Shown here: in pieces, positions 1 through 64,000 of the stretch
Layout: the number at the start of each line of letters is the position of its first letter
Numbering within the stretch: the first letter of the stretch is position 1
Assembly (NCBI GenBank): GCA_002324875.1
Contig: NTJG01000009.1
Location: forward strand, 1-64,000
Direction of reading: 5' to 3'
Length of the DNA stretch: 64,000 nucleotides
Origin: Lysobacteraceae bacterium NML93-0793
Lineage (GTDB): Bacteria; Pseudomonadota; Gammaproteobacteria; Xanthomonadales; Xanthomonadaceae
The notes under the pieces: generated by a model
Databases searched by the model: none
The model's input: the letters and a program-made list of their open reading frames with translations, nothing else
What the model was told of the DNA's origin: nothing
Position numbers and translations under genes: made by a program

Positions 1-204
1 GTCGACGATGCGCCCGGCGTGCAGGCGGCTGCGCTGCAGGCCGCGACCCGGCGACTCGCGGGCGCCGGCGCCCGCGCGCAGATGCCGCCGCCCCCCGCGA
101 TCCCTGCCGTCGTCTGGTTCTTCGCCTGGTTGCTGGTCACCGCGCTGCTGTGGGCGCTGCACCGCATGCGACGCGGGCGCGGCGGCGTCGTCCCCACCGC
201 CTGA
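1..204 (+). CDS. C-terminal end of an unidentified single-span membrane protein (partial)
   Basis: An open frame runs in from the window edge and stops at a TGA ending at 204, giving 67 residues. The visible part has an Ala/Arg-rich stretch, a proline run (PPPP), one hydrophobic segment of about 18 residues (VVWFFAWLLVTALLWAL) and then an Arg-rich tail, which predicts a membrane-anchored C-terminus with its basic end in the cytoplasm. The N-terminal part, and so the function, lies outside the window. An in-frame ATG at 19 exists, but the frame is open right to the edge, so I treat the gene as truncated. Confidence 0.5.
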   Translation, partial: VDDAPGVQAAALQAATRRLAGAGARAQMPPPPAIPAVVWFFAWLLVTALLWALHRMRRGRGGVVPTA

Positions 205-303
205 GTGCGCCACCCGCGCTGCGGACACGGCCTGTTCACAGATCCTTGAACGGGACTTCGGCGACCCTAGGCGTCCTGCCGCACGTCGGCCTGCCCGGGG
301 TGT

Positions 304-1356
304 GTGGCGTTGCGAGTCCGTGTCCTGTTGTCACTGAGCGTGCTGCTGGCGGCCTGCAGCGATGCGCCCGACGCCCCGCCGCCGCCGCGCCCGGTGATCG
401 TCCAACCGGTCGAAAGCGCGTCCGCCGACCGCACGCTGCGCCTGCCCGGGCGTGTGGAGGCCGCCGAAGGCACCGAACTCGCGTTCCAGGCTGATGGCCG
501 CATCACCCGGTATCGGGTGAGCGACGGCGAACGGGTCGAACGCGGCCAGGTCCTGGCCGAACTCGACGACACCGACTACCGCCTGCAACTGGGCGAGGCC
601 GAGGTCGCCCTGCGGACCGCCGAGGCCGATGTCGCCCGCCGCCGCGGCCTGCGCGACGAAGGCATCCTCGCGCCGGCCGCGGTGGAACAGGCCGAGGCGC
701 AGCTGGCGAGCACGCGCGCGAACCGCGACGCCGCCGCGCGCCAGGTCGGATTCACCCGGCTGCGCGCGCCGTACGCGGGCGTGGTGGTGCGCCGCCTCGC
801 CGCGGCCGGCGTGGTGGTGCCGGCCGGCGAACCGGTGCTGCGGATGCAGGATGCGGACCTGATCGAGGTCGTCGTCGACGTGCCCGAGCGCGACGCCGCG
901 CGCCTGGCGTTCGGTCCCGCACTCGTCGCCCGCGGTCGCGTGCTCGCGTTGCCCGAACTGCCGCCGATGGTCCTGGCCTACCGTGAACATGCGACCGCGC
1001 CGGATGCGCAGTCACGCAGCTATCGGCTGGCGCTGCGCGGTACGCCGCCGCCGGGCGCCAACGTACTGCCCGGCATGGCGGTGAAGGTGGCGATCGAAGA
1101 CCCGGCGCCCGCCACGCTCGCGGCCGGCCAGCACCGTGTGCCGGCGAGCGCGGTGCTGAGCGCGGCCGACGGGCAGGCGGTGGTGTGGATGGTGGGCCAG
1201 GACGGCGCCGCGCAGCCGGTGCCGGTGCGGGTGCACGCGATCGAGGGCACGCAGGCGCGCATCGAAGGCGAACTTGCGCCATCGGCGCAGGTGGTCGTCG
1301 CCGGGGCACGCCTGCTGCAGGCCGGGCAGATCGTCGAACCGCGCACCCGGCGCTGA
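304..1356 (+). CDS. RND efflux periplasmic adaptor lipoprotein (membrane fusion protein)
   Basis: This is the periplasmic adaptor of a tripartite RND pump, linking the inner-membrane permease (next gene) to the outer-membrane channel encoded third. The 350-residue protein starts at a GTG. It has a lipoprotein signal with lipobox LLAAC (Cys18), then the HlyD-type barrel-sandwich halves (PGRVEAAEGTELAFQADGRI; later YAGVVVRRLAAAGVVVPAG) flanking an alpha-helical hairpin around residues 95-140, and a beta-barrel and membrane-proximal domain at the C-terminus. TTG at 310 or GTG at 316 are possible alternative starts. The gene ends six bases before the permease start, so the two are almost certainly co-transcribed. 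The substrate cannot be read from sequence. Confidence 0.9.
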   Translation: MALRVRVLLSLSVLLAACSDAPDAPPPPRPVIVQPVESASADRTLRLPGRVEAAEGTELAFQADGRITRYRVSDGERVERGQVLAELDDTDYRLQLGEAEVALRTAEADVARRRGLRDEGILAPAAVEQAEAQLASTRANRDAAARQVGFTRLRAPYAGVVVRRLAAAGVVVPAGEPVLRMQDADLIEVVVDVPERDAARLAFGPALVARGRVLALPELPPMVLAYREHATAPDAQSRSYRLALRGTPPPGANVLPGMAVKVAIEDPAPATLAAGQHRVPASAVLSAADGQAVVWMVGQDGAAQPVPVRVHAIEGTQARIEGELAPSAQVVVAGARLLQAGQIVEPRTRR

Positions 1357-1362
1357 CCCGGC

Positions 1363-4300
1363 ATGGAGATCGCGCGTTACGCCATCCGCCACCCGGTCAA
1401 TGTCTGGCTGCTGATCCTCGCCTGCCTGGTCGGCGGCGTGTTCGCCTATTTCAATCTCGAGCGGCTGGAAGACCCCGAGTTCACGATCAAGGAAGCGGTC
1501 GTGACCACGATCTACCCCGGCGCCAGCGCCGAACAGGTCGAGCGCGAAGTCAGCGACGTGCTCGAAAGCGCGGTCCAGCAGCTCACCCAGCTCAAGCAGG
1601 TGCGCACGACGTCGCGGCCCGGCTATTCCGAGCTGCGGGTGGAGATCCTCGAGCGCTATTCCAGCGAGGAGATTCCGCAGATCTGGGACGAGTTGCGGCG
1701 CAAGATCAACGACACCGCGCCCAGCCTGCCGCCCGGTGCGCAGGCACCGGTGGTCAACGACGATTTCGGCGATGTCTTCGGCCTGTACTACGCGATGACC
1801 GGCGACGGCCTCACCCGCACCGAGCTGCACGAGGCCGCCAAGACCCTGCGCCGCGGCTTGTTGCCGGTGGAGGGCGTGGGCAAGATCGAGATCGCCGGCG
1901 CGATCGAGGAACGGTTCGTCGTCGAGATTCCGCAGGCGCGCCTCGCCGCGCTGCGCATCGCGCCCGAGGAGATCGCCGGCGCACTGGCCGATGCGGAAAC
2001 CGAACTGCACGCCGGTGGGCTGCGCAGCGAGGACCTGTACCTGCGCGTCGCGCCCGGCGGCGCCTTCGATACGCTGCAGGCCCTGCGCACGTTGCCGGTG
2101 GGGCGCGGCGATGCGCGGGTGACCCTCGGCGACATCGCGCAGATCCGCCGCGAGTTCGCCGAGCGGCCGGCCCAGATCATCCGCCACGACGGGCGCGAGG
2201 CGCTGACCATCGGCGTCGCCGGCCTGCCGTCGGTGAACATCGTCGACGTGGGCAAGGCCGTCGACGCGGCCCTGGCGCGGCTCGAGCCGACCCTGCCGCT
2301 CGGCGTCGAACTGCATCCGGTCTACCAGCAGGCCGATGTCGTCGACGCGGCGGTCACCAGCTTTGCGATCAACGTGGCGATGTCGCTGGGCATCGTGATC
2401 GGCGTGCTGTGTCTGGTGATGGGCTGGCGCGCCGGCGTGATCATCGGCAGCGTGCTGCTGCTGACCGTCGGCGGCACGCTGCTGGCGATGTACCTGCTGG
2501 GCCTGCAGCTCGAACGCGTGTCGCTGGCGGCGCTGGTGATCGCGATGGGCATGCTGGTCGACAACGCCGTGGTGATCTGCGACGGCATGCAGGTGCGGCT
2601 GCGCCAGGGGCACTCGGCGATGCGCGCGGCGCGCGAGTCGGTCAGGCTGACGCAATGGTCGCTGCTCGGCGCGACCATCATCGGCATCCTCGCGTTCGCC
2701 GGCATCGGCCTGTCGCAGGACACCACCGGTGAATTCCTGTTCTCGCTGTTCTCGGTGATCCTGATCTCGCTGCTGCTCAGCTGGGTGCTGGCGATCACCG
2801 TGGTGCCGCTGCTGGGCTACTGGTGGCTGGCGTCGAAGGACGCGCGCGAGCGCGACGACGAAGACGGACGCGACGGCGACGGCGATGCGGGCGACAGCCC
2901 CTACCGGGGCAGGTTCTACGACCGCTTCCGCGGCGTGCTCGATGCGCGGCTCGGTCGCGCCGGCCTGACCGTGACCCTGGCGACACTGCTGACCATCGGC
3001 TGCGTCGTCGGATTCGGCTTCCTGCCGCAGTCGTTCTTTCCGCCCGCGTCCACGCCGATGGCCTTCGTCGACATCAACACCCGCCAGGGTAGCGACATCC
3101 GCGCCACCGACGCCGCGGTGCGCGAGGTCGAGGATTATCTGGCCGATGCGTTTCCCGAGGTGCGCAGCCGGGTCGCGTTCGTGGGGCAGGGCGCGTCGCG
3201 CTTCATGCTGACCTACGCGCCGGCGATGCCCGACAGCGCGTTCGCGCAGGTCATCCTGCTGGTCGACGATGCCGACGTGCTCGAGGACATGCTCACCCGG
3301 CTCAATCGCGAAGCCGGTGAGCGCTTCCCGGAACTGCGCGTGCACGCGGCGCGGCTGATGTTCGGCGGCGCGTCCGAGGCGCGCGTCGAGGCGCGCTTCA
3401 GCGGTCCCTCGGGCGAGACGCTGCGCGAGATCGCGGCGCGTGCCGAGGCCATTTTCCGCGACACGCCGATGCTCGAGAACGTGCACCACGACTGGGGCGA
3501 ACGCGAGCTCGTGCTGCGGCCGCGGCTGGATCTGCAGCGCATGGCCGAGGCCGGACTCGGCCGACAGGACATCGCCCAGGCGCTGACCATGGCCACCGAA
3601 GGCGTGCCGCTGGCGGTGCTGCGCGAGGGCGATGCGCAGCGCCAGGTGCTGCTGCGCGCGCCGGACGACGAGCGCCCTGCGCCGGAAGGCCTGCTCGATC
3701 GCCTCGCCTGGAGCGCGGGCGCGACGGCCTACGTCCCGATCGCCCAGGTGGCCGATCGCGTCGACGTGGTGCAGGAGGACGCCGCGATCCAGCGCCGCGA
3801 TCGCGTGCGCACCATCGCCGTGCAGGCCGAGCCGGTGGTCGGCGTGGAGGCGAGCGACGCCCATGCCGACATCCGCGAGGCGATCGAAGCCATGCCGCTG
3901 CCGCCCGGCTACACCCTGACCTGGGGCGGCGAATTCGAGAGTTCCGGCGATGCGCAGACGGCCCTGATGCGCACGCTGCTGCTGCCGTATCTGGGCATGA
4001 TCCTGGTGACCGTGCTGCTGTTTTCCCGCGTGCGCCAGCCGGTGGTGATCTGGCTGGTGGTGCCGATGTCGATCTGCGGCGTGACCATCGGGCTGGCGAT
4101 CTCCGGCCAGCCGTTCGGCTTCGTGGCGCTGCTCGGTCTGCTCAGCCTGACCGGCCTGCTGCTCAAGAACGCGATCGTGCTGGTGGAGGAGATCGACCGC
4201 CGGATGGCCGGAGGCGGCAATGGCCGCGCCGCGATCGTCGAAGCGACGACGAGCCGCCTGGTGCCGGTGACGATGGCGGCCGGCACCACGGTGCTGGGCA

Positions 4301-4467
4301 TGGTGCCGCTGCTGTTCGACGATCTGTTCGCATCGCTGGCCGTGACGATCATGGGCGGTCTGGCGTTCGCGACCGTGCTCACCCTGGTCGTCGTGCCGTG
4401 CCTGTACCTGCTGGTCTTCAAGGTGCCGCGCGACGACGACCGCAGGACCGAGGAGGCACGCGCATGA
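1363..4467 (+). CDS. RND efflux transporter permease (HAE1-type)
   Basis: This is the inner-membrane proton-driven pump of the RND superfamily, 1034 residues, the usual length. It has an N-terminal membrane segment (IRHPVNVWLLILACLVGGV), two large periplasmic porter regions, and two blocks of membrane spans around residues 330-500 and 860-1020. The TM4 signature reads GMLVDNAVVICDG, so the second Asp of the AcrB-type DD pair is Asn. The TM10-11 region has LLKNAIVLVEEIDRR. A strongly acidic, Gly-rich cytoplasmic insert (about residues 491-512, Asp/Glu/Arg rich) follows TM6. The gene lies between the adaptor and the outer-membrane lipoprotein, sharing an ATGA overlap with the latter. Drug or solvent export is likely; the substrate is unknown. 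Confidence 0.92.
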   Translation: MEIARYAIRHPVNVWLLILACLVGGVFAYFNLERLEDPEFTIKEAVVTTIYPGASAEQVEREVSDVLESAVQQLTQLKQVRTTSRPGYSELRVEILERYSSEEIPQIWDELRRKINDTAPSLPPGAQAPVVNDDFGDVFGLYYAMTGDGLTRTELHEAAKTLRRGLLPVEGVGKIEIAGAIEERFVVEIPQARLAALRIAPEEIAGALADAETELHAGGLRSEDLYLRVAPGGAFDTLQALRTLPVGRGDARVTLGDIAQIRREFAERPAQIIRHDGREALTIGVAGLPSVNIVDVGKAVDAALARLEPTLPLGVELHPVYQQADVVDAAVTSFAINVAMSLGIVIGVLCLVMGWRAGVIIGSVLLLTVGGTLLAMYLLGLQLERVSLAALVIAMGMLVDNAVVICDGMQVRLRQGHSAMRAARESVRLTQWSLLGATIIGILAFAGIGLSQDTTGEFLFSLFSVILISLLLSWVLAITVVPLLGYWWLASKDARERDDEDGRDGDGDAGDSPYRGRFYDRFRGVLDARLGRAGLTVTLATLLTIGCVVGFGFLPQSFFPPASTPMAFVDINTRQGSDIRATDAAVREVEDYLADAFPEVRSRVAFVGQGASRFMLTYAPAMPDSAFAQVILLVDDADVLEDMLTRLNREAGERFPELRVHAARLMFGGASEARVEARFSGPSGETLREIAARAEAIFRDTPMLENVHHDWGERELVLRPRLDLQRMAEAGLGRQDIAQALTMATEGVPLAVLREGDAQRQVLLRAPDDERPAPEGLLDRLAWSAGATAYVPIAQVADRVDVVQEDAAIQRRDRVRTIAVQAEPVVGVEASDAHADIREAIEAMPLPPGYTLTWGGEFESSGDAQTALMRTLLLPYLGMILVTVLLFSRVRQPVVIWLVVPMSICGVTIGLAISGQPFGFVALLGLLSLTGLLLKNAIVLVEEIDRRMAGGGNGRAAIVEATTSRLVPVTMAAGTTVLGMVPLLFDDLFASLAVTIMGGLAFATVLTLVVVPCLYLLVFKVPRDDDRRTEEARA

Positions 4468-5978
4468 AGATCTCCAGGCTCGGTGTCCTCGCGGCCGCGC
4501 TCGCGCTCGCCGCCTGCAGCACGCCGCCGGTGCGCGAGCGGCCGCCGCTGCCGGCGGCCTACTACGCGCCCGCGGGTGATGCCGCGCGGCCGGCCGATCC
4601 GGCGGCGCTCGCATACTGGTGGCGCCAGTTCGACGATCCGCTGCTGGCGGAACTGGTCGAGACCGCGCTGGTCCGCAATCTCGACCAGCAGGCGGCGCTG
4701 GCCCAGCTGCGCATCGCACGCGCGCAACTGCGGCAATCCCGCGCGGCGCTGCTGCCGCGGCTCGATCTCGGCGGTCAGGCCAGCCGCCAGATCATCAATA
4801 CCGATGCGCTGGCCGACACGCCGCTGGGCGAAGAATTCGATGTCGGCGGTGACGTCAATTTCGACACCTGGCAACTGGCGCTGCAGGCCGAGTGGGAAGT
4901 GGATCTGTTCGGCGCGAACCGGCTGCGCCGCGACGGGGCCGGGCGCCAGGTGCAATCGGCCGAGGCGCAGCTGGTGGCGGTGCGCCTGGGCGTCGCGTCC
5001 AATCTCGCGCAGGGCTACGTGCAGGCGCGCGCGCTGCTCGCCCAGCGTGCACTGCTCGACGAAGGCGTGCGCATCGCGCGCGAGGCCGAGCGTGTCGCCG
5101 ACGGGCGCTTCCGGCTGGGCGAGGTCACCCGCCTGGATGTGGAAGCCGCCGGCGCGCAGCGCGCGGCGCTCGAAGCGCAGCGCGGCGACATCGACGCCGG
5201 TCTCGCCGAAACCGCGTTCGCGCTGGATACGCTGATCGACCGGCCGCACGGAACGGTGCTACAGCGCCTGGGCGATGGCACGCGCGTGCCGATGGCCGAT
5301 GCCGGGATTCCGCGTGGCCAGCCGATGGATCTGTTGCGCCGGCGACCCGACGTCATCGCCGCGGTCGCCGGGCTGGAGGCCGCCGAACTGGCGGCGCTGG
5401 CCAGCCGCCGCGACCTGTTCCCCAAGCTGGGGGTCAGCGCGGCGCTCGGGCGCAGCGGGGTCGCGATCGGCGATCTGTCCGGCGCTTCGGACCTGCGCTC
5501 GCTCGCCGCGCAGCTCGGGTTTCCGTGGCTGGACTTCGGCGCCAGCCGCGCGGCGATCGATCTCGCCGACGCGCAGGCCGACGCCGGCTTCGTCGAGCTG
5601 CGCCAGGCGCTGGCCACCGCATTGCAGGAGGTCGAGACCGCGACCGCCCAGCTCGCCGCGCGCGGGGCGCAGCGCGCCGCCCGTGGGGAGGCGCTGTCAC
5701 GCGCCGAACGCACCCGGGCGATGGCCCGACGCACCTACGAGGTGGGCCTGGCCAACCTCGCCGACCTGCTCGATGCCGAGCGCGCATGGCTCGATGCACG
5801 CCAGCAGGCGCTCGACACCGAGCGCGCCGTCGCACTCGCACAGATCGCGCTCTACACCGCGCTGGGCGGTGGCTGGCGTGCGCCGGACGCCGCCGCGCCG
5901 CAGGAGGCCGCGGTACGCGACACCATCGAGTCCGTGCCCGATCGCATCCGCGCACCCGCGTCGCCCGCTGGCGATTGA
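4464..5978 (+). CDS. RND efflux outer-membrane lipoprotein (NodT/OprM family)
   Basis: This is the third component of the tripartite pump: a TolC-like outer-membrane channel of 504 residues. The ATG at 4464 overlaps the permease TGA (ATGA), which fixes the start, and the resulting N-terminus is a clean lipoprotein signal ending in lipobox LAAC (Cys18). The typical NodT layout follows: the YWWRQFDDPLLAELV motif near residue 55, the EWEVDLFG motif near residue 145, the RRRPDVIAA motif near 295, and long amphipathic helices in both halves. An open frame extends upstream to 4398 inside the permease gene but lacks any signal sequence. Confidence 0.93.
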   Translation: MKISRLGVLAAALALAACSTPPVRERPPLPAAYYAPAGDAARPADPAALAYWWRQFDDPLLAELVETALVRNLDQQAALAQLRIARAQLRQSRAALLPRLDLGGQASRQIINTDALADTPLGEEFDVGGDVNFDTWQLALQAEWEVDLFGANRLRRDGAGRQVQSAEAQLVAVRLGVASNLAQGYVQARALLAQRALLDEGVRIAREAERVADGRFRLGEVTRLDVEAAGAQRAALEAQRGDIDAGLAETAFALDTLIDRPHGTVLQRLGDGTRVPMADAGIPRGQPMDLLRRRPDVIAAVAGLEAAELAALASRRDLFPKLGVSAALGRSGVAIGDLSGASDLRSLAAQLGFPWLDFGASRAAIDLADAQADAGFVELRQALATALQEVETATAQLAARGAQRAARGEALSRAERTRAMARRTYEVGLANLADLLDAERAWLDARQQALDTERAVALAQIALYTALGGGWRAPDAAAPQEAAVRDTIESVPDRIRAPASPAGD

Positions 5979-6142
5979 GTCGCCGAGAGGTGGGCGCCCG
6001 GATGCGTGCTCGCCGCAGCGGAGGCGTGGCCGACGATCCGCCCGTGCGCCGAAGCACGCGCCTCCGCTCCGCTCGCGCCGGGGTGCGGGCCGGAGGCCGA
6101 TCGACTAGGCTCGCGCGTCCCGCGACCCCGCGGAAAGGAGCG

Positions 6143-6979
6143 ATGACGATGCAGAGAGAACCCGCAGGCGGCGGCCGTCCGACGTCGAATACGGCGCCGC
6201 GCGCATGCGCACTGGCGGTCGTCGCGTGGGTGCTGCTGGCGAGCGGATGCGCGCCGCCGCCCGGCGAGTTCGGCGGCGGCGCGGCGTCGGGGTCCGCCGG
6301 CGCACCTGCGGACGGCGACGCGCTGCTGGCCTACGAGCACACGGTGGGTGTGGAGCTGGCGTCCGAGGCGATCGTGCCGCGCCTGCAGGCCATCCAGACC
6401 GCCTGTCGCGACGCGCGGTTCGGGGCGTGCACGCTGCTCGAAGCCCAGCAGTCGGCCGGCGACTGGCCGCGCGCGCGGGTCGTGCTGCGCATGGCCCCGG
6501 CCGGCATCGAGCCGATGATCGCGCTGGCCGGCGAAGACGGTGACGCCGGCGAGCGCAGCACGCGCACGGAGGATCTCGCGGTGGCCGTACGCGACACCCG
6601 CACCGCACAGGACCGTCTGGCCAGGGAACTGGAGCGCCTGCAGGCCTTCGAGGGACGACCGGGGCTGTCGGTGGCCGACATGATCGCGCTCGCCGAGCGC
6701 ATCGCCGCGACCGAAGCGCAGATCGAGGCCGCGCAGCGCGAGGCGGCCCAGCAGCGTCGACGCATCGACACCCAGTTGCTGACCGTCGACCTGCGCGCGC
6801 GCAGCGGCGCCGGGGGGCGCGGTGAAGTCGCGCGCGCAGTCGCTGACATCGGCGACACGCTCGCGATGGGCACGGCCTGGACCATCCGCGCCGCGGCGTT
6901 CCTGTTGCCGCTGGGTCTGGTGCTGGTGGCGGCCGGCGCGGGCCTGCGCACGTGGTGGCGACGCCGGCGCCGGGCCTGA
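6143..6979 (+). CDS. DUF4349 family lipoprotein with C-terminal membrane anchor
   Basis: A 278-residue predicted lipoprotein. The ATG at 6143 has a good Shine-Dalgarno sequence (AAAGGAG, 6134-6140) and gives a signal ending in LLASGC. The body has a folded domain (about residues 65-130) followed by a long charged Ala/Arg/Glu-rich coiled coil (about 145-215) and one hydrophobic span (about 248-268) with an Arg cluster (WWRRRRRA) at the end. That architecture matches DUF4349 proteins, whose function is not known. The gene stands alone between the efflux operon and the aldo/keto reductase, with about 160 bp of untranslated DNA upstream. Assignment to DUF4349 is by layout, from memory. Confidence 0.65.
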   Translation: MTMQREPAGGGRPTSNTAPRACALAVVAWVLLASGCAPPPGEFGGGAASGSAGAPADGDALLAYEHTVGVELASEAIVPRLQAIQTACRDARFGACTLLEAQQSAGDWPRARVVLRMAPAGIEPMIALAGEDGDAGERSTRTEDLAVAVRDTRTAQDRLARELERLQAFEGRPGLSVADMIALAERIAATEAQIEAAQREAAQQRRRIDTQLLTVDLRARSGAGGRGEVARAVADIGDTLAMGTAWTIRAAAFLLPLGLVLVAAGAGLRTWWRRRRRA

Positions 6980-7124
6980 GCCTGCGCCCGGACCTGCGCG
7001 GTTGTCGGGGGCGGAGGGGTGGGGCAGACTCGAATGGCCGCGGCCCGGCCGCAGGCACCCGATGCGCGCTCATGCGCCGCCCCTGGCGCAGGCATCGCCT
7101 GCGCCTCGCCTCCAGGAGAACGCC

Positions 7125-8075
7125 GTGGTCACTCGTCGTGATGCCCTGAAACTCTCGCTCGGTGCCGGTCTGGCACTCGCCGCCCCCAAGTTCGCCTTCG
7201 CCGCGCCGGCCGGCGCCGCGATCACCCGCGCGATTCCATCCAGCGGCGAACGCCTGCCGGTGATCGGCCTGGGCAGTTCGGCCACGTTCTCGCGCGCCGC
7301 GGGCGACGATGCGGCGTCGCTGTCGGACGTGCTGCGCACCCTGATCAGCGAAGGCGGCAAGGTCTTCGACACCGCGCCGAGCTACGGCGAGTCCGAAGCC
7401 GTGGCCGGCCGCGCCGTGCAGCAACTCGGCATCGCCGACGAGGTGTTCTGGGCGACCAAGGTCAACGTCGCCGGCCGCGAGGCCGATGCCAAGGCCGATC
7501 CGGACCGCGCGCGTGCGCAGCTCGACACCTCGTTCGAGCGCCTCGGCCGCACCGCGATCGATCTGATCCAGGTGCACAACCTCGGCGACATTCCCACCCA
7601 GCTGGGCCTGCTCAAGGCGCTGAAGGCCGAGAAGCGCGTGCGCTACATCGGCGTCACGTCCACCAGCAAGCCGGCCTACCCGAAGCTGATCGAGACCATG
7701 CGCAACGAGCCGCTGGATTTCATCGGCGTCGACTATGCGGTCGACAACCGCGACGTCGAGGAGACCATCCTGCCGCTGGCCGCCGAACGCGGCATCGGCG
7801 TGCTGGTCTATGCGCCGTTCGGCCGTACCCGGCTGTGGCAGCGCGTCGCCGACCGGCCGGTGCCCGACTGGGCGCAGGATTTCGACGCGACCACCTGGGG
7901 CCAGTTCTTCCTCAAGTTCGTGGTCTCGCACCCGGCCGTGACCTGCGCCACCCCGGCCACCAGCCGCGTCGCCAATCTGGTCGACAATCTCGGCGCCGGC
8001 CGCGGACGCCTGCCCGATGCCGACCAGCGCCAGCGCATGATCGAACTGATCGACGGCCTGCCCGCGGCAAGCTGA
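7125..8075 (+). CDS. Tat-exported aldo/keto reductase
   Basis: A 316-residue NAD(P)H-dependent oxidoreductase of the aldo/keto reductase superfamily. The GTG start at 7125 follows an AGGAG at 7114-7118. The N-terminus carries a twin-arginine signal (TRRDALKLSLGAG, hydrophobic stretch, then AFAAPAGA), so the enzyme should be folded in the cytoplasm and exported by Tat. The catalytic tetrad is visible: Asp and Tyr in FDTAPSYGES, Lys in FWATKVN and His in LIQVHNLGD. The usual AKR C-terminal cofactor-binding stretch is shorter than in classic enzymes. It stands alone, and its substrate is unknown. Confidence 0.88.
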   Translation: MVTRRDALKLSLGAGLALAAPKFAFAAPAGAAITRAIPSSGERLPVIGLGSSATFSRAAGDDAASLSDVLRTLISEGGKVFDTAPSYGESEAVAGRAVQQLGIADEVFWATKVNVAGREADAKADPDRARAQLDTSFERLGRTAIDLIQVHNLGDIPTQLGLLKALKAEKRVRYIGVTSTSKPAYPKLIETMRNEPLDFIGVDYAVDNRDVEETILPLAAERGIGVLVYAPFGRTRLWQRVADRPVPDWAQDFDATTWGQFFLKFVVSHPAVTCATPATSRVANLVDNLGAGRGRLPDADQRQRMIELIDGLPAAS

Positions 8076-8254
8076 GGCAGGTCCGGGTCACTGCTGCCAT
8101 CCCTGCGTCGGCGGGGATCCTGCGCCTTCTGGTCTGGCGATGCCGGATGCTGGACACCCGTCTGGCCGGTCCCGCGTGAGCCGCGGGAACGACGGCCGGG
8201 CGGAAGGGGTCAGACCGCCCTCGATCCGTCCGTCCCGGGCGTCGCCTGCAGCGA

Positions 8255-9151
8255 TCACCTCGCCGGCGGGGTGAACCGGCCCAGCGGAATGCGCAGATAG
8301 CGCCGGCCGTTCGCCTCGGGCTCCGGCAGGCGGCCGCCGCGGATGTTGACCTGCAAGGCATGCAGCATCAGGGCGGGCAGCGGCAGCGTGGCGTCACGCG
8401 CCTGGCGGGTCCGGACGAACGACGCCTTGTCGACATTGCCGGCCAGATGGATATTGCGCGCGCGCTGTTCGGCCACCGTGCTCATGCAGGCCGGATCGCG
8501 ACCGTCCTTGCCGTAGTCGTGACCGACGAACAGCGCGGTGTCGTCGGGCAGGGCGAGGATGCGCTGCAGCGTGGCGTAGAGCTGGTGCGCATCGCCGCCC
8601 GGAAAGTTGGCGCGCGAGGTGCCGCTGTCGGGCATCATCAGCGTGTCGTGGACGAAGGCGTTGCTGCCGATCACATAGCTGATCGAAGCCATCGTGTGGC
8701 CCGGCGAGAACAGCACCCGCGCCTGCAGCGCACCGATGGAGAAGGTGTCGCCGTCGGCGAACAGCCGGTCCCACTGGCGCCCGTCGGTGGCCAGATCGTC
8801 GAGACCGTAGAGATCCTTCCACAGCGTCTGGACCCCGGTGACGCGCTCGCCGATCGCCATCGGCGCATCCAGGCGCTCCTTGAGGTACGCCGCGGCCGAG
8901 AGGTGGTCGGCATGCGGATGGGTGTCGAGGATCCACACGACCTGGAGCCCTTCGCGCTCGACGTGGGCGAGCAGTGCATCGGCATTCGTGGTCGCGACAT
9001 GGCCCACCTTCTCGTCGAAGTCGAGCACCGGGTCGATAATCGCAGCCTGGCGGCTGGCCGGATCGGCGATCACGTACTGGAAGCTGCCGGTCTTCCGGTC
9101 GTACAGCGAATGGACGAGGGCGTCTTCGCGCGGATGATGATGCAGGGGCAT
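8255..9151 (-). CDS. MBL-fold persulfide-dioxygenase-like hydrolase
   Basis: A 298-residue metallo-beta-lactamase-fold protein of the ETHE1/Blh persulfide dioxygenase group, expected to oxidise glutathione persulfide to sulfite with a single iron. It shows DTHPHADHL (HxHxDH metal motif), a later SPGHTMAS histidine, LMMPDSGT, and GHDYG near residue 215. The N-terminus is His-rich (LHHHPRED). It is the last gene of a minus-strand run peroxiredoxin, ArsR repressor, then this gene, starting 20 bp after the ArsR stop. A paralogue of similar length lies on the opposite strand at 10361. The enzyme class follows from family and context; activity is inferred. Confidence 0.85.
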   Translation of the reverse strand: MPLHHHPREDALVHSLYDRKTGSFQYVIADPASRQAAIIDPVLDFDEKVGHVATTNADALLAHVEREGLQVVWILDTHPHADHLSAAAYLKERLDAPMAIGERVTGVQTLWKDLYGLDDLATDGRQWDRLFADGDTFSIGALQARVLFSPGHTMASISYVIGSNAFVHDTLMMPDSGTSRANFPGGDAHQLYATLQRILALPDDTALFVGHDYGKDGRDPACMSTVAEQRARNIHLAGNVDKASFVRTRQARDATLPLPALMLHALQVNIRGGRLPEPEANGRRYLRIPLGRFTPPAR

Positions 9152-9170
9152 GGCGGCTCCTCGTGTGGGT

Positions 9171-9584
9171 TCAGCGGGTCACGCGTGCGAAGCGCGCGGC
9201 CTGGGTGCCGGGCGTGCGGGCGGCATCCGGCGCCGGCGAAGCGCTCGCCGGTTCGACGCCGAGCGCAGGCAGGCCGCTGCCGTCGCCGCAGAAGATCGCG
9301 TGCAGCGCGCCGAGCAGCGTGCGCACACGCGGATCGGCGATCGAGTAGTGGATCGAGCGCGATTCACGCCGGGTCTTGACCAGATCGAAACGGCGCAGCT
9401 CGGCCAGCTGCTGGGACAGCCCCGGCTGGCGCAGGCCCAGATCGCGTTCGAGATCGGCCACTGACGGCTCGCCCTGGGCGATCTGGCACAGCAACAGCAG
9501 GCGGGTGGGCGTGGCCATCGTGCGCAGCAGTTCGGCCACTTCGGGCACCTGCGCCTTCATCGCGTCGAGGTGGGCGGTCGTCAT
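9171..9584 (-). CDS. bigR: BigR/SqrR-like ArsR-family repressor
   Basis: A small winged-helix repressor (137 residues from the ATG at 9584; a GTG at 9590 is equally open). The ArsR core is clear: MATPTRLLLLCQIAQGEPSV, recognition helix LRQPGLSQQLAELRR, and wing TRRESRSIHYSI. It has exactly the two cysteines typical of persulfide sensors of the BigR/SqrR group, Cys33 in helix 2 (LLCQ) and Cys99 in helix 5 (IFCGDG), rather than the CVC metal-site motif of arsenic sensors. A Pro/Ala-rich tail follows. The gene overlaps the end of the peroxiredoxin gene, so the two are coupled. It is expected to repress both divergent units until sulfane sulfur oxidises the cysteine pair. Confidence 0.85.
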   Translation of the reverse strand: MTTAHLDAMKAQVPEVAELLRTMATPTRLLLLCQIAQGEPSVADLERDLGLRQPGLSQQLAELRRFDLVKTRRESRSIHYSIADPRVRTLLGALHAIFCGDGSGLPALGVEPASASPAPDAARTPGTQAARFARVTR

Positions 9585-9586
9585 GA

Positions 9587-10234
9587 TCACGGCGCCCGCC
9601 AGCGGAAGTACCAGGCCTCGTCGTCGGCCGGCTGCACGGCCAGTGCGGCCTCGGCGTCCAGCGGCACGGGTTCGAGCAGGCGACCACCAGGCTGCCAGCC
9701 TTCCGGGGTCGCGGCGCGCTCGCGGTCGGCGGTCTGCAGCGCGGTCACCAGCCGCAGCAGTTCCTCGACCGAACGACCCACCTCCATCGGATACCAGTTC
9801 ATCGCGCGCACGATGCCCTGCGGATCGATCACGTAGGCCCCGCGTGTCGTCGCGCTGTCGCCGGCCGCGGGATCGACCATGCCGTAGCCGCGCGCGATCG
9901 CCATCGACGGGTCTTCGATCACCGGAAATCCGATCGTGACCCCGAACCGCGCCTGGATGTCGCGCAGCCAGGCCAGATGCGAGAACAGGCCATCGACCGA
10001 CAGTGCGAGCAGCGCGCAGTCGAGCGCGTCGAAGCGGGCCTGGGCGCGGGCGAAGGCGATGAATTCACTGGTGCACACCGGGGTGAAATCGGCCGGGTGC
10101 GAGAACAGCAGCACCCAGCGGCCGCGGTAGTCCTCCAGCGCGAGCTCGCCCTGTGTGGTGCGGGCGCGGAATGCCGGCGCCGGCTCGTACAGGCGCAGCG
10201 GCGGATGGGCGGGCGAGGCAGAAAGGTCGGGCAT
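9587..10234 (-). CDS. Peroxiredoxin (Prx6-like, AhpC/TSA fold)
   Basis: A 215-residue thiol peroxidase, first gene of the minus-strand unit of the sulfur locus. The peroxidatic site is intact: HPADFTPVCTSE with catalytic Cys54. The YVIDPQGIVRAMNWYPMEVGRS stretch and the longer C-terminal arm place it with the Prx6 type, usually one-Cys. The stop codon overlaps the repressor start. Placed in a persulfide-responsive operon, it probably removes peroxides or reactive sulfur species formed during sulfide oxidation. The start at 10234 is the only ATG giving the family N-terminus. Confidence 0.88.
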   Translation of the reverse strand: MPDLSASPAHPPLRLYEPAPAFRARTTQGELALEDYRGRWVLLFSHPADFTPVCTSEFIAFARAQARFDALDCALLALSVDGLFSHLAWLRDIQARFGVTIGFPVIEDPSMAIARGYGMVDPAAGDSATTRGAYVIDPQGIVRAMNWYPMEVGRSVEELLRLVTALQTADRERAATPEGWQPGGRLLEPVPLDAEAALAVQPADDEAWYFRWRAP

Positions 10235-10301
10235 GGGTGATGTGCGGGCGCGGGGCGGCTCACGCTGAAGCCGGGTGGACGGGATGTCAAAGTGCCGTGC
10301 T

Positions 10302-10338
10302 AATACTTGCACACTTAGAAAAAGTATGAAAGTGTATT
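10302..10338. promoter_or_regulatory. Probable BigR-type operator: two interleaved inverted repeats
   Basis: Between the divergent peroxiredoxin (start 10234) and hydrolase (start 10361) genes lies an A/T-rich island in otherwise GC-rich DNA. It holds two perfect 6-bp inverted repeats with equal 13-base gaps: ATACTT (10303-10308) with AAGTAT (10322-10327), and ACACTT (10311-10316) with AAGTGT (10330-10335). Their centres are 8 bp apart. The position and composition fit an ArsR-family operator controlling both directions, but the binding protein is inferred from context. Confidence 0.6.
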
Positions 10339-10360
10339 CCCACTTCAACTGGAGCGTGTC

Positions 10361-11317
10361 ATGTCCCAGCCCGTCGTGCCTTCGCCCGCCGCTCCGGACG
10401 CGCCGCTCGACGCGGCGCGCGCAGTGGTGGCGCAGACCCTGGCGGGCACGCATCCGCGCCCGCTGGTCGCCTCGTTCTTCGACGAGGCCACGTTCACGGT
10501 GAGCCACGTGGTGCGCGATCCGGACAGCCCGGTCTGCGCGATCGTCGACAGCGTGCTCGACTTCGATGCGCCCAGCGGCCGCACCGCCGACGATTCGGCG
10601 CGTCACCTCGTCGAGTACGTCGGCGACCACGGCCTGCGCGTCGACTGGCTGCTGGAAACCCATGCCCACGCCGACCATCTGTCGGCCGCGCCGCTGCTGC
10701 AGGCGCGGGTCGGCGGCCGGCTGGCGATCGGTGCGCACATCACGGAAGTGCAGGAAGTCTTCGGCAAGATCTTCAATGCCGGCACGTGGTTCGCGCGCGA
10801 CGGCAGCCAGTTCGACCAGCTGTTCGCCGACGGCGACCGCTTCCGCATCGGTGGCCTCGAAGCGGTGGCGCTGCACGTGCCTGGGCACACCCCCGCCTGC
10901 ATGGCCTATGTGATCGGCGATGCGGTGTTTCCGGGCGACACGCTGTTCATGCCCGACTACGGCACCGCGCGCTGCGACTTCCCCGGCGGCGATGCGGCCC
11001 AGCTGTACCGTTCCATCCACCGTCTGCTCGCACTGCCCGAGGCGACCCGCCTGTTCCTGTGCCACGACTACACGGCGCCGGGGCGCGATGCGTTCGCGTG
11101 GGAGACGACGATCGGCGCGCAGCGCACCGGCAACGTCCACGTGCGCGAGGGTGTGACCGAGGCGGCGTTCGTCGCCATGCGCGAGGCGCGCGACGCGACG
11201 CTGCCCATGCCGAAGCTGATCCTGCCGTCGGTGCAGGTGAACATGCGCGGCGGCCATCTGCCCGAGCCCGAGGACAACGGCGTGCGCTACCTCAAGCTGC
11301 CGGTGGACGCGCTGTGA
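10361..11317 (+). CDS. MBL-fold persulfide-dioxygenase-like hydrolase (Blh MBL domain)
   Basis: A 318-residue metallo-hydrolase homologous to the MBL domain of Blh and to ETHE1-type persulfide dioxygenases. It has [13 protein letters not shown] (HxHxDH), [24 protein letters not shown] and [12 protein letters not shown], with [14 protein letters not shown] near the C-terminus as in the divergent paralogue at 8255. It is first in the plus-strand unit MBL, YeeE, YedE, DUF442, TSUP and overlaps the next gene (GTGA). Its likely role is oxidation of glutathione persulfide to sulfite, with the downstream permeases moving sulfur species across the inner membrane. Confidence 0.87.
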
Positions 11318-11751
11318 GCGTCGCCGCGCTGCACTGGGGCTGGCCGGTCGCCGGCGGCCTGATGATCGGCACCGCGGCGGCGTTGTATCTGATCGTCGCC
11401 GGCCGGGTCATGGGCGTCTCCGGCATGTTGGCGGCCGCGACCGGCCTCGGCCCCGGCAGCGCACGCGTGCAGTCGGCGCTGTTCATCGCCGGTCTGCTCG
11501 TCGGCACGCTGGTCGCGATGGCGTGGATCCGCATGCCGGTATTCGAGGTCACCACGTCCTGGCCGCTGCTCGTCGCCGGTGGCCTGCTGGTGGGCTACGG
11601 CACGCGGCTGGGATCGGGCTGCACCAGCGGCCACGGCGTCTGCGGCCTGGCCCGGCTGTCGCCGCGCTCGCTGGCCGCGACCGGCGTGTTCATGGCCACC
11701 GCGGCGCTGACCGTCTTCGTCGTGCGCCACGGCATCGGGGGTGGCGCGTGA
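11314..11751 (+). CDS. YeeE/YedE-family half transporter (first of pair)
   Basis: A 145-residue integral membrane protein with about four hydrophobic spans and the family signature GSGCTSGHGVCGLARLS, whose cysteines in TsuA/YeeE-like proteins relay thiosulfate or sulfane sulfur. The GTG at 11314 overlaps the upstream TGA (GTGA). It is half the size of full-length YeeE and is followed by a second half gene, as in the PmpA/PmpB pairs of Xylella and relatives. It probably imports or exports a sulfur species for the neighbouring dioxygenase. Confidence 0.85.
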   Translation: MSVAALHWGWPVAGGLMIGTAAALYLIVAGRVMGVSGMLAAATGLGPGSARVQSALFIAGLLVGTLVAMAWIRMPVFEVTTSWPLLVAGGLLVGYGTRLGSGCTSGHGVCGLARLSPRSLAATGVFMATAALTVFVVRHGIGGGA

Positions 11752-12161
11752 TCCGCCTGATCGCACTGCTGTGCGGCCTGCTGTTCGGCGCCGGCCTGGT
11801 GGTCTCGGACATGGTCAATCCGGCACGTGTACTGGCCTTCCTGGATGTCGCCGGTGACTGGGATCCGGCGCTGGCGCTGGTGATGGGCGCGGCCCTGGTG
11901 CCCTCGGCGCTGGCCTATGCCTGGCGCCGGCGTCGACTGCAGCCGCTCGCCGCGGCGGACTTCCACGTGCCCGGCAACCGGCGCATCGATGCGCGCCTGC
12001 TCGGCGGCGCCGCGCTGTTCGGCATCGGCTGGGGCCTGGTCGGGCTCTGCCCGGGGCCGGCGATCGCCGCGCTCGTCACGCTGCAGACCCCGTTCCTCGC
12101 GTTCGCCGCCGCCATGCTCGCCGGCATGGCGCTTCACCGCGTGCTGCACGTGCCCGCCTGA
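11748..12161 (+). CDS. YeeE/YedE-family half transporter (second of pair)
   Basis: A 137-residue membrane protein and partner of the preceding half transporter. The GTG at 11748 again overlaps the previous stop (GTGA). Four hydrophobic segments are visible, with SDMVNPARVLAFLD after the first and the GLVGLCPGPAIAAL motif carrying the conserved Cys. The DUF6691/YeeE second-half pattern fits. Both halves are needed for one inverted-repeat YeeE fold, so a heterodimer is expected. Confidence 0.84.
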   Translation: MIRLIALLCGLLFGAGLVVSDMVNPARVLAFLDVAGDWDPALALVMGAALVPSALAYAWRRRRLQPLAAADFHVPGNRRIDARLLGGAALFGIGWGLVGLCPGPAIAALVTLQTPFLAFAAAMLAGMALHRVLHVPA

Positions 12162-12177
12162 TCCCGGAGGGATCCCG

Positions 12178-12639
12178 ATGCCCGTTTACGCCAGGCTCGA
12201 TGACCGCGTGTCGGTCGCCCCGCAGATCACCCTCGACGAGATCCCCGCGATCGCCGGGGCCGGCTTCACCACGCTGATCGGCAACCGGCCCGACGGCGAA
12301 GCCGAGGGTCAGCCCGACACCGCCGCCCTCGCCGCCGAAGCGCGCCGGCATGGCCTGGACTTCGTGCACCAGCCGGTGGTCGGCAGCGCGATCGACATGC
12401 GTGATGCGGATGCGTTCGACGCCGCACTCGCCCGGGCGCGTGGCCCGGTACTCGCGTTCTGCCGCACCGGCACGCGCTCGACGACGCTGTGGGCGCTGGG
12501 CCAGGCGCGGCGGCGTCCGGTCGACGACGTGCTCGCCGACGCGCGGCGCGCCGGATACGACCTGGCCGGTCTCCGCCCGCAGTTGGAGGCGACGGCCGCC
12601 ATGGTCGCCCCCGTGGCCCCCGGCGGCGCGGACGGCTGA
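12178..12639 (+). CDS. DUF442 / TIGR01244-type sulfurtransferase or phosphatase-like protein (Blh N-terminal domain)
   Basis: A 153-residue protein with the dual-specificity-phosphatase fold signature: a Cys-based P-loop FCRTGTRSTTLWAL, preceded by the family pattern QITLDEIPAIAGAGFTTLIGNRPDGE. It matches the DUF442 domain fused in front of the MBL domain in Blh of Xylella and Agrobacterium, but here it is encoded separately. A Shine-Dalgarno GGAGG lies about 8 bases before the ATG. It probably acts as a sulfur carrier or sulfurtransferase feeding the dioxygenase; phosphatase activity is also possible. Confidence 0.82.
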   Translation: MPVYARLDDRVSVAPQITLDEIPAIAGAGFTTLIGNRPDGEAEGQPDTAALAAEARRHGLDFVHQPVVGSAIDMRDADAFDAALARARGPVLAFCRTGTRSTTLWALGQARRRPVDDVLADARRAGYDLAGLRPQLEATAAMVAPVAPGGADG

Positions 12640-12644
12640 CGACG

Positions 12645-13430
12645 ATGGATGTCCTGCACCTGCTTCTCGGCGGCCTGTCGGGCGTGCTGGTCGGATTCAC
12701 CCTCGGTCTCGTCGGCGGGGGTGGCTCCATCCTCGCCGTGCCGCTGATGGTCTACGTGGTCGGCGTCGACAATCCGCATGTGGCGATCGGCACCAGCGCG
12801 CTCGCGGTGGCGGCCAACGCGGCGATGAATCTCGGCCACCATGCGCGCCGCGGCAACGTCCGCTGGACATGCGCGGCCGTGTTCGCGGCGGCAGGTGTGA
12901 TCGGTGCCTATGGTGGCTCCACACTCGGCAAGGCGATCGACGGGCAGAAGCTGCTGCTGCTGTTCGCCCTGTTGATGCTGATGGTCGGTGTTCTGATGCT
13001 GCGCGGTCGTGGCGAGGGGGGCGATGCGGACGCGCGCCTCGATCGCCGGACCGCGCCGCGCCTGGCCGGCTTCGGGGGCCTCGCCGGCGCGCTGTCGGGG
13101 TTCTTCGGGATCGGCGGCGGGTTCCTGATCGTGCCGGGCCTGATCGCCGCGACCCGCATGCCGATGCTGCTGGCGATCGGCAGTTCCCTGGTCGCGGTCA
13201 CCGCGTTCGGCCTGACCACCGCGTTGAACTACGCACGCTCGGGACTCATCGACTGGACGCTGGCCGGCGTGTTCGTCGGCGGCGGCCTGCTGGGCGGGTT
13301 GTTCGGCGCATCACTGGCGACGCGGCTGTCGCGATCGCGCGGCGCGCTCAATCGGGTGTTCGCGGGGCTGGTCTTCGCGGTCGCGCTGTACATGCTCGTG
13401 CGCAGTGCGCGTGCTCTGCTCGGGGGCTGA
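12645..13430 (+). CDS. TSUP (TauE/SafE) family permease
   Basis: A 261-residue inner-membrane protein with about eight hydrophobic spans and the two TSUP repeats: GLVGGGGSILAVPL in the first half and SGFFGIGGGFLIVPGL in the second. It is last in the sulfur operon, five bases after the previous stop. Family members export sulfite, taurine or other sulfur compounds; next to persulfide dioxygenases, sulfite export is the natural guess. Confidence 0.88.
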   Translation: MDVLHLLLGGLSGVLVGFTLGLVGGGGSILAVPLMVYVVGVDNPHVAIGTSALAVAANAAMNLGHHARRGNVRWTCAAVFAAAGVIGAYGGSTLGKAIDGQKLLLLFALLMLMVGVLMLRGRGEGGDADARLDRRTAPRLAGFGGLAGALSGFFGIGGGFLIVPGLIAATRMPMLLAIGSSLVAVTAFGLTTALNYARSGLIDWTLAGVFVGGGLLGGLFGASLATRLSRSRGALNRVFAGLVFAVALYMLVRSARALLGG

Positions 13431-13437
13431 GCCCCGA

Positions 13438-13734
13438 TCAGCCTTCCTCTTCGGTCTCGAACTCGACCACGGCGTCGAGATCGAAGGCCAGCGCTTCGAC
13501 GGCCTCGCGCACCTTGCGCGCGGTCGCCAGGTTGCCGGCCTCGACCTCGATCTCGTGCATCTTGGGGCCGGCGACATCGCTCAGGCCGGCGGAGCTGGAG
13601 TCGGCGTCGTCCATGTGCGGCATGAGGTCGTCGATCTCCTCGACGTGCTCGATGCCGTCCACGCTGGACAGAAGATTGATCACCGCGCGGGCGGTGTCGT
13701 CGCTGCCGGTGACGCGGATGCGGAGCATGGGCAT
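13438..13734 (-). CDS. Conserved small acidic protein of unknown function
   Basis: A 98-residue soluble protein on the minus strand, convergent with the TSUP gene and separated from it by only seven bases. The ATG at 13734 has an upstream AAGGA; the frame stays open further upstream, but that part reads through low-complexity DNA overlapping the speG start. It begins with a ferredoxin-fold-like beta-alpha pattern (MLRIRVTGSDDTARAVINLL, VDGIEHVEEID), then a Ser/Asp linker, then a Glu/Val-rich second half ending EFETEEEG. No catalytic motif is visible. A small regulatory or binding domain is possible, but I do not recognise it. Confidence 0.65.
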   Translation of the reverse strand: MPMLRIRVTGSDDTARAVINLLSSVDGIEHVEEIDDLMPHMDDADSSSAGLSDVAGPKMHEIEVEAGNLATARKVREAVEALAFDLDAVVEFETEEEG

Positions 13735-13843
13735 GTCGGGGTCCTTGGTGCGGAAGTTGGCGTGCAGGCTAGGCAGCGCATTGGAAAACTGATGTGACGA
13801 TGCCGGCCCCGTGCTGTCATGCGCCGCGGAGTAGGCTGCGCGC

Positions 13844-14416
13844 ATGAACCCTGCCGACCCCGACGCGCCCAAGGCGTCCGATTCCGCCGACGTGCAGCTG
13901 CGCCCGCTCGAGCGCGGCGATCTGCATTTCGTCCACGAGCTCAACAACAATCGCGCGGTGATGAGCTACTGGTTCGAGGAGCCGTACGAGGCCTTCGTCG
14001 AACTCGAGGAGCTGTTCCGCAAGCACATCCACGACCAGAGCGAGCGCCGCTTCATCGTCGAGGACGGAAGCCACGCGCGCGTGGGCATGGTGGAACTGGT
14101 CGAGATCGATCATCTGCACCGGCGCGCCGAGTTCGCGATCATGATCTCGCCCGCGCACCAGGGCCGCGGGTATGCGCGCCCGGCGACGGCGCTGGCGATC
14201 GCGTATGCGTTCCGCGTGCTGAATCTCTACAAGCTGTTCCTGCTGGTCGACGTGGACAACGCCGCCGCGATCCACGTCTACGAATCGCTGGGCTTCCAGC
14301 GCGAAGGCGTGCTGGTCGACGAGTTCTTCAGCGACGGCCGCTACCGCAGTGCGATCCGCATGTGCCTGTTCCAGCATCAGGCGCTGGGCAGCGACGACAG
14401 CCGCCGCGACGCCTGA
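13844..14416 (+). CDS. speG: Spermidine N(1)-acetyltransferase
   Basis: A 190-residue GNAT-fold enzyme that acetylates spermidine and spermine with acetyl-CoA, lowering polyamine toxicity. The match to E. coli SpeG, recalled from memory, is strong along the whole length: [57 protein letters not shown], the acetyl-CoA loop [16 protein letters not shown] and IRMCLFQHQ. It has an N-terminal extension of about 16 residues. It is a single gene with its own upstream region, convergent with the next acetyltransferase gene. Confidence 0.93.
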
Positions 14417-14426
14417 TCGGGGCGCA

Positions 14427-14945
14427 TCAGGCCGGGCGCACGCGCTCGAACATCAGCGTGGTCGCGTCGCGGTACACCGTGATCCCCGTTTCGAGGTAGC
14501 CGAGCTTGCCGGCCAACCTGCGCGACGGCGCGTTGTCCGGATCGATGATGCAGACGCTGCGCCCGCCGAAGGGCTGTGCATCGAACCAGGCGTGCATCGC
14601 CTGTGTGGCCTCGAACGCGATGCCGCGGCCGTGGGCTTCGCGTGCGAACACCCACGCGCCTTCGGGCGAGGCGGCGAACGCATCGCCGAGGCCACGACGG
14701 AAGTCCGCGAAACCGGCGCCGCCGATGCAGCGGCCAGTCTCTCGCTCGATCACCGCGAAGATGCCGAAGCCGAACGCGGCCCAGTGCCCGATGTAGCGCA
14801 GCAGCCGGTTCCAGATGTCCTCGTCGCTGGGCACGGCCCGGGTGATGTGCCGCATCACCTCGGGGTCGCGGATCATCGCGCGCAGCGCGTCGAAATCCTC
14901 GATCGCGTGCGGGCGCAGCAGCAGGCGTTCGGTCTCGATCCGCAT
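14427..14945 (-). CDS. GNAT family N-acetyltransferase (RimJ/RimL-like)
   Basis: A 172-residue acetyltransferase beginning MRIETERLLLRPHAIEDFDAL, the usual opening of the RimJ/RimL type that acetylates protein N-termini or small amines. The acetyl-CoA-binding stretch is AREAHGRGIAFEA, followed by SVCIIDPDNAPSRRLAGKLGY. It starts five bases after the stop of the cyclophilin gene on the same strand, so the two may be co-transcribed. The substrate is unknown. Confidence 0.83.
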   Translation of the reverse strand: MRIETERLLLRPHAIEDFDALRAMIRDPEVMRHITRAVPSDEDIWNRLLRYIGHWAAFGFGIFAVIERETGRCIGGAGFADFRRGLGDAFAASPEGAWVFAREAHGRGIAFEATQAMHAWFDAQPFGGRSVCIIDPDNAPSRRLAGKLGYLETGITVYRDATTLMFERVRPA

Positions 14946-14950
14946 CACGC

Positions 14951-15904
14951 TCAGGTCGCGGGCGGGGTGCGCACCGGCACCGCGATGTTGCACAGGTCGA
15001 TGTGGCCCGCCGGCTGCAGATACCAGTCGTCGCGCCGGTTGCGGCGTGACTCGACCACGGCGTCGAACAGCGGCGTATCGGTGCGCAGCACCTCGATCGG
15101 CGTGCGTTCGGCGGGCGGCACCTCGGACGCGAGCCGGATCGCGCGGATCGGCGCACGCTGCGCAGGATCCTCGTAGAAGCCGAGGGGGCCGGCGCCGCGC
15201 GGCAGCACGCTGAGCAGTTCCATGCCCTGCAGCACGCGGCCGACGACGGTGATGTTGCGGTCGAGCTGGCGCGGCGACTGCCCGGTCACCACGTAGAGCT
15301 CCGTGCCGTTGCTGGAGTCGGGCGCCATGTCGCGGCCTGCGCCCAGGGTGCCGTAACAATGCGCGAGCCACGCGCGGCCGGTCTTCGGATCGCGCGCGGC
15401 AGGGAAGCCGTCGGCGAAGCCGGTCTCGGCGGCCCAGCCGTCGGGGTCGGGCAGGGCGTGGAAGGCGAGGCCCGATGCCGCGCGGTCGAACTCGGCCGGC
15501 AGCGTCGCCCGGGCGCTGCCGATCGGCTTGCCGGGCGCCCCCTCTTCGACGATGTCGCCGAACTGCACGACGAAATTGTCCTGCGAGCGGTACAGGGTGA
15601 GTCCGTCCCAGAAGCCCTCGCGCGCCAGCGTGCGGATGTTGGCGACGTGCTGCGGCGCGAAGCCGGGCGCGAGTTCGATGACCACCCGGCCGCCGGCGAC
15701 GTCCATGTACAGCGTGCTGTCCGGGTCCGGCGTGCGCCAGTCGGCAGCGGTCGAGGCGTCGAGCAGTGCCTGCGTGGTGCGTCGCTCCACAGGCGGATCT
15801 TCGGACGCCGCAGCGCGTGCACCGCTGCAGCCGGGCAGCGCGGCGAGCACGGCGATGGACAGAGCGAGGGCGAGCGGCGCGGCGCGGGACGGGGCGATCG
15901 GCAT
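14951..15904 (-). CDS. Cyclophilin-type peptidyl-prolyl isomerase lipoprotein
   Basis: A 317-residue protein with a lipoprotein signal (LAALPGC) and a cyclophilin domain: [37 protein letters not shown], a long insert after [10 protein letters not shown], then [30 protein letters not shown]. It should catalyse proline isomerisation in the periplasm. Several canonical active-site residues are changed: FHRV is replaced by LYRS, and the FVVQFGD stretch stands where FMIQGGD is usual, so activity may be reduced. I use the ATG at 15904; a TTG at 15919 would add five residues. Confidence 0.82.
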
Positions 15905-15991
15905 GGAGGCATCCGGCAAGGTCGGAAGCCCGATTGTGGCCGACTCGCGCGCGCTGCATGACTAGCGGCACATCCGCTATACCGAAGTCCG

Positions 15992-16016
15992 CACTAGTAT
16001 CGACATCGACCTAGTG
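15992..16016. promoter_or_regulatory. Probable PadR operator (CACTAG-N13-CTAGTG)
   Basis: A perfect 6-bp inverted repeat, CACTAG (15992-15997) and CTAGTG (16011-16016), with a 13-base gap lies directly upstream of the PadR-family gene. Its right half runs into the GTGGAGG ribosome-binding site (16014-16020). A further ACTAG occurs at 15961-15965. PadR-family proteins commonly bind such dyads in their own promoters, so autoregulation is likely. Confidence 0.5.
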
Positions 16017-16025
16017 GAGGTGGCC

Positions 16026-16400
16026 ATGGCCGACATCCCGGACGACAGCGAACTGCAGCTGCGCAAGTTCCAGAAGGAACTGAGCGCGGGCACGGTGTCG
16101 CTGGCGCTGCTGGCGGTGCTGGGGGGCAGCGCCACACCGATGTACGGCTACCAGATCGCCAAGCGCCTGGAATCGCTGGACGGCGTCTTGAGTGGCAAGC
16201 AGAGCGCGCTGTACCCGGTGCTGCGCAACCTCAGCGCGGCCGGTCTGCTCGACAGCCACACCGAGCCGTCCGCGGCCGGGCCGCCGCGCCGCTACTACCG
16301 CATCACCGAGGCAGGGCGGATCACCCTGCAGCAGTGGACCGCCGCCTGGCGGGCCACGCGGGATTCCGTCGACGCCGTCCTGGAGGGGATACGCGAATGA
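16026..16400 (+). CDS. PadR-family transcriptional regulator
   Basis: A 124-residue winged-helix regulator. The PadR hallmarks are present: SLALLAVLGGSATPMYGYQIAKRLE, GKQSALYPVLRNLSAAGLLDSH and the wing GPPRRYYRITEAGR, with a short C-terminal dimerisation helix. The ATG at 16026 has GTGGAGG upstream. It overlaps the next gene by ATGA, so the regulator and the membrane sensor-like protein are made together. A perfect dyad lies just upstream. The ligand is unknown. Confidence 0.88.
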   Translation: MADIPDDSELQLRKFQKELSAGTVSLALLAVLGGSATPMYGYQIAKRLESLDGVLSGKQSALYPVLRNLSAAGLLDSHTEPSAAGPPRRYYRITEAGRITLQQWTAAWRATRDSVDAVLEGIRE

Positions 16401-17305
16401 ACACCAGCCACCTGCCCACGAGCATTCCCGCCTATCTCGACCAGCTGCGCCGTGCACTGGCCGGCGCCGACCCGGCCCTGGTCCAGGATGCGCTCTACGA
16501 CGCCGAGGAATACCTGCGTTCGGAACTGGCCGAGCAGCCCGGCCGGTCCGAGGCCGAGGTCATCGCCTCGGTCGCGTCGAGCTACGGCGCACCGGACGAG
16601 GTGGCCGAGATCTACCGCGACACCGAGGTCAAGGTGCAGACCGCGCTGCGCCCGCCGGCACCGGCGCCGCGTACCTCGCTCGTCGGGCGCTTCTTCGGCG
16701 TCGCCGCCGATCCGCACACGTATTCGTCGCTGTTCTACATGGTGCTGTCGCTGGCGACCGGCATCTTCTACTTCACCTGGGTGGTCACCGGGTTCGCGCT
16801 CTCGCTGGGGCTGGTGTTCGTGCTGGTCGGCATTCCGTTGCTGATCCTGTTCTTCGGCTCGGTGCGGGTGCTGTCGCTGGTGGAAGGCCGGCTGGTCGAA
16901 GTGATGCTTGGCGAACGCATGCCCCGGCGGCCGCTGTATGCCGCCCGCGGCCGCAGCTGGCTGCAGCGCATCGGCGACATGTTCACCGACGTGCGCACCT
17001 GGAGCACGCTGCTGTACATGCTGATGATGCTGCCGCTGGGCGTCGTGTACTTCACGATCAACGTGACCCTGCTGTCGGTGTCGCTGGGCATGATCGCCGC
17101 GCCCCTGGCCGTATTCCCCGGCCTGCATCTCAACGTCTGGATGTTCGGCGTCGATATCCCGCAACAGGCGCCCTTGCTGCTGCCCCTGGTGTCGGTGACC
17201 GGCGTGCTGCTGCTGTTCGCCAGCCTGCATCTGTTCCGCGCGATCGGCCGCATGCATGGCAGCATTGCCAAGCATCTGCTGGTCAAGACGGCGCAGTACA
17301 GCTGA
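16397..17305 (+). CDS. HAAS-domain membrane protein with putative sensor domain
   Basis: A 302-residue membrane protein, translationally coupled to the PadR gene. The N-terminal 75 residues resemble the HAAS/DUF1700 domain (LPTSIPAYLDQLRRAL, DALYDAEEYLRSEL, VIASVASSYGAPDEVAEIY). Two copies of a two-span hydrophobic module follow (about residues 110-165 and 210-290), resembling the putative-sensor domain. PadR plus HAAS-domain membrane protein is a recurring pair in which the membrane partner is thought to modulate or be controlled by the regulator. The signal sensed is not known. Confidence 0.75.
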   Translation: MNTSHLPTSIPAYLDQLRRALAGADPALVQDALYDAEEYLRSELAEQPGRSEAEVIASVASSYGAPDEVAEIYRDTEVKVQTALRPPAPAPRTSLVGRFFGVAADPHTYSSLFYMVLSLATGIFYFTWVVTGFALSLGLVFVLVGIPLLILFFGSVRVLSLVEGRLVEVMLGERMPRRPLYAARGRSWLQRIGDMFTDVRTWSTLLYMLMMLPLGVVYFTINVTLLSVSLGMIAAPLAVFPGLHLNVWMFGVDIPQQAPLLLPLVSVTGVLLLFASLHLFRAIGRMHGSIAKHLLVKTAQYS

Positions 17306-17762
17306 GGCCGCACCCGGTCGCGTGGCGCGTGCAGCAGGCCGGTCTGTGCGCCTGCAGGGTCGCATCCGTGTGCGCCTTGGCGGGGTGGGGTCTCGCGACT
17401 GCGCAAGGCGGCCACCGCCGCGGACGCGCGCTCATGAGATGAGTCGCCGCGGTCGTGTGCCTGCGATCCGGCGCCGCTGAGGGATGGGTGCCCGCGGCGT
17501 AGCCGGACGCCCGTCAGACAGCGCCGGCCGATGAGGTGCTGCCCGGCTGAGGTCGTGCGCGCATGTTGCACGCGCGGCGATGACACGATCCCGGCCTTCG
17601 GCTGGGGTGAATCGCCGGCGTGATCCGGGGCCCGCGCCGTGTCAGGCCGGGCGCCGGGCGGCGTCGCGGAACCCGGGCGCACGTGCCCAAGCAGTTGGCG
17701 GACATTTCCATCTGCCGAGTGCCCGCCGCTGATGCGGGTCGTTTCCAATGGTCCGCAACGAA
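17306..17762. other. Non-coding stretch without recognisable gene
   Basis: About 460 bp of GC-rich DNA between the sensor gene and the terminator at 17763. I see no open frame with coding character, no tRNA and no clear repeat. Confidence 0.5.
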
Positions 17763-17787
17763 AAAGGCCGCCCTGTGGGCGGCCTTT
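17763..17787. terminator. Bidirectional rho-independent terminator
   Basis: A perfect 11-bp stem, AAAGGCCGCCC / GGGCGGCCTTT, with a TGT loop, flanked by A-rich sequence on the left and T-rich on the right. It can end the minus-strand NlpC/P60 gene, whose stop lies 26 bp away, and any plus-strand transcript from the sensor operon. Confidence 0.85.
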
Positions 17788-17812
17788 CTGTGCGCGGCAA
17801 CGCGGGGTCGGG

Positions 17813-18466
17813 TCAGACGCCGGCGACGCGGCGCGCGGACTTGAAGCGCGTGGCCCAGTAGCCGCTGTCGAGCTCGGACACCATGACGTCCTTGCCGGTG
17901 CGCGGTGCGTGCACGAAACGGCCTTCGCCCAGATAGATGCCGACGTGATCGATGCGGTTGCCGCGGCGACCGAAGAACACCAGATCGCCCGCATTGAGGG
18001 ATGCGCGCTCGACGCGCTCGCCGTTCTGGGCCATGTCGCGCGAGACGCGCGGCAGGTCGATGCCGAGGGCGGTGCGGAACACGTAGCCGACGAGACCGCT
18101 GCAGTCGAAGCCGCTGTCGGGCGAGGAGCCGCCCCAGCGGTAGGGCGTGCCGATCAGGGTGAGGGCGCGCTTGAGCAGGGTCTCGACCCGGCCGTCGGCG
18201 GCCACCGGCTTGTCGACCTCGAGCGCGATGAGCTGGTTGATGTCGCTGGCGAGCAGCATTTCCGGCTGCGGCAGCTGGACGGTCGGCGCGGTGATGGCCT
18301 TGGCGACCGAGGTGGACTGGAGCGCTTCGAGCTGGTCGGCGGAGTCGCCGGCAAGTCCGGGGCCTGCAAAGGCGGGCGCGGTAGCGAGAGTCAGAACGCT
18401 TGCGAGGAGGGCAGTGCGGAGGCGGCGGGTGCGGGAGGCGTGGGCGCCGAGCTGGGCGTCTGTCAT
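17813..18466 (-). CDS. NlpC/P60 family cell-wall endopeptidase (exported)
   Basis: A 217-residue predicted periplasmic gamma-D-glutamyl-L-diamino-acid endopeptidase. After a cleavable signal peptide (ending PAFAGPG) and a linker of about 80 residues comes the NlpC/P60 domain: GTPYRWGGSSPDSGFDCSG with catalytic Cys, then DLVFFGRRGNRIDHVGIY with catalytic His, and VHAPRTG. It probably cuts peptide cross-links during wall remodelling. A GTG at 18472 is an alternative start. A paralogue lies 115 bp upstream on the same strand. Confidence 0.88.
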   Translation of the reverse strand: MTDAQLGAHASRTRRLRTALLASVLTLATAPAFAGPGLAGDSADQLEALQSTSVAKAITAPTVQLPQPEMLLASDINQLIALEVDKPVAADGRVETLLKRALTLIGTPYRWGGSSPDSGFDCSGLVGYVFRTALGIDLPRVSRDMAQNGERVERASLNAGDLVFFGRRGNRIDHVGIYLGEGRFVHAPRTGKDVMVSELDSGYWATRFKSARRVAGV

Positions 18467-18580
18467 CGTCACGTGGATTTCACTTGTCGCGGACCAGCGG
18501 GGGAAGCTACCGGACGAAAGTGCACGAGTTGTTAAATGAAAATTAATGAATGCGACTTAGTGCTCGTTTTTGATCACAAT

Positions 18581-19177
18581 TCAGTGAAGAACACGTCGAG
18601 AGCCCGTGTAGTTCCGCCGCCAGTACTGCCCGTCCAGATGATCCAGGCGCACGGTGCCGCCGGTGCTGGGTGCGTGGACGAAGCGGCCCTCGCCGACGTA
18701 GATCCCGACGTGGGACACCCCGCCGCCGCTGCCGAAGAACACCAGATCGCCCGGCGCCAGCCGGCCGGCATCGATCTTCGGGCCCTGGTAGGCATACAGC
18801 TCGCGCGAGGTGCGCGGCAGGCGGAGGTCGAGCATGTCGCGGAAGACGTAATTGACCAGCCCGCTGCAGTCGAAGCCGCCTTCCGGCGTGTTGCCGCCGT
18901 AGCGGTAGGGGGTGCCGACCAGGCTGATCGCGCGCATCAGCACCGCATTGGCCGCTGCCGGATCGGCCGGCGACACCGGGCCCCAGGTCCTGGCGCCGGC
19001 CGGCGTGCCCGCGCTGCTCTGTGGCGTGGGCCGGACATCAGGACGCCCGCAGGCCGCGACCAGCAGCGCCAGGCCCGTCAGGGTCAGCAGGCGCAGGGTG
19101 ATTGGCGCGGACGCAGCGGAGTCCGGATAATGCGGGGTCGGGGTCACGTGGCGCATCCGTCGGCGAACTGCCGGCAT
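18581..19177 (-). CDS. NlpC/P60 family lipoprotein endopeptidase
   Basis: A 198-residue paralogue of the neighbouring hydrolase, but lipid-anchored: the signal ends LLVAAC. The catalytic domain fills the C-terminal 120 residues: GTPYRYGGNTPEGGFDCSG, then DLVFFGSGGGVSHVGIY and VHAPSTGG. It resembles the Spr/MepS type of outer-membrane-tethered murein hydrolase. Starts at 19177, 19156 (ATG) or 19147 (GTG) are all open; the lipobox is retained by each. Confidence 0.87.
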   Translation of the reverse strand: MPAVRRRMRHVTPTPHYPDSAASAPITLRLLTLTGLALLVAACGRPDVRPTPQSSAGTPAGARTWGPVSPADPAAANAVLMRAISLVGTPYRYGGNTPEGGFDCSGLVNYVFRDMLDLRLPRTSRELYAYQGPKIDAGRLAPGDLVFFGSGGGVSHVGIYVGEGRFVHAPSTGGTVRLDHLDGQYWRRNYTGSRRVLH

Positions 19178-19235
19178 CGTGCCGCAATCCCGCCTTTTTC
19201 CTCAAGCGGCCCTGTCCGCGTTACCGGGTATTCCA

Positions 19236-19715
19236 ATGAAGATCGAGAAAGACCGCGTCGTCCGTTTCCACTACAGCGTTGCGGAGGCCGGCGGCGAGCC
19301 GGTGGAGACGTCGCGTGATCGCGAGCCGCTGGCGATCCTGTTCGGCCACGGCAACATCATCCCGGGTCTGGAGAAGGCGATGGACGGCCACGAAGCCGGC
19401 GACACCTTCAAGGCCGACGTCACCGCCGCCGATGCCTACGGCGAGCGCCGCGAGGGCATGAGCCAGCGCGTGCCCAAGAAGCACTTCGGCGCGCAGAAGC
19501 TCGCCCCCGGCCAGCAGGTGGTGCTCAACACCAGCTTCGGCCCGCGCGCGGTGACGATCGAGAAGGTCGGCATGAGCGTCGTGGACGTCGACCTCAACCA
19601 TCCGATGGCCGGCAAGGACCTGCAGTTCGACATCGAGATCGTCGACGTGCGCGAGGCGTCGAAGGAAGAGATCGAGCACGGCCACGTGCACGGCGAAGGC
19701 GGCCACCAGCACTGA
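19236..19715 (+). CDS. slyD: FKBP-type peptidyl-prolyl isomerase, SlyD-like
   Basis: A 159-residue cytoplasmic isomerase and chaperone. The FKBP part (VRFHYSVAEAGGEPVETS, FGHGNIIPGLEKAMDGHEAGD) is interrupted by the IF chaperone flap (ADVTAADAYGERREGMSQRVPKKHFG), and the protein ends in a short His-rich tail (HGHVHGEGGHQH), as in SlyD proteins that bind nickel for hydrogenase assembly. The metal tail is shorter than in E. coli. The ATG at 19236 gives the family N-terminus; the frame is open upstream without a match. Confidence 0.9.
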   Translation: MKIEKDRVVRFHYSVAEAGGEPVETSRDREPLAILFGHGNIIPGLEKAMDGHEAGDTFKADVTAADAYGERREGMSQRVPKKHFGAQKLAPGQQVVLNTSFGPRAVTIEKVGMSVVDVDLNHPMAGKDLQFDIEIVDVREASKEEIEHGHVHGEGGHQH

Positions 19716-19800
19716 GGCCCGCCGGGCGGCGCGTTGCCCGGACGCGCCGCCGTGGTTGTCGATCACAGGCCGGGCCTCCACGCGAACAGGGACGAGCCAG

Positions 19801-21033
19801 ATGCAGACCCCGAGACTGGGACCGGTGGCGTCGGGCGACCGGCTCACCGTGATGGACATGCTGCGCGGCGCGGCGCTGCTCGGCGTGTTCGCGATGAACG
19901 TCGAGTGGTTCTCGCGGCCGATGCAGGAGATGGGCAGCGGCATTCCCGCTACGGCCACGGGGCTGGATCACGCCGTCGCCTGGGCGGTGCACGTGCTCGT
20001 GGCCGGCAAGTTCTGGACGATGTTCTCGTTGCTGTTCGGCATGGGCTTCGTGCTGATGGCCGACCGGATCGCCGCCGCCGGCCGCAGCGTCGAGCGCGTG
20101 TTCGCGCGGCGCATGGCGGCATTGTTCGTGTTCGGTCTGCTGCACATCGCATTGCTGTGGCCCGGCGACATCCTGCACACCTATGCGATGGCCGGCCTGC
20201 TGCTGATGGTGATGCGCGGGCTCGCGCCGGTCTGGCAACTGGTGGCGGGCCTCGCGCTGTACTTCGGCATGGCCGCGTTCTATCTCGCCAATGCCGGCCT
20301 GCTGCTGGTGGTGCCGGAGGCGATGCTGGACGACATGCGCGCCCAGTTCGCGGCGTCGGCGGCCAGCGCGGCGGTGATCTATCCCGACGGCGGCTTCCTG
20401 GCGGTGACCGGGCGCCGGTTGCTCGACTACATCCAGATCGGCCTGCAGGGCCAGCTGGTGCTGGTGCCGATGGCGGCCGGTGTGTTCCTGGTCGGCAGCT
20501 GGCTGATGCGCGGCGGCTGGCTGCGTGATCCGGTGGCGCACCGCCGGTTCTGGTGGCGGCTGCTGGCGATCGCCCTGCCGCCGGGCTTGCTATTCACCGC
20601 GGCAGGCGTCGCCGTGGGCACGTCGTTTTCCGGCGGCATCGTCGATCCGCGCGCGATCGCGTCCGCGGGGCTGATGCTGCTCGGCGCCCTGCCGCTGTCG
20701 CTGGCCTATGTCGCGGTGCTGGTGCTGGCGTGGTCATCGCGTCCCGGCGCCCGCGTGCTGGGTGTGCTGGCGCCGGCCGGACGCATGGCCCTGACCCACT
20801 ATCTGGCGCAGTCGCTGATCTGTTCGCTGCTGTTCTACGGCTACGGGTTCGGCCTCTGGGGCGAATGGGGACGCGCGGAGCAAACCGGTCTGGTGCTCGT
20901 CGTGTTCGCCCTGCAGGTCGCCGTGAGCCATGTCTGGCTGGCCGGACATCGTTACGGACCGATGGAGTGGCTGTGGCGCTGGGCGACATACGGACGGCGC
21001 CCGCAGTGGCGCCGCGCCGCGGCCCCCGCCTGA
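19801..21033 (+). CDS. DUF418 domain membrane protein (YeiB-like)
   Basis: A 410-residue inner-membrane protein with about ten hydrophobic spans. The N-terminus has the family motif DMLRGAALLGVFAMNV, and the second half is the DUF418 domain with PAGRMALTHYLAQSLI and the C-terminal RYGPMEWLWRWATYG. YeiB-like proteins resemble acyltransferase-3 membrane enzymes, but no reaction is established. The start at 19801 was chosen because it gives the family N-terminus; an ATG at 19756 is in frame. The next gene follows after 16 bases. Confidence 0.83.
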   Translation: MQTPRLGPVASGDRLTVMDMLRGAALLGVFAMNVEWFSRPMQEMGSGIPATATGLDHAVAWAVHVLVAGKFWTMFSLLFGMGFVLMADRIAAAGRSVERVFARRMAALFVFGLLHIALLWPGDILHTYAMAGLLLMVMRGLAPVWQLVAGLALYFGMAAFYLANAGLLLVVPEAMLDDMRAQFAASAASAAVIYPDGGFLAVTGRRLLDYIQIGLQGQLVLVPMAAGVFLVGSWLMRGGWLRDPVAHRRFWWRLLAIALPPGLLFTAAGVAVGTSFSGGIVDPRAIASAGLMLLGALPLSLAYVAVLVLAWSSRPGARVLGVLAPAGRMALTHYLAQSLICSLLFYGYGFGLWGEWGRAEQTGLVLVVFALQVAVSHVWLAGHRYGPMEWLWRWATYGRRPQWRRAAAPA

Positions 21034-21049
21034 TGGGGGGAGGCGCGAC

Positions 21050-22297
21050 ATGAGTGTGCGCGACGACGTGCTGATCGTCGGCGGCGGCGTGATCGGCCTC
21101 GCCAGCGGATTGGCGCTGCTGCAGGCGGGCCGCAGCGTGCGCGTGCTGGAAGCCGGTACGGCCGGCTGCGGCAGTTCCCATGGCAACTGCGGCACGATCA
21201 CGCCCAGCCATGCAGCGCCGCTGGCTGCGCCGGGCACGATCGCCAAGGCGCTGCGCTGGATGTTCACGCCGGATGCGCCGTTCCGGGTGAGTCCGCGTTT
21301 CGATCCGGTGCTCTGGGCGTGGATGCTCGGCTTCGCCCGCCGCTGCAACCGCCCTGACTGGCTGCGCGCGATGCAGGCGCGCGCGACGATCCTGCAGGCC
21401 TCGCGCGCAGCGTTTCCCGACTGGCTCGCAACCCACGGCATCGACTGCGAGTTCGAACCTTCGGGCGTGGATCACGTGTACCGCGACCGCGCGCAGTTCG
21501 AGGCCTATGCCGACGAGGCCGCGCAGCTGCGCGCGCTGGGCATTCCGGTCGAGATCGTCGACGGCGCCGACTACCTGCGCACCGAGCCCGCGCTGTGCGA
21601 GGGTGTCGTCGGCGCCGTGCGGTTCGACGGCGATGCGCGCCTGCGCCCCGACCGCTATGTCGCCGGCCTGGCGCGGGCGTTCCGCGCGGGCGGTGGCGTG
21701 CTGGTCGAAGACTGCGAAGTGCTGGCCGCCGAAGACACTGCTGACGGCGTGCGCGTGCGCACGGCGCAAGGAATGTTCGACGGGCGCGACCTGCTGCTCG
21801 CCACCGGCGCCTGGTCGCCGCTGCTCGCCCGCAGCCTGCGCCTGCGCGTGCCGGTACAGCCGGGCAAGGGCTATTCGATCACCTATTCGCGACCGTCGTT
21901 GACCCCGCGACGGCCGATGGTGCTGCACGAGCGCAGCGTCTGCGTGACCGCCTGGGACAGCGGCTTCCGGCTCGGCAGCACGATGGAATTCTCCGGTTAC
22001 GACCGTTCGCTCAATCGCGTGCGGCTCGATGCACTCGAGCGGGGCGCGGCGGAATATCTGCATGCGCCGACCGGGCCGGTGCGCGAGGAGGAGTGGTACG
22101 GCTGGCGGCCCGTGAGTGTGGATGACATGCCGCTGATCGGGCCGGCGCCCGGCCACCGTCACGTCTGGCTCGCGACGGGGCATGGCATGCTCGGCGTCAG
22201 CATGAGTGTGTCGACTGCCCATCTCGTCCGCGATCTGATCTGCGGACAATCGCCCGTCTTCGATCCGTCGCCCTACGCGCCGGCGCGCTTCGCATGA
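21050..22297 (+). CDS. FAD-dependent D-amino-acid dehydrogenase-like oxidoreductase
   Basis: A 415-residue flavoenzyme of the DadA/DAO family. The FAD Rossmann motif VLIVGGGVIGLASGLALLQAG opens the protein, followed by GCGSSHGNCGTITPSH, a stretch typical of D-amino-acid or D-hydroxyproline dehydrogenases, and near the end WYGWRPVSVDDMPLIGPAP and ATGHGMLGVSMSVSTAHL. It probably oxidises a D-amino or imino acid and passes electrons to the respiratory chain. Its ATG follows a GGGGGGAGG and its stop overlaps the gor start. Confidence 0.82.
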   Translation: MSVRDDVLIVGGGVIGLASGLALLQAGRSVRVLEAGTAGCGSSHGNCGTITPSHAAPLAAPGTIAKALRWMFTPDAPFRVSPRFDPVLWAWMLGFARRCNRPDWLRAMQARATILQASRAAFPDWLATHGIDCEFEPSGVDHVYRDRAQFEAYADEAAQLRALGIPVEIVDGADYLRTEPALCEGVVGAVRFDGDARLRPDRYVAGLARAFRAGGGVLVEDCEVLAAEDTADGVRVRTAQGMFDGRDLLLATGAWSPLLARSLRLRVPVQPGKGYSITYSRPSLTPRRPMVLHERSVCVTAWDSGFRLGSTMEFSGYDRSLNRVRLDALERGAAEYLHAPTGPVREEEWYGWRPVSVDDMPLIGPAPGHRHVWLATGHGMLGVSMSVSTAHLVRDLICGQSPVFDPSPYAPARFA

Positions 22298-23682
22298 GCA
22301 CGTCGGTGGACGAGGCGACCTTGCTGCATGTTGATCTGATCGTGCTCGGAGGCGGCTCCGGCGGTCTCGCGGCGGCGTTCCGCGCGGCCGAGTACGGCCG
22401 GCGGGTCGCGCTCGTCGAACCCGGCGCGCTGGGCGGCACTTGCGTGAATGTCGGCTGCGTGCCGAAGAAGGCGATGTGGCTCGCGGCCGATCTGGGTGCG
22501 CGCATCGGTCAGGCCGCGCAGCTGGGCTTCGCACTGCCGGGCGAGGGCCGCGTCGCGTTCGACTGGCCCAAGTTCATCACCGACCGCCAGCGCTACATCC
22601 ACGGCATCCACGACAGCTACCGCAAGCGGCTCGATCGCGACGGGATCGTCGTGCTGCCCACGCGCGGACGCCTTGCGGGTCCGGGGCGGGTGGTCTGCGA
22701 CGACGGCACCTGCCTCGCCGCGCCGCACATCGTGCTGGCGACCGGCTCGGCGCCCCAGCGTCCGGACATCCCGGGCGCCGCGCTCGGCGCGGTGTCGGAT
22801 GATTTCTTCACCTGGTGCGCCGCGCCACCGCGCGTGGCGATGATCGGCGGCGGCTACATCGCCATCGAGCTGGCCGGCGTGCTGCAGGCGCTGGGCAGCC
22901 AGGTCGACGTCTTCGTGCGCGACCAGCGTCTGCTGCGCCAGGGCGATGCCGAGATCGTCGAGCAGTTGCAGGAAAACTACCGCCAGCAGGGCGTCGCGCT
23001 CGAATTCGGCTATGCGCTCAAGGCCCTGCACCGGGCCGACGACGGCCGCCTGCGGCTCGAAGCCGAGGACGGCAGCGTGCGCGACGGCTACGACCAGGTG
23101 CTGTTCGCGACCGGCCGCCGGCCCAACACCGGCGACATCGGCCTCGACACGGTGGGCATTACGCCGGATGCGGACGGCGACATTCCGGTCGACGAATGGC
23201 AGGCCCTGCCAGCGCCCGGTGTATACGCCGTCGGCGATATCTGCGGCTGCGGGCCGGCACTGACGCCGGTGGCGATCGCCGCGGCGCGCCGCCTGTGCGA
23301 CCGCCTGTTCGGCGGCAAGCCGGATGCGAAACTCGATGCCGGCAACGTGCCGTCGGTGGTGTTCTCGCATCCGCCGCTGGCGATGGTCGGGCTCACCGAG
23401 GCCGAGGCCCGCGCGCAGCACGGCGACGACGTGCACATCTATTGCAGCAACTTCCGCCCGATGCGCGAGGCGCTGGCGGAATCCAACCAGCGCAGTCTGT
23501 TCAAGCTGGTCTGCACCGGAGACGAGCGGCGGGTGGTAGGCCTTCATCTGCTCGGCGATGCGGCCGACGAGATCCTGCAGGGCTTCGCGGTCGCCCTCAA
23601 ACGCGGCATTACCCTCGACGACCTGCACGACACGATCGCCATCCACCCCACCAGCGCCGAAGAAGTGGTGCTGATGCGCTGA
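22294..23682 (+). CDS. gor: Glutathione-disulfide reductase
   Basis: A 462-residue NADPH-dependent flavoprotein disulfide reductase. The redox disulfide lies in GGTCVNVGCVPKKAMW, the FAD motif is LGGGSGGLAAAF, the NADPH motif is MIGGGYIAIELAGVL with the arginines VRDQRLLR that favour NADPH, and the C-terminal interface motif is IAIHPTSAEE, supplying the catalytic His-Glu pair. These features fit glutathione reductase rather than lipoamide dehydrogenase or mercuric reductase. It overlaps the upstream flavoenzyme gene (ATGA). Confidence 0.92.
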   Translation: MSTSVDEATLLHVDLIVLGGGSGGLAAAFRAAEYGRRVALVEPGALGGTCVNVGCVPKKAMWLAADLGARIGQAAQLGFALPGEGRVAFDWPKFITDRQRYIHGIHDSYRKRLDRDGIVVLPTRGRLAGPGRVVCDDGTCLAAPHIVLATGSAPQRPDIPGAALGAVSDDFFTWCAAPPRVAMIGGGYIAIELAGVLQALGSQVDVFVRDQRLLRQGDAEIVEQLQENYRQQGVALEFGYALKALHRADDGRLRLEAEDGSVRDGYDQVLFATGRRPNTGDIGLDTVGITPDADGDIPVDEWQALPAPGVYAVGDICGCGPALTPVAIAAARRLCDRLFGGKPDAKLDAGNVPSVVFSHPPLAMVGLTEAEARAQHGDDVHIYCSNFRPMREALAESNQRSLFKLVCTGDERRVVGLHLLGDAADEILQGFAVALKRGITLDDLHDTIAIHPTSAEEVVLMR

Positions 23683-23713
23683 GGTCGCGGCGACACCGAC
23701 CTACAATGCCGCC

Positions 23714-24511
23714 ATGCGTACCGACCTGCTCGAGCTCCACCGCGGCGACGCGCCGCTGCTGATCAGCATTCCGCACAACGGCACGCGGGTGCCGGAGGCG
23801 ATCGCATCCCGGCTGACGGACGACGCCCGACGGGTGCCCGATACCGACTGGCACGTGGCCGATCTCTATGCCTTCGCGCGGGAACTCGGCGCCTCGCTGC
23901 TGGTGCCCACGCATTCGCGCTACGTCGTCGATCTGAACCGTTCCGAGGATGACGTCTCGCTCTATCCGGGCCGGAACACGACGGGCCTGTGCCCGGTGGT
24001 GCGCTTCGACGGCGGGCCGGTGTATCGCGATGGCGGCGCGCCCGATGCGGACGAGATCGCCGCGCGTGTCGACACCTACTGGCGGCCGTATCACGCCGCG
24101 CTGGCCGACGAACTGGCGCGTCTGCGCGCCGCACACGGGCGTGTGGTGCTCTGGGAAGCGCATTCGATCCGCGGCACGCTGCCGTTCCTGTTCGACGGCC
24201 GCCTGCCGGATCTGAATCTCGGCACCGCGAGCGGCGCGAGCTGCAGTGCGGCCTTGCAGGGTGCGCTCGGCGCGGTGCTCGCCGCGCAGTCCGCTTACGA
24301 CACGGTCGTCAATGGACGCTTCAAGGGCGGCCACATCACCCGCCACTACGGACGCCCCGACGCGGGCGTCGAAGCCGTGCAGCTGGAGATCAGCCAGCGC
24401 TGCTACATGGACGAAACCAGCTTCGCCTGGGACGCCGAGCGCGCCGCGGCGCTGACGCCGGTCCTGCGCGCGCTGCTGGAAACGGCGATCGGGCACGCGC
24501 GCAACGCATGA
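23714..24511 (+). CDS. hutG: N-formylglutamate amidohydrolase
   Basis: A 265-residue hydrolase of the N-formylglutamate deformylase family, which releases formate and glutamate in histidine breakdown. Family motifs are LLISIPHNGTRVP, VVDLNRSEDDVSLYPGRNTTGLCP, YWRPYHAAL and LWEAHSIRG, and FKGGHITRHYGRP carries the likely metal and catalytic residues. No other hut genes are next to it, so a housekeeping or salvage role is possible. It overlaps the downstream exporter gene (ATGA). Confidence 0.88.
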   Translation: MRTDLLELHRGDAPLLISIPHNGTRVPEAIASRLTDDARRVPDTDWHVADLYAFARELGASLLVPTHSRYVVDLNRSEDDVSLYPGRNTTGLCPVVRFDGGPVYRDGGAPDADEIAARVDTYWRPYHAALADELARLRAAHGRVVLWEAHSIRGTLPFLFDGRLPDLNLGTASGASCSAALQGALGAVLAAQSAYDTVVNGRFKGGHITRHYGRPDAGVEAVQLEISQRCYMDETSFAWDAERAAALTPVLRALLETAIGHARNA

Positions 24512-25971
24512 GCGCTGCGCGTCCGCCACGCGGTTCGGGCGCGGGCCGCGGCGCGGGCGATGCCGAACTGCTGCGTCCGTTCCGGCCGATGCTCTGGCTG
24601 GTGGCCGCCGCGGTGTTCATGCAGATGCTGGACACCACCATCGTCAATACGGCGCTGCCGTCGATGGCGGTGGATCTGGGCCAGTCGCCACTGCGGATGC
24701 AGTCGGTCGTCGTCGCCTACGCGTTGACCGTCGCGATGCTGATCCCGGCCTCCGGCTGGCTGGCCGATCGCTTCGGCACCCGCAGGCTGTTCCTGGTCGC
24801 GATCGTGGTGTTCACGCTGGGCTCGCTCGCCTGTGCGCTCGCGCAGAGCCTCGACACGCTGGTCGCCGCGCGCGTGCTGCAGGGCGTGGGCGGCTCGATG
24901 CTGCTGCCGGTCGGGCGGTTGGCGGTACTGCGTTCGGTGCCACGGCAGGATTTCCTCGCCGCGATGACCTTCGTCACCGTGCCGGGGCTGGTGGGGCCGC
25001 TGATCGGGCCGTCGCTCGGCGGCTGGCTGGTGCAGGTGGCCTCGTGGCACTGGATTTTCCTGATCAACGTGCCGCTGGGGGTGGCCGGCGCGTTCGCGGC
25101 GATGCGGCTGATGCCCGACCTGCGCGCGCCGGTCGCGCACTTCGATGGGGTCGGCTACGCCCTGCTGGCGTTCGGCATGATCGCGGTCTCGGTGTCGGTC
25201 GACGCGCTGGCAGGCGAGACCCCACGGCGTGGCGCGATCGTGGTGCTGCTGCTGGCCGGGCTGATGGCGCTGGTCGCCTACTGGCTGCATGCGGCGCGCA
25301 CGAAGGCGCCGCTGTTCCCGCTGGCGCTGTTCCGCGTGCGCACCTACGCCGTGGGCGTGCTCGGCAACCTGTTCTCGCGCCTGGGCAGTGGTGGCATGCC
25401 GTACCTGATCCCGCTGCTGCTGCAGGTGGCGCTGGGTTACCCGCCGGCGCAGGCCGGCATGATGATGATCCCGGTGGTGCTGGCCGGCATGTTCTCCAAG
25501 CGCATCGTGGTGCCGCTGGTGCACCGCTTCGGCTATCGCCGGGTGCTGGTGGTCAATACCGTGCTGACCGGTGCGGGGATGGCAAGCTTCGGGTTCATCG
25601 GCCCGGGGCAGCCGCTGTGGCTGCTGATCGTGCAGTTCGCCTGCTTCGGTGCGGTCAACTCGCTGCAGTTCACCGCGATGAATACCCTGACCCTGCGCGA
25701 CCTCGGCGGCGAGCAGGCCAGCGCCGGCAACAGCCTGCTGTCGATGGTGATGATGCTGGCGATGAGCCTCGGCGTCGCCACCGCCGGCGGCCTGCTGGCG
25801 GCGTTCTCGGCCGATGCCGGTGCACAGGGCACCGCGCCGGTGCTGGCTGCGTTCCGCTGGACCTTCGTCTGCATCGGTGTGGTGACCGCAGCGTCCGCGG
25901 CGATCTTCGCCCAGATCGGCAACACCCGGCGCATTCCCGACCAGGTGGTGGAGACCACCGAGCAGCGCTAG
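24508..25971 (+). CDS. MFS transporter, DHA2 family (MdtD/EmrB-like)
   Basis: A 487-residue drug:proton antiporter with 14 predicted spans. DHA2 landmarks are MLDTTIVNTALPSMA in TM1, the loop GWLADRFGTRRLF after TM2, RVLQGVGGSMLLPVGR in TM4, and motif C-like GLVGPLIGPSLGGWL in TM5. It resembles MdtD. Its stop codon shares the palindromic CTAG with the stop of the convergent LysR gene. Coupling to hutG suggests co-transcription rather than shared function. Confidence 0.9.
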   Translation: MSAARPPRGSGAGRGAGDAELLRPFRPMLWLVAAAVFMQMLDTTIVNTALPSMAVDLGQSPLRMQSVVVAYALTVAMLIPASGWLADRFGTRRLFLVAIVVFTLGSLACALAQSLDTLVAARVLQGVGGSMLLPVGRLAVLRSVPRQDFLAAMTFVTVPGLVGPLIGPSLGGWLVQVASWHWIFLINVPLGVAGAFAAMRLMPDLRAPVAHFDGVGYALLAFGMIAVSVSVDALAGETPRRGAIVVLLLAGLMALVAYWLHAARTKAPLFPLALFRVRTYAVGVLGNLFSRLGSGGMPYLIPLLLQVALGYPPAQAGMMMIPVVLAGMFSKRIVVPLVHRFGYRRVLVVNTVLTGAGMASFGFIGPGQPLWLLIVQFACFGAVNSLQFTAMNTLTLRDLGGEQASAGNSLLSMVMMLAMSLGVATAGGLLAAFSADAGAQGTAPVLAAFRWTFVCIGVVTAASAAIFAQIGNTRRIPDQVVETTEQR

Positions 25972-26873
25972 CCCGGCGCTGCGTGCGTGTCGAACACTTC
26001 GGCGAGGTAGTCGATCATCACCCGCACCTTGGCGGGCGGGCGGCGGTCCGGCGGATAGAGCACATGGATGCCACCCAGTGCCATCGTCGGCTGGTCGAGA
26101 TCCAGCACGACGAGTTCGCCGCGGGTGATCGCGCCGCCGACGATGAACTCCGGCTGGTAGACGATGCCCTGGCCGCGGACGGCGGCTGCCACCAGCGCAT
26201 CGCCATTGTTGGCCAGCAGGTTCCCGGCGGCGGGCACGCGCACCTCGCCATTGATGCCGAACGCCCAGTGGCCACGGCCCTGCATCGACGACAGCGTGTA
26301 GCCCAGGCAATTGTGGTGCACCAGGTCGGCCACGCGTCGCGGCACCCCGCGCTGATCGAGATAGGCCGGCGACGCGCAGACATGCATCGCGCTGTCGCCA
26401 AGGCGACGTGCCTGCAGCGGACTGTCGGCCAGGCGGCCGACGCGGATCGCGAGGTCCCAGCTGCCGGCGATGAGGTCGAGCTCCGCATCGCTCAGGCCCA
26501 GCTCGACGGTCACCTCCGGATGCCGGCGGCTGAATTCGGGGATGAGCGGCGCCACGAAGCTGTGGCCGAAGGACAGCGGCACGTTCATCCGCAGCAGGCC
26601 GCTGGCCATGACCCGCCGGGACGCGGCGGCGGCCTCGGCCTCGTCGATCTCGGGCAGGATCCGCAGGCAAGCATCCAGATAGTCACCACCAGCTTCGGTC
26701 AGCACCAGCCGCCGGGTGCTGCGATGGAACAGTTTCACGCCCAGCCGCGCTTCCAGCGCGTTGACATGCTTGGTGGCCATTGCCGGCGACATGCCCAGAT
26801 GGCGGGCCGCGGCGGACAGGCTGCCGTCAGTGGCGGCGCGCACGAAGACGCGCATGCTGGTGATCCGGTCCAT
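25968..26873 (-). CDS. LysR-family transcriptional regulator
   Basis: A 301-residue regulator of the CrgA/DsdC-like LysR branch. The N-terminal HTH reads MRVFVRAATDGSLSAAARHLGMSPAMATKHVNALEARLGVKL with the familiar FHRSTRRLVLTEAG. The effector domain follows, with LGLSDAELDLIAGSWDLAIRVG and the C-terminal VRVMIDYLAEVF. It is transcribed divergently from the dioxygenase/SDR gene pair 85 bp away, which is the likely target. Confidence 0.9.
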   Translation of the reverse strand: MDRITSMRVFVRAATDGSLSAAARHLGMSPAMATKHVNALEARLGVKLFHRSTRRLVLTEAGGDYLDACLRILPEIDEAEAAAASRRVMASGLLRMNVPLSFGHSFVAPLIPEFSRRHPEVTVELGLSDAELDLIAGSWDLAIRVGRLADSPLQARRLGDSAMHVCASPAYLDQRGVPRRVADLVHHNCLGYTLSSMQGRGHWAFGINGEVRVPAAGNLLANNGDALVAAAVRGQGIVYQPEFIVGGAITRGELVVLDLDQPTMALGGIHVLYPPDRRPPAKVRVMIDYLAEVFDTHAAPG

Positions 26874-26957
26874 GCACCCAATCTAACACTCCCGGTATGA
26901 GCTGTTTAAGCCAATCGCCGGGTTCTAACGGTGTGGGCGTGAGCCGATACTGGTGCC

Positions 26958-27812
26958 ATGACTTCAAACCATACTTCCGCACTCGACATGGCAACGCCGG
27001 CCGCCAGCCGCAATGCGCGCATGCCCGTCCTGTTCGTTCCGCACGGTGCCGGCCCCTGCTTCTTCATGGACTGGAGCCCCACCGATACCTGGACGCGCAT
27101 GGGGGCTTTCCTCAAGGGCATTGCCCACACGCTGCCGGCAACCCCGCGCGCCATCGTGCTGGTGTCGGGCCACTGGCTGGAGCCGGCCTTCAGCACCACC
27201 GGCCATGCGCGGCCCGGCCTGATCTATGACTACAACGGGTTCCCGCCCCATACCTACGAGCTGACCTATCCGGCGCCCGGCGAGCCCGAGCTGGCGGCGC
27301 GCATCGTGCAACAGCTGCAGGAGGGCGGGCAGCCGGCGCGTGTCGACCCGGCGCGCGGCTACGACCATGGCATGTTCATCCCGCTCAAGCTGATGTTTCC
27401 GAAGGCGGACATCCCGGTAATCCAGCTGTCGCTGCGCCGCGACCTCGACCCGGCCGCCCATATCCAGGCCGGACGCGCGCTTGCGGCGCTGCGCGACGAG
27501 GGCGTGCTGATCGTGGGCAGTGGCATGAGCTTCCACAACATGCGCGGCTATGGTGATCCCCGCTACACCCCGGTGTCGGCCACGTTCGATACATGGCTGA
27601 CCTCAGCGGTCGAGAGCGCCACGCCACGGCGCGAGGCGCTGCTTGCAGACTGGACCAGCGCACCGCATGCCCGCGACAGCCACCCGCCGGGCGGCGAGGA
27701 GCATCTGCTGCCACTGCTGGTCGCGGCCGGCGCGGGAAGCGGCTCGCAAGGCCGCAAGGTCTATTCCGAAGAGGTCATGAAGACCACCCTTTCCGCATTC
27801 CGCTTCGACTGA
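26958..27812 (+). CDS. DODA-type extradiol ring-cleavage dioxygenase (YgiD-like)
   Basis: A 284-residue class III extradiol dioxygenase of the 4,5-DOPA dioxygenase type. The metal-binding and active-site motifs are present: LFVPHGAGPCFF, VLVSGHWLEP, YDYNGFPPHTYELTYPAPG, RGYDHGMFIPLKLMFP and SGMSFHNMRGYG. Enzymes of this family open catechol-like rings with zinc or iron; many bacterial ones have unknown substrates. The downstream SDR follows after 46 bp, and a LysR regulator is divergent. Confidence 0.86.
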   Translation: MTSNHTSALDMATPAASRNARMPVLFVPHGAGPCFFMDWSPTDTWTRMGAFLKGIAHTLPATPRAIVLVSGHWLEPAFSTTGHARPGLIYDYNGFPPHTYELTYPAPGEPELAARIVQQLQEGGQPARVDPARGYDHGMFIPLKLMFPKADIPVIQLSLRRDLDPAAHIQAGRALAALRDEGVLIVGSGMSFHNMRGYGDPRYTPVSATFDTWLTSAVESATPRREALLADWTSAPHARDSHPPGGEEHLLPLLVAAGAGSGSQGRKVYSEEVMKTTLSAFRFD

Positions 27813-27858
27813 TCCGTCCGGGCCCCGGACGATCGTTGCAGACCACAGGAGATTCCGC

Positions 27859-28653
27859 ATGAAGATCGATCTTTCCGGCAAGAGCGCAATCGTCACCGGT
27901 TCCACCGGCGGCATCGGCCTGGCCATCGCCGCCGGCCTCGTACAGGCCGGTGCCAGCGTCACCGTCGTCGGTCGCAGCCAGGCGACGGTGGACGCCGCGC
28001 TCGCGACGCTGCGTGACCAGGGCGCGGGCGATGGCGCCAGCGGCGTGGTCGCCGATCCCGGCACCGCCGAAGGCTGCAGCGCGCTCGTTGCCGCACGTCC
28101 CGATACCGACATCCTCGTCAACAACCTCGGCATCTACGGTGCGCGCGAATTCTTCGACATCGACGATGCGCTGTGGGACCGGTACTGGCAGGTCAACGTG
28201 ATGAGCGGCGTGCGCCTCGGCCGGCACTACGCCCGCGGCATGCGCGAGCGTGGCTGGGGCCGGATCCAGTTCGTCTCCAGCGAATCCGCGCTCAACATTC
28301 CCACCGAGATGGTGCACTACGGCGCGACCAAGTCCGCGCTGCAGGGGCTTTCGCGCGGCCTGGCCAAGGCGCTGGCCGGCACCGGCGTCACCGTCAACAC
28401 GATCCTGCCAGGACCGACGCGCACCGAGGGCGGCGTGCGGATGATGGCCGACCTGGCCGCGGAGCGCGGCGTCAGCGCGACCGAAATGGAAGCGCTGTTC
28501 CTGGCGGAGAACCGTCCGTCGAACCTGCTCGGCCGTTTCGCCACGCCGGAGGAGGTGGCCAGTCTCAGCGTCTACGTGGCGTCGCCGCAGGCGAGCGCCA
28601 CCACGGGTTCGGCGTTGCGGGTCGATGGTGGAACGGTCGAAACGATTGCCTGA
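27859..28653 (+). CDS. Short-chain dehydrogenase/reductase
   Basis: A 264-residue classical SDR. The cofactor motif is VTGSTGGIGLAIAAGL, the structural motif is VNNLGIYG, and the catalytic Ser-Tyr-Lys are in FVSSESALNIPTEMVHYGATKSAL. It ends with the typical GSALRVDGG stretch. A Shine-Dalgarno AGGAG lies before the ATG. It is probably in one transcript with the dioxygenase. The substrate is unknown. Confidence 0.88.
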   Translation: MKIDLSGKSAIVTGSTGGIGLAIAAGLVQAGASVTVVGRSQATVDAALATLRDQGAGDGASGVVADPGTAEGCSALVAARPDTDILVNNLGIYGAREFFDIDDALWDRYWQVNVMSGVRLGRHYARGMRERGWGRIQFVSSESALNIPTEMVHYGATKSALQGLSRGLAKALAGTGVTVNTILPGPTRTEGGVRMMADLAAERGVSATEMEALFLAENRPSNLLGRFATPEEVASLSVYVASPQASATTGSALRVDGGTVETIA

Positions 28654-28782
28654 CGTGTACGCCTCGGCTGGACGATATTGACGGCGCTGGCGGGGCGGGT
28701 ACTTCCGGCCCCAGCTCCCAGGCGTCCGGCTGCGGCCATGCCCGGAACGTCGCCGCGGCATGCGCCGGTGATGCGCCGGCGC

Positions 28783-30672
28783 TCAGACCTCCAGCGTCGC
28801 CAGGTCGCCCTTGGTCTCGAGCCAGGCCTTGCGGTCGCCGGCGCGCTTCTTGGCCAGCAGCATGTCGACCAGCGAGCGCGTCTGCAGGTCGTCGTCGATG
28901 GTGAGCTGCACCAGGCGGCGCGTATCGGGATGGATCGCCGACTCGCGCAACTGGGAGGGATTCATCTCGCCCAGACCCTTGAACCGGGTCACATTGACCT
29001 GGCCCTTGATCTTCTCGCGCTCGATCTTCTCCAGCAGCAGGCGCTTTTCTTCCTCGTCGAGCGCATAGAACACCTGCTTGCCCACGTCGACGCGGAACAG
29101 CGGCGGCATCGCGACGAAGATGTGGCCGGCCGCGACCAGTGCCGGGAAATGGCGCAGGAACAGCGCGCACAGCAGTGTGGCGATGTGCAGGCCGTCGGAG
29201 TCGGCATCGGCCAGGATCACGACCTTGCCGTAGCGCAGGCCGGAGATGTCCTCCTTGCCCGGATCGCAGCCGATCGCGATCGCGAGGTTGTGTACTTCCT
29301 CCGACGCCAGCACCGAGGTGCTCGCCACTTCCCAGGTGTTGAGGATCTTGCCGCGCAACGGGAGGATCGCCTGGAAATCCTTGTCGCGCGCCTGTTTGGC
29401 ACTGCCGCCGGCCGAATCGCCCTCGACGAGGAACAGTTCGGTGCGCGAGAGATCCTGGCTGATACAGTCGGCCAGCTTGCCAGGCAGCGCCGGGCCCTGG
29501 GTGACCTTCTTGCGGACGATCTGCTTCTCGGTCTTGAGCCGCGCGCTGGCGCGGTCGATCGCGAGCTGGGCGATCTTCTCGCCGAGTTCGACGTGCTGAT
29601 TGAGCCACAGGCTGAAGGCATCGTGCGCGGCGCCTTCGACGAATCCCGCGGCCTGGCGCGACGAAAGCCGCTCCTTGGTCTGGCCGGAGAACTGCGGGTC
29701 GGTCATCTTCATCGACAGCACGAAGGCGACGCGGTCCCAGACGTCTTCCGGCGCCAGCTTGACGCCGCGCGGCAACAGATTGCGGAAGTCGCAGAACTCG
29801 CGCAGCGCATCGGTGAACCCGGTGCGCAGGCCGTTGACGTGGGTGCCGTGCTGCGCGGTCGGAATCAGGTTGACGTAGCTCTCCTGCACCAGCTCGCCCT
29901 CGACGACCCAGGCCACCGCCCAGTCGACGGTCTCGGTGTCTTTTTTGAGCGCACCGACGAACAGCTCCGGCGGCAGCAGTTCGCGCTCGGCCAGCTCGCC
30001 CTTGAGGTAATCGCGCAGGCCGTCCTCGAACAGCCACTGGTCGCGCTCGCCGGTCGCCTCGTCGAGCAGGGTCACGGTCAGGCCCGGGCACAGCACCGCC
30101 TTGGCGCGCAGCAGATGGCGCAGCGCACGCACGCTGAATTTCGGACTGTCGAAATACTTCGGATCGGCCCAGAAGCGCACGCGCGTGCCGGTGTTCTTCT
30201 TGCCCACCGTGCCGACCACTTCCAGCGGCGTGGCGCGGTCGCCGTCGCGGAAGGTGATGCGGTGCTCCTGGCCTTCGCGCTTGATGTGCACTTCCACCAG
30301 CGTCGACAGCGCATTGACCACGCTGACGCCGACGCCGTGCAGGCCGCCGCTGAAGGTGTAGTTCTTGTTGCTGAACTTTCCGCCTGCGTGCAGGCGGGTG
30401 AGGATCAGCTCGACGCCCGGAATCTTCTCTTCCGGATGGATGTCGACCGGCATGCCGCGGCCGTCGTCGGACACCTCGCAGCTGCCGTCCTTGAACAGCG
30501 TGACGGCGATCTCGCGGGCATGGCCGGCCAGCGCTTCGTCGACGGCGTTGTCGATGACTTCCTGCGCCAGATGGTTCGGACGCGCGGTGTCGGTGTACAT
30601 GCCGGGGCGGCGCTTGACCGGATCCAGGCCGGAGAGAACTTCGATGTCGGCGGCGTTGTAGCGGGTGTTCAT
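28783..30672 (-). CDS. parE: DNA topoisomerase IV subunit B
   Basis: A 629-residue type IIA topoisomerase ATPase subunit that, with ParC, decatenates daughter chromosomes. The order is GHKL ATPase (NAVDEALAGHA, DDGRGMPVD, GGLHGVGVSVVNALS), transducer, then the TOPRIM domain (LFLVEGDSAGGSAKQARD, LADADSDGLHI) and the C-terminal RFKGLGEMNPSQL. The ATG at 30672 gives MNTRYNAADIEVLSGLDPVK, the family start. The gene stands alone. Confidence 0.96.
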   Translation of the reverse strand: MNTRYNAADIEVLSGLDPVKRRPGMYTDTARPNHLAQEVIDNAVDEALAGHAREIAVTLFKDGSCEVSDDGRGMPVDIHPEEKIPGVELILTRLHAGGKFSNKNYTFSGGLHGVGVSVVNALSTLVEVHIKREGQEHRITFRDGDRATPLEVVGTVGKKNTGTRVRFWADPKYFDSPKFSVRALRHLLRAKAVLCPGLTVTLLDEATGERDQWLFEDGLRDYLKGELAERELLPPELFVGALKKDTETVDWAVAWVVEGELVQESYVNLIPTAQHGTHVNGLRTGFTDALREFCDFRNLLPRGVKLAPEDVWDRVAFVLSMKMTDPQFSGQTKERLSSRQAAGFVEGAAHDAFSLWLNQHVELGEKIAQLAIDRASARLKTEKQIVRKKVTQGPALPGKLADCISQDLSRTELFLVEGDSAGGSAKQARDKDFQAILPLRGKILNTWEVASTSVLASEEVHNLAIAIGCDPGKEDISGLRYGKVVILADADSDGLHIATLLCALFLRHFPALVAAGHIFVAMPPLFRVDVGKQVFYALDEEEKRLLLEKIEREKIKGQVNVTRFKGLGEMNPSQLRESAIHPDTRRLVQLTIDDDLQTRSLVDMLLAKKRAGDRKAWLETKGDLATLEV

Positions 30673-30966
30673 GCGTGCCCGGAGCGGAAAGACCGGCGCA
30701 TGGTAATGGATCGCGCCATCCGGCACTCCGGACGCTCGAAATCGAGGGAAGCCCGGCGCGACCGCATGTAACCGCTTGCAGTTCCGTTAGCGTCGCGTGG
30801 AACCGCCGTAAGACCCCTGTTGTTCAGGCTGAGGCCGGTTTTTACTGGCTAGGTTGAGGCTGTCGAAGGCGACACGCCTCGACGTTCCGCCGGTCCGATC
30901 CCCCCTGGGACCGGTGCGATTGATCCCCTTTCCGATGTCCTTTCATTCCGTTCCAGGGAGAGTCCA

Positions 30967-31266
30967 ATGAAGACCCGCCACGTTCTGTTCGCCGCCATCG
31001 TGTCTGCCGCTTTCGCCGCACCCGCGTTCGCCCAGGAGGCGACGATCGAGCAGGAGGCGCGCGCCGCCCAGGCCGCCGCCCAGCAGGCCGAGACCGATGC
31101 ACAGACGGCCGAAGCCGCGGCCCAGGCCGCCGAGACCGCCGCCCAGAACGCCGCCGTGGAGAGCAGCTACGCGGCCGACGCGGTCAACGAGGCCTATGAC
31201 GCCCAGGCCGAAGCCGAGCAGCAGGCGACCGAGATCGAGGAAGAGGAATCGGGCGATCCGGCCTGA
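30967..31266 (+). CDS. Small alanine-rich exported coiled-coil protein
   Basis: A 99-residue protein with a clean signal peptide (AFAAPAFAQ) and a mature part of about 75 residues composed almost only of Ala, Gln, Glu, Thr and Asp, in a repeating pattern (AAQAAAQQAETDAQTAEAA) that predicts one long helix or coiled coil, ending in an acidic tail (EIEEEESGDPA). There is no lipobox and no C-terminal Lys as in Lpp. It stands alone between parE and pyrG with a stable hairpin after its stop. Function unknown; a periplasmic structural or stress protein is possible. Confidence 0.65.
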   Translation: MKTRHVLFAAIVSAAFAAPAFAQEATIEQEARAAQAAAQQAETDAQTAEAAAQAAETAAQNAAVESSYAADAVNEAYDAQAEAEQQATEIEEEESGDPA

Positions 31267-31289
31267 TCACCGTCGCATTCCGCGTGACC

Positions 31290-31316
31290 GAACGCCCCGG
31301 CCTGGCCGGGGCGTTC
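31290..31316 (+). terminator. Strong GC hairpin after the Ala-rich gene (possible terminator)
   Basis: A perfect 11-bp stem, GAACGCCCCGG / CCGGGGCGTTC, with a 5-base loop lies 24 bp after the small gene. No T tract follows, so intrinsic termination is uncertain. Confidence 0.5.
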
Positions 31317-31384
31317 GCGTTCACCGCCATGGTTTTTCCGCGCCGAGCATCCGCGGCCGGACGCCCGCCGGCGTCAGCCTGTAG

Positions 31385-33951
<2,567 letters not shown>

Positions 33952-34033
33952 TGCGCTGCCCGCGTCGCCGGGTGCGCGCAATGCCGGTGTGCAGCCTGCT
34001 CCAGTGCTGATTCCGGGCACTGTCTGCTTCTGA

Positions 34034-35356
<1,323 letters not shown>

Positions 35357-35375
35357 GCCCGGAGTCGACATCGCC

Positions 35376-35732
35376 ATGCGCGTCCGCGCGTTCCTTCTGG
35401 TGCTGCTGGGCCTGGCCGGGCTGCTCGCCTGGCTGCAGTACAGGCTGTGGTTCGGTGTGGGCGGCACCACGCAGGTGGAGGAACTGCGCGGACGCGTCGA
35501 GGCGCAGGCACGCCAGAACGAGGGGCTGCAGCAGCGCAACGACGCGCTGGCGGCCGAGGTCGCCGATCTGAAATCCGGCGAGGCCGCGATCGAGGAACGC
35601 GCGCGTGGTGAGCTGGGCATGATCAAGCCCGGCGAAACCTTCTATCGGGTGGTCGATGATGCGCGCCTCGCGCCGCTTCCAGCCGAGCACGGCCTCGACC
35701 CCGACGCCGCCACGCGCGGCGAGGCACCGTGA
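35376..35732 (+). CDS. ftsB: Cell division protein FtsB
   Basis: A 118-residue bitopic divisome protein: one N-terminal membrane span ([17 protein letters not shown]), the LWFG motif, then a coiled coil ([35 protein letters not shown]), and the conserved [20 protein letters not shown] end. FtsB bridges FtsL and FtsQ at midcell. Its place between eno and ispD is the standard gammaproteobacterial order, and its stop overlaps the ispD GTG start. Confidence 0.93.
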
Positions 35733-36430
35733 CCTGGGTCATCGTGCCCGCGGCCGGGCGCGGTGCGCGCTTCGGCGGTGAGGTGCCGAAGCAGTATCTG
35801 CAGGTCGGCGGTCGCAGCGTGCTCGCGCATACGCTCGCCGCGCTGACGGTGCACGCGGGTGTGGCCGGCGTGGTGCTGGTGACCGGCGCGCAGGATGCAC
35901 CGGCCGCCGCCGCCGCGGAGCTGGCGCTTGCGATGCACGGCAAGCCGCTGCTGCGCACGCCGGGGGGCGCGACGCGCGCCGATTCGGTGTTCGCCGGATT
36001 GGCCGGATTGCCGGACACCGTGCGCGCCGACGATTTCGTGCTGGTGCACGACGCCGCGCGTCCGAATCTCGCCCACGCCGATCTCGATGCGCTGCTCGAA
36101 CGCGGCCGTGCCGATCCGGTGGGCGCGATCCTCGCCGCGCCGGTGCGCGACACGCTCAAACGCGCCGGCGACGACGGTGGTATCGACGGCACCGAGCCAC
36201 GCGAGCGCCTGTGGCGCGCGCTGACGCCGCAGCTGTTCCGCCGCCTGCAGCTGGCACGTGCGCTCGAGGCCGCGGCGGCCGCCGGCGTCGACGTCACCGA
36301 CGAGGCGATGGCCATGGAACGGCAGGGCGCGCGTCCGCTGCTGGTGGAAGGCGCCGACGACAACTTCAAGATCACCACGCCTGCCGATCTGGCGCGTTTC
36401 GAATTCGTGCTGGCGCAGCGCCACCGGTGA
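35729..36430 (+). CDS. ispD: 2-C-methyl-D-erythritol 4-phosphate cytidylyltransferase
   Basis: A 233-residue enzyme of the MEP isoprenoid pathway that attaches CMP to methylerythritol phosphate. The nucleotide-binding motif is [20 protein letters not shown], with [23 protein letters not shown] and the C-terminal [17 protein letters not shown]. The GTG start at 35729 overlaps the ftsB stop. ispF follows 67 bp later. Confidence 0.95.
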
Positions 36431-36497
36431 TGCCGGGCGCCGCGTCGCGCGGCGCGGACGGTGGCTTCCGCATCCCTATTTTCCCGGGCGGTCTTCC

Positions 36498-36989
36498 ATG
36501 TCTTCAATTCCCAGCTTCCGCATCGGTCACGGCATCGATGTCCATGCCTTCGGCGACGGCGACCACGTCATGGTCGGCGGCGTGCGCGTGCCGCACAGCC
36601 ATGGCGTGCTCGCGCACAGCGACGGTGACGTCGCCCTGCACGCGCTCTGCGACGCGATGCTCGGCGCGCTCGCGCTCGGCGACATCGGTGTGCATTTCCC
36701 GCCCTCCGACGACCGCTGGAAGGGCGCCGACAGCCGCGCCTTGCTGCGCCATTGCAACGGCCTGTTGGCCGCGCGTGGCTGGCAGGTCGGCAATGCCGAC
36801 GTCACCGTGATCTGCGAGCGCCCGAAGATCGGGCCGCACGCGCAGGCAATGCGCGAGACGATCGCCGCGGATCTCGCCATCGACGTGGACCGGGTCTCGG
36901 TCAAGGCCACCACCAGCGAGCGCCTGGGCTTCACCGGGCGCGGCGAGGGCATCGCCGCGCAGGCGGTGTGCCTGCTCGTCGCGGCATGA
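36498..36989 (+). CDS. ispF: 2-C-methyl-D-erythritol 2,4-cyclodiphosphate synthase
   Basis: A 163-residue MEP-pathway enzyme, next step but one after IspD. It has [18 protein letters not shown] with the zinc ligands Asp and His, [37 protein letters not shown], and the C-terminal [18 protein letters not shown]. The ATG at 36498 gives the usual N-terminus; the frame is open further upstream without similarity. It overlaps truD by ATGA. Confidence 0.95.
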
Positions 36990-38077
36990 GCGCAGTCGAC
37001 GCTGCGCTGCGCGCGCACGGCGATGCGGTGCTGACGGCGACGATCCGTCAGGATGCCGAGGATTTCCGGGTCGACGAGCTCGATGCATTCGCGCCCAGCG
37101 GGCAGGGCGAGCACCTGCTGCTGACCATCGAGAAGCGCGGTATGAACACCCAGTTCGTCGCCTGCCTGCTCGCGCAATGGGCGGGCGTGGACGAGCGCGC
37201 GGTCGGTTACGCCGGGCTCAAAGACCGGCACGCGCTGACCATCCAGCGTTTCAGCGTGCAGTTGCCGGGGCGCGCCGATCCGGAGAGCGCCGCGCTCGAG
37301 GCGATGGCGGCGGGCGCGGGGCAGGGGCTGCGCGTGCTGGCCGCGGCGCGACATTCGCGCAAGCTGCCGCGCGGCGCCCTTGCCGGCAATCGCTTCGAAC
37401 TGACGCTTCGCGAGGTCGCAGGCGATGCGGCCGCGATCGACGCGCGCCTGCGACGCATCGCCGATGCGGGCGTGCCCAACTACTTCGGCGAGCAGCGCTT
37501 CGGTCACGGCGGCGGCAATGTCGCCAAGGCGCTGGCGATGTTCGCCGCGCCGCGCCGACGGGTCGCGCGGGACCAGCGGGCGATGCTGCTGTCGTCGGCG
37601 CGATCGGCGCTGTTCAACCGGGTGCTGGCGGCGCGGGTCGGCGCGGGATCCTGGGAGACGGGACTCGACGGCGAGGTGTGGATGCTGGCCGGCACCCGCA
37701 GCGTGTTCGGCCCCGAGGCGCGCAGCGCCGAACTCGACGCGCGCGCCGCCGCGCACGACATCCATCCGACCGCGCCGCTGTGGGGACGCGGCACGCTGCG
37801 CACCACGGGCGAGGCACGCGCCTGCGAGCTCGCGGCGCTGGACGACCCCGAGGCGGTCGCGCTGCGGGCCGGGCTCGAACACGCGGGGCTGGAACAGGAT
37901 CGGCGTGCCACCCGCCTGCTGCCAGGCGCGCTGTCCTGGGATTGGCGCGATGCCGCCACGCTGACGCTGGCATTCGCATTGCCGGCCGGGTGTTACGCCA
38001 CGGCCGTGCTCGCCGAACTCGGTGCCATCCGCAATGCCGCCGGTCGGGTGGAGGCCACCGCGCCGACGGACGGTTGA
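36986..38077 (+). CDS. truD: tRNA pseudouridine(13) synthase
   Basis: A 363-residue enzyme that makes pseudouridine 13 in tRNA-Glu. The TruD pattern is clear: [47 protein letters not shown] with the catalytic Asp, [14 protein letters not shown], and a C-terminal part with [10 protein letters not shown]-like and LWGRG elements. It is translationally coupled to ispF. The surE and pcm genes that often follow truD are not here. Confidence 0.93.
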
Positions 38078-38142
38078 GCGGGGCGGCCGCGCCGGGTGTA
38101 AAGCGGCGGAAGGCCACTGTCGGCCGGTCGCGGAGCAGACGC

Positions 38143-38373
38143 ATGACCACCCGGGCACGAGGCAAGCGGTTCGCGCTTTCGGTGCTGACGACAGCCGTGA
38201 TGGCCGGGTGCGCCACCCAGTCGCCGCGACAGGCGAGTGCGCCACCCAAGGCCCCCGGCTTGATGGTCACGGACAGCGCCTACATCGCCCGGGTCGAGCA
38301 GAAGGCGTTGCGACGCGGACTGCAGGTGCAGTGGGTCAATCCTCCGAAGCGGCGCACCCCGCGCGCCGATTGA
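38143..38373 (+). CDS. Small putative lipoprotein
   Basis: A 76-residue predicted lipoprotein: basic N-terminus (TTRARGKRF), hydrophobic core, lipobox VMAGC (Cys23), then a short mature part with SAYIARVEQKALRRGLQVQWVNPP and a basic tail. It lies 65 bp after truD and converges with the response-regulator gene. It looks like a small xanthomonad-specific surface protein; function unknown. Confidence 0.65.
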   Translation: MTTRARGKRFALSVLTTAVMAGCATQSPRQASAPPKAPGLMVTDSAYIARVEQKALRRGLQVQWVNPPKRRTPRAD

Positions 38374-38382
38374 CCGGCCGGA

Positions 38383-39048
38383 TCAACCGGTGACGCGCTG
38401 CGCCGGATCGGTGATGTCGAGCCCGCGCAGGATCACGCCCGCATGGGTGCGGTTGCGCGCGCCGAGCTTTTCGAAGATCGCCGACATGTGCGCCTTGATC
38501 GTGCGCTCCTGCACGTCCAGGCGATCGGCGATCTGCTTGTTGAGCAGGCCTTCGGCCACCAGCGACAGCACCCGGAACTGCTGCGGCGTCAGGCTGGCCA
38601 GCCGCGCCGCGAGATCCATGTCCTCGGGCGCCGACTGCGCGCGCGCCACTGCGGCGCGCAGCGCGGGTGGCAGCCACTGCTCGCAGGCCAGCACGGTGCG
38701 GATCGCGTCGCGCAATTCGCCCAGGCCCGCGCTCTTGGGAATGTAGCCGGCAACGCCGTGGTCGAGTGCACGGCGCACGACCCGCGGATCCTCGTTCGCC
38801 GAGACCAGCACCACCGCCACGGCCGGAAACTGCGCGCGGATCGCCGCCAGCCCGGCCAGTCCGTGATTGCCGGGCATGTGCAGATCCAGCAGCACGAGAT
38901 CCACATCGTCCTCGGCTTCCAGCAGCGCCAGCACGCCGGCCAGCGTCTCGGCCTCGCGGGTAACGACATCGGGCGCGGCATCGGCGGCCGCGCCACGCAG
39001 CGCGGCGCGGAACAGCGGATGGTCGTCGGCGATGAGCAGCTTGGGCAT
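38383..39048 (-). CDS. NarL/LuxR-type response regulator (orphan)
   Basis: A 221-residue two-component regulator. The receiver has the acidic pocket LIADDHP, the phospho-acceptor Asp in LVLLDLHMPGNHG, the Thr/Ser position VLVSANED and the Lys in GYIPKSAG. The C-terminal LuxR HTH reads LTPQQFRVLSLVAEGLLNKQIADRLDVQERTIKAHMSAIFEKLGARNRTHA. No histidine kinase lies next to it. The heptamer array sits directly upstream of its start. Confidence 0.9.
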   Translation of the reverse strand: MPKLLIADDHPLFRAALRGAAADAAPDVVTREAETLAGVLALLEAEDDVDLVLLDLHMPGNHGLAGLAAIRAQFPAVAVVLVSANEDPRVVRRALDHGVAGYIPKSAGLGELRDAIRTVLACEQWLPPALRAAVARAQSAPEDMDLAARLASLTPQQFRVLSLVAEGLLNKQIADRLDVQERTIKAHMSAIFEKLGARNRTHAGVILRGLDITDPAQRVTG

Positions 39049-39054
39049 CGGGCG

Positions 39055-39117
39055 GTGACTGGTGATTCGTGATTCGTGATGGGTGATGGGTGACGGGTGA
39101 TGGGTGATTCGTGATTC
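39055..39117. repeat. Heptamer tandem repeat array, nine units
   Basis: Nine consecutive 7-base units, variants of GTGATTC and GTGATGG: GTGACTG, GTGATTC twice, GTGATGG twice, GTGACGG, GTGATGG, GTGATTC twice. The array starts 7 bp upstream of the response-regulator start. A reverse-complement echo (GTCACCCATCAC at 39165-39176, then CCGTCAC) lies about 50 bp further on. Confidence 0.9.
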
Positions 39118-39281
39118 GAAGGAGCCGCGGACGCACGGGGTCTCGCCGGGTGAAGCGCCTACGAGTCACCCATCACAAGTTGCCCGTCACGGCGCTCGAT
39201 CACCTTAGCAAGCACCGCCGAGGTCCGGGCCTGGTACCAAAGTACGATGGCCGCTGCCCGGCGCGCTGCTACGGTGCCTGC

Positions 39282-41138
39282 ATGACCATGACCCGCATGC
39301 TCCGGCCGCTGTGCCTCGCCACGCTCGCGCTTTCGCTCGCCGCCTGTGCCGGCAGCGCCACGCGCGGCGATCCTGCCTCGATCCGCGGAGACGCTGCCAC
39401 GATGTTCACCGCCCAGCGCACCAGCCTGCACCGTGACGGCGACGACCTGCTGACGGCCGGGCTCGGGCTCTCCGGCCTGCAGGCGATGACGCCGCCGGCC
39501 TTCGCCGAGCCCGAGCGGCCCTCCGCTGCCGAGGTCCGCCGCCGCGCGCTGTGGGCGAACTGGCGCGGCATCGCCGATCTCACGCCCGCGGGCGGCTACG
39601 GCACGCTGTACGGCAGCGTGGCGCCGGTGCCCGGTCGGGAGTTCCATGCGCTGGCCACCCTGCCGGGCGCCGCGCAGCCGCATCGGGTGCTGGTGCAGGT
39701 GCCGGACGACTTCGACCGGAAACGCCGTTGCATCGTCGTCACCGCCTCGTCCGGCTCGCGCGGCATCTATGGCGCGATCGCCGTCGCCGGCGCCTGGGGG
39801 CTGCCGAAGGGATGCGCCGTTGCCTACACCGACAAGGGTGCAGGCACCGACTACTTCGATGCCGATGCGGGCATCGGCATCGCGGCCGATGGCACGCCGG
39901 CCGGTGATCGCGCGCAGTCGGTGTTCGCGCCCGACGGCGCGGGGCAGGGTGTCGCGTTCAAGCATGCGCATTCCGGCGACAACCCCGAGGCCGACTGGGG
40001 AAGGCATCTGCGCCAGGCCGCCGAGTTCGCATTGCAGGCGCTGGACGCGGCCTATCCGGACGATGCGCCGTTCGACTTCGCCTCCACCCGTGTCATCGCG
40101 GTCGGCATCTCCAACGGCGGCGGCGCGGTGCTGCGCGCGGCGGAGCTCGAGGGCGACTGGCTCGATGCCGTGGTCGCCGGCGAGCCCAGCGTGCTGGTCG
40201 ATGCGCCAGGCGCGCGTTCGCTCTACGACTACACCACCGAGGCCGCATTGCTGATGCCGTGCGCGCTGCTCGCGCTCGACGATCTGCCGCAGCCGCCAAT
40301 GAGCGCCCAGGTGGCGCCGCTGTGGACGGCGCGTTGCGCGTCGCTGCGCGCCGCCGGTCTGGTCGACGGCAGCGATGCCGCATCCCAGTCCCGATCCGCG
40401 CTGGCGGTCCTGCGTGACAACGGCTGGACCGACGGCGCCCTGCGCGCCAGCGCGCTGTCGGTCGGCTTCGACCTGTGGCGTGCGATCGCCGTGACCTACG
40501 CCTCGGCCTACGGGCGGTACACCGTCGATACCCATCCCTGCGGCTATGGCTTCGCCGCCCAGGGCGCCGATCTCGCGCCCCGGCCCGCAACCGCAGCCGA
40601 GCGCGCGCTCTGGTGGAGCGACGGCAGCGGTATCCCGCCGGGCGCCGGCGTCGGCATCGTGGATTCGAAGATGGCCGCGCCCGATCCCACGCTGCCCGGT
40701 CTGCAGTGCCTGCGCGGGCTCGCCGCCGGGACCGACCCCGATGCGCGCCGCGTCCAGGCGGGCGTCGCCGAGACGCGTGCAGGCCTGCCCCGCAGCGGAC
40801 TGCCGGTGATCGTCGTGCACGGCATCGACGACGGTCTGATCCCGATGGCGTTCACCAGCGTCCCGTACGTGGCCGCCGCGCGGGCCGCCGGGCGCGATGT
40901 GCGCTTCTGGCAGGTGCCGCATGCACAGCATTTCGACGGCTTCCTCGCGCTGCCCGGCTATGCCGCGCGCTACGTGCCGCTGCTGCCCTACGTGTATGCG
41001 GCGCTGGACCAGGTGGAAGCCCACCTCGACGGCGGGCCGTTGCCCGCGGACGCGACCATGCGCAGCACGCCGCGCGGCAATGCGCCGCTGGAAACCACCC
41101 ACCTGGCCCTCCCCGACGTGGTGCCGCGCGGCCGTTGA
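39282..41138 (+). CDS. 3-hydroxybutyrate oligomer hydrolase-like lipoprotein
   Basis: A 618-residue serine hydrolase with a lipoprotein signal (LALSLAAC). It resembles the D-(-)-3-hydroxybutyrate oligomer hydrolase family: SSGSRGIYGAIAVAGAWGLPKGCAVAYTDKGAGTDYFD, the nucleophile elbow VGISNGGGAVLRA, the acid region VIVVHGIDDGLIP and a late His in VPHAQHFDGF. It should split hydroxybutyrate oligomers or related esters outside the cytoplasm. The ATG at 39282 is chosen for the signal sequence; the frame is open to 39111. Confidence 0.8.
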   Translation: MTMTRMLRPLCLATLALSLAACAGSATRGDPASIRGDAATMFTAQRTSLHRDGDDLLTAGLGLSGLQAMTPPAFAEPERPSAAEVRRRALWANWRGIADLTPAGGYGTLYGSVAPVPGREFHALATLPGAAQPHRVLVQVPDDFDRKRRCIVVTASSGSRGIYGAIAVAGAWGLPKGCAVAYTDKGAGTDYFDADAGIGIAADGTPAGDRAQSVFAPDGAGQGVAFKHAHSGDNPEADWGRHLRQAAEFALQALDAAYPDDAPFDFASTRVIAVGISNGGGAVLRAAELEGDWLDAVVAGEPSVLVDAPGARSLYDYTTEAALLMPCALLALDDLPQPPMSAQVAPLWTARCASLRAAGLVDGSDAASQSRSALAVLRDNGWTDGALRASALSVGFDLWRAIAVTYASAYGRYTVDTHPCGYGFAAQGADLAPRPATAAERALWWSDGSGIPPGAGVGIVDSKMAAPDPTLPGLQCLRGLAAGTDPDARRVQAGVAETRAGLPRSGLPVIVVHGIDDGLIPMAFTSVPYVAAARAAGRDVRFWQVPHAQHFDGFLALPGYAARYVPLLPYVYAALDQVEAHLDGGPLPADATMRSTPRGNAPLETTHLALPDVVPRGR

Positions 41139-41195
41139 CGGGCATGGCGCGTCGCCCTCCCGCGCCGGGGACGGCCGGGCTTGTGCGCGCACCCG

Positions 41196-41214
41196 TTAGT
41201 AGTAATACTACTAA
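41196..41214. promoter_or_regulatory. LexA box of the xanthomonad type
   Basis: A 19-bp palindrome, TTAGTAGTAATACTACTAA, three bases before the lexA start. It contains TTAG-N6-TACTA, the LexA-binding consensus reported for Xylella and Xanthomonas. It covers the likely -10 (AATACT, 41204-41209), which has TTGTGC (41181-41186) 17 bp upstream as a -35, so LexA bound here would block its own promoter. Confidence 0.92.
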
Positions 41215-41216
41215 CC

Positions 41217-41858
41217 ATGAACCTGTCGACCACCCAGCGCGCCATTCTCGAGATGATCGGTGAGCGCATCGAGGCCGAGGGCATGCCGCCCTCGCAGACC
41301 GAGATCGCGCGGGCCTTCGGCTTCAGTGGCGTCCGTGCGGCGCAGTACCACCTCGATGCGCTGGAAGCCGCCGGTGCCATCGAGCGTCTGCCGGGCCGCG
41401 CACGCGGCATCCGCCTGCGCGTGGCACCACAGGCGGCCCAGCATCTGCTGCCACTCGACGATGCCCACGGCGATGCGCTGCGCCTGCCGGTGCTCGGCCA
41501 GGTGGCGGCGGGCCTGCCGATCGGCGCCGACATCGGCTCCGACGACTACGTCGTGCTCGACCGCGTGCTGTTCTCGCCGTCGCCGGATTACCTGCTCAAG
41601 GTCAAAGGCGATTCGATGCGCGACGAAGGCATCTTCGAAGGCGATCTGATCGGCGTGCACCGCACGCGCGACGCACGCTCGGGACAGATCGTCGTCGCCC
41701 GGCTGGACGATGCGATCACGGTCAAGCTGTTGAAGATCGGCAAGGACCGCATCCGCCTGTTGCCGCGCAATCCGGACTACGCGCCGATCGACGTGCTGCC
41801 GGATCAGGATTTCGCGATCGAAGGGCTGTACTGCGGCCTCGTGCGGCCGAACCGGTGA
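41217..41858 (+). CDS. lexA: SOS repressor LexA
   Basis: A 213-residue repressor and self-cleaving protease controlling the SOS response. The winged HTH contains PPSQTEIARAFGFSGVRAAQYHLDALEAAGAIE, the Ala-Gly cleavage site is in LGQVAAGLP, the catalytic Ser is in VKGDSMRDEGI and the Lys in ARLDDAITVKLL. There is no clear Shine-Dalgarno before the ATG, which sits almost at the predicted transcription start, suggesting a leaderless or nearly leaderless mRNA. recA follows after 184 bp. Confidence 0.96.
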   Translation: MNLSTTQRAILEMIGERIEAEGMPPSQTEIARAFGFSGVRAAQYHLDALEAAGAIERLPGRARGIRLRVAPQAAQHLLPLDDAHGDALRLPVLGQVAAGLPIGADIGSDDYVVLDRVLFSPSPDYLLKVKGDSMRDEGIFEGDLIGVHRTRDARSGQIVVARLDDAITVKLLKIGKDRIRLLPRNPDYAPIDVLPDQDFAIEGLYCGLVRPNR

Positions 41859-42042
41859 GTCGGCGCGCGTCCCGGCGCCGATGCGGCATTTCCCGACCGC
41901 CCGGTGCCCGGTCCGCCAATGATCCACCGGCGTCTCCGGCTCTAGCGTCGACAGCACCCCGTCACTGTGTCGCAGCCTGTGCGATCCGCGCCTGCGACGA
42001 TGCATCCCACACACCGGAACACGAATGACAAGGACCACCACG

Positions 42043-43074
42043 ATGGACGAGAACAAGAAGCGCGCGCTCTCCGCAGCCCTGAGCCAGATCGAGAAGCAGT
42101 TCGGAAAGGGCTCGGTGATCCGAATGGGCGATCGCGCGTCGGAGGTGGTGCCGGTGATTCCGACCGGCTCGCTGCAGCTCGATCTCGCGCTCGGCATCGG
42201 CGGTCTGCCACGCGGCCGCGTCATCGAGGTCTACGGCCCCGAATCCTCCGGCAAGACCACGCTGACGCTGCAGACGATCGCGCAGTGCCAGAAGATGGGC
42301 GGTGTCGCGGCCTTCATTGACGCCGAGCACGCGCTCGATCCCACCTACGCCGCCAAGCTGGGCGTCAATGTCGAGGATCTGCTGGTCTCCCAGCCCGATA
42401 CCGGCGAGCAGGCGCTGGAAATCGCCGACATGCTGGTGCGCTCCAATTCGGTCGACATGGTGGTCATCGACTCGGTCGCCGCGCTCACGCCGCGTGCGGA
42501 AATCGAGGGTGAGATGGGCGACCAGCTGCCGGGTCTCCAGGCCCGCCTGATGAGTCAGGCGCTGCGCAAGCTGACCGGCAACATCAAGCGCAGCAACTGC
42601 ATGGTGTTCTTCATCAACCAGCTGCGCATGAAGATCGGCATCATGATGCCGGGCCAGAGCCCCGAGACCACCACCGGCGGCAATGCGCTGAAGTTCTACG
42701 CATCGGTCCGTCTCGACATCCGCCGTATCGGCGCGATCAAGAAGGGTGACGAGATCATCGGCAACCAGACCCGCATCAAGGTCGTCAAGAACAAGATGGC
42801 GCCTCCGTTCAAGCAGGTCGTCACCGAAATCCTCTACGGCGAGGGCATCAGCCGCGAGGGCGAGCTGATCGACATGGGCGTGGAGGCCAAGCTGGTCGAG
42901 AAGGCGGGCGCCTGGTACAGCGCAGGCGACGAGCGGATCGGGCAGGGCAAGGAGAATGCCCGCCAGTACCTCAAGGACAACCCGGACGTGGCGGCGCGTA
43001 TCGAAGCGGGCATCCGCGAGCGTCTGCTGCCCGCCGCGGCCGTGGTGGTGGATGAAGAAGACGACGCTGAGTAA
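42043..43074 (+). CDS. recA: Recombinase RecA
   Basis: A 343-residue DNA strand-exchange protein and LexA coprotease. Motifs are [20 protein letters not shown] (Walker A), [23 protein letters not shown] (Walker B), the L1/L2 region with [18 protein letters not shown] and [15 protein letters not shown], and an acidic C-terminal tail. The ATG at 42043 follows AAGGA (42030-42034); an in-frame ATG at 42025 lacks a ribosome-binding site. I see no TTAG-N6-TACTA box in the 184 bp after lexA. Confidence 0.97.
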
Positions 43075-43132
43075 GCGCGAGGTGTCCGCAGCGATCGGCG
43101 CCGATGGGCCGCCGATCATCGCTGCGGAACAT

Positions 43133-43167
43133 GACGACACCGGCGCAGAGGATGCGCCGGTGTCGTC
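43133..43167 (+). promoter_or_regulatory. recA-recX hairpin with the recX ribosome-binding site in its loop
   Basis: A perfect 15-bp stem (GACGACACCGGCGCA, 43133-43147; complement 43153-43167) with loop GAGGA (43148-43152). The GAGG of the loop is spaced 8 bases from the GTG at 43160, which lies in the 3' arm. No T tract follows. The fold may attenuate transcription between recA and recX, or hide the recX start until melted. Confidence 0.65.
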
Positions 43168-43642
43168 GCGTCGGCAGCGGCGGGAGGTCACACCGGCTCA
43201 GCGCGCACTCGCTCTTCTGGTTCGACGCGAACATTCCAGGCCCGAGCTCCAGCGCAAGCTGGTGGTCCGTGGCATCAGTGACGAGGACGCCGCGGCGGCG
43301 GTCGAGACGATGGCCGGAGCCGGCTGGCAGGACGACCGGCGCTTCGCCGCTGGCCTCGCCCGCGCGCGCGCGATGAACGGCTACGGCCCGGTGAGGATCG
43401 AGGCTGAACTTGCCACCCACGGTCTGCCCGCGGACGTGGTCACGGCCGCGTTCCATGCGCTCGAGGAAGACGGTGAGTCCGACTGGCCGGCGCGCGCGCT
43501 GGACCTGCTCGAGCGCCGCTTCGATGCCGGGCAGCTGGCCGCTGATCCCGCTGCCCGTCGCAAGGCCGGCGATTACCTGCTGCGCCGGGGCTTCGGTGCC
43601 GAAGTGCTGCGCACCGCGATCCGGCAGTTCTGCGGACGTTGA
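43160..43642 (+). CDS. recX: Regulatory protein RecX
   Basis: A 160-residue modulator that caps or disassembles RecA filaments. The three-helix repeats are visible: TPAQRALALLVRREHSRPELQRKLVVRGI, AVETMAGAGWQDDRRFAAGLARAR, GPVRIEAELATHGL, and KAGDYLLRRGFGAEVLRTAIRQF at the end. The GTG at 43160 gives the family length and has GAGG at good spacing. Upstream in-frame starts exist at 43082 (GTG) and 43052 (ATG, overlapping recA) but would add a stretch unlike the family. Confidence 0.87.
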   Translation: MSSRRQRREVTPAQRALALLVRREHSRPELQRKLVVRGISDEDAAAAVETMAGAGWQDDRRFAAGLARARAMNGYGPVRIEAELATHGLPADVVTAAFHALEEDGESDWPARALDLLERRFDAGQLAADPAARRKAGDYLLRRGFGAEVLRTAIRQFCGR

Positions 43643-43806
43643 CACCGCAAAACCACGCGGTGGCTCTGCCGGCGTACTGACGCCACACAGGCAGGGAACC
43701 GGGTCGGCCTGCTACCCTTTGCCGATTGGGCGACAGCGTCGGACCGACTCCGCCAGCCGGCGGGGGCGGACCGCGGCGCATGCCCGTTTTCGTCAACGCC
43801 AGGCCT

Positions 43807-46452
43807 ATGACCACGCAGACCCCGACCAGCACCGCGCAGATCCGCGCCGATTTCCTCGCGTTCTTCCAAGGCAAGGGGCACACCATCGTGCCGTCGGCGC
43901 CGCTGGTGCCGGGCAACGACCCCACGCTGCTGTTCACCAACTCGGGCATGGTGCAGTTCAAGGACGTGTTCCTGGGTGCCGAGAAGCGCAGCTACGTGCG
44001 CGCGGCCGATGTCCAGCGTTGCCTGCGCGCGGGCGGCAAGCACAACGACCTCGATCAGGTCGGCTACACGGCGCGGCACCACACCTTCTTCGAAATGCTC
44101 GGCAACTGGTCGTTCGGCGACTATTTCAAGAAAGACGCCATCGCCTGGGCGTGGGAGCTGCTGACCCAGGTCTGGAAGCTGCCGGCCGAGCGCCTGCTGG
44201 TCACGGTCTATCACACCGACGACGAGGCCTACGCGCTGTGGCGCGACATGGTCGGCGTGCCGGAGGACCGCATCGTCCGCATCGGCGACAACAAGGGGGC
44301 GCCGTTCGCCTCGGACAACTTCTGGCAGATGGCCGACACCGGACCGTGCGGCCCGTGCACCGAAATCTTCTACGACCACGGCCCCGCGCATTTCGGCGGC
44401 CCGCCGGGCTCGCCCGACGAGGACGGCGACCGCTTCATCGAGATCTGGAACCTGGTCTTCATGCAGTTCGACAAGCAGCCCGACGGCACGCTGCTGCCGC
44501 TGCCGGCGCCGTGTGTCGACACCGGCATGGGCCTGGAGCGTCTGGCCGCGATCCTGCAGGGTGTGCACAGCAATTATGAGATCGACCTGTTCCAGGCCCT
44601 GATCCGCAAGGCCGGCGAGCTGACCGGGACGACCGATCTGGAGAACAAGTCGCTGCGCGTGATCGCCGACCACATCCGCGCCTGCAGCTTCCTGATCGTC
44701 GACGGCGTGCTGCCGTCCAACGAGGGCCGCGGTTACGTGCTGCGCCGGATCATCCGCCGCGCTTTGCGCCATGGCTGGATGCTCGGCGTGCGCCGGCCGT
44801 TCTTCAGCGCCATGGTCGATACGCTCGATGCGGTGATGGGCGAGGCGTATCCGGAGCTGCGCGAGAAGCGTGATCTGGTCGAGCGCGCACTGCGGGCCGA
44901 GGAAGAGCGGTTCGCCGAAACCCTCGATGCGGGCATGCGCATCTTCGACGAGATCGCGACGCGCAGCCGGGGTGCGATCCCGGGCGAAGACGCATTCCGT
45001 CTCTACGACACCTACGGTTTTCCGCTCGATCTGACGGCCGACATCGCGCGTGAGCGCGGCCTCGAGGTCGACATGGCCGGATTCGACGCCGCGATGCAGC
45101 GTCAGCGGCAGACCGCGCGCGCCGCCGGCAAGTTCGCGTCCAGTGCCGGTCTCCCGGCCGATCTGGTCGCGCAGCTCACCCCTACGGTGTTCGAAGGCTA
45201 CGACGCCACGGAAGCGGGCGACCTGCAGGTCGTGGCTTTGCTGCGTGATGGGCGCCCCGTCGAGAACATCGACGCCGGAGACGACGCCGTCGTGATCCTC
45301 GACCGCACGCCGTTCTATGGTGAGTCCGGTGGTCAGGTCGGCGACACCGGTGCGCTCGATGCGGCGGGTGTCCGCTTCGAGGTCGACGATACACAGAAGT
45401 TCGCAGGCCAGTTCCACGGCCATCTCGGTCGGCTCGCCGCCGGCACGCTGCGTCGCGGCGACCGCGTTCGTGGCGTGGTGGACGACGCCCGTCGCGCCAG
45501 CATCCTGCTCAACCACAGCGCGACGCATCTGCTGCACGGCGCGCTGCGCGATCTGCTCGGCACGCACGTCGCGCAGAAGGGGTCGCTGGTGGCGCCGGAG
45601 CGCCTGCGCTTCGACTTCTCGCACTTCCAGCCGGTGACCGGGGAGGAACTGGGCGAGATCGAACGTCGCGTCAACACCGAAGTGCGTGCGAACCATCCGG
45701 TCACGATCGCGCAGATGGACATGCAGTCCGCGCTCGATGCCGGCGCGATGGCGCTGTTCGGCGAGAAGTACGGTGAACGCGTGCGCGTGGTGACGATGGG
45801 TGAGTCGGTCGAACTGTGCGGCGGCACCCATGTCGACCGCACCGGCCGCATCGGTCTGTTCAAGCTCGTGTCCGAAGGTGGGGTGTCGGCCGGTGTGCGT
45901 CGCATCGAGGCGCTGACCGGACAGGCGGCGCTGGATCACGTGCGCGCCGAGGAAGAGCGCCTGCGTCAGGCCGCCGGTCTGCTCGGCGGCACCGCAGCCG
46001 AGATCGGTGATCGTGTGCGTGCCTTGCTCGATCGGCAGAAGCAGCTGGAACGCGAGCTCGATGCGCTGAAGGCCAAGGCGGCCAGTGGTGCGACGTCCGA
46101 TCTGGCGGCGAGCGCGGTCGATGTCGGCGACCTGAAGGTTGTGGCGGCACGCATCGAAGGGCTGGACGCCAAGGCCCTGCGTGATGCCGTGGATCGCCTC
46201 AAGCAGCAGCTGGGCGACGTCGTCGTGGTGCTGGCCGGTGCCAACGACGGCAAGGCGGCACTGGTCGCGGGCGTCGGCGGTGCGGCCTCGGGTCGGGTCA
46301 AGGCGGGCGAGCTGCTGTTGGAGATCGCAGGTCGGATCGGCGGCAAGGGCGGCGGTCGACCGGATCTCGCCCAGGGCGGCGGCGAAGACGGTCCCGCGCT
46401 GCAGGCAGCCCTTGCCGAGGTGAGCCGCTGGGTGGCTGAACGGGCCGGTTAA
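43807..46452 (+). CDS. alaS: Alanyl-tRNA synthetase
   Basis: An 881-residue class II synthetase charging tRNA-Ala. Order: aminoacylation domain ([63 protein letters not shown]), tRNA recognition domain, editing domain with metal motif [12 protein letters not shown] and [10 protein letters not shown], and the C-terminal C-Ala domain ending [15 protein letters not shown]. The ATG at 43807 gives the usual start. Confidence 0.97.
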
Positions 46453-46610
46453 GCGCGCGCTAAACACGTTCCGGGGGCGGTTGACCGGCCGTCCGCCGCA
46501 CGACATCCTTCACGCTTCAAAGTGGCCTGTAATCGGTTTCCAAAGGTCGAGAGCGGTCCGAGTTGCAGTCCATGCCGGCACCATCGGGTGTCGGCCCGAG
46601 GAGATTCCAA

Positions 46611-46832
46611 ATGTTGATTTTGACCCGGCGTGTCGGCGAGACGCTGATGATTGGAGACTCCGTCTCCGTGACCGTTCTGGGCGTCAAGGGCAACCAGGTG
46701 CGTATCGGCATCAATGCGCCGAAAGACGTCTCGGTGCACCGCGAAGAGATCTACCAGCGCATCCACCGCGAAGGTGCCGATGAGCACGCGGAGGATCACG
46801 ACGCGCAAGAAAGTTTGCCGCAGGCGAGGTGA
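46611..46832 (+). CDS. csrA: Carbon storage regulator CsrA/RsmA
   Basis: A 73-residue RNA-binding translational regulator. The conserved core [37 protein letters not shown] and [12 protein letters not shown] is complete, with a longer acidic tail ([16 protein letters not shown]). The ribosome-binding site is GAGGAG (46598-46603), itself a GGA-type CsrA target, so autoregulation is plausible. The alaS-csrA-tRNA-Ser order is typical of gammaproteobacteria. Confidence 0.96.
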
Positions 46833-46884
46833 CCCGGTATCCTTCGCACCTCGCTCGAACGTCACACCTCGAGCGGGTTGCTTC

Positions 46885-46977
46885 GGAGAGTTGCCCGAGT
46901 GGCTGAAGGGGCTCCCCTGCTAAGGGAGTATGGGGCTTAAAACTCCATCGAGGGTTCGAATCCCTCACTCTCCGCCA
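46885..46977 (+). tRNA. tRNA-Ser (anticodon GCT)
   Basis: A 93-nt class II tRNA with CCA encoded. The acceptor arms GGAGAGT and ACTCTCC pair, the anticodon loop is CTGCTAA between CTCCC-type and GGGAG-type arms, there is a long variable arm (TATGGGGCTTAAAACTCCATC), and the T loop is GGTTCGAATCC. Confidence 0.96.
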
Positions 46978-47078
46978 CTGCTTGATTCGATCCGATTCCT
47001 TCGGGGGTCAACGAAAAAAATCTCGCAGAGCGGTTGACGCAACACACGTTTTTCTGCAAAATTCCGCTTCTGTTCCAC

Positions 47079-47155
47079 GCGCCCGTAGCTCAGTTGGATA
47101 GAGCACCAGGCTACGAACTTGGGGGTCGGAGGTTCGAATCCTTCCGGGCGCGCCA
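47079..47155 (+). tRNA. tRNA-Arg (anticodon ACG)
   Basis: A 77-nt tRNA with CCA encoded. The acceptor is GCGCCCG / CGGGCGC, the D loop AGCTCAGTTGGATAGAGC, the anticodon loop CTACGAA, and the T arm GGAGGTTCGAATCCTTC. Accessory genes begin directly downstream, so its 3' end is a likely integration site. Confidence 0.96.
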
Positions 47156-47167
47156 TATGTAGCAACT

Positions 47168-47193
47168 AAGCCGCTGATTTCAGCGGCTTTTTT
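47168..47193 (+). terminator. Rho-independent terminator after tRNA-Arg
   Basis: AAGCCGCTGA pairs with TCAGCGGCTT (47168-47189) and a run of six T (47188-47193) follows. It ends the csrA-tRNA region. Confidence 0.88.
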
Positions 47194-47531
47194 GTTCTGC
47201 GGACCCTGCCAACCCCCCTAAATACCCCCCTACGAATCTCGAGTAGGGGAATGGGGTTGGGAGGTGACCAAAGCCTCAATGCGCCCGTTACAGGTGCCGC
47301 TGGTAGCGTGGGCGGCAGAAGGTGCTCTTGGCAGGTTCGCGCTCGGGCTTCGGCGGCCACGCGCGCACGCGCTCATCGTCTGGATGCCATCGAACTGTGC
47401 GAGCGCCCACAACCTCCATGCGGTCCTCGAACCGCTCTCCGAAGCGGCGAGCGGCCGTACGGGGATCTCAAGCAGTGGGACCGGCTGGCTTATCATCGGG
47501 CGTCACCAGAGGCCCGGGGAGCCTTCGTTAC
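47194..47531. other. Non-coding island boundary with G-tract repeats
   Basis: About 340 bp with no convincing gene. On the minus strand it carries two TAGGGGGG blocks (47213-47220 and 47225-47232), separated by four bases, and a small dyad CCCCTAC / GTAGGGG (47227-47233 and 47243-47249). Similar G-tract repeats are often found next to tRNA-integrating tyrosine recombinase genes, but no integrase remains here. Confidence 0.4.
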
Positions 47532-47927
47532 ATGAACCAAGCCGCGTTGTCGTCTTTCATCTGGTCGGTCGCCGATCTTCTTCGCGGCAACTACAAACCG
47601 CACGAGTACGGCCGCTTCATCCTGCCCTTCACCGTCCTGCGCCGGCTGGACTGCGTCTTGGCGCCCACCAAGGACAAGATGCTGGCCGAGCTCAAGAAGA
47701 AGACCGACGCCGGCATCAACCCAGACCCGTTCTTGCGCCGCCTCGTCGGCGAGGCGCGCTTCTACAACACCTCGCCGATGGACCTGCCCAGACTGTTGGG
47801 CGACCAGGACCACATACGCCCCGAGCACGTCGATGCCTGGCTCAATCCCAGCGGAGACCTGGCGGCGATGCAGGCCATCTTCGATGACAAGCGGCACCCG
47901 TACTATGAGCATCGAGAGGCGGCATAA
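47532..47927 (+). pseudogene. hsdM: Truncated type I restriction methyltransferase, HsdM N-terminal domain
   Basis: A 131-residue frame matching only the N-terminal helical domain of HsdM: NQAALSSFIWSVADLLRGNYKPHEYGRFILPFTVLRRLDCVL and FYNTSPMDLPRLLGD. Full HsdM is about 500 residues and carries the adenine methyltransferase NPPY motif later; none of that is present, and no hsdS or hsdR follows. The frame ends in TAA shortly after the domain, so this is a relic rather than a working enzyme. Confidence 0.8.
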
Positions 47928-47966
47928 TCGTCCGCATGGCGCCGTTCCCCACTCGACGCTTGGAAC

Positions 47967-48422
47967 ATGAAGAGTATCGAGACGCTGAGCCTGTCAGAGC
48001 TTGAATCGCTCTTACTCGCGGCGGAGAAGAGGAAAGCACTCATATCCCGTCGACGTCCGCCTTCTGTGGTTCGGAATGAGCTCATTGCGCTGGCCCAATC
48101 CTATGGCTATGCGATCCATGAGATTTTTGACGTCTCTGACGCACCTCGTGTAGCTGCAAGGCGCATTCGGACGCAGAAGCAGGGGAAGGTTTCCGCAAAG
48201 TACCGGGATCCAGAGAACAAGAGAAATACTTGGTCTGGCCGCGGCCAGATGCCGCGCTGGCTTGCCGACAAGGTACGACGGGGCGCGCGAGTTGCCGATT
48301 ACCTCATCCCCGGCCTTGCTCGACCCACTGTGAAGGATGTCAGATCGATCGGTCGGCGAACGGTCTACAAGGCAGAAGTGCACTCGGGAAGGTCCTCGTC
48401 CGACCCAATCAAGGGCAGGTGA
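47967..48422 (+). CDS. H-NS family DNA-binding protein
   Basis: A 151-residue nucleoid protein of the H-NS/XrvA type. The C-terminal DNA-binding motif is present: KVSAKYRDPENKRNTWSGRGQMPRWLADKV. The N-terminal 60 residues form a short oligomerisation helix (SIETLSLSELESLLLAAEKRKAL). The tail (residues 110-151) is longer and basic. The gene is visibly A/T-richer than its neighbours, a sign of transfer. On a mobile island, an H-NS paralogue usually silences the cargo or compensates for host H-NS titration. Confidence 0.82.
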   Translation: MKSIETLSLSELESLLLAAEKRKALISRRRPPSVVRNELIALAQSYGYAIHEIFDVSDAPRVAARRIRTQKQGKVSAKYRDPENKRNTWSGRGQMPRWLADKVRRGARVADYLIPGLARPTVKDVRSIGRRTVYKAEVHSGRSSSDPIKGR

Positions 48423-48519
48423 GTGCTGGGATTAGGGATCGTTATCGTGGCTAGCAGCCGACAAGTTCGCCTGCGCTGCGTGTTTTTGCGTCCGGCGGCC
48501 TCCAGATACCGTTCGAGGC

Positions 48520-48951
48520 TCATGAGCGGCACCCCGGTTCCGGACATGAAACCTGGGCGCTGCCCGGCCGGCGCAGTGCCCCCAGGATGGTGCACGTTCC
48601 GCGCTCGCCGCCGGCGCAGTCGGCAATGACCCGTTCCAGTTCCGACGCCATACGCTGCAACTCTGCGATGCGCCCCTGGATATCGGCCAGATGGGTGCGG
48701 GCCATGGCGTCGACGTCGCGGCACGACATGGTGGGGTCGTCGTCCAGGCGCAGCAGGCTGCGGATCTCCTCCAGGCTGAAGCCCAGCTCGCGCCCTCGGC
48801 TGATGAAGCGCAGCCGGTCGACATCGGCGGGGGTGTAGGAGCGATAGCCGCTGTGCGTGCGCTTGGGCGGCGACACCAGGCCCGAGCGCTCGTAGTAGCG
48901 GATGGTCTCCAGGTGGCAGCCACTGGCGGCGGCCGCTTCGCTGATCTTCAC
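48520..48951 (-). CDS. MerR-family metal-responsive regulator (CadR/ZntR/PbrR-like)
   Basis: A 143-residue activator with the MerR HTH (KISEAAAASGCHLETIRYYERSGLVSPPKRTHSGYRSYTPADVDRL) and the metal-site cysteines Cys77 (MSCRD), Cys112 and Cys120 (DCAGGERGTCTILGAL), the pattern of divalent-metal sensors such as CadR, PbrR and ZntR. The tail has one more Cys pair-like element (SCPEPGCRS). The GTG at 48951 has GGAG upstream. It is divergent from the CDF transporter, whose promoter it should twist into shape when metal is bound. Confidence 0.87.
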   Translation of the reverse strand: MKISEAAAASGCHLETIRYYERSGLVSPPKRTHSGYRSYTPADVDRLRFISRGRELGFSLEEIRSLLRLDDDPTMSCRDVDAMARTHLADIQGRIAELQRMASELERVIADCAGGERGTCTILGALRRPGSAQVSCPEPGCRS

Positions 48952-48955
48952 GTGC

Positions 48956-48986
48956 TTGACTCCGTAGCTACTACAGACTTTATCCT
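48956..48986 (+). promoter_or_regulatory. MerR-type promoter/operator of the CDF transporter
   Basis: -35 TTGACT (48956-48961), a 19-bp spacer holding the dyad CTCCGTAG-CTA-CTACAGAC, and -10 TATCCT (48981-48986). The over-long spacer and the dyad between the hexamers are the hallmark of promoters activated by MerR-family proteins. The dyad is imperfect (6 of 8 bases match per arm). Confidence 0.8.
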
Positions 48987-49041
48987 TCGCCGCATTCCGC
49001 CGCCACCCTGGCCGGGTGGCATCTGTTCGACGAGGACCCCG

Positions 49042-49659
49042 ATGAGCGATTGCGGCTGCCACCATGAGGCAAAGAACGCACAGGAGCGGCGCGTACTGCG
49101 CATCGCCCTGGTGCTCAACGCCGCCATGGCGGTGATCGGCGGCCTTGCCGGCTGGATCGCCCAGTCGACCGGCCTGCTGGCCGACGCCCTGGACATGCTG
49201 TCCGACGCCACCGCCTACGCGATCGGCCTGGTGGCCATTGGGCGCACCGCCCGCTTCAAGGCGAACGCGGCCTGGCTCAGTGGCAGCGTGCTGCTCGTGC
49301 TCGGTATCGGCGTGCTGGTGGAGGTGGGCCGGCGCGTCGTCTATGGCGCCGAGCCGCTCAGCGGCTGGATGATCGGCACCGCGCTGCTGTCGCTTGCGGT
49401 CAACGTCACCGTCCTGCGCCTGCTTGCCCCGCTGAAGGCGGGCGAGGTCCACCTGCGTGCCACCTGGCTGTTCACCCGCGCCGACGTGGTGGCCAACATC
49501 GGCGTCATCCTGGCCGGTGTATTGGTACTCTGGCTCGCCACCCCGTACCCGGATTACGTCATCGGCACCCTGATCGGCCTGTACGTGATCAAGGAAGCCA
49601 TCGAGATCCTCGGCGATGCCCGCCGTGCCCGCGCCGAATCGAAATCGCCCTCTGCATGA
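49042..49659 (+). CDS. Cation diffusion facilitator transporter (short form)
   Basis: A 205-residue metal exporter with about six hydrophobic spans and no C-terminal cytoplasmic domain, shorter than the usual 300 residues. The metal site is visible: DALDMLSDATAYAIGL in TM2 and RADVVANIGVILAGVL in TM5, with Asp where many zinc transporters have His. The N-terminus has a Cys/His cluster (SDCGCHHEA). Control by the divergent CadR-like protein suggests Cd/Zn/Co/Pb export. It overlaps the next gene (ATGA). Confidence 0.85.
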   Translation: MSDCGCHHEAKNAQERRVLRIALVLNAAMAVIGGLAGWIAQSTGLLADALDMLSDATAYAIGLVAIGRTARFKANAAWLSGSVLLVLGIGVLVEVGRRVVYGAEPLSGWMIGTALLSLAVNVTVLRLLAPLKAGEVHLRATWLFTRADVVANIGVILAGVLVLWLATPYPDYVIGTLIGLYVIKEAIEILGDARRARAESKSPSA

Positions 49660-50015
49660 CCTCGCGCCGTCCCCCGCTGTCCCTCTGTCGCTGGCTGATG
49701 CTGGCGGCATTGGCGTTGAGCGTGGTCCTGCAGCCGGTGCTGGGCTCGGTGAGCGAATTGCACGAGCTGTCGCACGGCGCCGCGAGCGTGCACGACATCA
49801 GCGAAACCGGAGCGCCCGATGAAGAGGGCAATGCCGCCGGCACGCTGCACGTCATGCACCACTTGGCTCACTGCTGCGGGCATGTGGTGCCTACACCCGC
49901 TGCACCGCTGGTGCTGCCCCGGATCAGTCACAGCGAACCCACGAACCTGACGGACTCGCGCCTTGTGCCTAGCGGGCGATGGCTCGCCCCCTTCCGAACT
50001 CCGATCTCGGCCTGA
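49656..50015 (+). CDS. CzcI-like small exported metal-resistance protein
   Basis: A 119-residue protein with an N-terminal hydrophobic signal (LMLAALALSVVLQPVLG) and a His/Cys-rich middle: ELHELSHGAASVHD and HVMHHLAHCCGH. It occupies the place of czcI at the head of a czcCBA cluster and is coupled to the CDF gene. Probably a periplasmic metal-binding or sensing accessory protein; direct similarity to CzcI is weak. Confidence 0.6.
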   Translation: MTSRRPPLSLCRWLMLAALALSVVLQPVLGSVSELHELSHGAASVHDISETGAPDEEGNAAGTLHVMHHLAHCCGHVVPTPAAPLVLPRISHSEPTNLTDSRLVPSGRWLAPFRTPISA

Positions 50016-50068
50016 CGCCCCACCGGCGCTGATGCCGGCTTCTGGCCCTTTCCGATTGGAGTGTTTCC

Positions 50069-51342
50069 ATGTCTGTGCGACTTGCGGCGTTCGCCGCACT
50101 GGTCGCCGTGTCCGCCATTGCATGGCCGGCGAACGCGGCTGATCGACTCTCCCTGGACGACGCATTTGCGCGCGTCGCCGAATCCCATCCCGATCTGCGC
50201 CTGCTCGGGGCGCGACACAACGTGCTCGCCGCCGAACTGGGCCGCGCAACCCTGCGCCCCCCACTGGTCGCCGGCGCCAGCGTCGAGAACGCTTTCGGCA
50301 CCGGCGAGGCGAGTGGCCTGAGCGGCGCGGAGCTGACCCTGACCCTGGCGTCGGTGCTGGAGCGTGGCGGCAAGCTCGATGCGCGTCGCACGCTGGCGCA
50401 AAGTCGCATCGATGCCCTGGCGGTCGAGCGCGAGGCCCGGCGCCTCGACCTGCTGGCGGAAGTCGCGCGTCGCTACTTGGCGATGGTCGCCGCGCAACGC
50501 CAGCGCGAGATCGCCGAGCTCGACATTGCCCAGCGGCAACGTACCGTCGCCGGAGCGCGGCAACGGCTGCAGGCCGGCGCTTCGCCCGAGTCGGTCGTGC
50601 TGACCGCGCAGGCGGCCCTGGCCCGAGCGGAGTTGGATCGTGCCCGTGCCGAGCAACGCCATGCGGCGGCGCGGCAGCACCTGGCCGCCCTGTGGGGCGA
50701 GCGATCACCCACCTTCGACGCGGTGGCTGGCGACCCGACGGTCCTGCCCGAGGTGCCTGCGTTTGCCACCCTGGCGAGCTTGCTGGAACAGACGCCCGAG
50801 CTTGCGCAGTTCGTCGGTGAGCGCCGTATCCGTGAGGCGCGCCTGCAACTCGCGCGTGCCGATGCCAAGGCGGATCTGGATTGGGAAGTCGGCATCCGCA
50901 GGTTGCAGTCAACAGACGACTTGGCCCTCGTGGGCAGTGTGTCGATGCCGCTGGGCGCGAGTCGCCGCGCGCAGCCGGAGATCCGCGTGGCCGAGGCCGA
51001 ACTCACCGCGCTGGAGATCGAACGCGAGTCCAAGGGGCTGTCGCTGTATTCGACACTGGCCGAAGCGCACGGGCGCTACCTCACGGCGCAGGTGGAGCTG
51101 GATCGGCTGCGCACCGACGTGATGCCCAAGCTCGCCAGGGCCGAAGCGGCGGCCGAGCGCGCCTACCGCGCCGGGGCCATCAGCTACCTGGAATGGGCGC
51201 AGTTGCAGTCCGAACGCACCGCCGCGCGCAAACAACGACTCGACGCCGCGTTTGAAGCCCAGCGCGCCCTTATCGAAATCCAACGCCTGACCGGAGCGCC
51301 TTTCGTGGCGGCACCGACACGGGCGACGCAAGGAGACACCCC

Positions 51343-51346
<4 letters not shown>
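50069..51346 (+). CDS. czcC: Heavy-metal efflux outer-membrane channel CzcC
   Basis: A 425-residue TolC-family protein with a signal peptide (AWPANAADR) and long helical repeats; LSLDDAFARVAESHPDL opens the first outer-membrane-efflux domain, and GAISYLEWAQLQSERTAARKQRLDAAFEAQRALIEIQRLTG closes the second. It serves as the outer-membrane exit of the CzcCBA heavy-metal pump. It overlaps czcB by ATGA. Confidence 0.88.
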
Positions 51347-55501
<4,155 letters not shown>

Positions 55502-55543
55502 TCGAAACTTCATGCAGGCTGCGGCCACTTAGGAGCACAAGAC

Positions 55544-55705
55544 ATGGGTGCAGGACACGATCACGGGCTGGGCGAAGTCCAGCATGAGAAACCGTTGTGG
55601 TGGGCCTTCGGACTCACCGCCGCCTTCCTGGTCGCCGAGGTGGTGGGTGGCCTCGTCACCAACAGCTTGGCGCTGCTGTCCGACGCGGCTCACATGGCCA
55701 CCGAG
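55544..55705 (+). pseudogene. czcD: czcD-like CDF transporter, truncated by IS3 element
   Basis: The first 54 codons of a CzcD-type transporter remain: MGAGHDHGLGEVQHEKPLWW, then TM1 (FGLTAAFLVAEVVGGLVTNSLALLSDAAHM) with the HD-type metal site in LLSDAAHM. The frame then runs into the IS3 left end and continues with unrelated codons to 55816. The remaining 250 or so codons are not found downstream, so the 3' part was lost in a rearrangement. Confidence 0.87.
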
Positions 55706-55766
55706 GGTTCACCCCCGTTTTTACGGACACTTACGAGAAGGCCGATCGAGGCCATGAGGAGTGTTC

Positions 55767-56054
55767 ATGTCGAAGCGAAGGAAGTTCAGTGCAGAGTTCA
55801 AGCGTGGCGCGGTTGAGCAGGCGAGCCAGCCTGGCGTCAGCTGCGCTCAGGTGGCACGGGAGCTGGGGATCCGGGACACGCTGCTGACCCGCTGGAAGCG
55901 AGAGGCCCAGAGCCAAGGCAAGGTGGCCTTCGGCGGCACCGGCACGCCCCGGGATGAGGAACTCGCCCGCCTGAAGCGCGAGCTGGCCCGGGTGAAGAAG
56001 GAGCGGGATTTTTTAAGAGAAGCGGCGACGTTCTTTGCCAAGGGATCGTCCTGA
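55767..56054 (+). CDS. IS3-family transposase OrfA
   Basis: A 95-residue DNA-binding protein of the IS3 family with [43 protein letters not shown] and a C-terminal leucine-zipper-like helix ([26 protein letters not shown]). The stretch GATTTTTTAAG near its end could be the frameshift site for making OrfAB. The frame itself is intact, but its orfB partner is not. Confidence 0.85.
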
Positions 56055-56922
56055 GGTATCAGGCGATCGAACGTTGCCGCGATGAGTTCCCGGTTCGGCT
56101 GATGTGCCGCTGCCTGCGGGTCTCGGCCAGTGGTTACTACGACTGGAGCAAGCGCCTGCCAAGCACCCGCCAGCTCGACAACGAGCGCTTGCTCGACCGC
56201 ATCCGTGAGCTGCATGAAGACAGCCGGGGCACGCTGGGCGCCGGTCGGATGCAGGAAGATCTGGCCGATGCCGGCGAACCCGTCAGCCTGAACCGGGTGG
56301 CGCGCCTGATGGCTGAAGATGGCCTGCAGGGCTGACCGCGGCCGAAGCGGCGTGGGCAGCGTGGCCGGCCCGCGCTGACGCCGCCGGGCGTGCGCAACCT
56401 GCTCGAACGGGACTTCACTGCGCTGGAGCCGGAGACCAAGTGGGTCACCGACATCACCGAACTCAAGACCGGCAGGGCAAGCTGTGCCTGTGCATCGTGC
56501 TGGACCTGTTCGACCAGCGCGTGGTGGGCTGGTCGATGCACCATCGGCAGGATCGGCAGATGGTGATCCGGGCCGTGCAGATGGCGGTCTGGCAGCGTCA
56601 GGGCAGCGACCCGGTGATCCTGCATTCCGATCGCGGCAGCCAGTTCCGGAGCGGCGACTACCAGCGTTACCTGGCGGCCAACGAACTGGTGTGCTCGATG
56701 AGCGCGGTGGGCCATTGCGGTGACAACGCGGCGTGCGAAGGCTTCTTCGGCCTGCTCAAGCGCGAGCGGGTCCACCGCATGACGTATCCGACACCCGATG
56801 CCGCCAGGGCTGATGTGTTCGAATACATCGAGCGGTTCCACAACCCGAGGATGCGGCGCAGGGTGGCCAGGAAAGACCGGAAGCTGTCAGCTCTTTTACA
56901 ACCGTCCGTGATTTCGGGGTAG
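56045..56922 (+). pseudogene. IS3-family transposase OrfB, broken by nonsense and frameshift
   Basis: The DDE integrase half is still readable: [43 protein letters not shown] (first Asp), VILHSDRGSQF (second Asp), and DNAACEGFFGLLKRE (Glu). It is interrupted by a TGA at 56333-56335 where TGG would continue the frame, and by a one-base deletion near 56473 (GGCAGGG where GGCGAGGG is expected). The final TAG lies inside the right inverted repeat. The protein cannot be made as one piece. Confidence 0.85.
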
Positions 56923-56928
56923 AACCCC

Positions 56929-57211
56929 GCGGTACGGATGGTGCTGGAGCATCAGGGCGAGCACGGATCGCAGTGGGCGGCGATTGTCTCGATCGCAGGC
57001 AAGGTAGGGTGCACGCCCGAGTCGCTGCGTCGCTGGGTCCGTCAGGCCGAGCGTGACCGCGGCTTGCGCAGCGGGCCGACTACCGACGAGCAGGCGCGGA
57101 TAAAGGCGTTGGAGCGGGAAGTACGCGAGCTGCGCCAGGCCAACGAGATCCTGCGCAAGGCGTCAGCGTATTTTGCCCCAGGCGGAGCTCGACCGCCGGT
57201 TCAAGCCATGA
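56929..57211 (+). pseudogene. Second IS3-family OrfA remnant
   Basis: A fragment of a different IS3 orfA starts abruptly at the right end of the first [47 protein letters not shown], then [26 protein letters not shown]. An extra C in TTTGCCCCAGG shifts the frame before the expected AELDRRFKP ending. No orfB follows. The N-terminal 20 or so codons are missing. Confidence 0.82.
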
Positions 57212-57253
57212 GAGGGTCGGCAGGGATTCGTGTAAAAACGGGCCGAAAGTGAG

Positions 57254-57679
57254 CTAACTGCCTGTCGCAGCTGGCTTTCTTGGCCGCTCCAGAAAATCGA
57301 GGGTTGGGCAGCACTCTCCCGCCGGCACTTGGGCGCACCGCGCTATCTTCTGTTCGAGATCCCTCTCCAGCTGTCGCAGCTCGCGGATTCGTAGACGGAC
57401 ATCGACGAGCTTTCGCTCGGTCAGCTGACGGGTCTGCTCGCAAGAACGTTCGCCTGTGATCTCTAGCAGGCCAGCGATCTCGTCGAGGCTGAATCCCATC
57501 ATCTGAGCGCGCCGGATGAACTGAAGCCGATTGACATCGTTTTCGTCGTAACGACGCACGCCTCCTATGGGTCGCTCGGGTTGACGCAGCAGCCTACGTC
57601 GCTGGTAGTAGCGCACGGTTTCGACGTGCACATCGGCCGCCGCCGCCAGCCGGCTGATCGTAAACGTGTTCGGACGCAC
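57254..57679 (-). CDS. merR: Mercuric resistance regulator MerR
   Basis: A 141-residue Hg(II)-sensing activator/repressor. HTH: FTISRLAAAADVHVETVRYYQRRRLLRQPERPIGGVRRYDENDVNRL. The three metal cysteines are Cys80 (RSCEQ), Cys115 (IARCAQ) and Cys123 or 124 (GECCPTL), matching the Cys82/117/126 set of Tn21 MerR. It is divergent from merT across a mer-type operator. Confidence 0.92.
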   Translation of the reverse strand: MRPNTFTISRLAAAADVHVETVRYYQRRRLLRQPERPIGGVRRYDENDVNRLQFIRRAQMMGFSLDEIAGLLEITGERSCEQTRQLTERKLVDVRLRIRELRQLERDLEQKIARCAQVPAGECCPTLDFLERPRKPAATGS

Positions 57680-57682
57680 GGC

Positions 57683-57714
57683 TTGACTCCGTACCTAGGT
57701 ACAGAGGCTAGTAT
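57683..57714 (+). promoter_or_regulatory. mer promoter/operator
   Basis: -35 TTGACT (57683-57688), dyad CCGTACCTAGGTACAGAG in the spacer (inner core GTACCTAGGTAC is a perfect palindrome) and -10 TAGTAT (57709-57714) at 20-bp spacing, or CTAGTA at 19. It closely follows the TTGACTCCGTAC beginning of the classic mer operator. The merT ATG is only seven bases after the -10. Confidence 0.87.
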
Positions 57715-57720
57715 GCTCTG

Positions 57721-58077
57721 ATGCAAACAACCCCGGCCAAATCGTCTGTTCCAGCCATCGTTGGCGCGAGCATCGCCGCCATTGGCGCATCGGTCTGCTG
57801 CGTCGTGCCGCTGGTGCTGGTCCTGCTGGGCATCAGTGGCGCCTGGATCGGCACCCTGACAGCTCTCGATCCCTTGAGGCCCTGGTTCAGCGCCGCCGCC
57901 GTACTGTCCTTGGCCGTGGCGTTTTGGATGCTGTATCGACCGGCGGCACGGTGCGGTGTGGATGGCAGTTGCATCGCCCCGGACGCTCTGCGACGCAGGC
58001 GACGTTGGCTCTGGTTGGCGACAGCCCTCATCGTCCTGTTGCTGCTGTTTCCCTATTACATCGTCTGGATTCTGTAG
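57721..58077 (+). CDS. merT: Mercuric ion transporter MerT
   Basis: A 118-residue inner-membrane Hg(II) importer with three spans. The first helix has the vicinal cysteine pair in AAIGASVCCVVPLVLVLLGISGAWIG; a second Cys pair lies in the cytoplasmic loop (AARCGVDGSCIAP). No ribosome-binding site can precede this ATG within a normal transcript, because the mer -10 ends at 57714. merP follows after 8 bp. Confidence 0.92.
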   Translation: MQTTPAKSSVPAIVGASIAAIGASVCCVVPLVLVLLGISGAWIGTLTALDPLRPWFSAAAVLSLAVAFWMLYRPAARCGVDGSCIAPDALRRRRRWLWLATALIVLLLLFPYYIVWIL

Positions 58078-58085
58078 GAGGCGCG

Positions 58086-58373
58086 ATGCACAAGTGGATA
58101 CTGGCCCTGGTGGCTGCTCTGTCGGTCGGTGCCGCTCTTGCGACGCCCGCAACCGTAGTGATGCTCGATGCTGAGAACATGACCTGTCCCGCCTGCGGCA
58201 TCACCATCAGGAAGGCGCTGGAGAAGGTGCCGGGCGTGGCCGATGTGAAGGTGGACACCCGGGCTGAAACAGTCACGGTGACGTTCGAATCGAGCCAGAC
58301 GGATGCAGCCGGAATCGCGCGTGCAGTCACGGAAGCAGGCTTCCCGGCCAAGGTGCGGACTCGCGGTGAGTGA
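58086..58373 (+). CDS. merP: Periplasmic mercury-binding protein MerP
   Basis: A 95-residue exported Hg(II) scavenger: signal peptide (LALVAALSVGAALATPA), then the heavy-metal-associated domain with the binding motif NMTCPACGITIRKAL and VDTRAETVTVTFESSQTD. It hands mercury to MerT. The Shine-Dalgarno TAGGAGG overlaps the merT stop. It overlaps the next small gene by eight bases. Confidence 0.92.
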   Translation: MHKWILALVAALSVGAALATPATVVMLDAENMTCPACGITIRKALEKVPGVADVKVDTRAETVTVTFESSQTDAAGIARAVTEAGFPAKVRTRGE

Positions 58374-58578
58374 CGTCAAGCTGGAAAGCGTCTTGACCTG
58401 CCCGGAGTGCGGCCATCGGGCGACCGAGACAATGCCCATCACAGCGTGTCAATTCTTCTATGAGTGCACGGGCTGTGGAGCGGTTTTGCGTCCGCATCAA
58501 GGCGACTGCTGTGTGTTCTGCTCGTTCGGAACAGTGCCATGTCCACCGATCCAACAGAACAATCCCTGTCGTGGTTGA
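58366..58578 (+). CDS. GDCCVxC domain protein (Cys form)
   Basis: A 70-residue Cys-rich protein coupled to merP (GTG start inside the merP end). It has one CPEC knuckle (LTCPECGHRATE), a CTGC pair (FFYECTGCGAVLRP), and the motif GDCCVFCSFGTVPCPP that names the family of GDCCVxC proteins, some of which use selenocysteine; here all positions are Cys codons. Ten cysteines in 70 residues predict a metal-binding, probably mercury-handling, domain. Function not established. Confidence 0.8.
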   Translation: MSDVKLESVLTCPECGHRATETMPITACQFFYECTGCGAVLRPHQGDCCVFCSFGTVPCPPIQQNNPCRG

Positions 58579-59872
58579 ACCGCGGACTCCGATAATAGTT
58601 GGACAGACAGGCTGCGAGATCGACTGTGCCACCCTGGAAAGCGCGCCGCTCAACCAGCGGTGTGCATGCGAAGTGGTCGACATCCTCCGTCTGCACGAGT
58701 CGATCCGGGGTGCCTTTCCGGAGTTCACGACTGATCCCGCCGTACACGCGCACTTATTTTCACCTTATGCCTTGTTCGTTGATCGGCCCGCGTTGGAGGC
58801 CATGGGACGAGTCGCGGCGGCGGTCTTCGACGTCGCAGGAAACCCGGGATATAGCCAACGGGTCCTGCAATGGGCCCCTGACATTGCAACCCATGATCCG
58901 GGTTCTGCGGGGGGCGTCCTGGGTCTGGACTTTCACCTGACGGTCGATGGGCCGCGGCTGATCGAGGTCAACACCAATCCAGGCGGTCTGCTCCTCAATG
59001 CCTTGTTGCTCGATGCCGTGCGGTCTTGCGCGCCGCCAGCATGGGCCACCTGGACCAACGCGGCCCAAGCGCGTGATGCGGCCGTCACGGCCTGGATGGA
59101 GGATGCTCGGCAGCAATCCGGGCGCACGCCGTCGCGCCTGGCCATCGTGGACAGCACTCCGCGAGCGCAGTTCCTTTACCCCGAGTTTGAGCTGTACGCG
59201 AACGCGTTTCGGGACCATGGCGTGGACTGCGTGATCAGCGATCCCGAGGATTTGTCGTTTGGTTCGGACGGGCTTGAGGATGCCCGCGGTCGAATCGACA
59301 CTGTCTACAACCGGTTGACCGATTTCGCGCTCGAGGATACCTCGCATGCAGACATTCGTGAGGCTTACCTGGCAGGGGACGTCGCGCTGATGCCGCATCC
59401 CCGAGCACACGCGCTGTTTGCCGACAAGCGCAACCTGGCGGTGCTTGGAGACGCGGCTTTGCTCGGCGGGTTCGGGGTCGATGCGGGTTTGACAGCCCTG
59501 CTGGCCGAGGTGATCCCGACAACGGTTGAAGTCGTCCCCGGAAACCGGGATGCGCTGTGGGCAGCGCGCAACGGCTACTTCTTCAAGCCTGCAGCAGGGT
59601 TCGGCAGCCGTGGCAGCTATCGGGGCGACAAGCTCACCCGGCGAACGTGGGAGTCGATGGCGTCGGCGACCTACATCGCACAGGCCTTCGCGCCACCGAG
59701 CATGCGGATCGTGCATGGGGGCCAGTCCCTCAAGGCGGACGTGCGCTGCTTCGCGTCCGAGGCGGGTGTGCTGTTGTTCGCGGCCCGGCTTTATCAGGGC
59801 CAGACTACGAACATGCGCACCCCAGGTGGTGGATTCGCAGCGGTGCTCACGACGCCACTGATCGGCGAGTAA
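58571..59872 (+). CDS. Putative circularly permuted ATP-grasp ligase in the mer operon
   Basis: A 433-residue protein whose GTG start overlaps the previous stop. The ATP-grasp elements occur in a swapped order. The metal-binding end motif (GLDFHLTVDGPRLIEVNTNPGG, residues about 118-139) comes in the first third. The ATP-binding Lys and Gly-rich loop (FFKPAAGFGSRGSYRG, Lys339) and the ADVRCFASEAGVLLFAARLY strand come near the C-terminus. In between are PHPRAHALFADKRNLAVL and a region resembling the substrate domain. ATP-grasp enzymes join a carboxylate to an amine or thiol. The substrate is unknown; location suggests a thiol or peptide product linked to mercury defence. Confidence 0.6.
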   Translation: MVEPRTPIIVGQTGCEIDCATLESAPLNQRCACEVVDILRLHESIRGAFPEFTTDPAVHAHLFSPYALFVDRPALEAMGRVAAAVFDVAGNPGYSQRVLQWAPDIATHDPGSAGGVLGLDFHLTVDGPRLIEVNTNPGGLLLNALLLDAVRSCAPPAWATWTNAAQARDAAVTAWMEDARQQSGRTPSRLAIVDSTPRAQFLYPEFELYANAFRDHGVDCVISDPEDLSFGSDGLEDARGRIDTVYNRLTDFALEDTSHADIREAYLAGDVALMPHPRAHALFADKRNLAVLGDAALLGGFGVDAGLTALLAEVIPTTVEVVPGNRDALWAARNGYFFKPAAGFGSRGSYRGDKLTRRTWESMASATYIAQAFAPPSMRIVHGGQSLKADVRCFASEAGVLLFAARLYQGQTTNMRTPGGGFAAVLTTPLIGE

Positions 59873-59907
59873 TCCTGGCTGGGGCCGCCCTGGCGGTATG
59901 CCCTGGA

Positions 59908-61011
59908 CTACAGCCAGGCCAATGCTGATTCGGCCAGCTCGCGTTCCTCATCGATCGCGACGTTCCAGATGGCCGGCCCGCTCGCGGCATCGATCCGCGT
60001 GGCCCCAGCATCGTTGTCGTCAGGTGCCAGCGCCAGGCCAAGCCAGCCCAAGCGCGCGATGATCCGCGCCCGCAGACCCGGCGCGCGGTGGCCGATGCCG
60101 CCGGAAAAGACGACATGGTCGAGTCCGCCGATTCCCGTGGCCATGGCCGCGATGGACTGCGCGATCCGGACTGCGAAGAGGTCCACGGCAAGCTGGGCCT
60201 GCGGGCCAGGATCGGCAAGCAGCACGCGCATATCGCCGTGCCCGGCGATGCCGGCAAGACCTGCAGTGCGGGACAAACCATCTTCAATCGCTTGCGCGTC
60301 CAGCCGTTCGTGCCTGAGCAGGTACAGCAACGCACCGGGATCGAGATCCCCGGAGCGGGTAGGGCTCGGGATTCCCCCCAGCGGAGTGAGCGCCATGGTG
60401 GTGTCGCGGCTCCAACCGTCCTCGACGGCGCAGACGCTGCAACCACCCCCCAGATGCGCGAAGACGGCGCGGCTCCGCAGGATTCCGGCGTCCTGGCTGG
60501 CCACGACTCGCAGTGCAGAGGCGAAGGCGAGTCCGTGGAAACCGTAGCGGCGGACGCCCAGCGCATCCCATGCTTCGGGGATGGGCAGGCGCTGGCTCCA
60601 GGGTGCGAGTGTCACGTGGAAGTCCGTGTCGAAGGCCACGCCCTGGCGGGCTTGCGGCCAACGCAGGCGCGCGGCACGCGCGAACGCGAGGGCGACCGGC
60701 TGGTGCAAGGGTGCGAATGGCACCAAGGCATCCAGTTTCGCAAGTACATCTTCGTCGAGCTCGCTGGCGTTGCGCAGGTCGCCGCCATGTACGATTCGGT
60801 GGACCACCACGTCGGGGCCGGGCGCCGGTATCGACAATATTTCGAGCAGGGTGGCAAGTCGCTCTTGCGCATCCGCGCCGACGGCAATCTCGGCCCGGGA
60901 GCGCTCCACGACGCGTGGCTGCGCGCCTGGCCCCTCAGCGTGCAACAGATAGCACGCGCCCTTGAGGGTGGACGAGCCAACGTTGAGTGCCAGAAGCCGG
61001 CGCGTGGTCAT
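59908..61011 (-). CDS. Acetate kinase family protein (atypical)
   Basis: A 367-residue ASKHA-fold kinase related to AckA (about 400 residues), which makes ATP and acetate from acetyl phosphate. The framework is recognisable: LALNVGSSTLKG, VVHRIVHGG, RRYGFHGLAFA, HLGGGCSVCAVEDG, LGGIPSPTRSGDLDPG and VVFSGGIGHRAPGLR. Several positions differ from canonical AckA (HLGNGAS is HLGGGCS; GGIGEN is GGIGHR), so substrate or activity may differ. The ATG at 61011 was chosen for the family start. No phosphotransacetylase or phosphoketolase is in the window. Confidence 0.8.
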   Translation of the reverse strand: MTTRRLLALNVGSSTLKGACYLLHAEGPGAQPRVVERSRAEIAVGADAQERLATLLEILSIPAPGPDVVVHRIVHGGDLRNASELDEDVLAKLDALVPFAPLHQPVALAFARAARLRWPQARQGVAFDTDFHVTLAPWSQRLPIPEAWDALGVRRYGFHGLAFASALRVVASQDAGILRSRAVFAHLGGGCSVCAVEDGWSRDTTMALTPLGGIPSPTRSGDLDPGALLYLLRHERLDAQAIEDGLSRTAGLAGIAGHGDMRVLLADPGPQAQLAVDLFAVRIAQSIAAMATGIGGLDHVVFSGGIGHRAPGLRARIIARLGWLGLALAPDDNDAGATRIDAASGPAIWNVAIDEERELAESALAWL

Positions 61012-61030
61012 AGGTGTCGCCAGTTCATGT

Positions 61031-63106
61031 TCATGGGGACCGTACCGCCCGGCGCAACAGCTGCGCATTGATCGCCACCACGATGGTGCTCAGCGACATG
61101 AGCACTGCACCAAGCGCGGGTTGCAGCATGATCCCCCATGCAGAGAGAACGCCGGCAGCGAGCGGGATGGCGACGATGTTGTACCCGGCGGCCCACCACA
61201 GGTTCTGGATCATCTTGCGATAGGTGGCCTTGCTCAATTCGATGATCGCTGGCACGTCGCGCGGGTCGCTGCGCACGAGTACGACGTCGCCGGCCTCGAC
61301 CGCGACGTCCGTCCCTGTGCCGATGGCGATGCCGACGTCGGACGTGAGCAGCGCCGGAGCGTCATTGACACCGTCACCCACCATCGCGACGCGCTTGCCC
61401 TGGGCCTGCAGCTCCTCGATCTTTGCCACCTTGTCCTCGGGCAATACCTCGGCGAAGACGGTGTCGATGTTGAGTTCCTTCGCGACCGCGTTTGCGACCG
61501 CCGTGGAATCACCCGTCAGCAGGACAACCTCCAGTCCTTCGTCGTGCAGCCGCTTGACCGCGTCGAACGATTCGGGACGGATGGCATCCGCGATCGCAAA
61601 TACGGCGAGCACCCGGTCGCCTTCCACCAGGTAGGTTGCAGATTGACCATCGGCTGCCGCTGATTCGGCAGCCCGCCGAAGCGTCTCCGGCGGTTCGACC
61701 GCGAGCATTCTCAACAGACCCGGCCCGCCAACGTGAAGCGAGCGCTCCTCGACGACTGCGCGCACGCCGCGTCCCGGCATGGACTCGAAGTCCTGCGACA
61801 TCGGAACGTCGATGCCATGTTCCTTGGCGCTGGTCATCAGCGCCTGCGCGATCGGATGTTCAGCGTCGCGCTGGACCGACGCGGCCACGCGAAGCACCTC
61901 GTCGTCGGTGAGTCCATCGGCGGCAGTGGTCTTCACGACGCGGTGCGAACCGAGCGTGAGCGTGCCTGTCTTGTCGAACACGACCGTGTTCAGCAAACGG
62001 GCCTCTTCCAGGCCGCGTCGATCGCGCACGAGCAGGCCGTTCCGTGCGCCAATCGTGGTCGAGATGGCGGTCACCAGCGGGATGGCCAAACCCAGCGCAT
62101 GGGGACAGGCGATCACGAGCACGGTCACTACGCGCTCGATCGTGAAGCTCCACGGTCGACCGAGGAGTGGCCAGACAATGGCGGTAACCGCGGCGGAGAC
62201 GATGGCGATGATCGTGAGGTAGAACGCCGCCCGGTCCGCCAGGGCCTGGGCGCGCGAGCGCGACGTCTGGGCCTGCTCGACGAGCCGCATGATACCCGCG
62301 AGCGCGGTCTCGTCGCCGGTTCCCGTCACCTCGACACGCAACGAGCCCTGTCCGTTGACGGTGCCGGCGATCACCCGGTCGCCCGTCGACTTGTCCATCG
62401 GCTTGGACTCGCCGGTGATCATCGCTTCGTTGACGGCGCTGGTCCCTTCCTTCACGACGCCGTCGGCGGGAATGCTCGCGCCGGGCCTGATGAGCAGCAG
62501 GTCGCCGCGCTTCAGTTCCGCGACAGGGACTTCCTTCGCGGTACCGGCCTCATCCAACCGCACCGCCATATCAGGCAGCAGCTTCGCGAGTTCCTTGAGA
62601 GCGCCCTGTGCCTGGTTGATCGAACGCATCTCGATCCAGTGGCCGAGCAACATGATCGCCACCAGCGTCGCCAGCTCCCACCACAGGTCCAAGCCCTCGA
62701 CAACGCCGAGCGTGACCAACGCGCTGTAAAAGAAGGCGACGGTGATCGCAAGCGAGATCAGCGTCATCATGCCCGGCAGGCGATTTCTCAGCTCGTGGTA
62801 TCCGCCGCGGACGAACGGCGAGCCGCCGTAGAAGTACACGATCGTGCCGAACACCGCCGGGATGTACGCCGACCCCGGGAACTGTGGTGCGGTGTAGTCG
62901 AACCAATGCTGGATCATCCCGCTCCAGATCAGAGTGGGGATGGTCAGCAGCAGCGTGAGCCAGAACTTGTCGCGGAAGCTCGCCACGCTGTGGCCGGCGT
63001 GCTTGTCGTGCCCGGCATGGACGTCACCTTCAGCACCCGTGCGGGGATGCGGCGGTTGCTCGCCGTGCGCCTGATGATCTTGATGATGATGATTGTGTTG
63101 CGTCAT
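61031..63106 (-). CDS. copB: Copper/silver-exporting P-type ATPase (CopB-like)
   Basis: A 691-residue P1B-type ATPase. The N-terminus is His-rich (TQHNHHHQDHQAHGEQ, HAGHDKHAGH) in place of CXXC metal domains. The ion-path motif is CPH (VIACPHALGLAIPLV), typical of the CopB subgroup, and the catalytic motifs are TGES, DKTGTLT and MVGDGVNDAPAL. Eight membrane spans fit. Family members export Cu or Ag from the cytoplasm. The acetate-kinase-like gene starts 20 bp after its stop on the same strand. Confidence 0.92.
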   Translation of the reverse strand: MTQHNHHHQDHQAHGEQPPHPRTGAEGDVHAGHDKHAGHSVASFRDKFWLTLLLTIPTLIWSGMIQHWFDYTAPQFPGSAYIPAVFGTIVYFYGGSPFVRGGYHELRNRLPGMMTLISLAITVAFFYSALVTLGVVEGLDLWWELATLVAIMLLGHWIEMRSINQAQGALKELAKLLPDMAVRLDEAGTAKEVPVAELKRGDLLLIRPGASIPADGVVKEGTSAVNEAMITGESKPMDKSTGDRVIAGTVNGQGSLRVEVTGTGDETALAGIMRLVEQAQTSRSRAQALADRAAFYLTIIAIVSAAVTAIVWPLLGRPWSFTIERVVTVLVIACPHALGLAIPLVTAISTTIGARNGLLVRDRRGLEEARLLNTVVFDKTGTLTLGSHRVVKTTAADGLTDDEVLRVAASVQRDAEHPIAQALMTSAKEHGIDVPMSQDFESMPGRGVRAVVEERSLHVGGPGLLRMLAVEPPETLRRAAESAAADGQSATYLVEGDRVLAVFAIADAIRPESFDAVKRLHDEGLEVVLLTGDSTAVANAVAKELNIDTVFAEVLPEDKVAKIEELQAQGKRVAMVGDGVNDAPALLTSDVGIAIGTGTDVAVEAGDVVLVRSDPRDVPAIIELSKATYRKMIQNLWWAAGYNIVAIPLAAGVLSAWGIMLQPALGAVLMSLSTIVVAINAQLLRRAVRSP

Positions 63107-63169
63107 GGGTCTGCCTTCCTGGATGCACTGATGCGCCGGGCACCAGCGGGGAGATAGATCAGTGTTCTG

Positions 63170-64000
63170 TTACAAGTGTCCCGATCTGGCGATGGCCATC
63201 ACCAGCCGCAGTGAGAGCAATCCCGCAGCAGCGAAAGCCACCATAGCCAGGAAAGGCATGTGACCGAACACTTGCGGGCCGTCGGAATGCAGGCTCAACA
63301 GCGCACCGCTTACGTACAGGCCCAAGGTGACCAGGGCCAACGCCAGCCGGTTGCCCGTGCGCGCGATTGCCTCCTGCGTGGAACTCAGGCCATGGTGGTG
63401 TACGGAGAAGGCGGGTCGTCCGTCGCTCAGTTGCGCCTGCCGCAACAGGTCGGTGGCGATCTGTGGCAATTGGCGCGCAGTGCGGGCCAGCCGCATGGCA
63501 AGCGGCCTGTTGCCGCTGGGGCGGCTGGCTTCGGCAATGTCGGCGATCGCGGCCGCCTGCGCGGACAGCGTCCCCAGCAGGTCCAGATCCGGATCCAGCG
63601 CCCGCAGCGTGTTCTCGACCAGGAACAGCGTCCGGATCAGGGACAGCAGGTGGGCCGGAAGCCGGAAGCCAGCGCCCTGCCCAATGCGTGCCACGCGCCA
63701 GATTGCCTCGGCAATGGACCACTGCGCCAGCGGACGGCTGGCCATCTCGGCCAGGATCAGGTGGATCTCGCGCACATGCGAGCGGCGGTCGACCTGCGGC
63801 GGGAAGAAGCCCATGGCGATCGCTGCATCCAGCACGCCCTCGGCGTCGTCGGCCGCAATGGCCTCGACCATGCCGCCGAGCGCGAGCCGGGATGCAGGGA
63901 CGAGCACGCCGATCGAGCCAAAGTCATGCAGGCACAGGCGACCGTCGTCAAAGAAGAACAGATTCCCCGGGTGCGGGTCGGCATGGAAGACGCCGGCGCC
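63170..64000 (-). CDS. UbiB/ABC1/AarF-type kinase-like protein (5' part outside window)
   Basis: The C-terminal 276 residues of an ABC1-family atypical kinase. At the window edge the motifs GVFHADPHPGNLFFFDDGR and LHDFGSIG (catalytic and metal-binding loops) are visible; a helical region follows, and two hydrophobic segments at the end (NRLALALVTLGLYVSGALL, FLAMVAFAAAGLLSLRLV) anchor the protein in the membrane. UbiB supports ubiquinone synthesis; whether this island copy does so is unclear. The frame continues past 64000. Confidence 0.85.
   Translation of the reverse strand, partial: GAGVFHADPHPGNLFFFDDGRLCLHDFGSIGVLVPASRLALGGMVEAIAADDAEGVLDAAIAMGFFPPQVDRRSHVREIHLILAEMASRPLAQWSIAEAIWRVARIGQGAGFRLPAHLLSLIRTLFLVENTLRALDPDLDLLGTLSAQAAAIADIAEASRPSGNRPLAMRLARTARQLPQIATDLLRQAQLSDGRPAFSVHHHGLSSTQEAIARTGNRLALALVTLGLYVSGALLSLHSDGPQVFGHMPFLAMVAFAAAGLLSLRLVMAIARSGHL

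Follow-up and report, generated by a model that had tools for sequence, protein, structure and literature searches.

A predicted circularly permuted ATP-grasp ligase family associated with copper and mercury islands of Pseudomonadota

Introduction

The described systems closest to the ligase reported here are the eukaryotic glutathione and homoglutathione synthetases (2hgs, 3kal, 5oes), the glutathionylspermidine and trypanothione synthetases with YgiC and YjfC, the CP_ATPgrasp_2 family (PF14403), to which the solved "putative glutathionylspermidine synthase" 3n6x belongs, and Cp1B (9cjn), a fungal ATP-grasp of the E-64 pathway. Several of these act on glutathione, gamma-Glu-Cys or peptides together with an amine. 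Cp1B is reported to be part of the pathway to a cysteine-protease inhibitor (PMC12568646) and YgiC is reported to be without glutathionylspermidine synthetase activity (PMC12506659), so on these accounts the exact reaction is not readable from the fold.

The ligase differs from each of these systems. It shares 11–14% identity with the eukaryotic synthetases over the alignment, lacks their Pfam match and has an N-terminal LNxxCxC sequence and an island context of its own. Unlike glutathionylspermidine and trypanothione synthetases and YgiC/YjfC, it has neither a PF03738 match nor an amidase domain, and instead possesses a CxC motif and lies in metal islands. It falls below the family cut-off of CP_ATPgrasp_2, a distinct member of which is found in the same genome, and its genomic setting is other than the fungal natural-product cluster of Cp1B. 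The locus resembles described mer operons in its merR, operator, merT and merP, and departs from them in that merA is missing from the operon, the genome as a whole having no MerA match above cut-off, and in the addition of genes for the ligase and a GDCCVxC-domain protein.

Results

Organization of the operon

The window, that is, the whole stretch of 64,000 nucleotides analysed here from Lysobacteraceae bacterium NML93-0793 (contig NTJG01000009.1), contains the features listed in Table 1. The MerR, MerT, MerP and acetate-kinase-family proteins of the window all miss their NCBIfam cut-offs, and the P-type ATPase passes the cadmium model TIGR01512 (373.8 bits, cut-off 313.5) in addition to the copper model.

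Table 1. Positions of the mer operon, the ligase gene with its motifs, and the downstream neighbours in the window.
Feature	Position	Strand	Basis or remark
merR regulator	57254..57679	-	PF13411 and PF09278 above cut-off; TIGR02051 137.7 bits, below cut-off 150.85
MerR-type operator TTGACT-CCGTAC-N4-GTAC, TTGACTCCGTACCTAGGTAC	57683..57702	+	between merR and merT
merT, mercuric transport	57721..58077	+	PF02411 105.6 bits, cut-off 32.9; NF010314 99.2 bits, below cut-off 150
merP, Hg-binding HMA protein	58086..58373	+	PF00403 54.7 bits, cut-off 24.8; TIGR02052 70.8 bits, below cut-off 92.55
GDCCVxC-domain protein	58366..58578	+	NCBIfam NF041374 103.5 bits, cut-off 40; overlaps merP stop and ligase start
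Predicted circularly permuted ATP-grasp ligase, 433 aa, GTG start	58571..59872	+	ORF, family alignment A1, AlphaFold2 model, fold matches
Codons of Cys31-x-Cys33	58661..58669	+	N-terminal CxC motif of the metal-island branch
Codons of residues 119-139, LDFHLTVDGPRLIEVNTNPGG	58925..58987	+	putative end of the ATP-grasp fold (E132, N134), relocated to the N-terminal half
Codons of YNRLTDF (246-252)	59306..59326	+	matches Y-x-R-x-x-D of CP_ATPgrasp_2
Codons of residues 337-352, FFKPAAGFGSRGSYRG	59579..59626	+	putative ATP-binding Lys339 and Gly-rich loop, role by analogy
Codons of residues 388-421, KADVR ... RLYQGQTTNMRTPGG	59732..59833	+	putative catalytic C-terminal half, role by analogy
Acetate/propionate-kinase family protein	59908..61068	-	convergent neighbour of the ligase; below curated cut-offs
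Heavy-metal P-type ATPase, copper class	61031..63106	-	TIGR01511 582.6 bits, cut-off 397

The coordinates confirm the proposed GTG/TGA overlap of the ligase and GDCCVxC genes: the ligase GTG (58571-58573) lies within the 3' end of the GDCCVxC frame, which ends in TGA at 58576-58578, and the GDCCVxC gene itself starts with a GTG at 58366, just ahead of the merP stop codon (58371-58373). The coupled merT-merP-GDCCVxC genes follow a MerR-type operator of the pattern known from Tn501; the exact pattern was matched once in the window and never in 100 shuffles, and relaxed by one base it was found at 33 of 244 loci, some of these being overlapping pieces. No plus-strand terminator-like site was called from the operator to the ligase start (3 sites called, 1.9 expected), which places the ligase downstream of the operator as a gene of the same operon; no sigma-70-type site was called in 57200-60000. 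The operon was also found to be devoid of merA, as originally noted, and the best MerA match of the genome scores 325.7 bits against a cut-off of 454.45. The frame of the window that scores in the MerA search (22333-23667) is a glutathione reductase (NF004776 498.5 bits, cut-off 480; 470.1 bits against TIGR01421, below cut-off).

Transposase-like frames are seen by eye near both mer copies of this genome. Just upstream of merR (55544-57252), the start of a cation-diffusion-facilitator-like frame is followed by IS3-type transposase-like frames, so the transporter gene looks interrupted. Contig C42 carries a second merR-operator-merT-merP-GDCCVxC copy (L004/L245), which lacks the ligase and adjoins a frame resembling a Tn3-type transposase.

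Motif order and conservation

The reading frame, the EVNTNPG motif at residues 132-138 ahead of KPAAGFGSRG (Lys339 onward), and the lack of a second end motif were all found in the sequence as described beforehand, with no ExN motif downstream of KPAAGFGSRG in the ligase frame. This motif order is common to known permuted ATP-grasps. Conservation was analysed in 41 representatives, obtained by clustering 82 of 86 sequences at 85% identity and reaching down to ~37% identity to the window ligase; the four sequences excluded before clustering were the window itself (L003), one mis-extended frame (L061) and two partial ones (L047, L081). Twelve residues are invariant in 41/41 representatives: E132, N134, N136, G138, G139, K286, K339, P340, K388, D390, R392, and R406. 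By analogy, we take K339 and K286 to be the Lys of the ATP Lys/Gly-loop and the second Lys, and D390, E132, and N134 to be the acidic/Asn Mg ligands. The same active-site set is also invariant in 63 rows that include the sister branch (four sister genes counted twice), and, judged from the alignment, motif conservation across the 41 representatives exceeds chance.

The N-terminal cysteines are almost as well kept (C31 in 39/41 and C33 in 40/41 representatives; CxC in 37 of the 38 rows of alignment A1), and in the metal-island branch this motif, together with Cys153, may serve in metal or thiol-substrate binding. The exact start of the ligase is uncertain because residues 1-15 are predicted with low confidence by AlphaFold2. 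At one locus (L056:3350-5956), a frame that looks ClpB-like by eye ends 4 bases inside the ligase frame as called.

Profile comparisons

The ligase family has no name in Pfam or NCBIfam. The window ligase has no curated match in either database: its best Pfam hit is ATPgrasp_ST (12.4 bits at residues 115-138, cut-off 31.4), and in the NCBIfam scans, which covered the window ligase and two sister proteins, the ligase came close to no cut-off. No significant PDB sequence match was found. The Pfam families of the eukaryotic glutathione synthetases (GSH_synth_ATP and GSH_synthase) are absent for the window ligase at E <= 1, nor do they occur among the 13 families listed when all 38 rows of A1 were scanned, and PF03738, the glutathionylspermidine synthetase family, gives no row for either.

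Against the canonical ATPgrasp_ST, the family profile aligns in three pieces in the wrong order, of which the first alone carries weight, and residues 119-139 align near the C-terminal end of the canonical family. Re-ordering the segments canonically gave a Pfam score no stronger than the native order, and the re-ordered profile alignment, now of 157 columns in one piece, scored 46.6 compared to 46.7 for the 27-column piece alone; permutation is therefore argued from the fold and from the sequence in which the pieces align, and this score is given no weight. Alignment to CP_ATPgrasp_2 by hhalign is collinear, with a probability of 86.4 (E 4.7e-6) for 6 sequences and of 95.6 (E 1.1e-8) for 30 sequences plus the sister branch. 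The window ligase gives no PF14403 match, and the best relative, L082, reaches 31.3 bits (cut-off 32).

Predicted fold

AlphaFold2 with a 38-row alignment gave a model of an ATP-grasp fold with a pLDDT of 89.2 and a pTM of 0.90, in which strands 117-124 and 127-134 bear the GLDFH and ExN motifs. In a second-look alignment the model scored highest with YjfC (28.9; rmsd 3.2, 351 aligned), YgiC (28.5), and homoglutathione synthetase (28.4), followed by human glutathione synthetase (27.4), GspS (27.0), trypanothione synthetase (25.1), 3n6x (23.7), and Cp1B (23.1); scores then fall to 13.5 for 3k1t and to 10.0 and downward for the canonical enzymes, beginning with LysX. The near-full-length matches (YjfC, YgiC, and the glutathione synthetase group) are permuted ATP-grasps; the canonical enzymes align to model residues ~185-430 only, mostly via their own first 210-260 residues. 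Foldseek agrees: the best 50 of 742 matches (E 2.1e-15 to 3.1e-10) all belong to the YjfC-to-Cp1B group and its nematode effector relatives, in superpositions that are loose (rmsd 4.9-11.3). A canonical topology, which would have spoken against permutation, is thus not predicted, and out-of-order profile pieces and predicted fold together support the assignment of the window ligase as a circularly permuted ATP-grasp.

Distribution and genomic neighbourhoods

Relatives are encoded by 110 of 130 candidate stretches, of which 78 loci were kept. Across the phylum, matches occur in 128 of 398 genomes, with more than 450 bits in 15 and at most 357.3 bits in 113, like the sister branch; within the genus of the window, the ligase is present in 10 of 37 genomes. 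Records of Luteimonas, Lysobacter, and Stenotrophomonas share 95-98% identity. A further 31 plasmid records match, 30 annotated as hypothetical and one without a feature.

Annotations of 19 of these plasmid regions were read, and clear metal genes were found in 15, with L088, L099, and L105 unclear and none in L107. On pMR68 of Pseudomonas sp. K-62 the ligase occurs with merT, a cation transporter, merF, merA, and an alkylmercury lyase gene. Plasmid records from Moraxella, Methylophaga, Polaromonas, Mesorhizobium, Sinorhizobium, Paracoccus, Rhizobium, Pseudomonas luteola, Janthinobacterium, Caulobacter, and Croceicoccus each show, near the ligase, at least one metal gene type from among metal P-type ATPases, CopB, multicopper oxidases, copper-binding proteins, and CueR. 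An HFCD flavoprotein encoded next to the ligase on pMR68 (CoaC/Dfp-like, L084:5239-5775) was considered as a sign of a thiol pathway and dropped as a single locus among those searched.

Metal markers are found near 22/34 non-redundant genome loci, 14/25 divergent loci, and 4/7 of a second sample, compared to 1/20 CP_ATPgrasp_2 and 3/18 random control loci and 1/12 loci of the sister branch (25 divergent loci against 38 controls, p = 1.4e-4); the markers were drawn from the plasmid loci and the window, that is, from relatives' neighbourhoods, and their sensitivity may vary by lineage. No metal marker was seen at 11 of the 25 divergent loci. L163 was omitted, since its 100% matches show it to be the element already represented by plasmid L099. 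An initial tally (61/78 genome, 3/18 random, and 19/19 plasmid loci) was set aside, as it held many near-identical loci and largely plasmid-derived markers.

The original reading of a protein of the mer operon as such is not supported for the family. Copper markers lie near 18/34 non-redundant relatives and mer markers near 4/34, divergent relatives being found mainly with copper genes. Seven loci (L027, L028, L030-L034) with an 83-87% identical protein have no mer marker, with 6 kb upstream covered (L029, with almost no upstream sequence, is left uncounted), and the second mer copy of the genome does without the ligase. In the Xanthomonadales loci drawn out, the usual neighbours are the convergent acetate-kinase-family gene and the P-type ATPase (exceptions include L035, L037, L041, L042, L044, and L046), and mer is a variable upstream module. 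In the window (59908-63106, minus strand) the kinase-family gene lies 3' of the copper-class P-type ATPase, as if pumps brought their own ATP supply. Elsewhere, against an ArsR cut-off of 55 bits, an ArsR/SmtB gene abutting the ligase at L082 scores 57.3 bits and a frame just upstream of it at L071 gives a weaker match of 47.6 bits. A related C-terminal extension of ~110-150 residues occurs at L102 (7270-7656), L104, L105, and L089; neither Pfam nor NCBIfam gives a match to the L102 extension.

Sister branch

In 18 of 21 distinct sister genes, no CxC precedes the fold; in the other three (L133, L137 = L153, L158) it lies, by eye, solely upstream of the likely start. At four of four loci of one family (L148-L151) the sister gene shares a compact operon with genes of TIGR04283 and TIGR04282, both named arsenosugar glycosyltransferases, a link that we regard as a lead only. 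At seven loci of other families (L152-L155, L157-L159) it adjoins a related transporter gene, which in L159, the only one scanned, encodes an MFS transporter.

Discussion

Of the original interpretation, the permuted ATP-grasp and the coupling to merT-merP-GDCCVxC find support, and the status of a mer-operon protein as such does not. We consider it about an even bet (roughly 0.5) that the protein is a catalytically complete amide ligase of the permuted ATP-grasp superfamily, carried by copper and mercury islands, that acts on a small thiol or peptide for metal binding. Hg(II) binding to MerR would switch on merT-merP-GDCCVxC-ligase; the ligase would use ATP to form an acyl phosphate on a carboxylate of a small cytosolic thiol or peptide, such as glutathione, which would then be joined to an amine (an amino acid or polyamine), and the product would bind or buffer metal entering through MerT. 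Thiol synthesis had been proposed at the outset and is suggested by analogy, the nearest folds including glutathione-type ligases. No gene for Cys, Glu-Cys or polyamine supply or for a thiol pathway was recognised by eye in the 45 most shared neighbour clusters, which makes a ready metabolite such as glutathione the likeliest substrate; a substrate that the cell makes anyway would call for no further pathway genes.

Energy and stress genes are found in the islands as well, and metal may be only part of the story. The ligase could make a peptide or compatible solute that is not metal-directed, with metal genes co-travelling in a wider stress and energy island: an acetate-kinase-family gene lies near 8/34 relatives compared to 0/38 control loci (p = 0.0015), and phosphoketolase, PPK2, PpsA, ATP synthase, N-acetylglutaminylglutamine amidotransferase, and universal stress protein genes occur nearby in single or few cases. 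We think this unlikely, as metal genes are the commoner neighbours, the operator is of MerR type, an ArsR gene adjoins a relative, and the kinase gene of the window adjoins the P-type ATPase and is transcribed against the ligase. Modification of a protein is more doubtful still: a ligase resembling RimK or tubulin-tyrosine ligase might add an amino acid or peptide to an island protein (GDCCVxC, MerP or the pump) and so tune its metal binding, yet the enzymes matched over the full length of the fold ligate small molecules or peptides, and no partner protein is constant, GDCCVxC itself being found in 25/78 loci.

The collinear profile match and the near-threshold score of L082 could mark the ligase as a diverged CP_ATPgrasp_2 protein sharing the function of the widespread genomic copies. 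With no PF14403 match for the window ligase, a separate member in the same genome (550.3 bits), and metal context at just 1/20 PF14403 loci, we hold this to be improbable. About as improbable, finally, is a passenger gene spread by mobile elements without a role in resistance; the high identity across three genera, the plasmid matches, and the patchy presence within the genus would suit it, and against it divergent members retain the active site and are likewise linked to metal genes (loci counted, not independent events).

The topology is already known; in the open literature and family databases searched, neither the family nor its association with copper and mercury islands is described. 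Titles and abstracts of the open-licence literature searched gave no description of the family; the term "ATP-grasp" was not found in PMC11195947, and PMC10092412 and PMC9964261 contain it together with metal-resistance terms.

The amide ligase reading admits a broader one, which we put forward tentatively: copper and mercury islands of Pseudomonadota might encode a dedicated glutathione-synthetase-like ligase, metal-regulated and with a CxC metal site of its own, whose product would be a metal-binding peptide or thiol of low molecular weight that is not yet described, giving bacteria a counterpart of phytochelatin-type protection. Few resistance loci have been studied as closely as mer and copper islands, yet some of these islands encode a protein with a complete ligase active site that is labelled "hypothetical protein". 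If its product binds metal, biosynthesis would join transport, reduction, and export as a layer of resistance, and a direct search for the product would be feasible.
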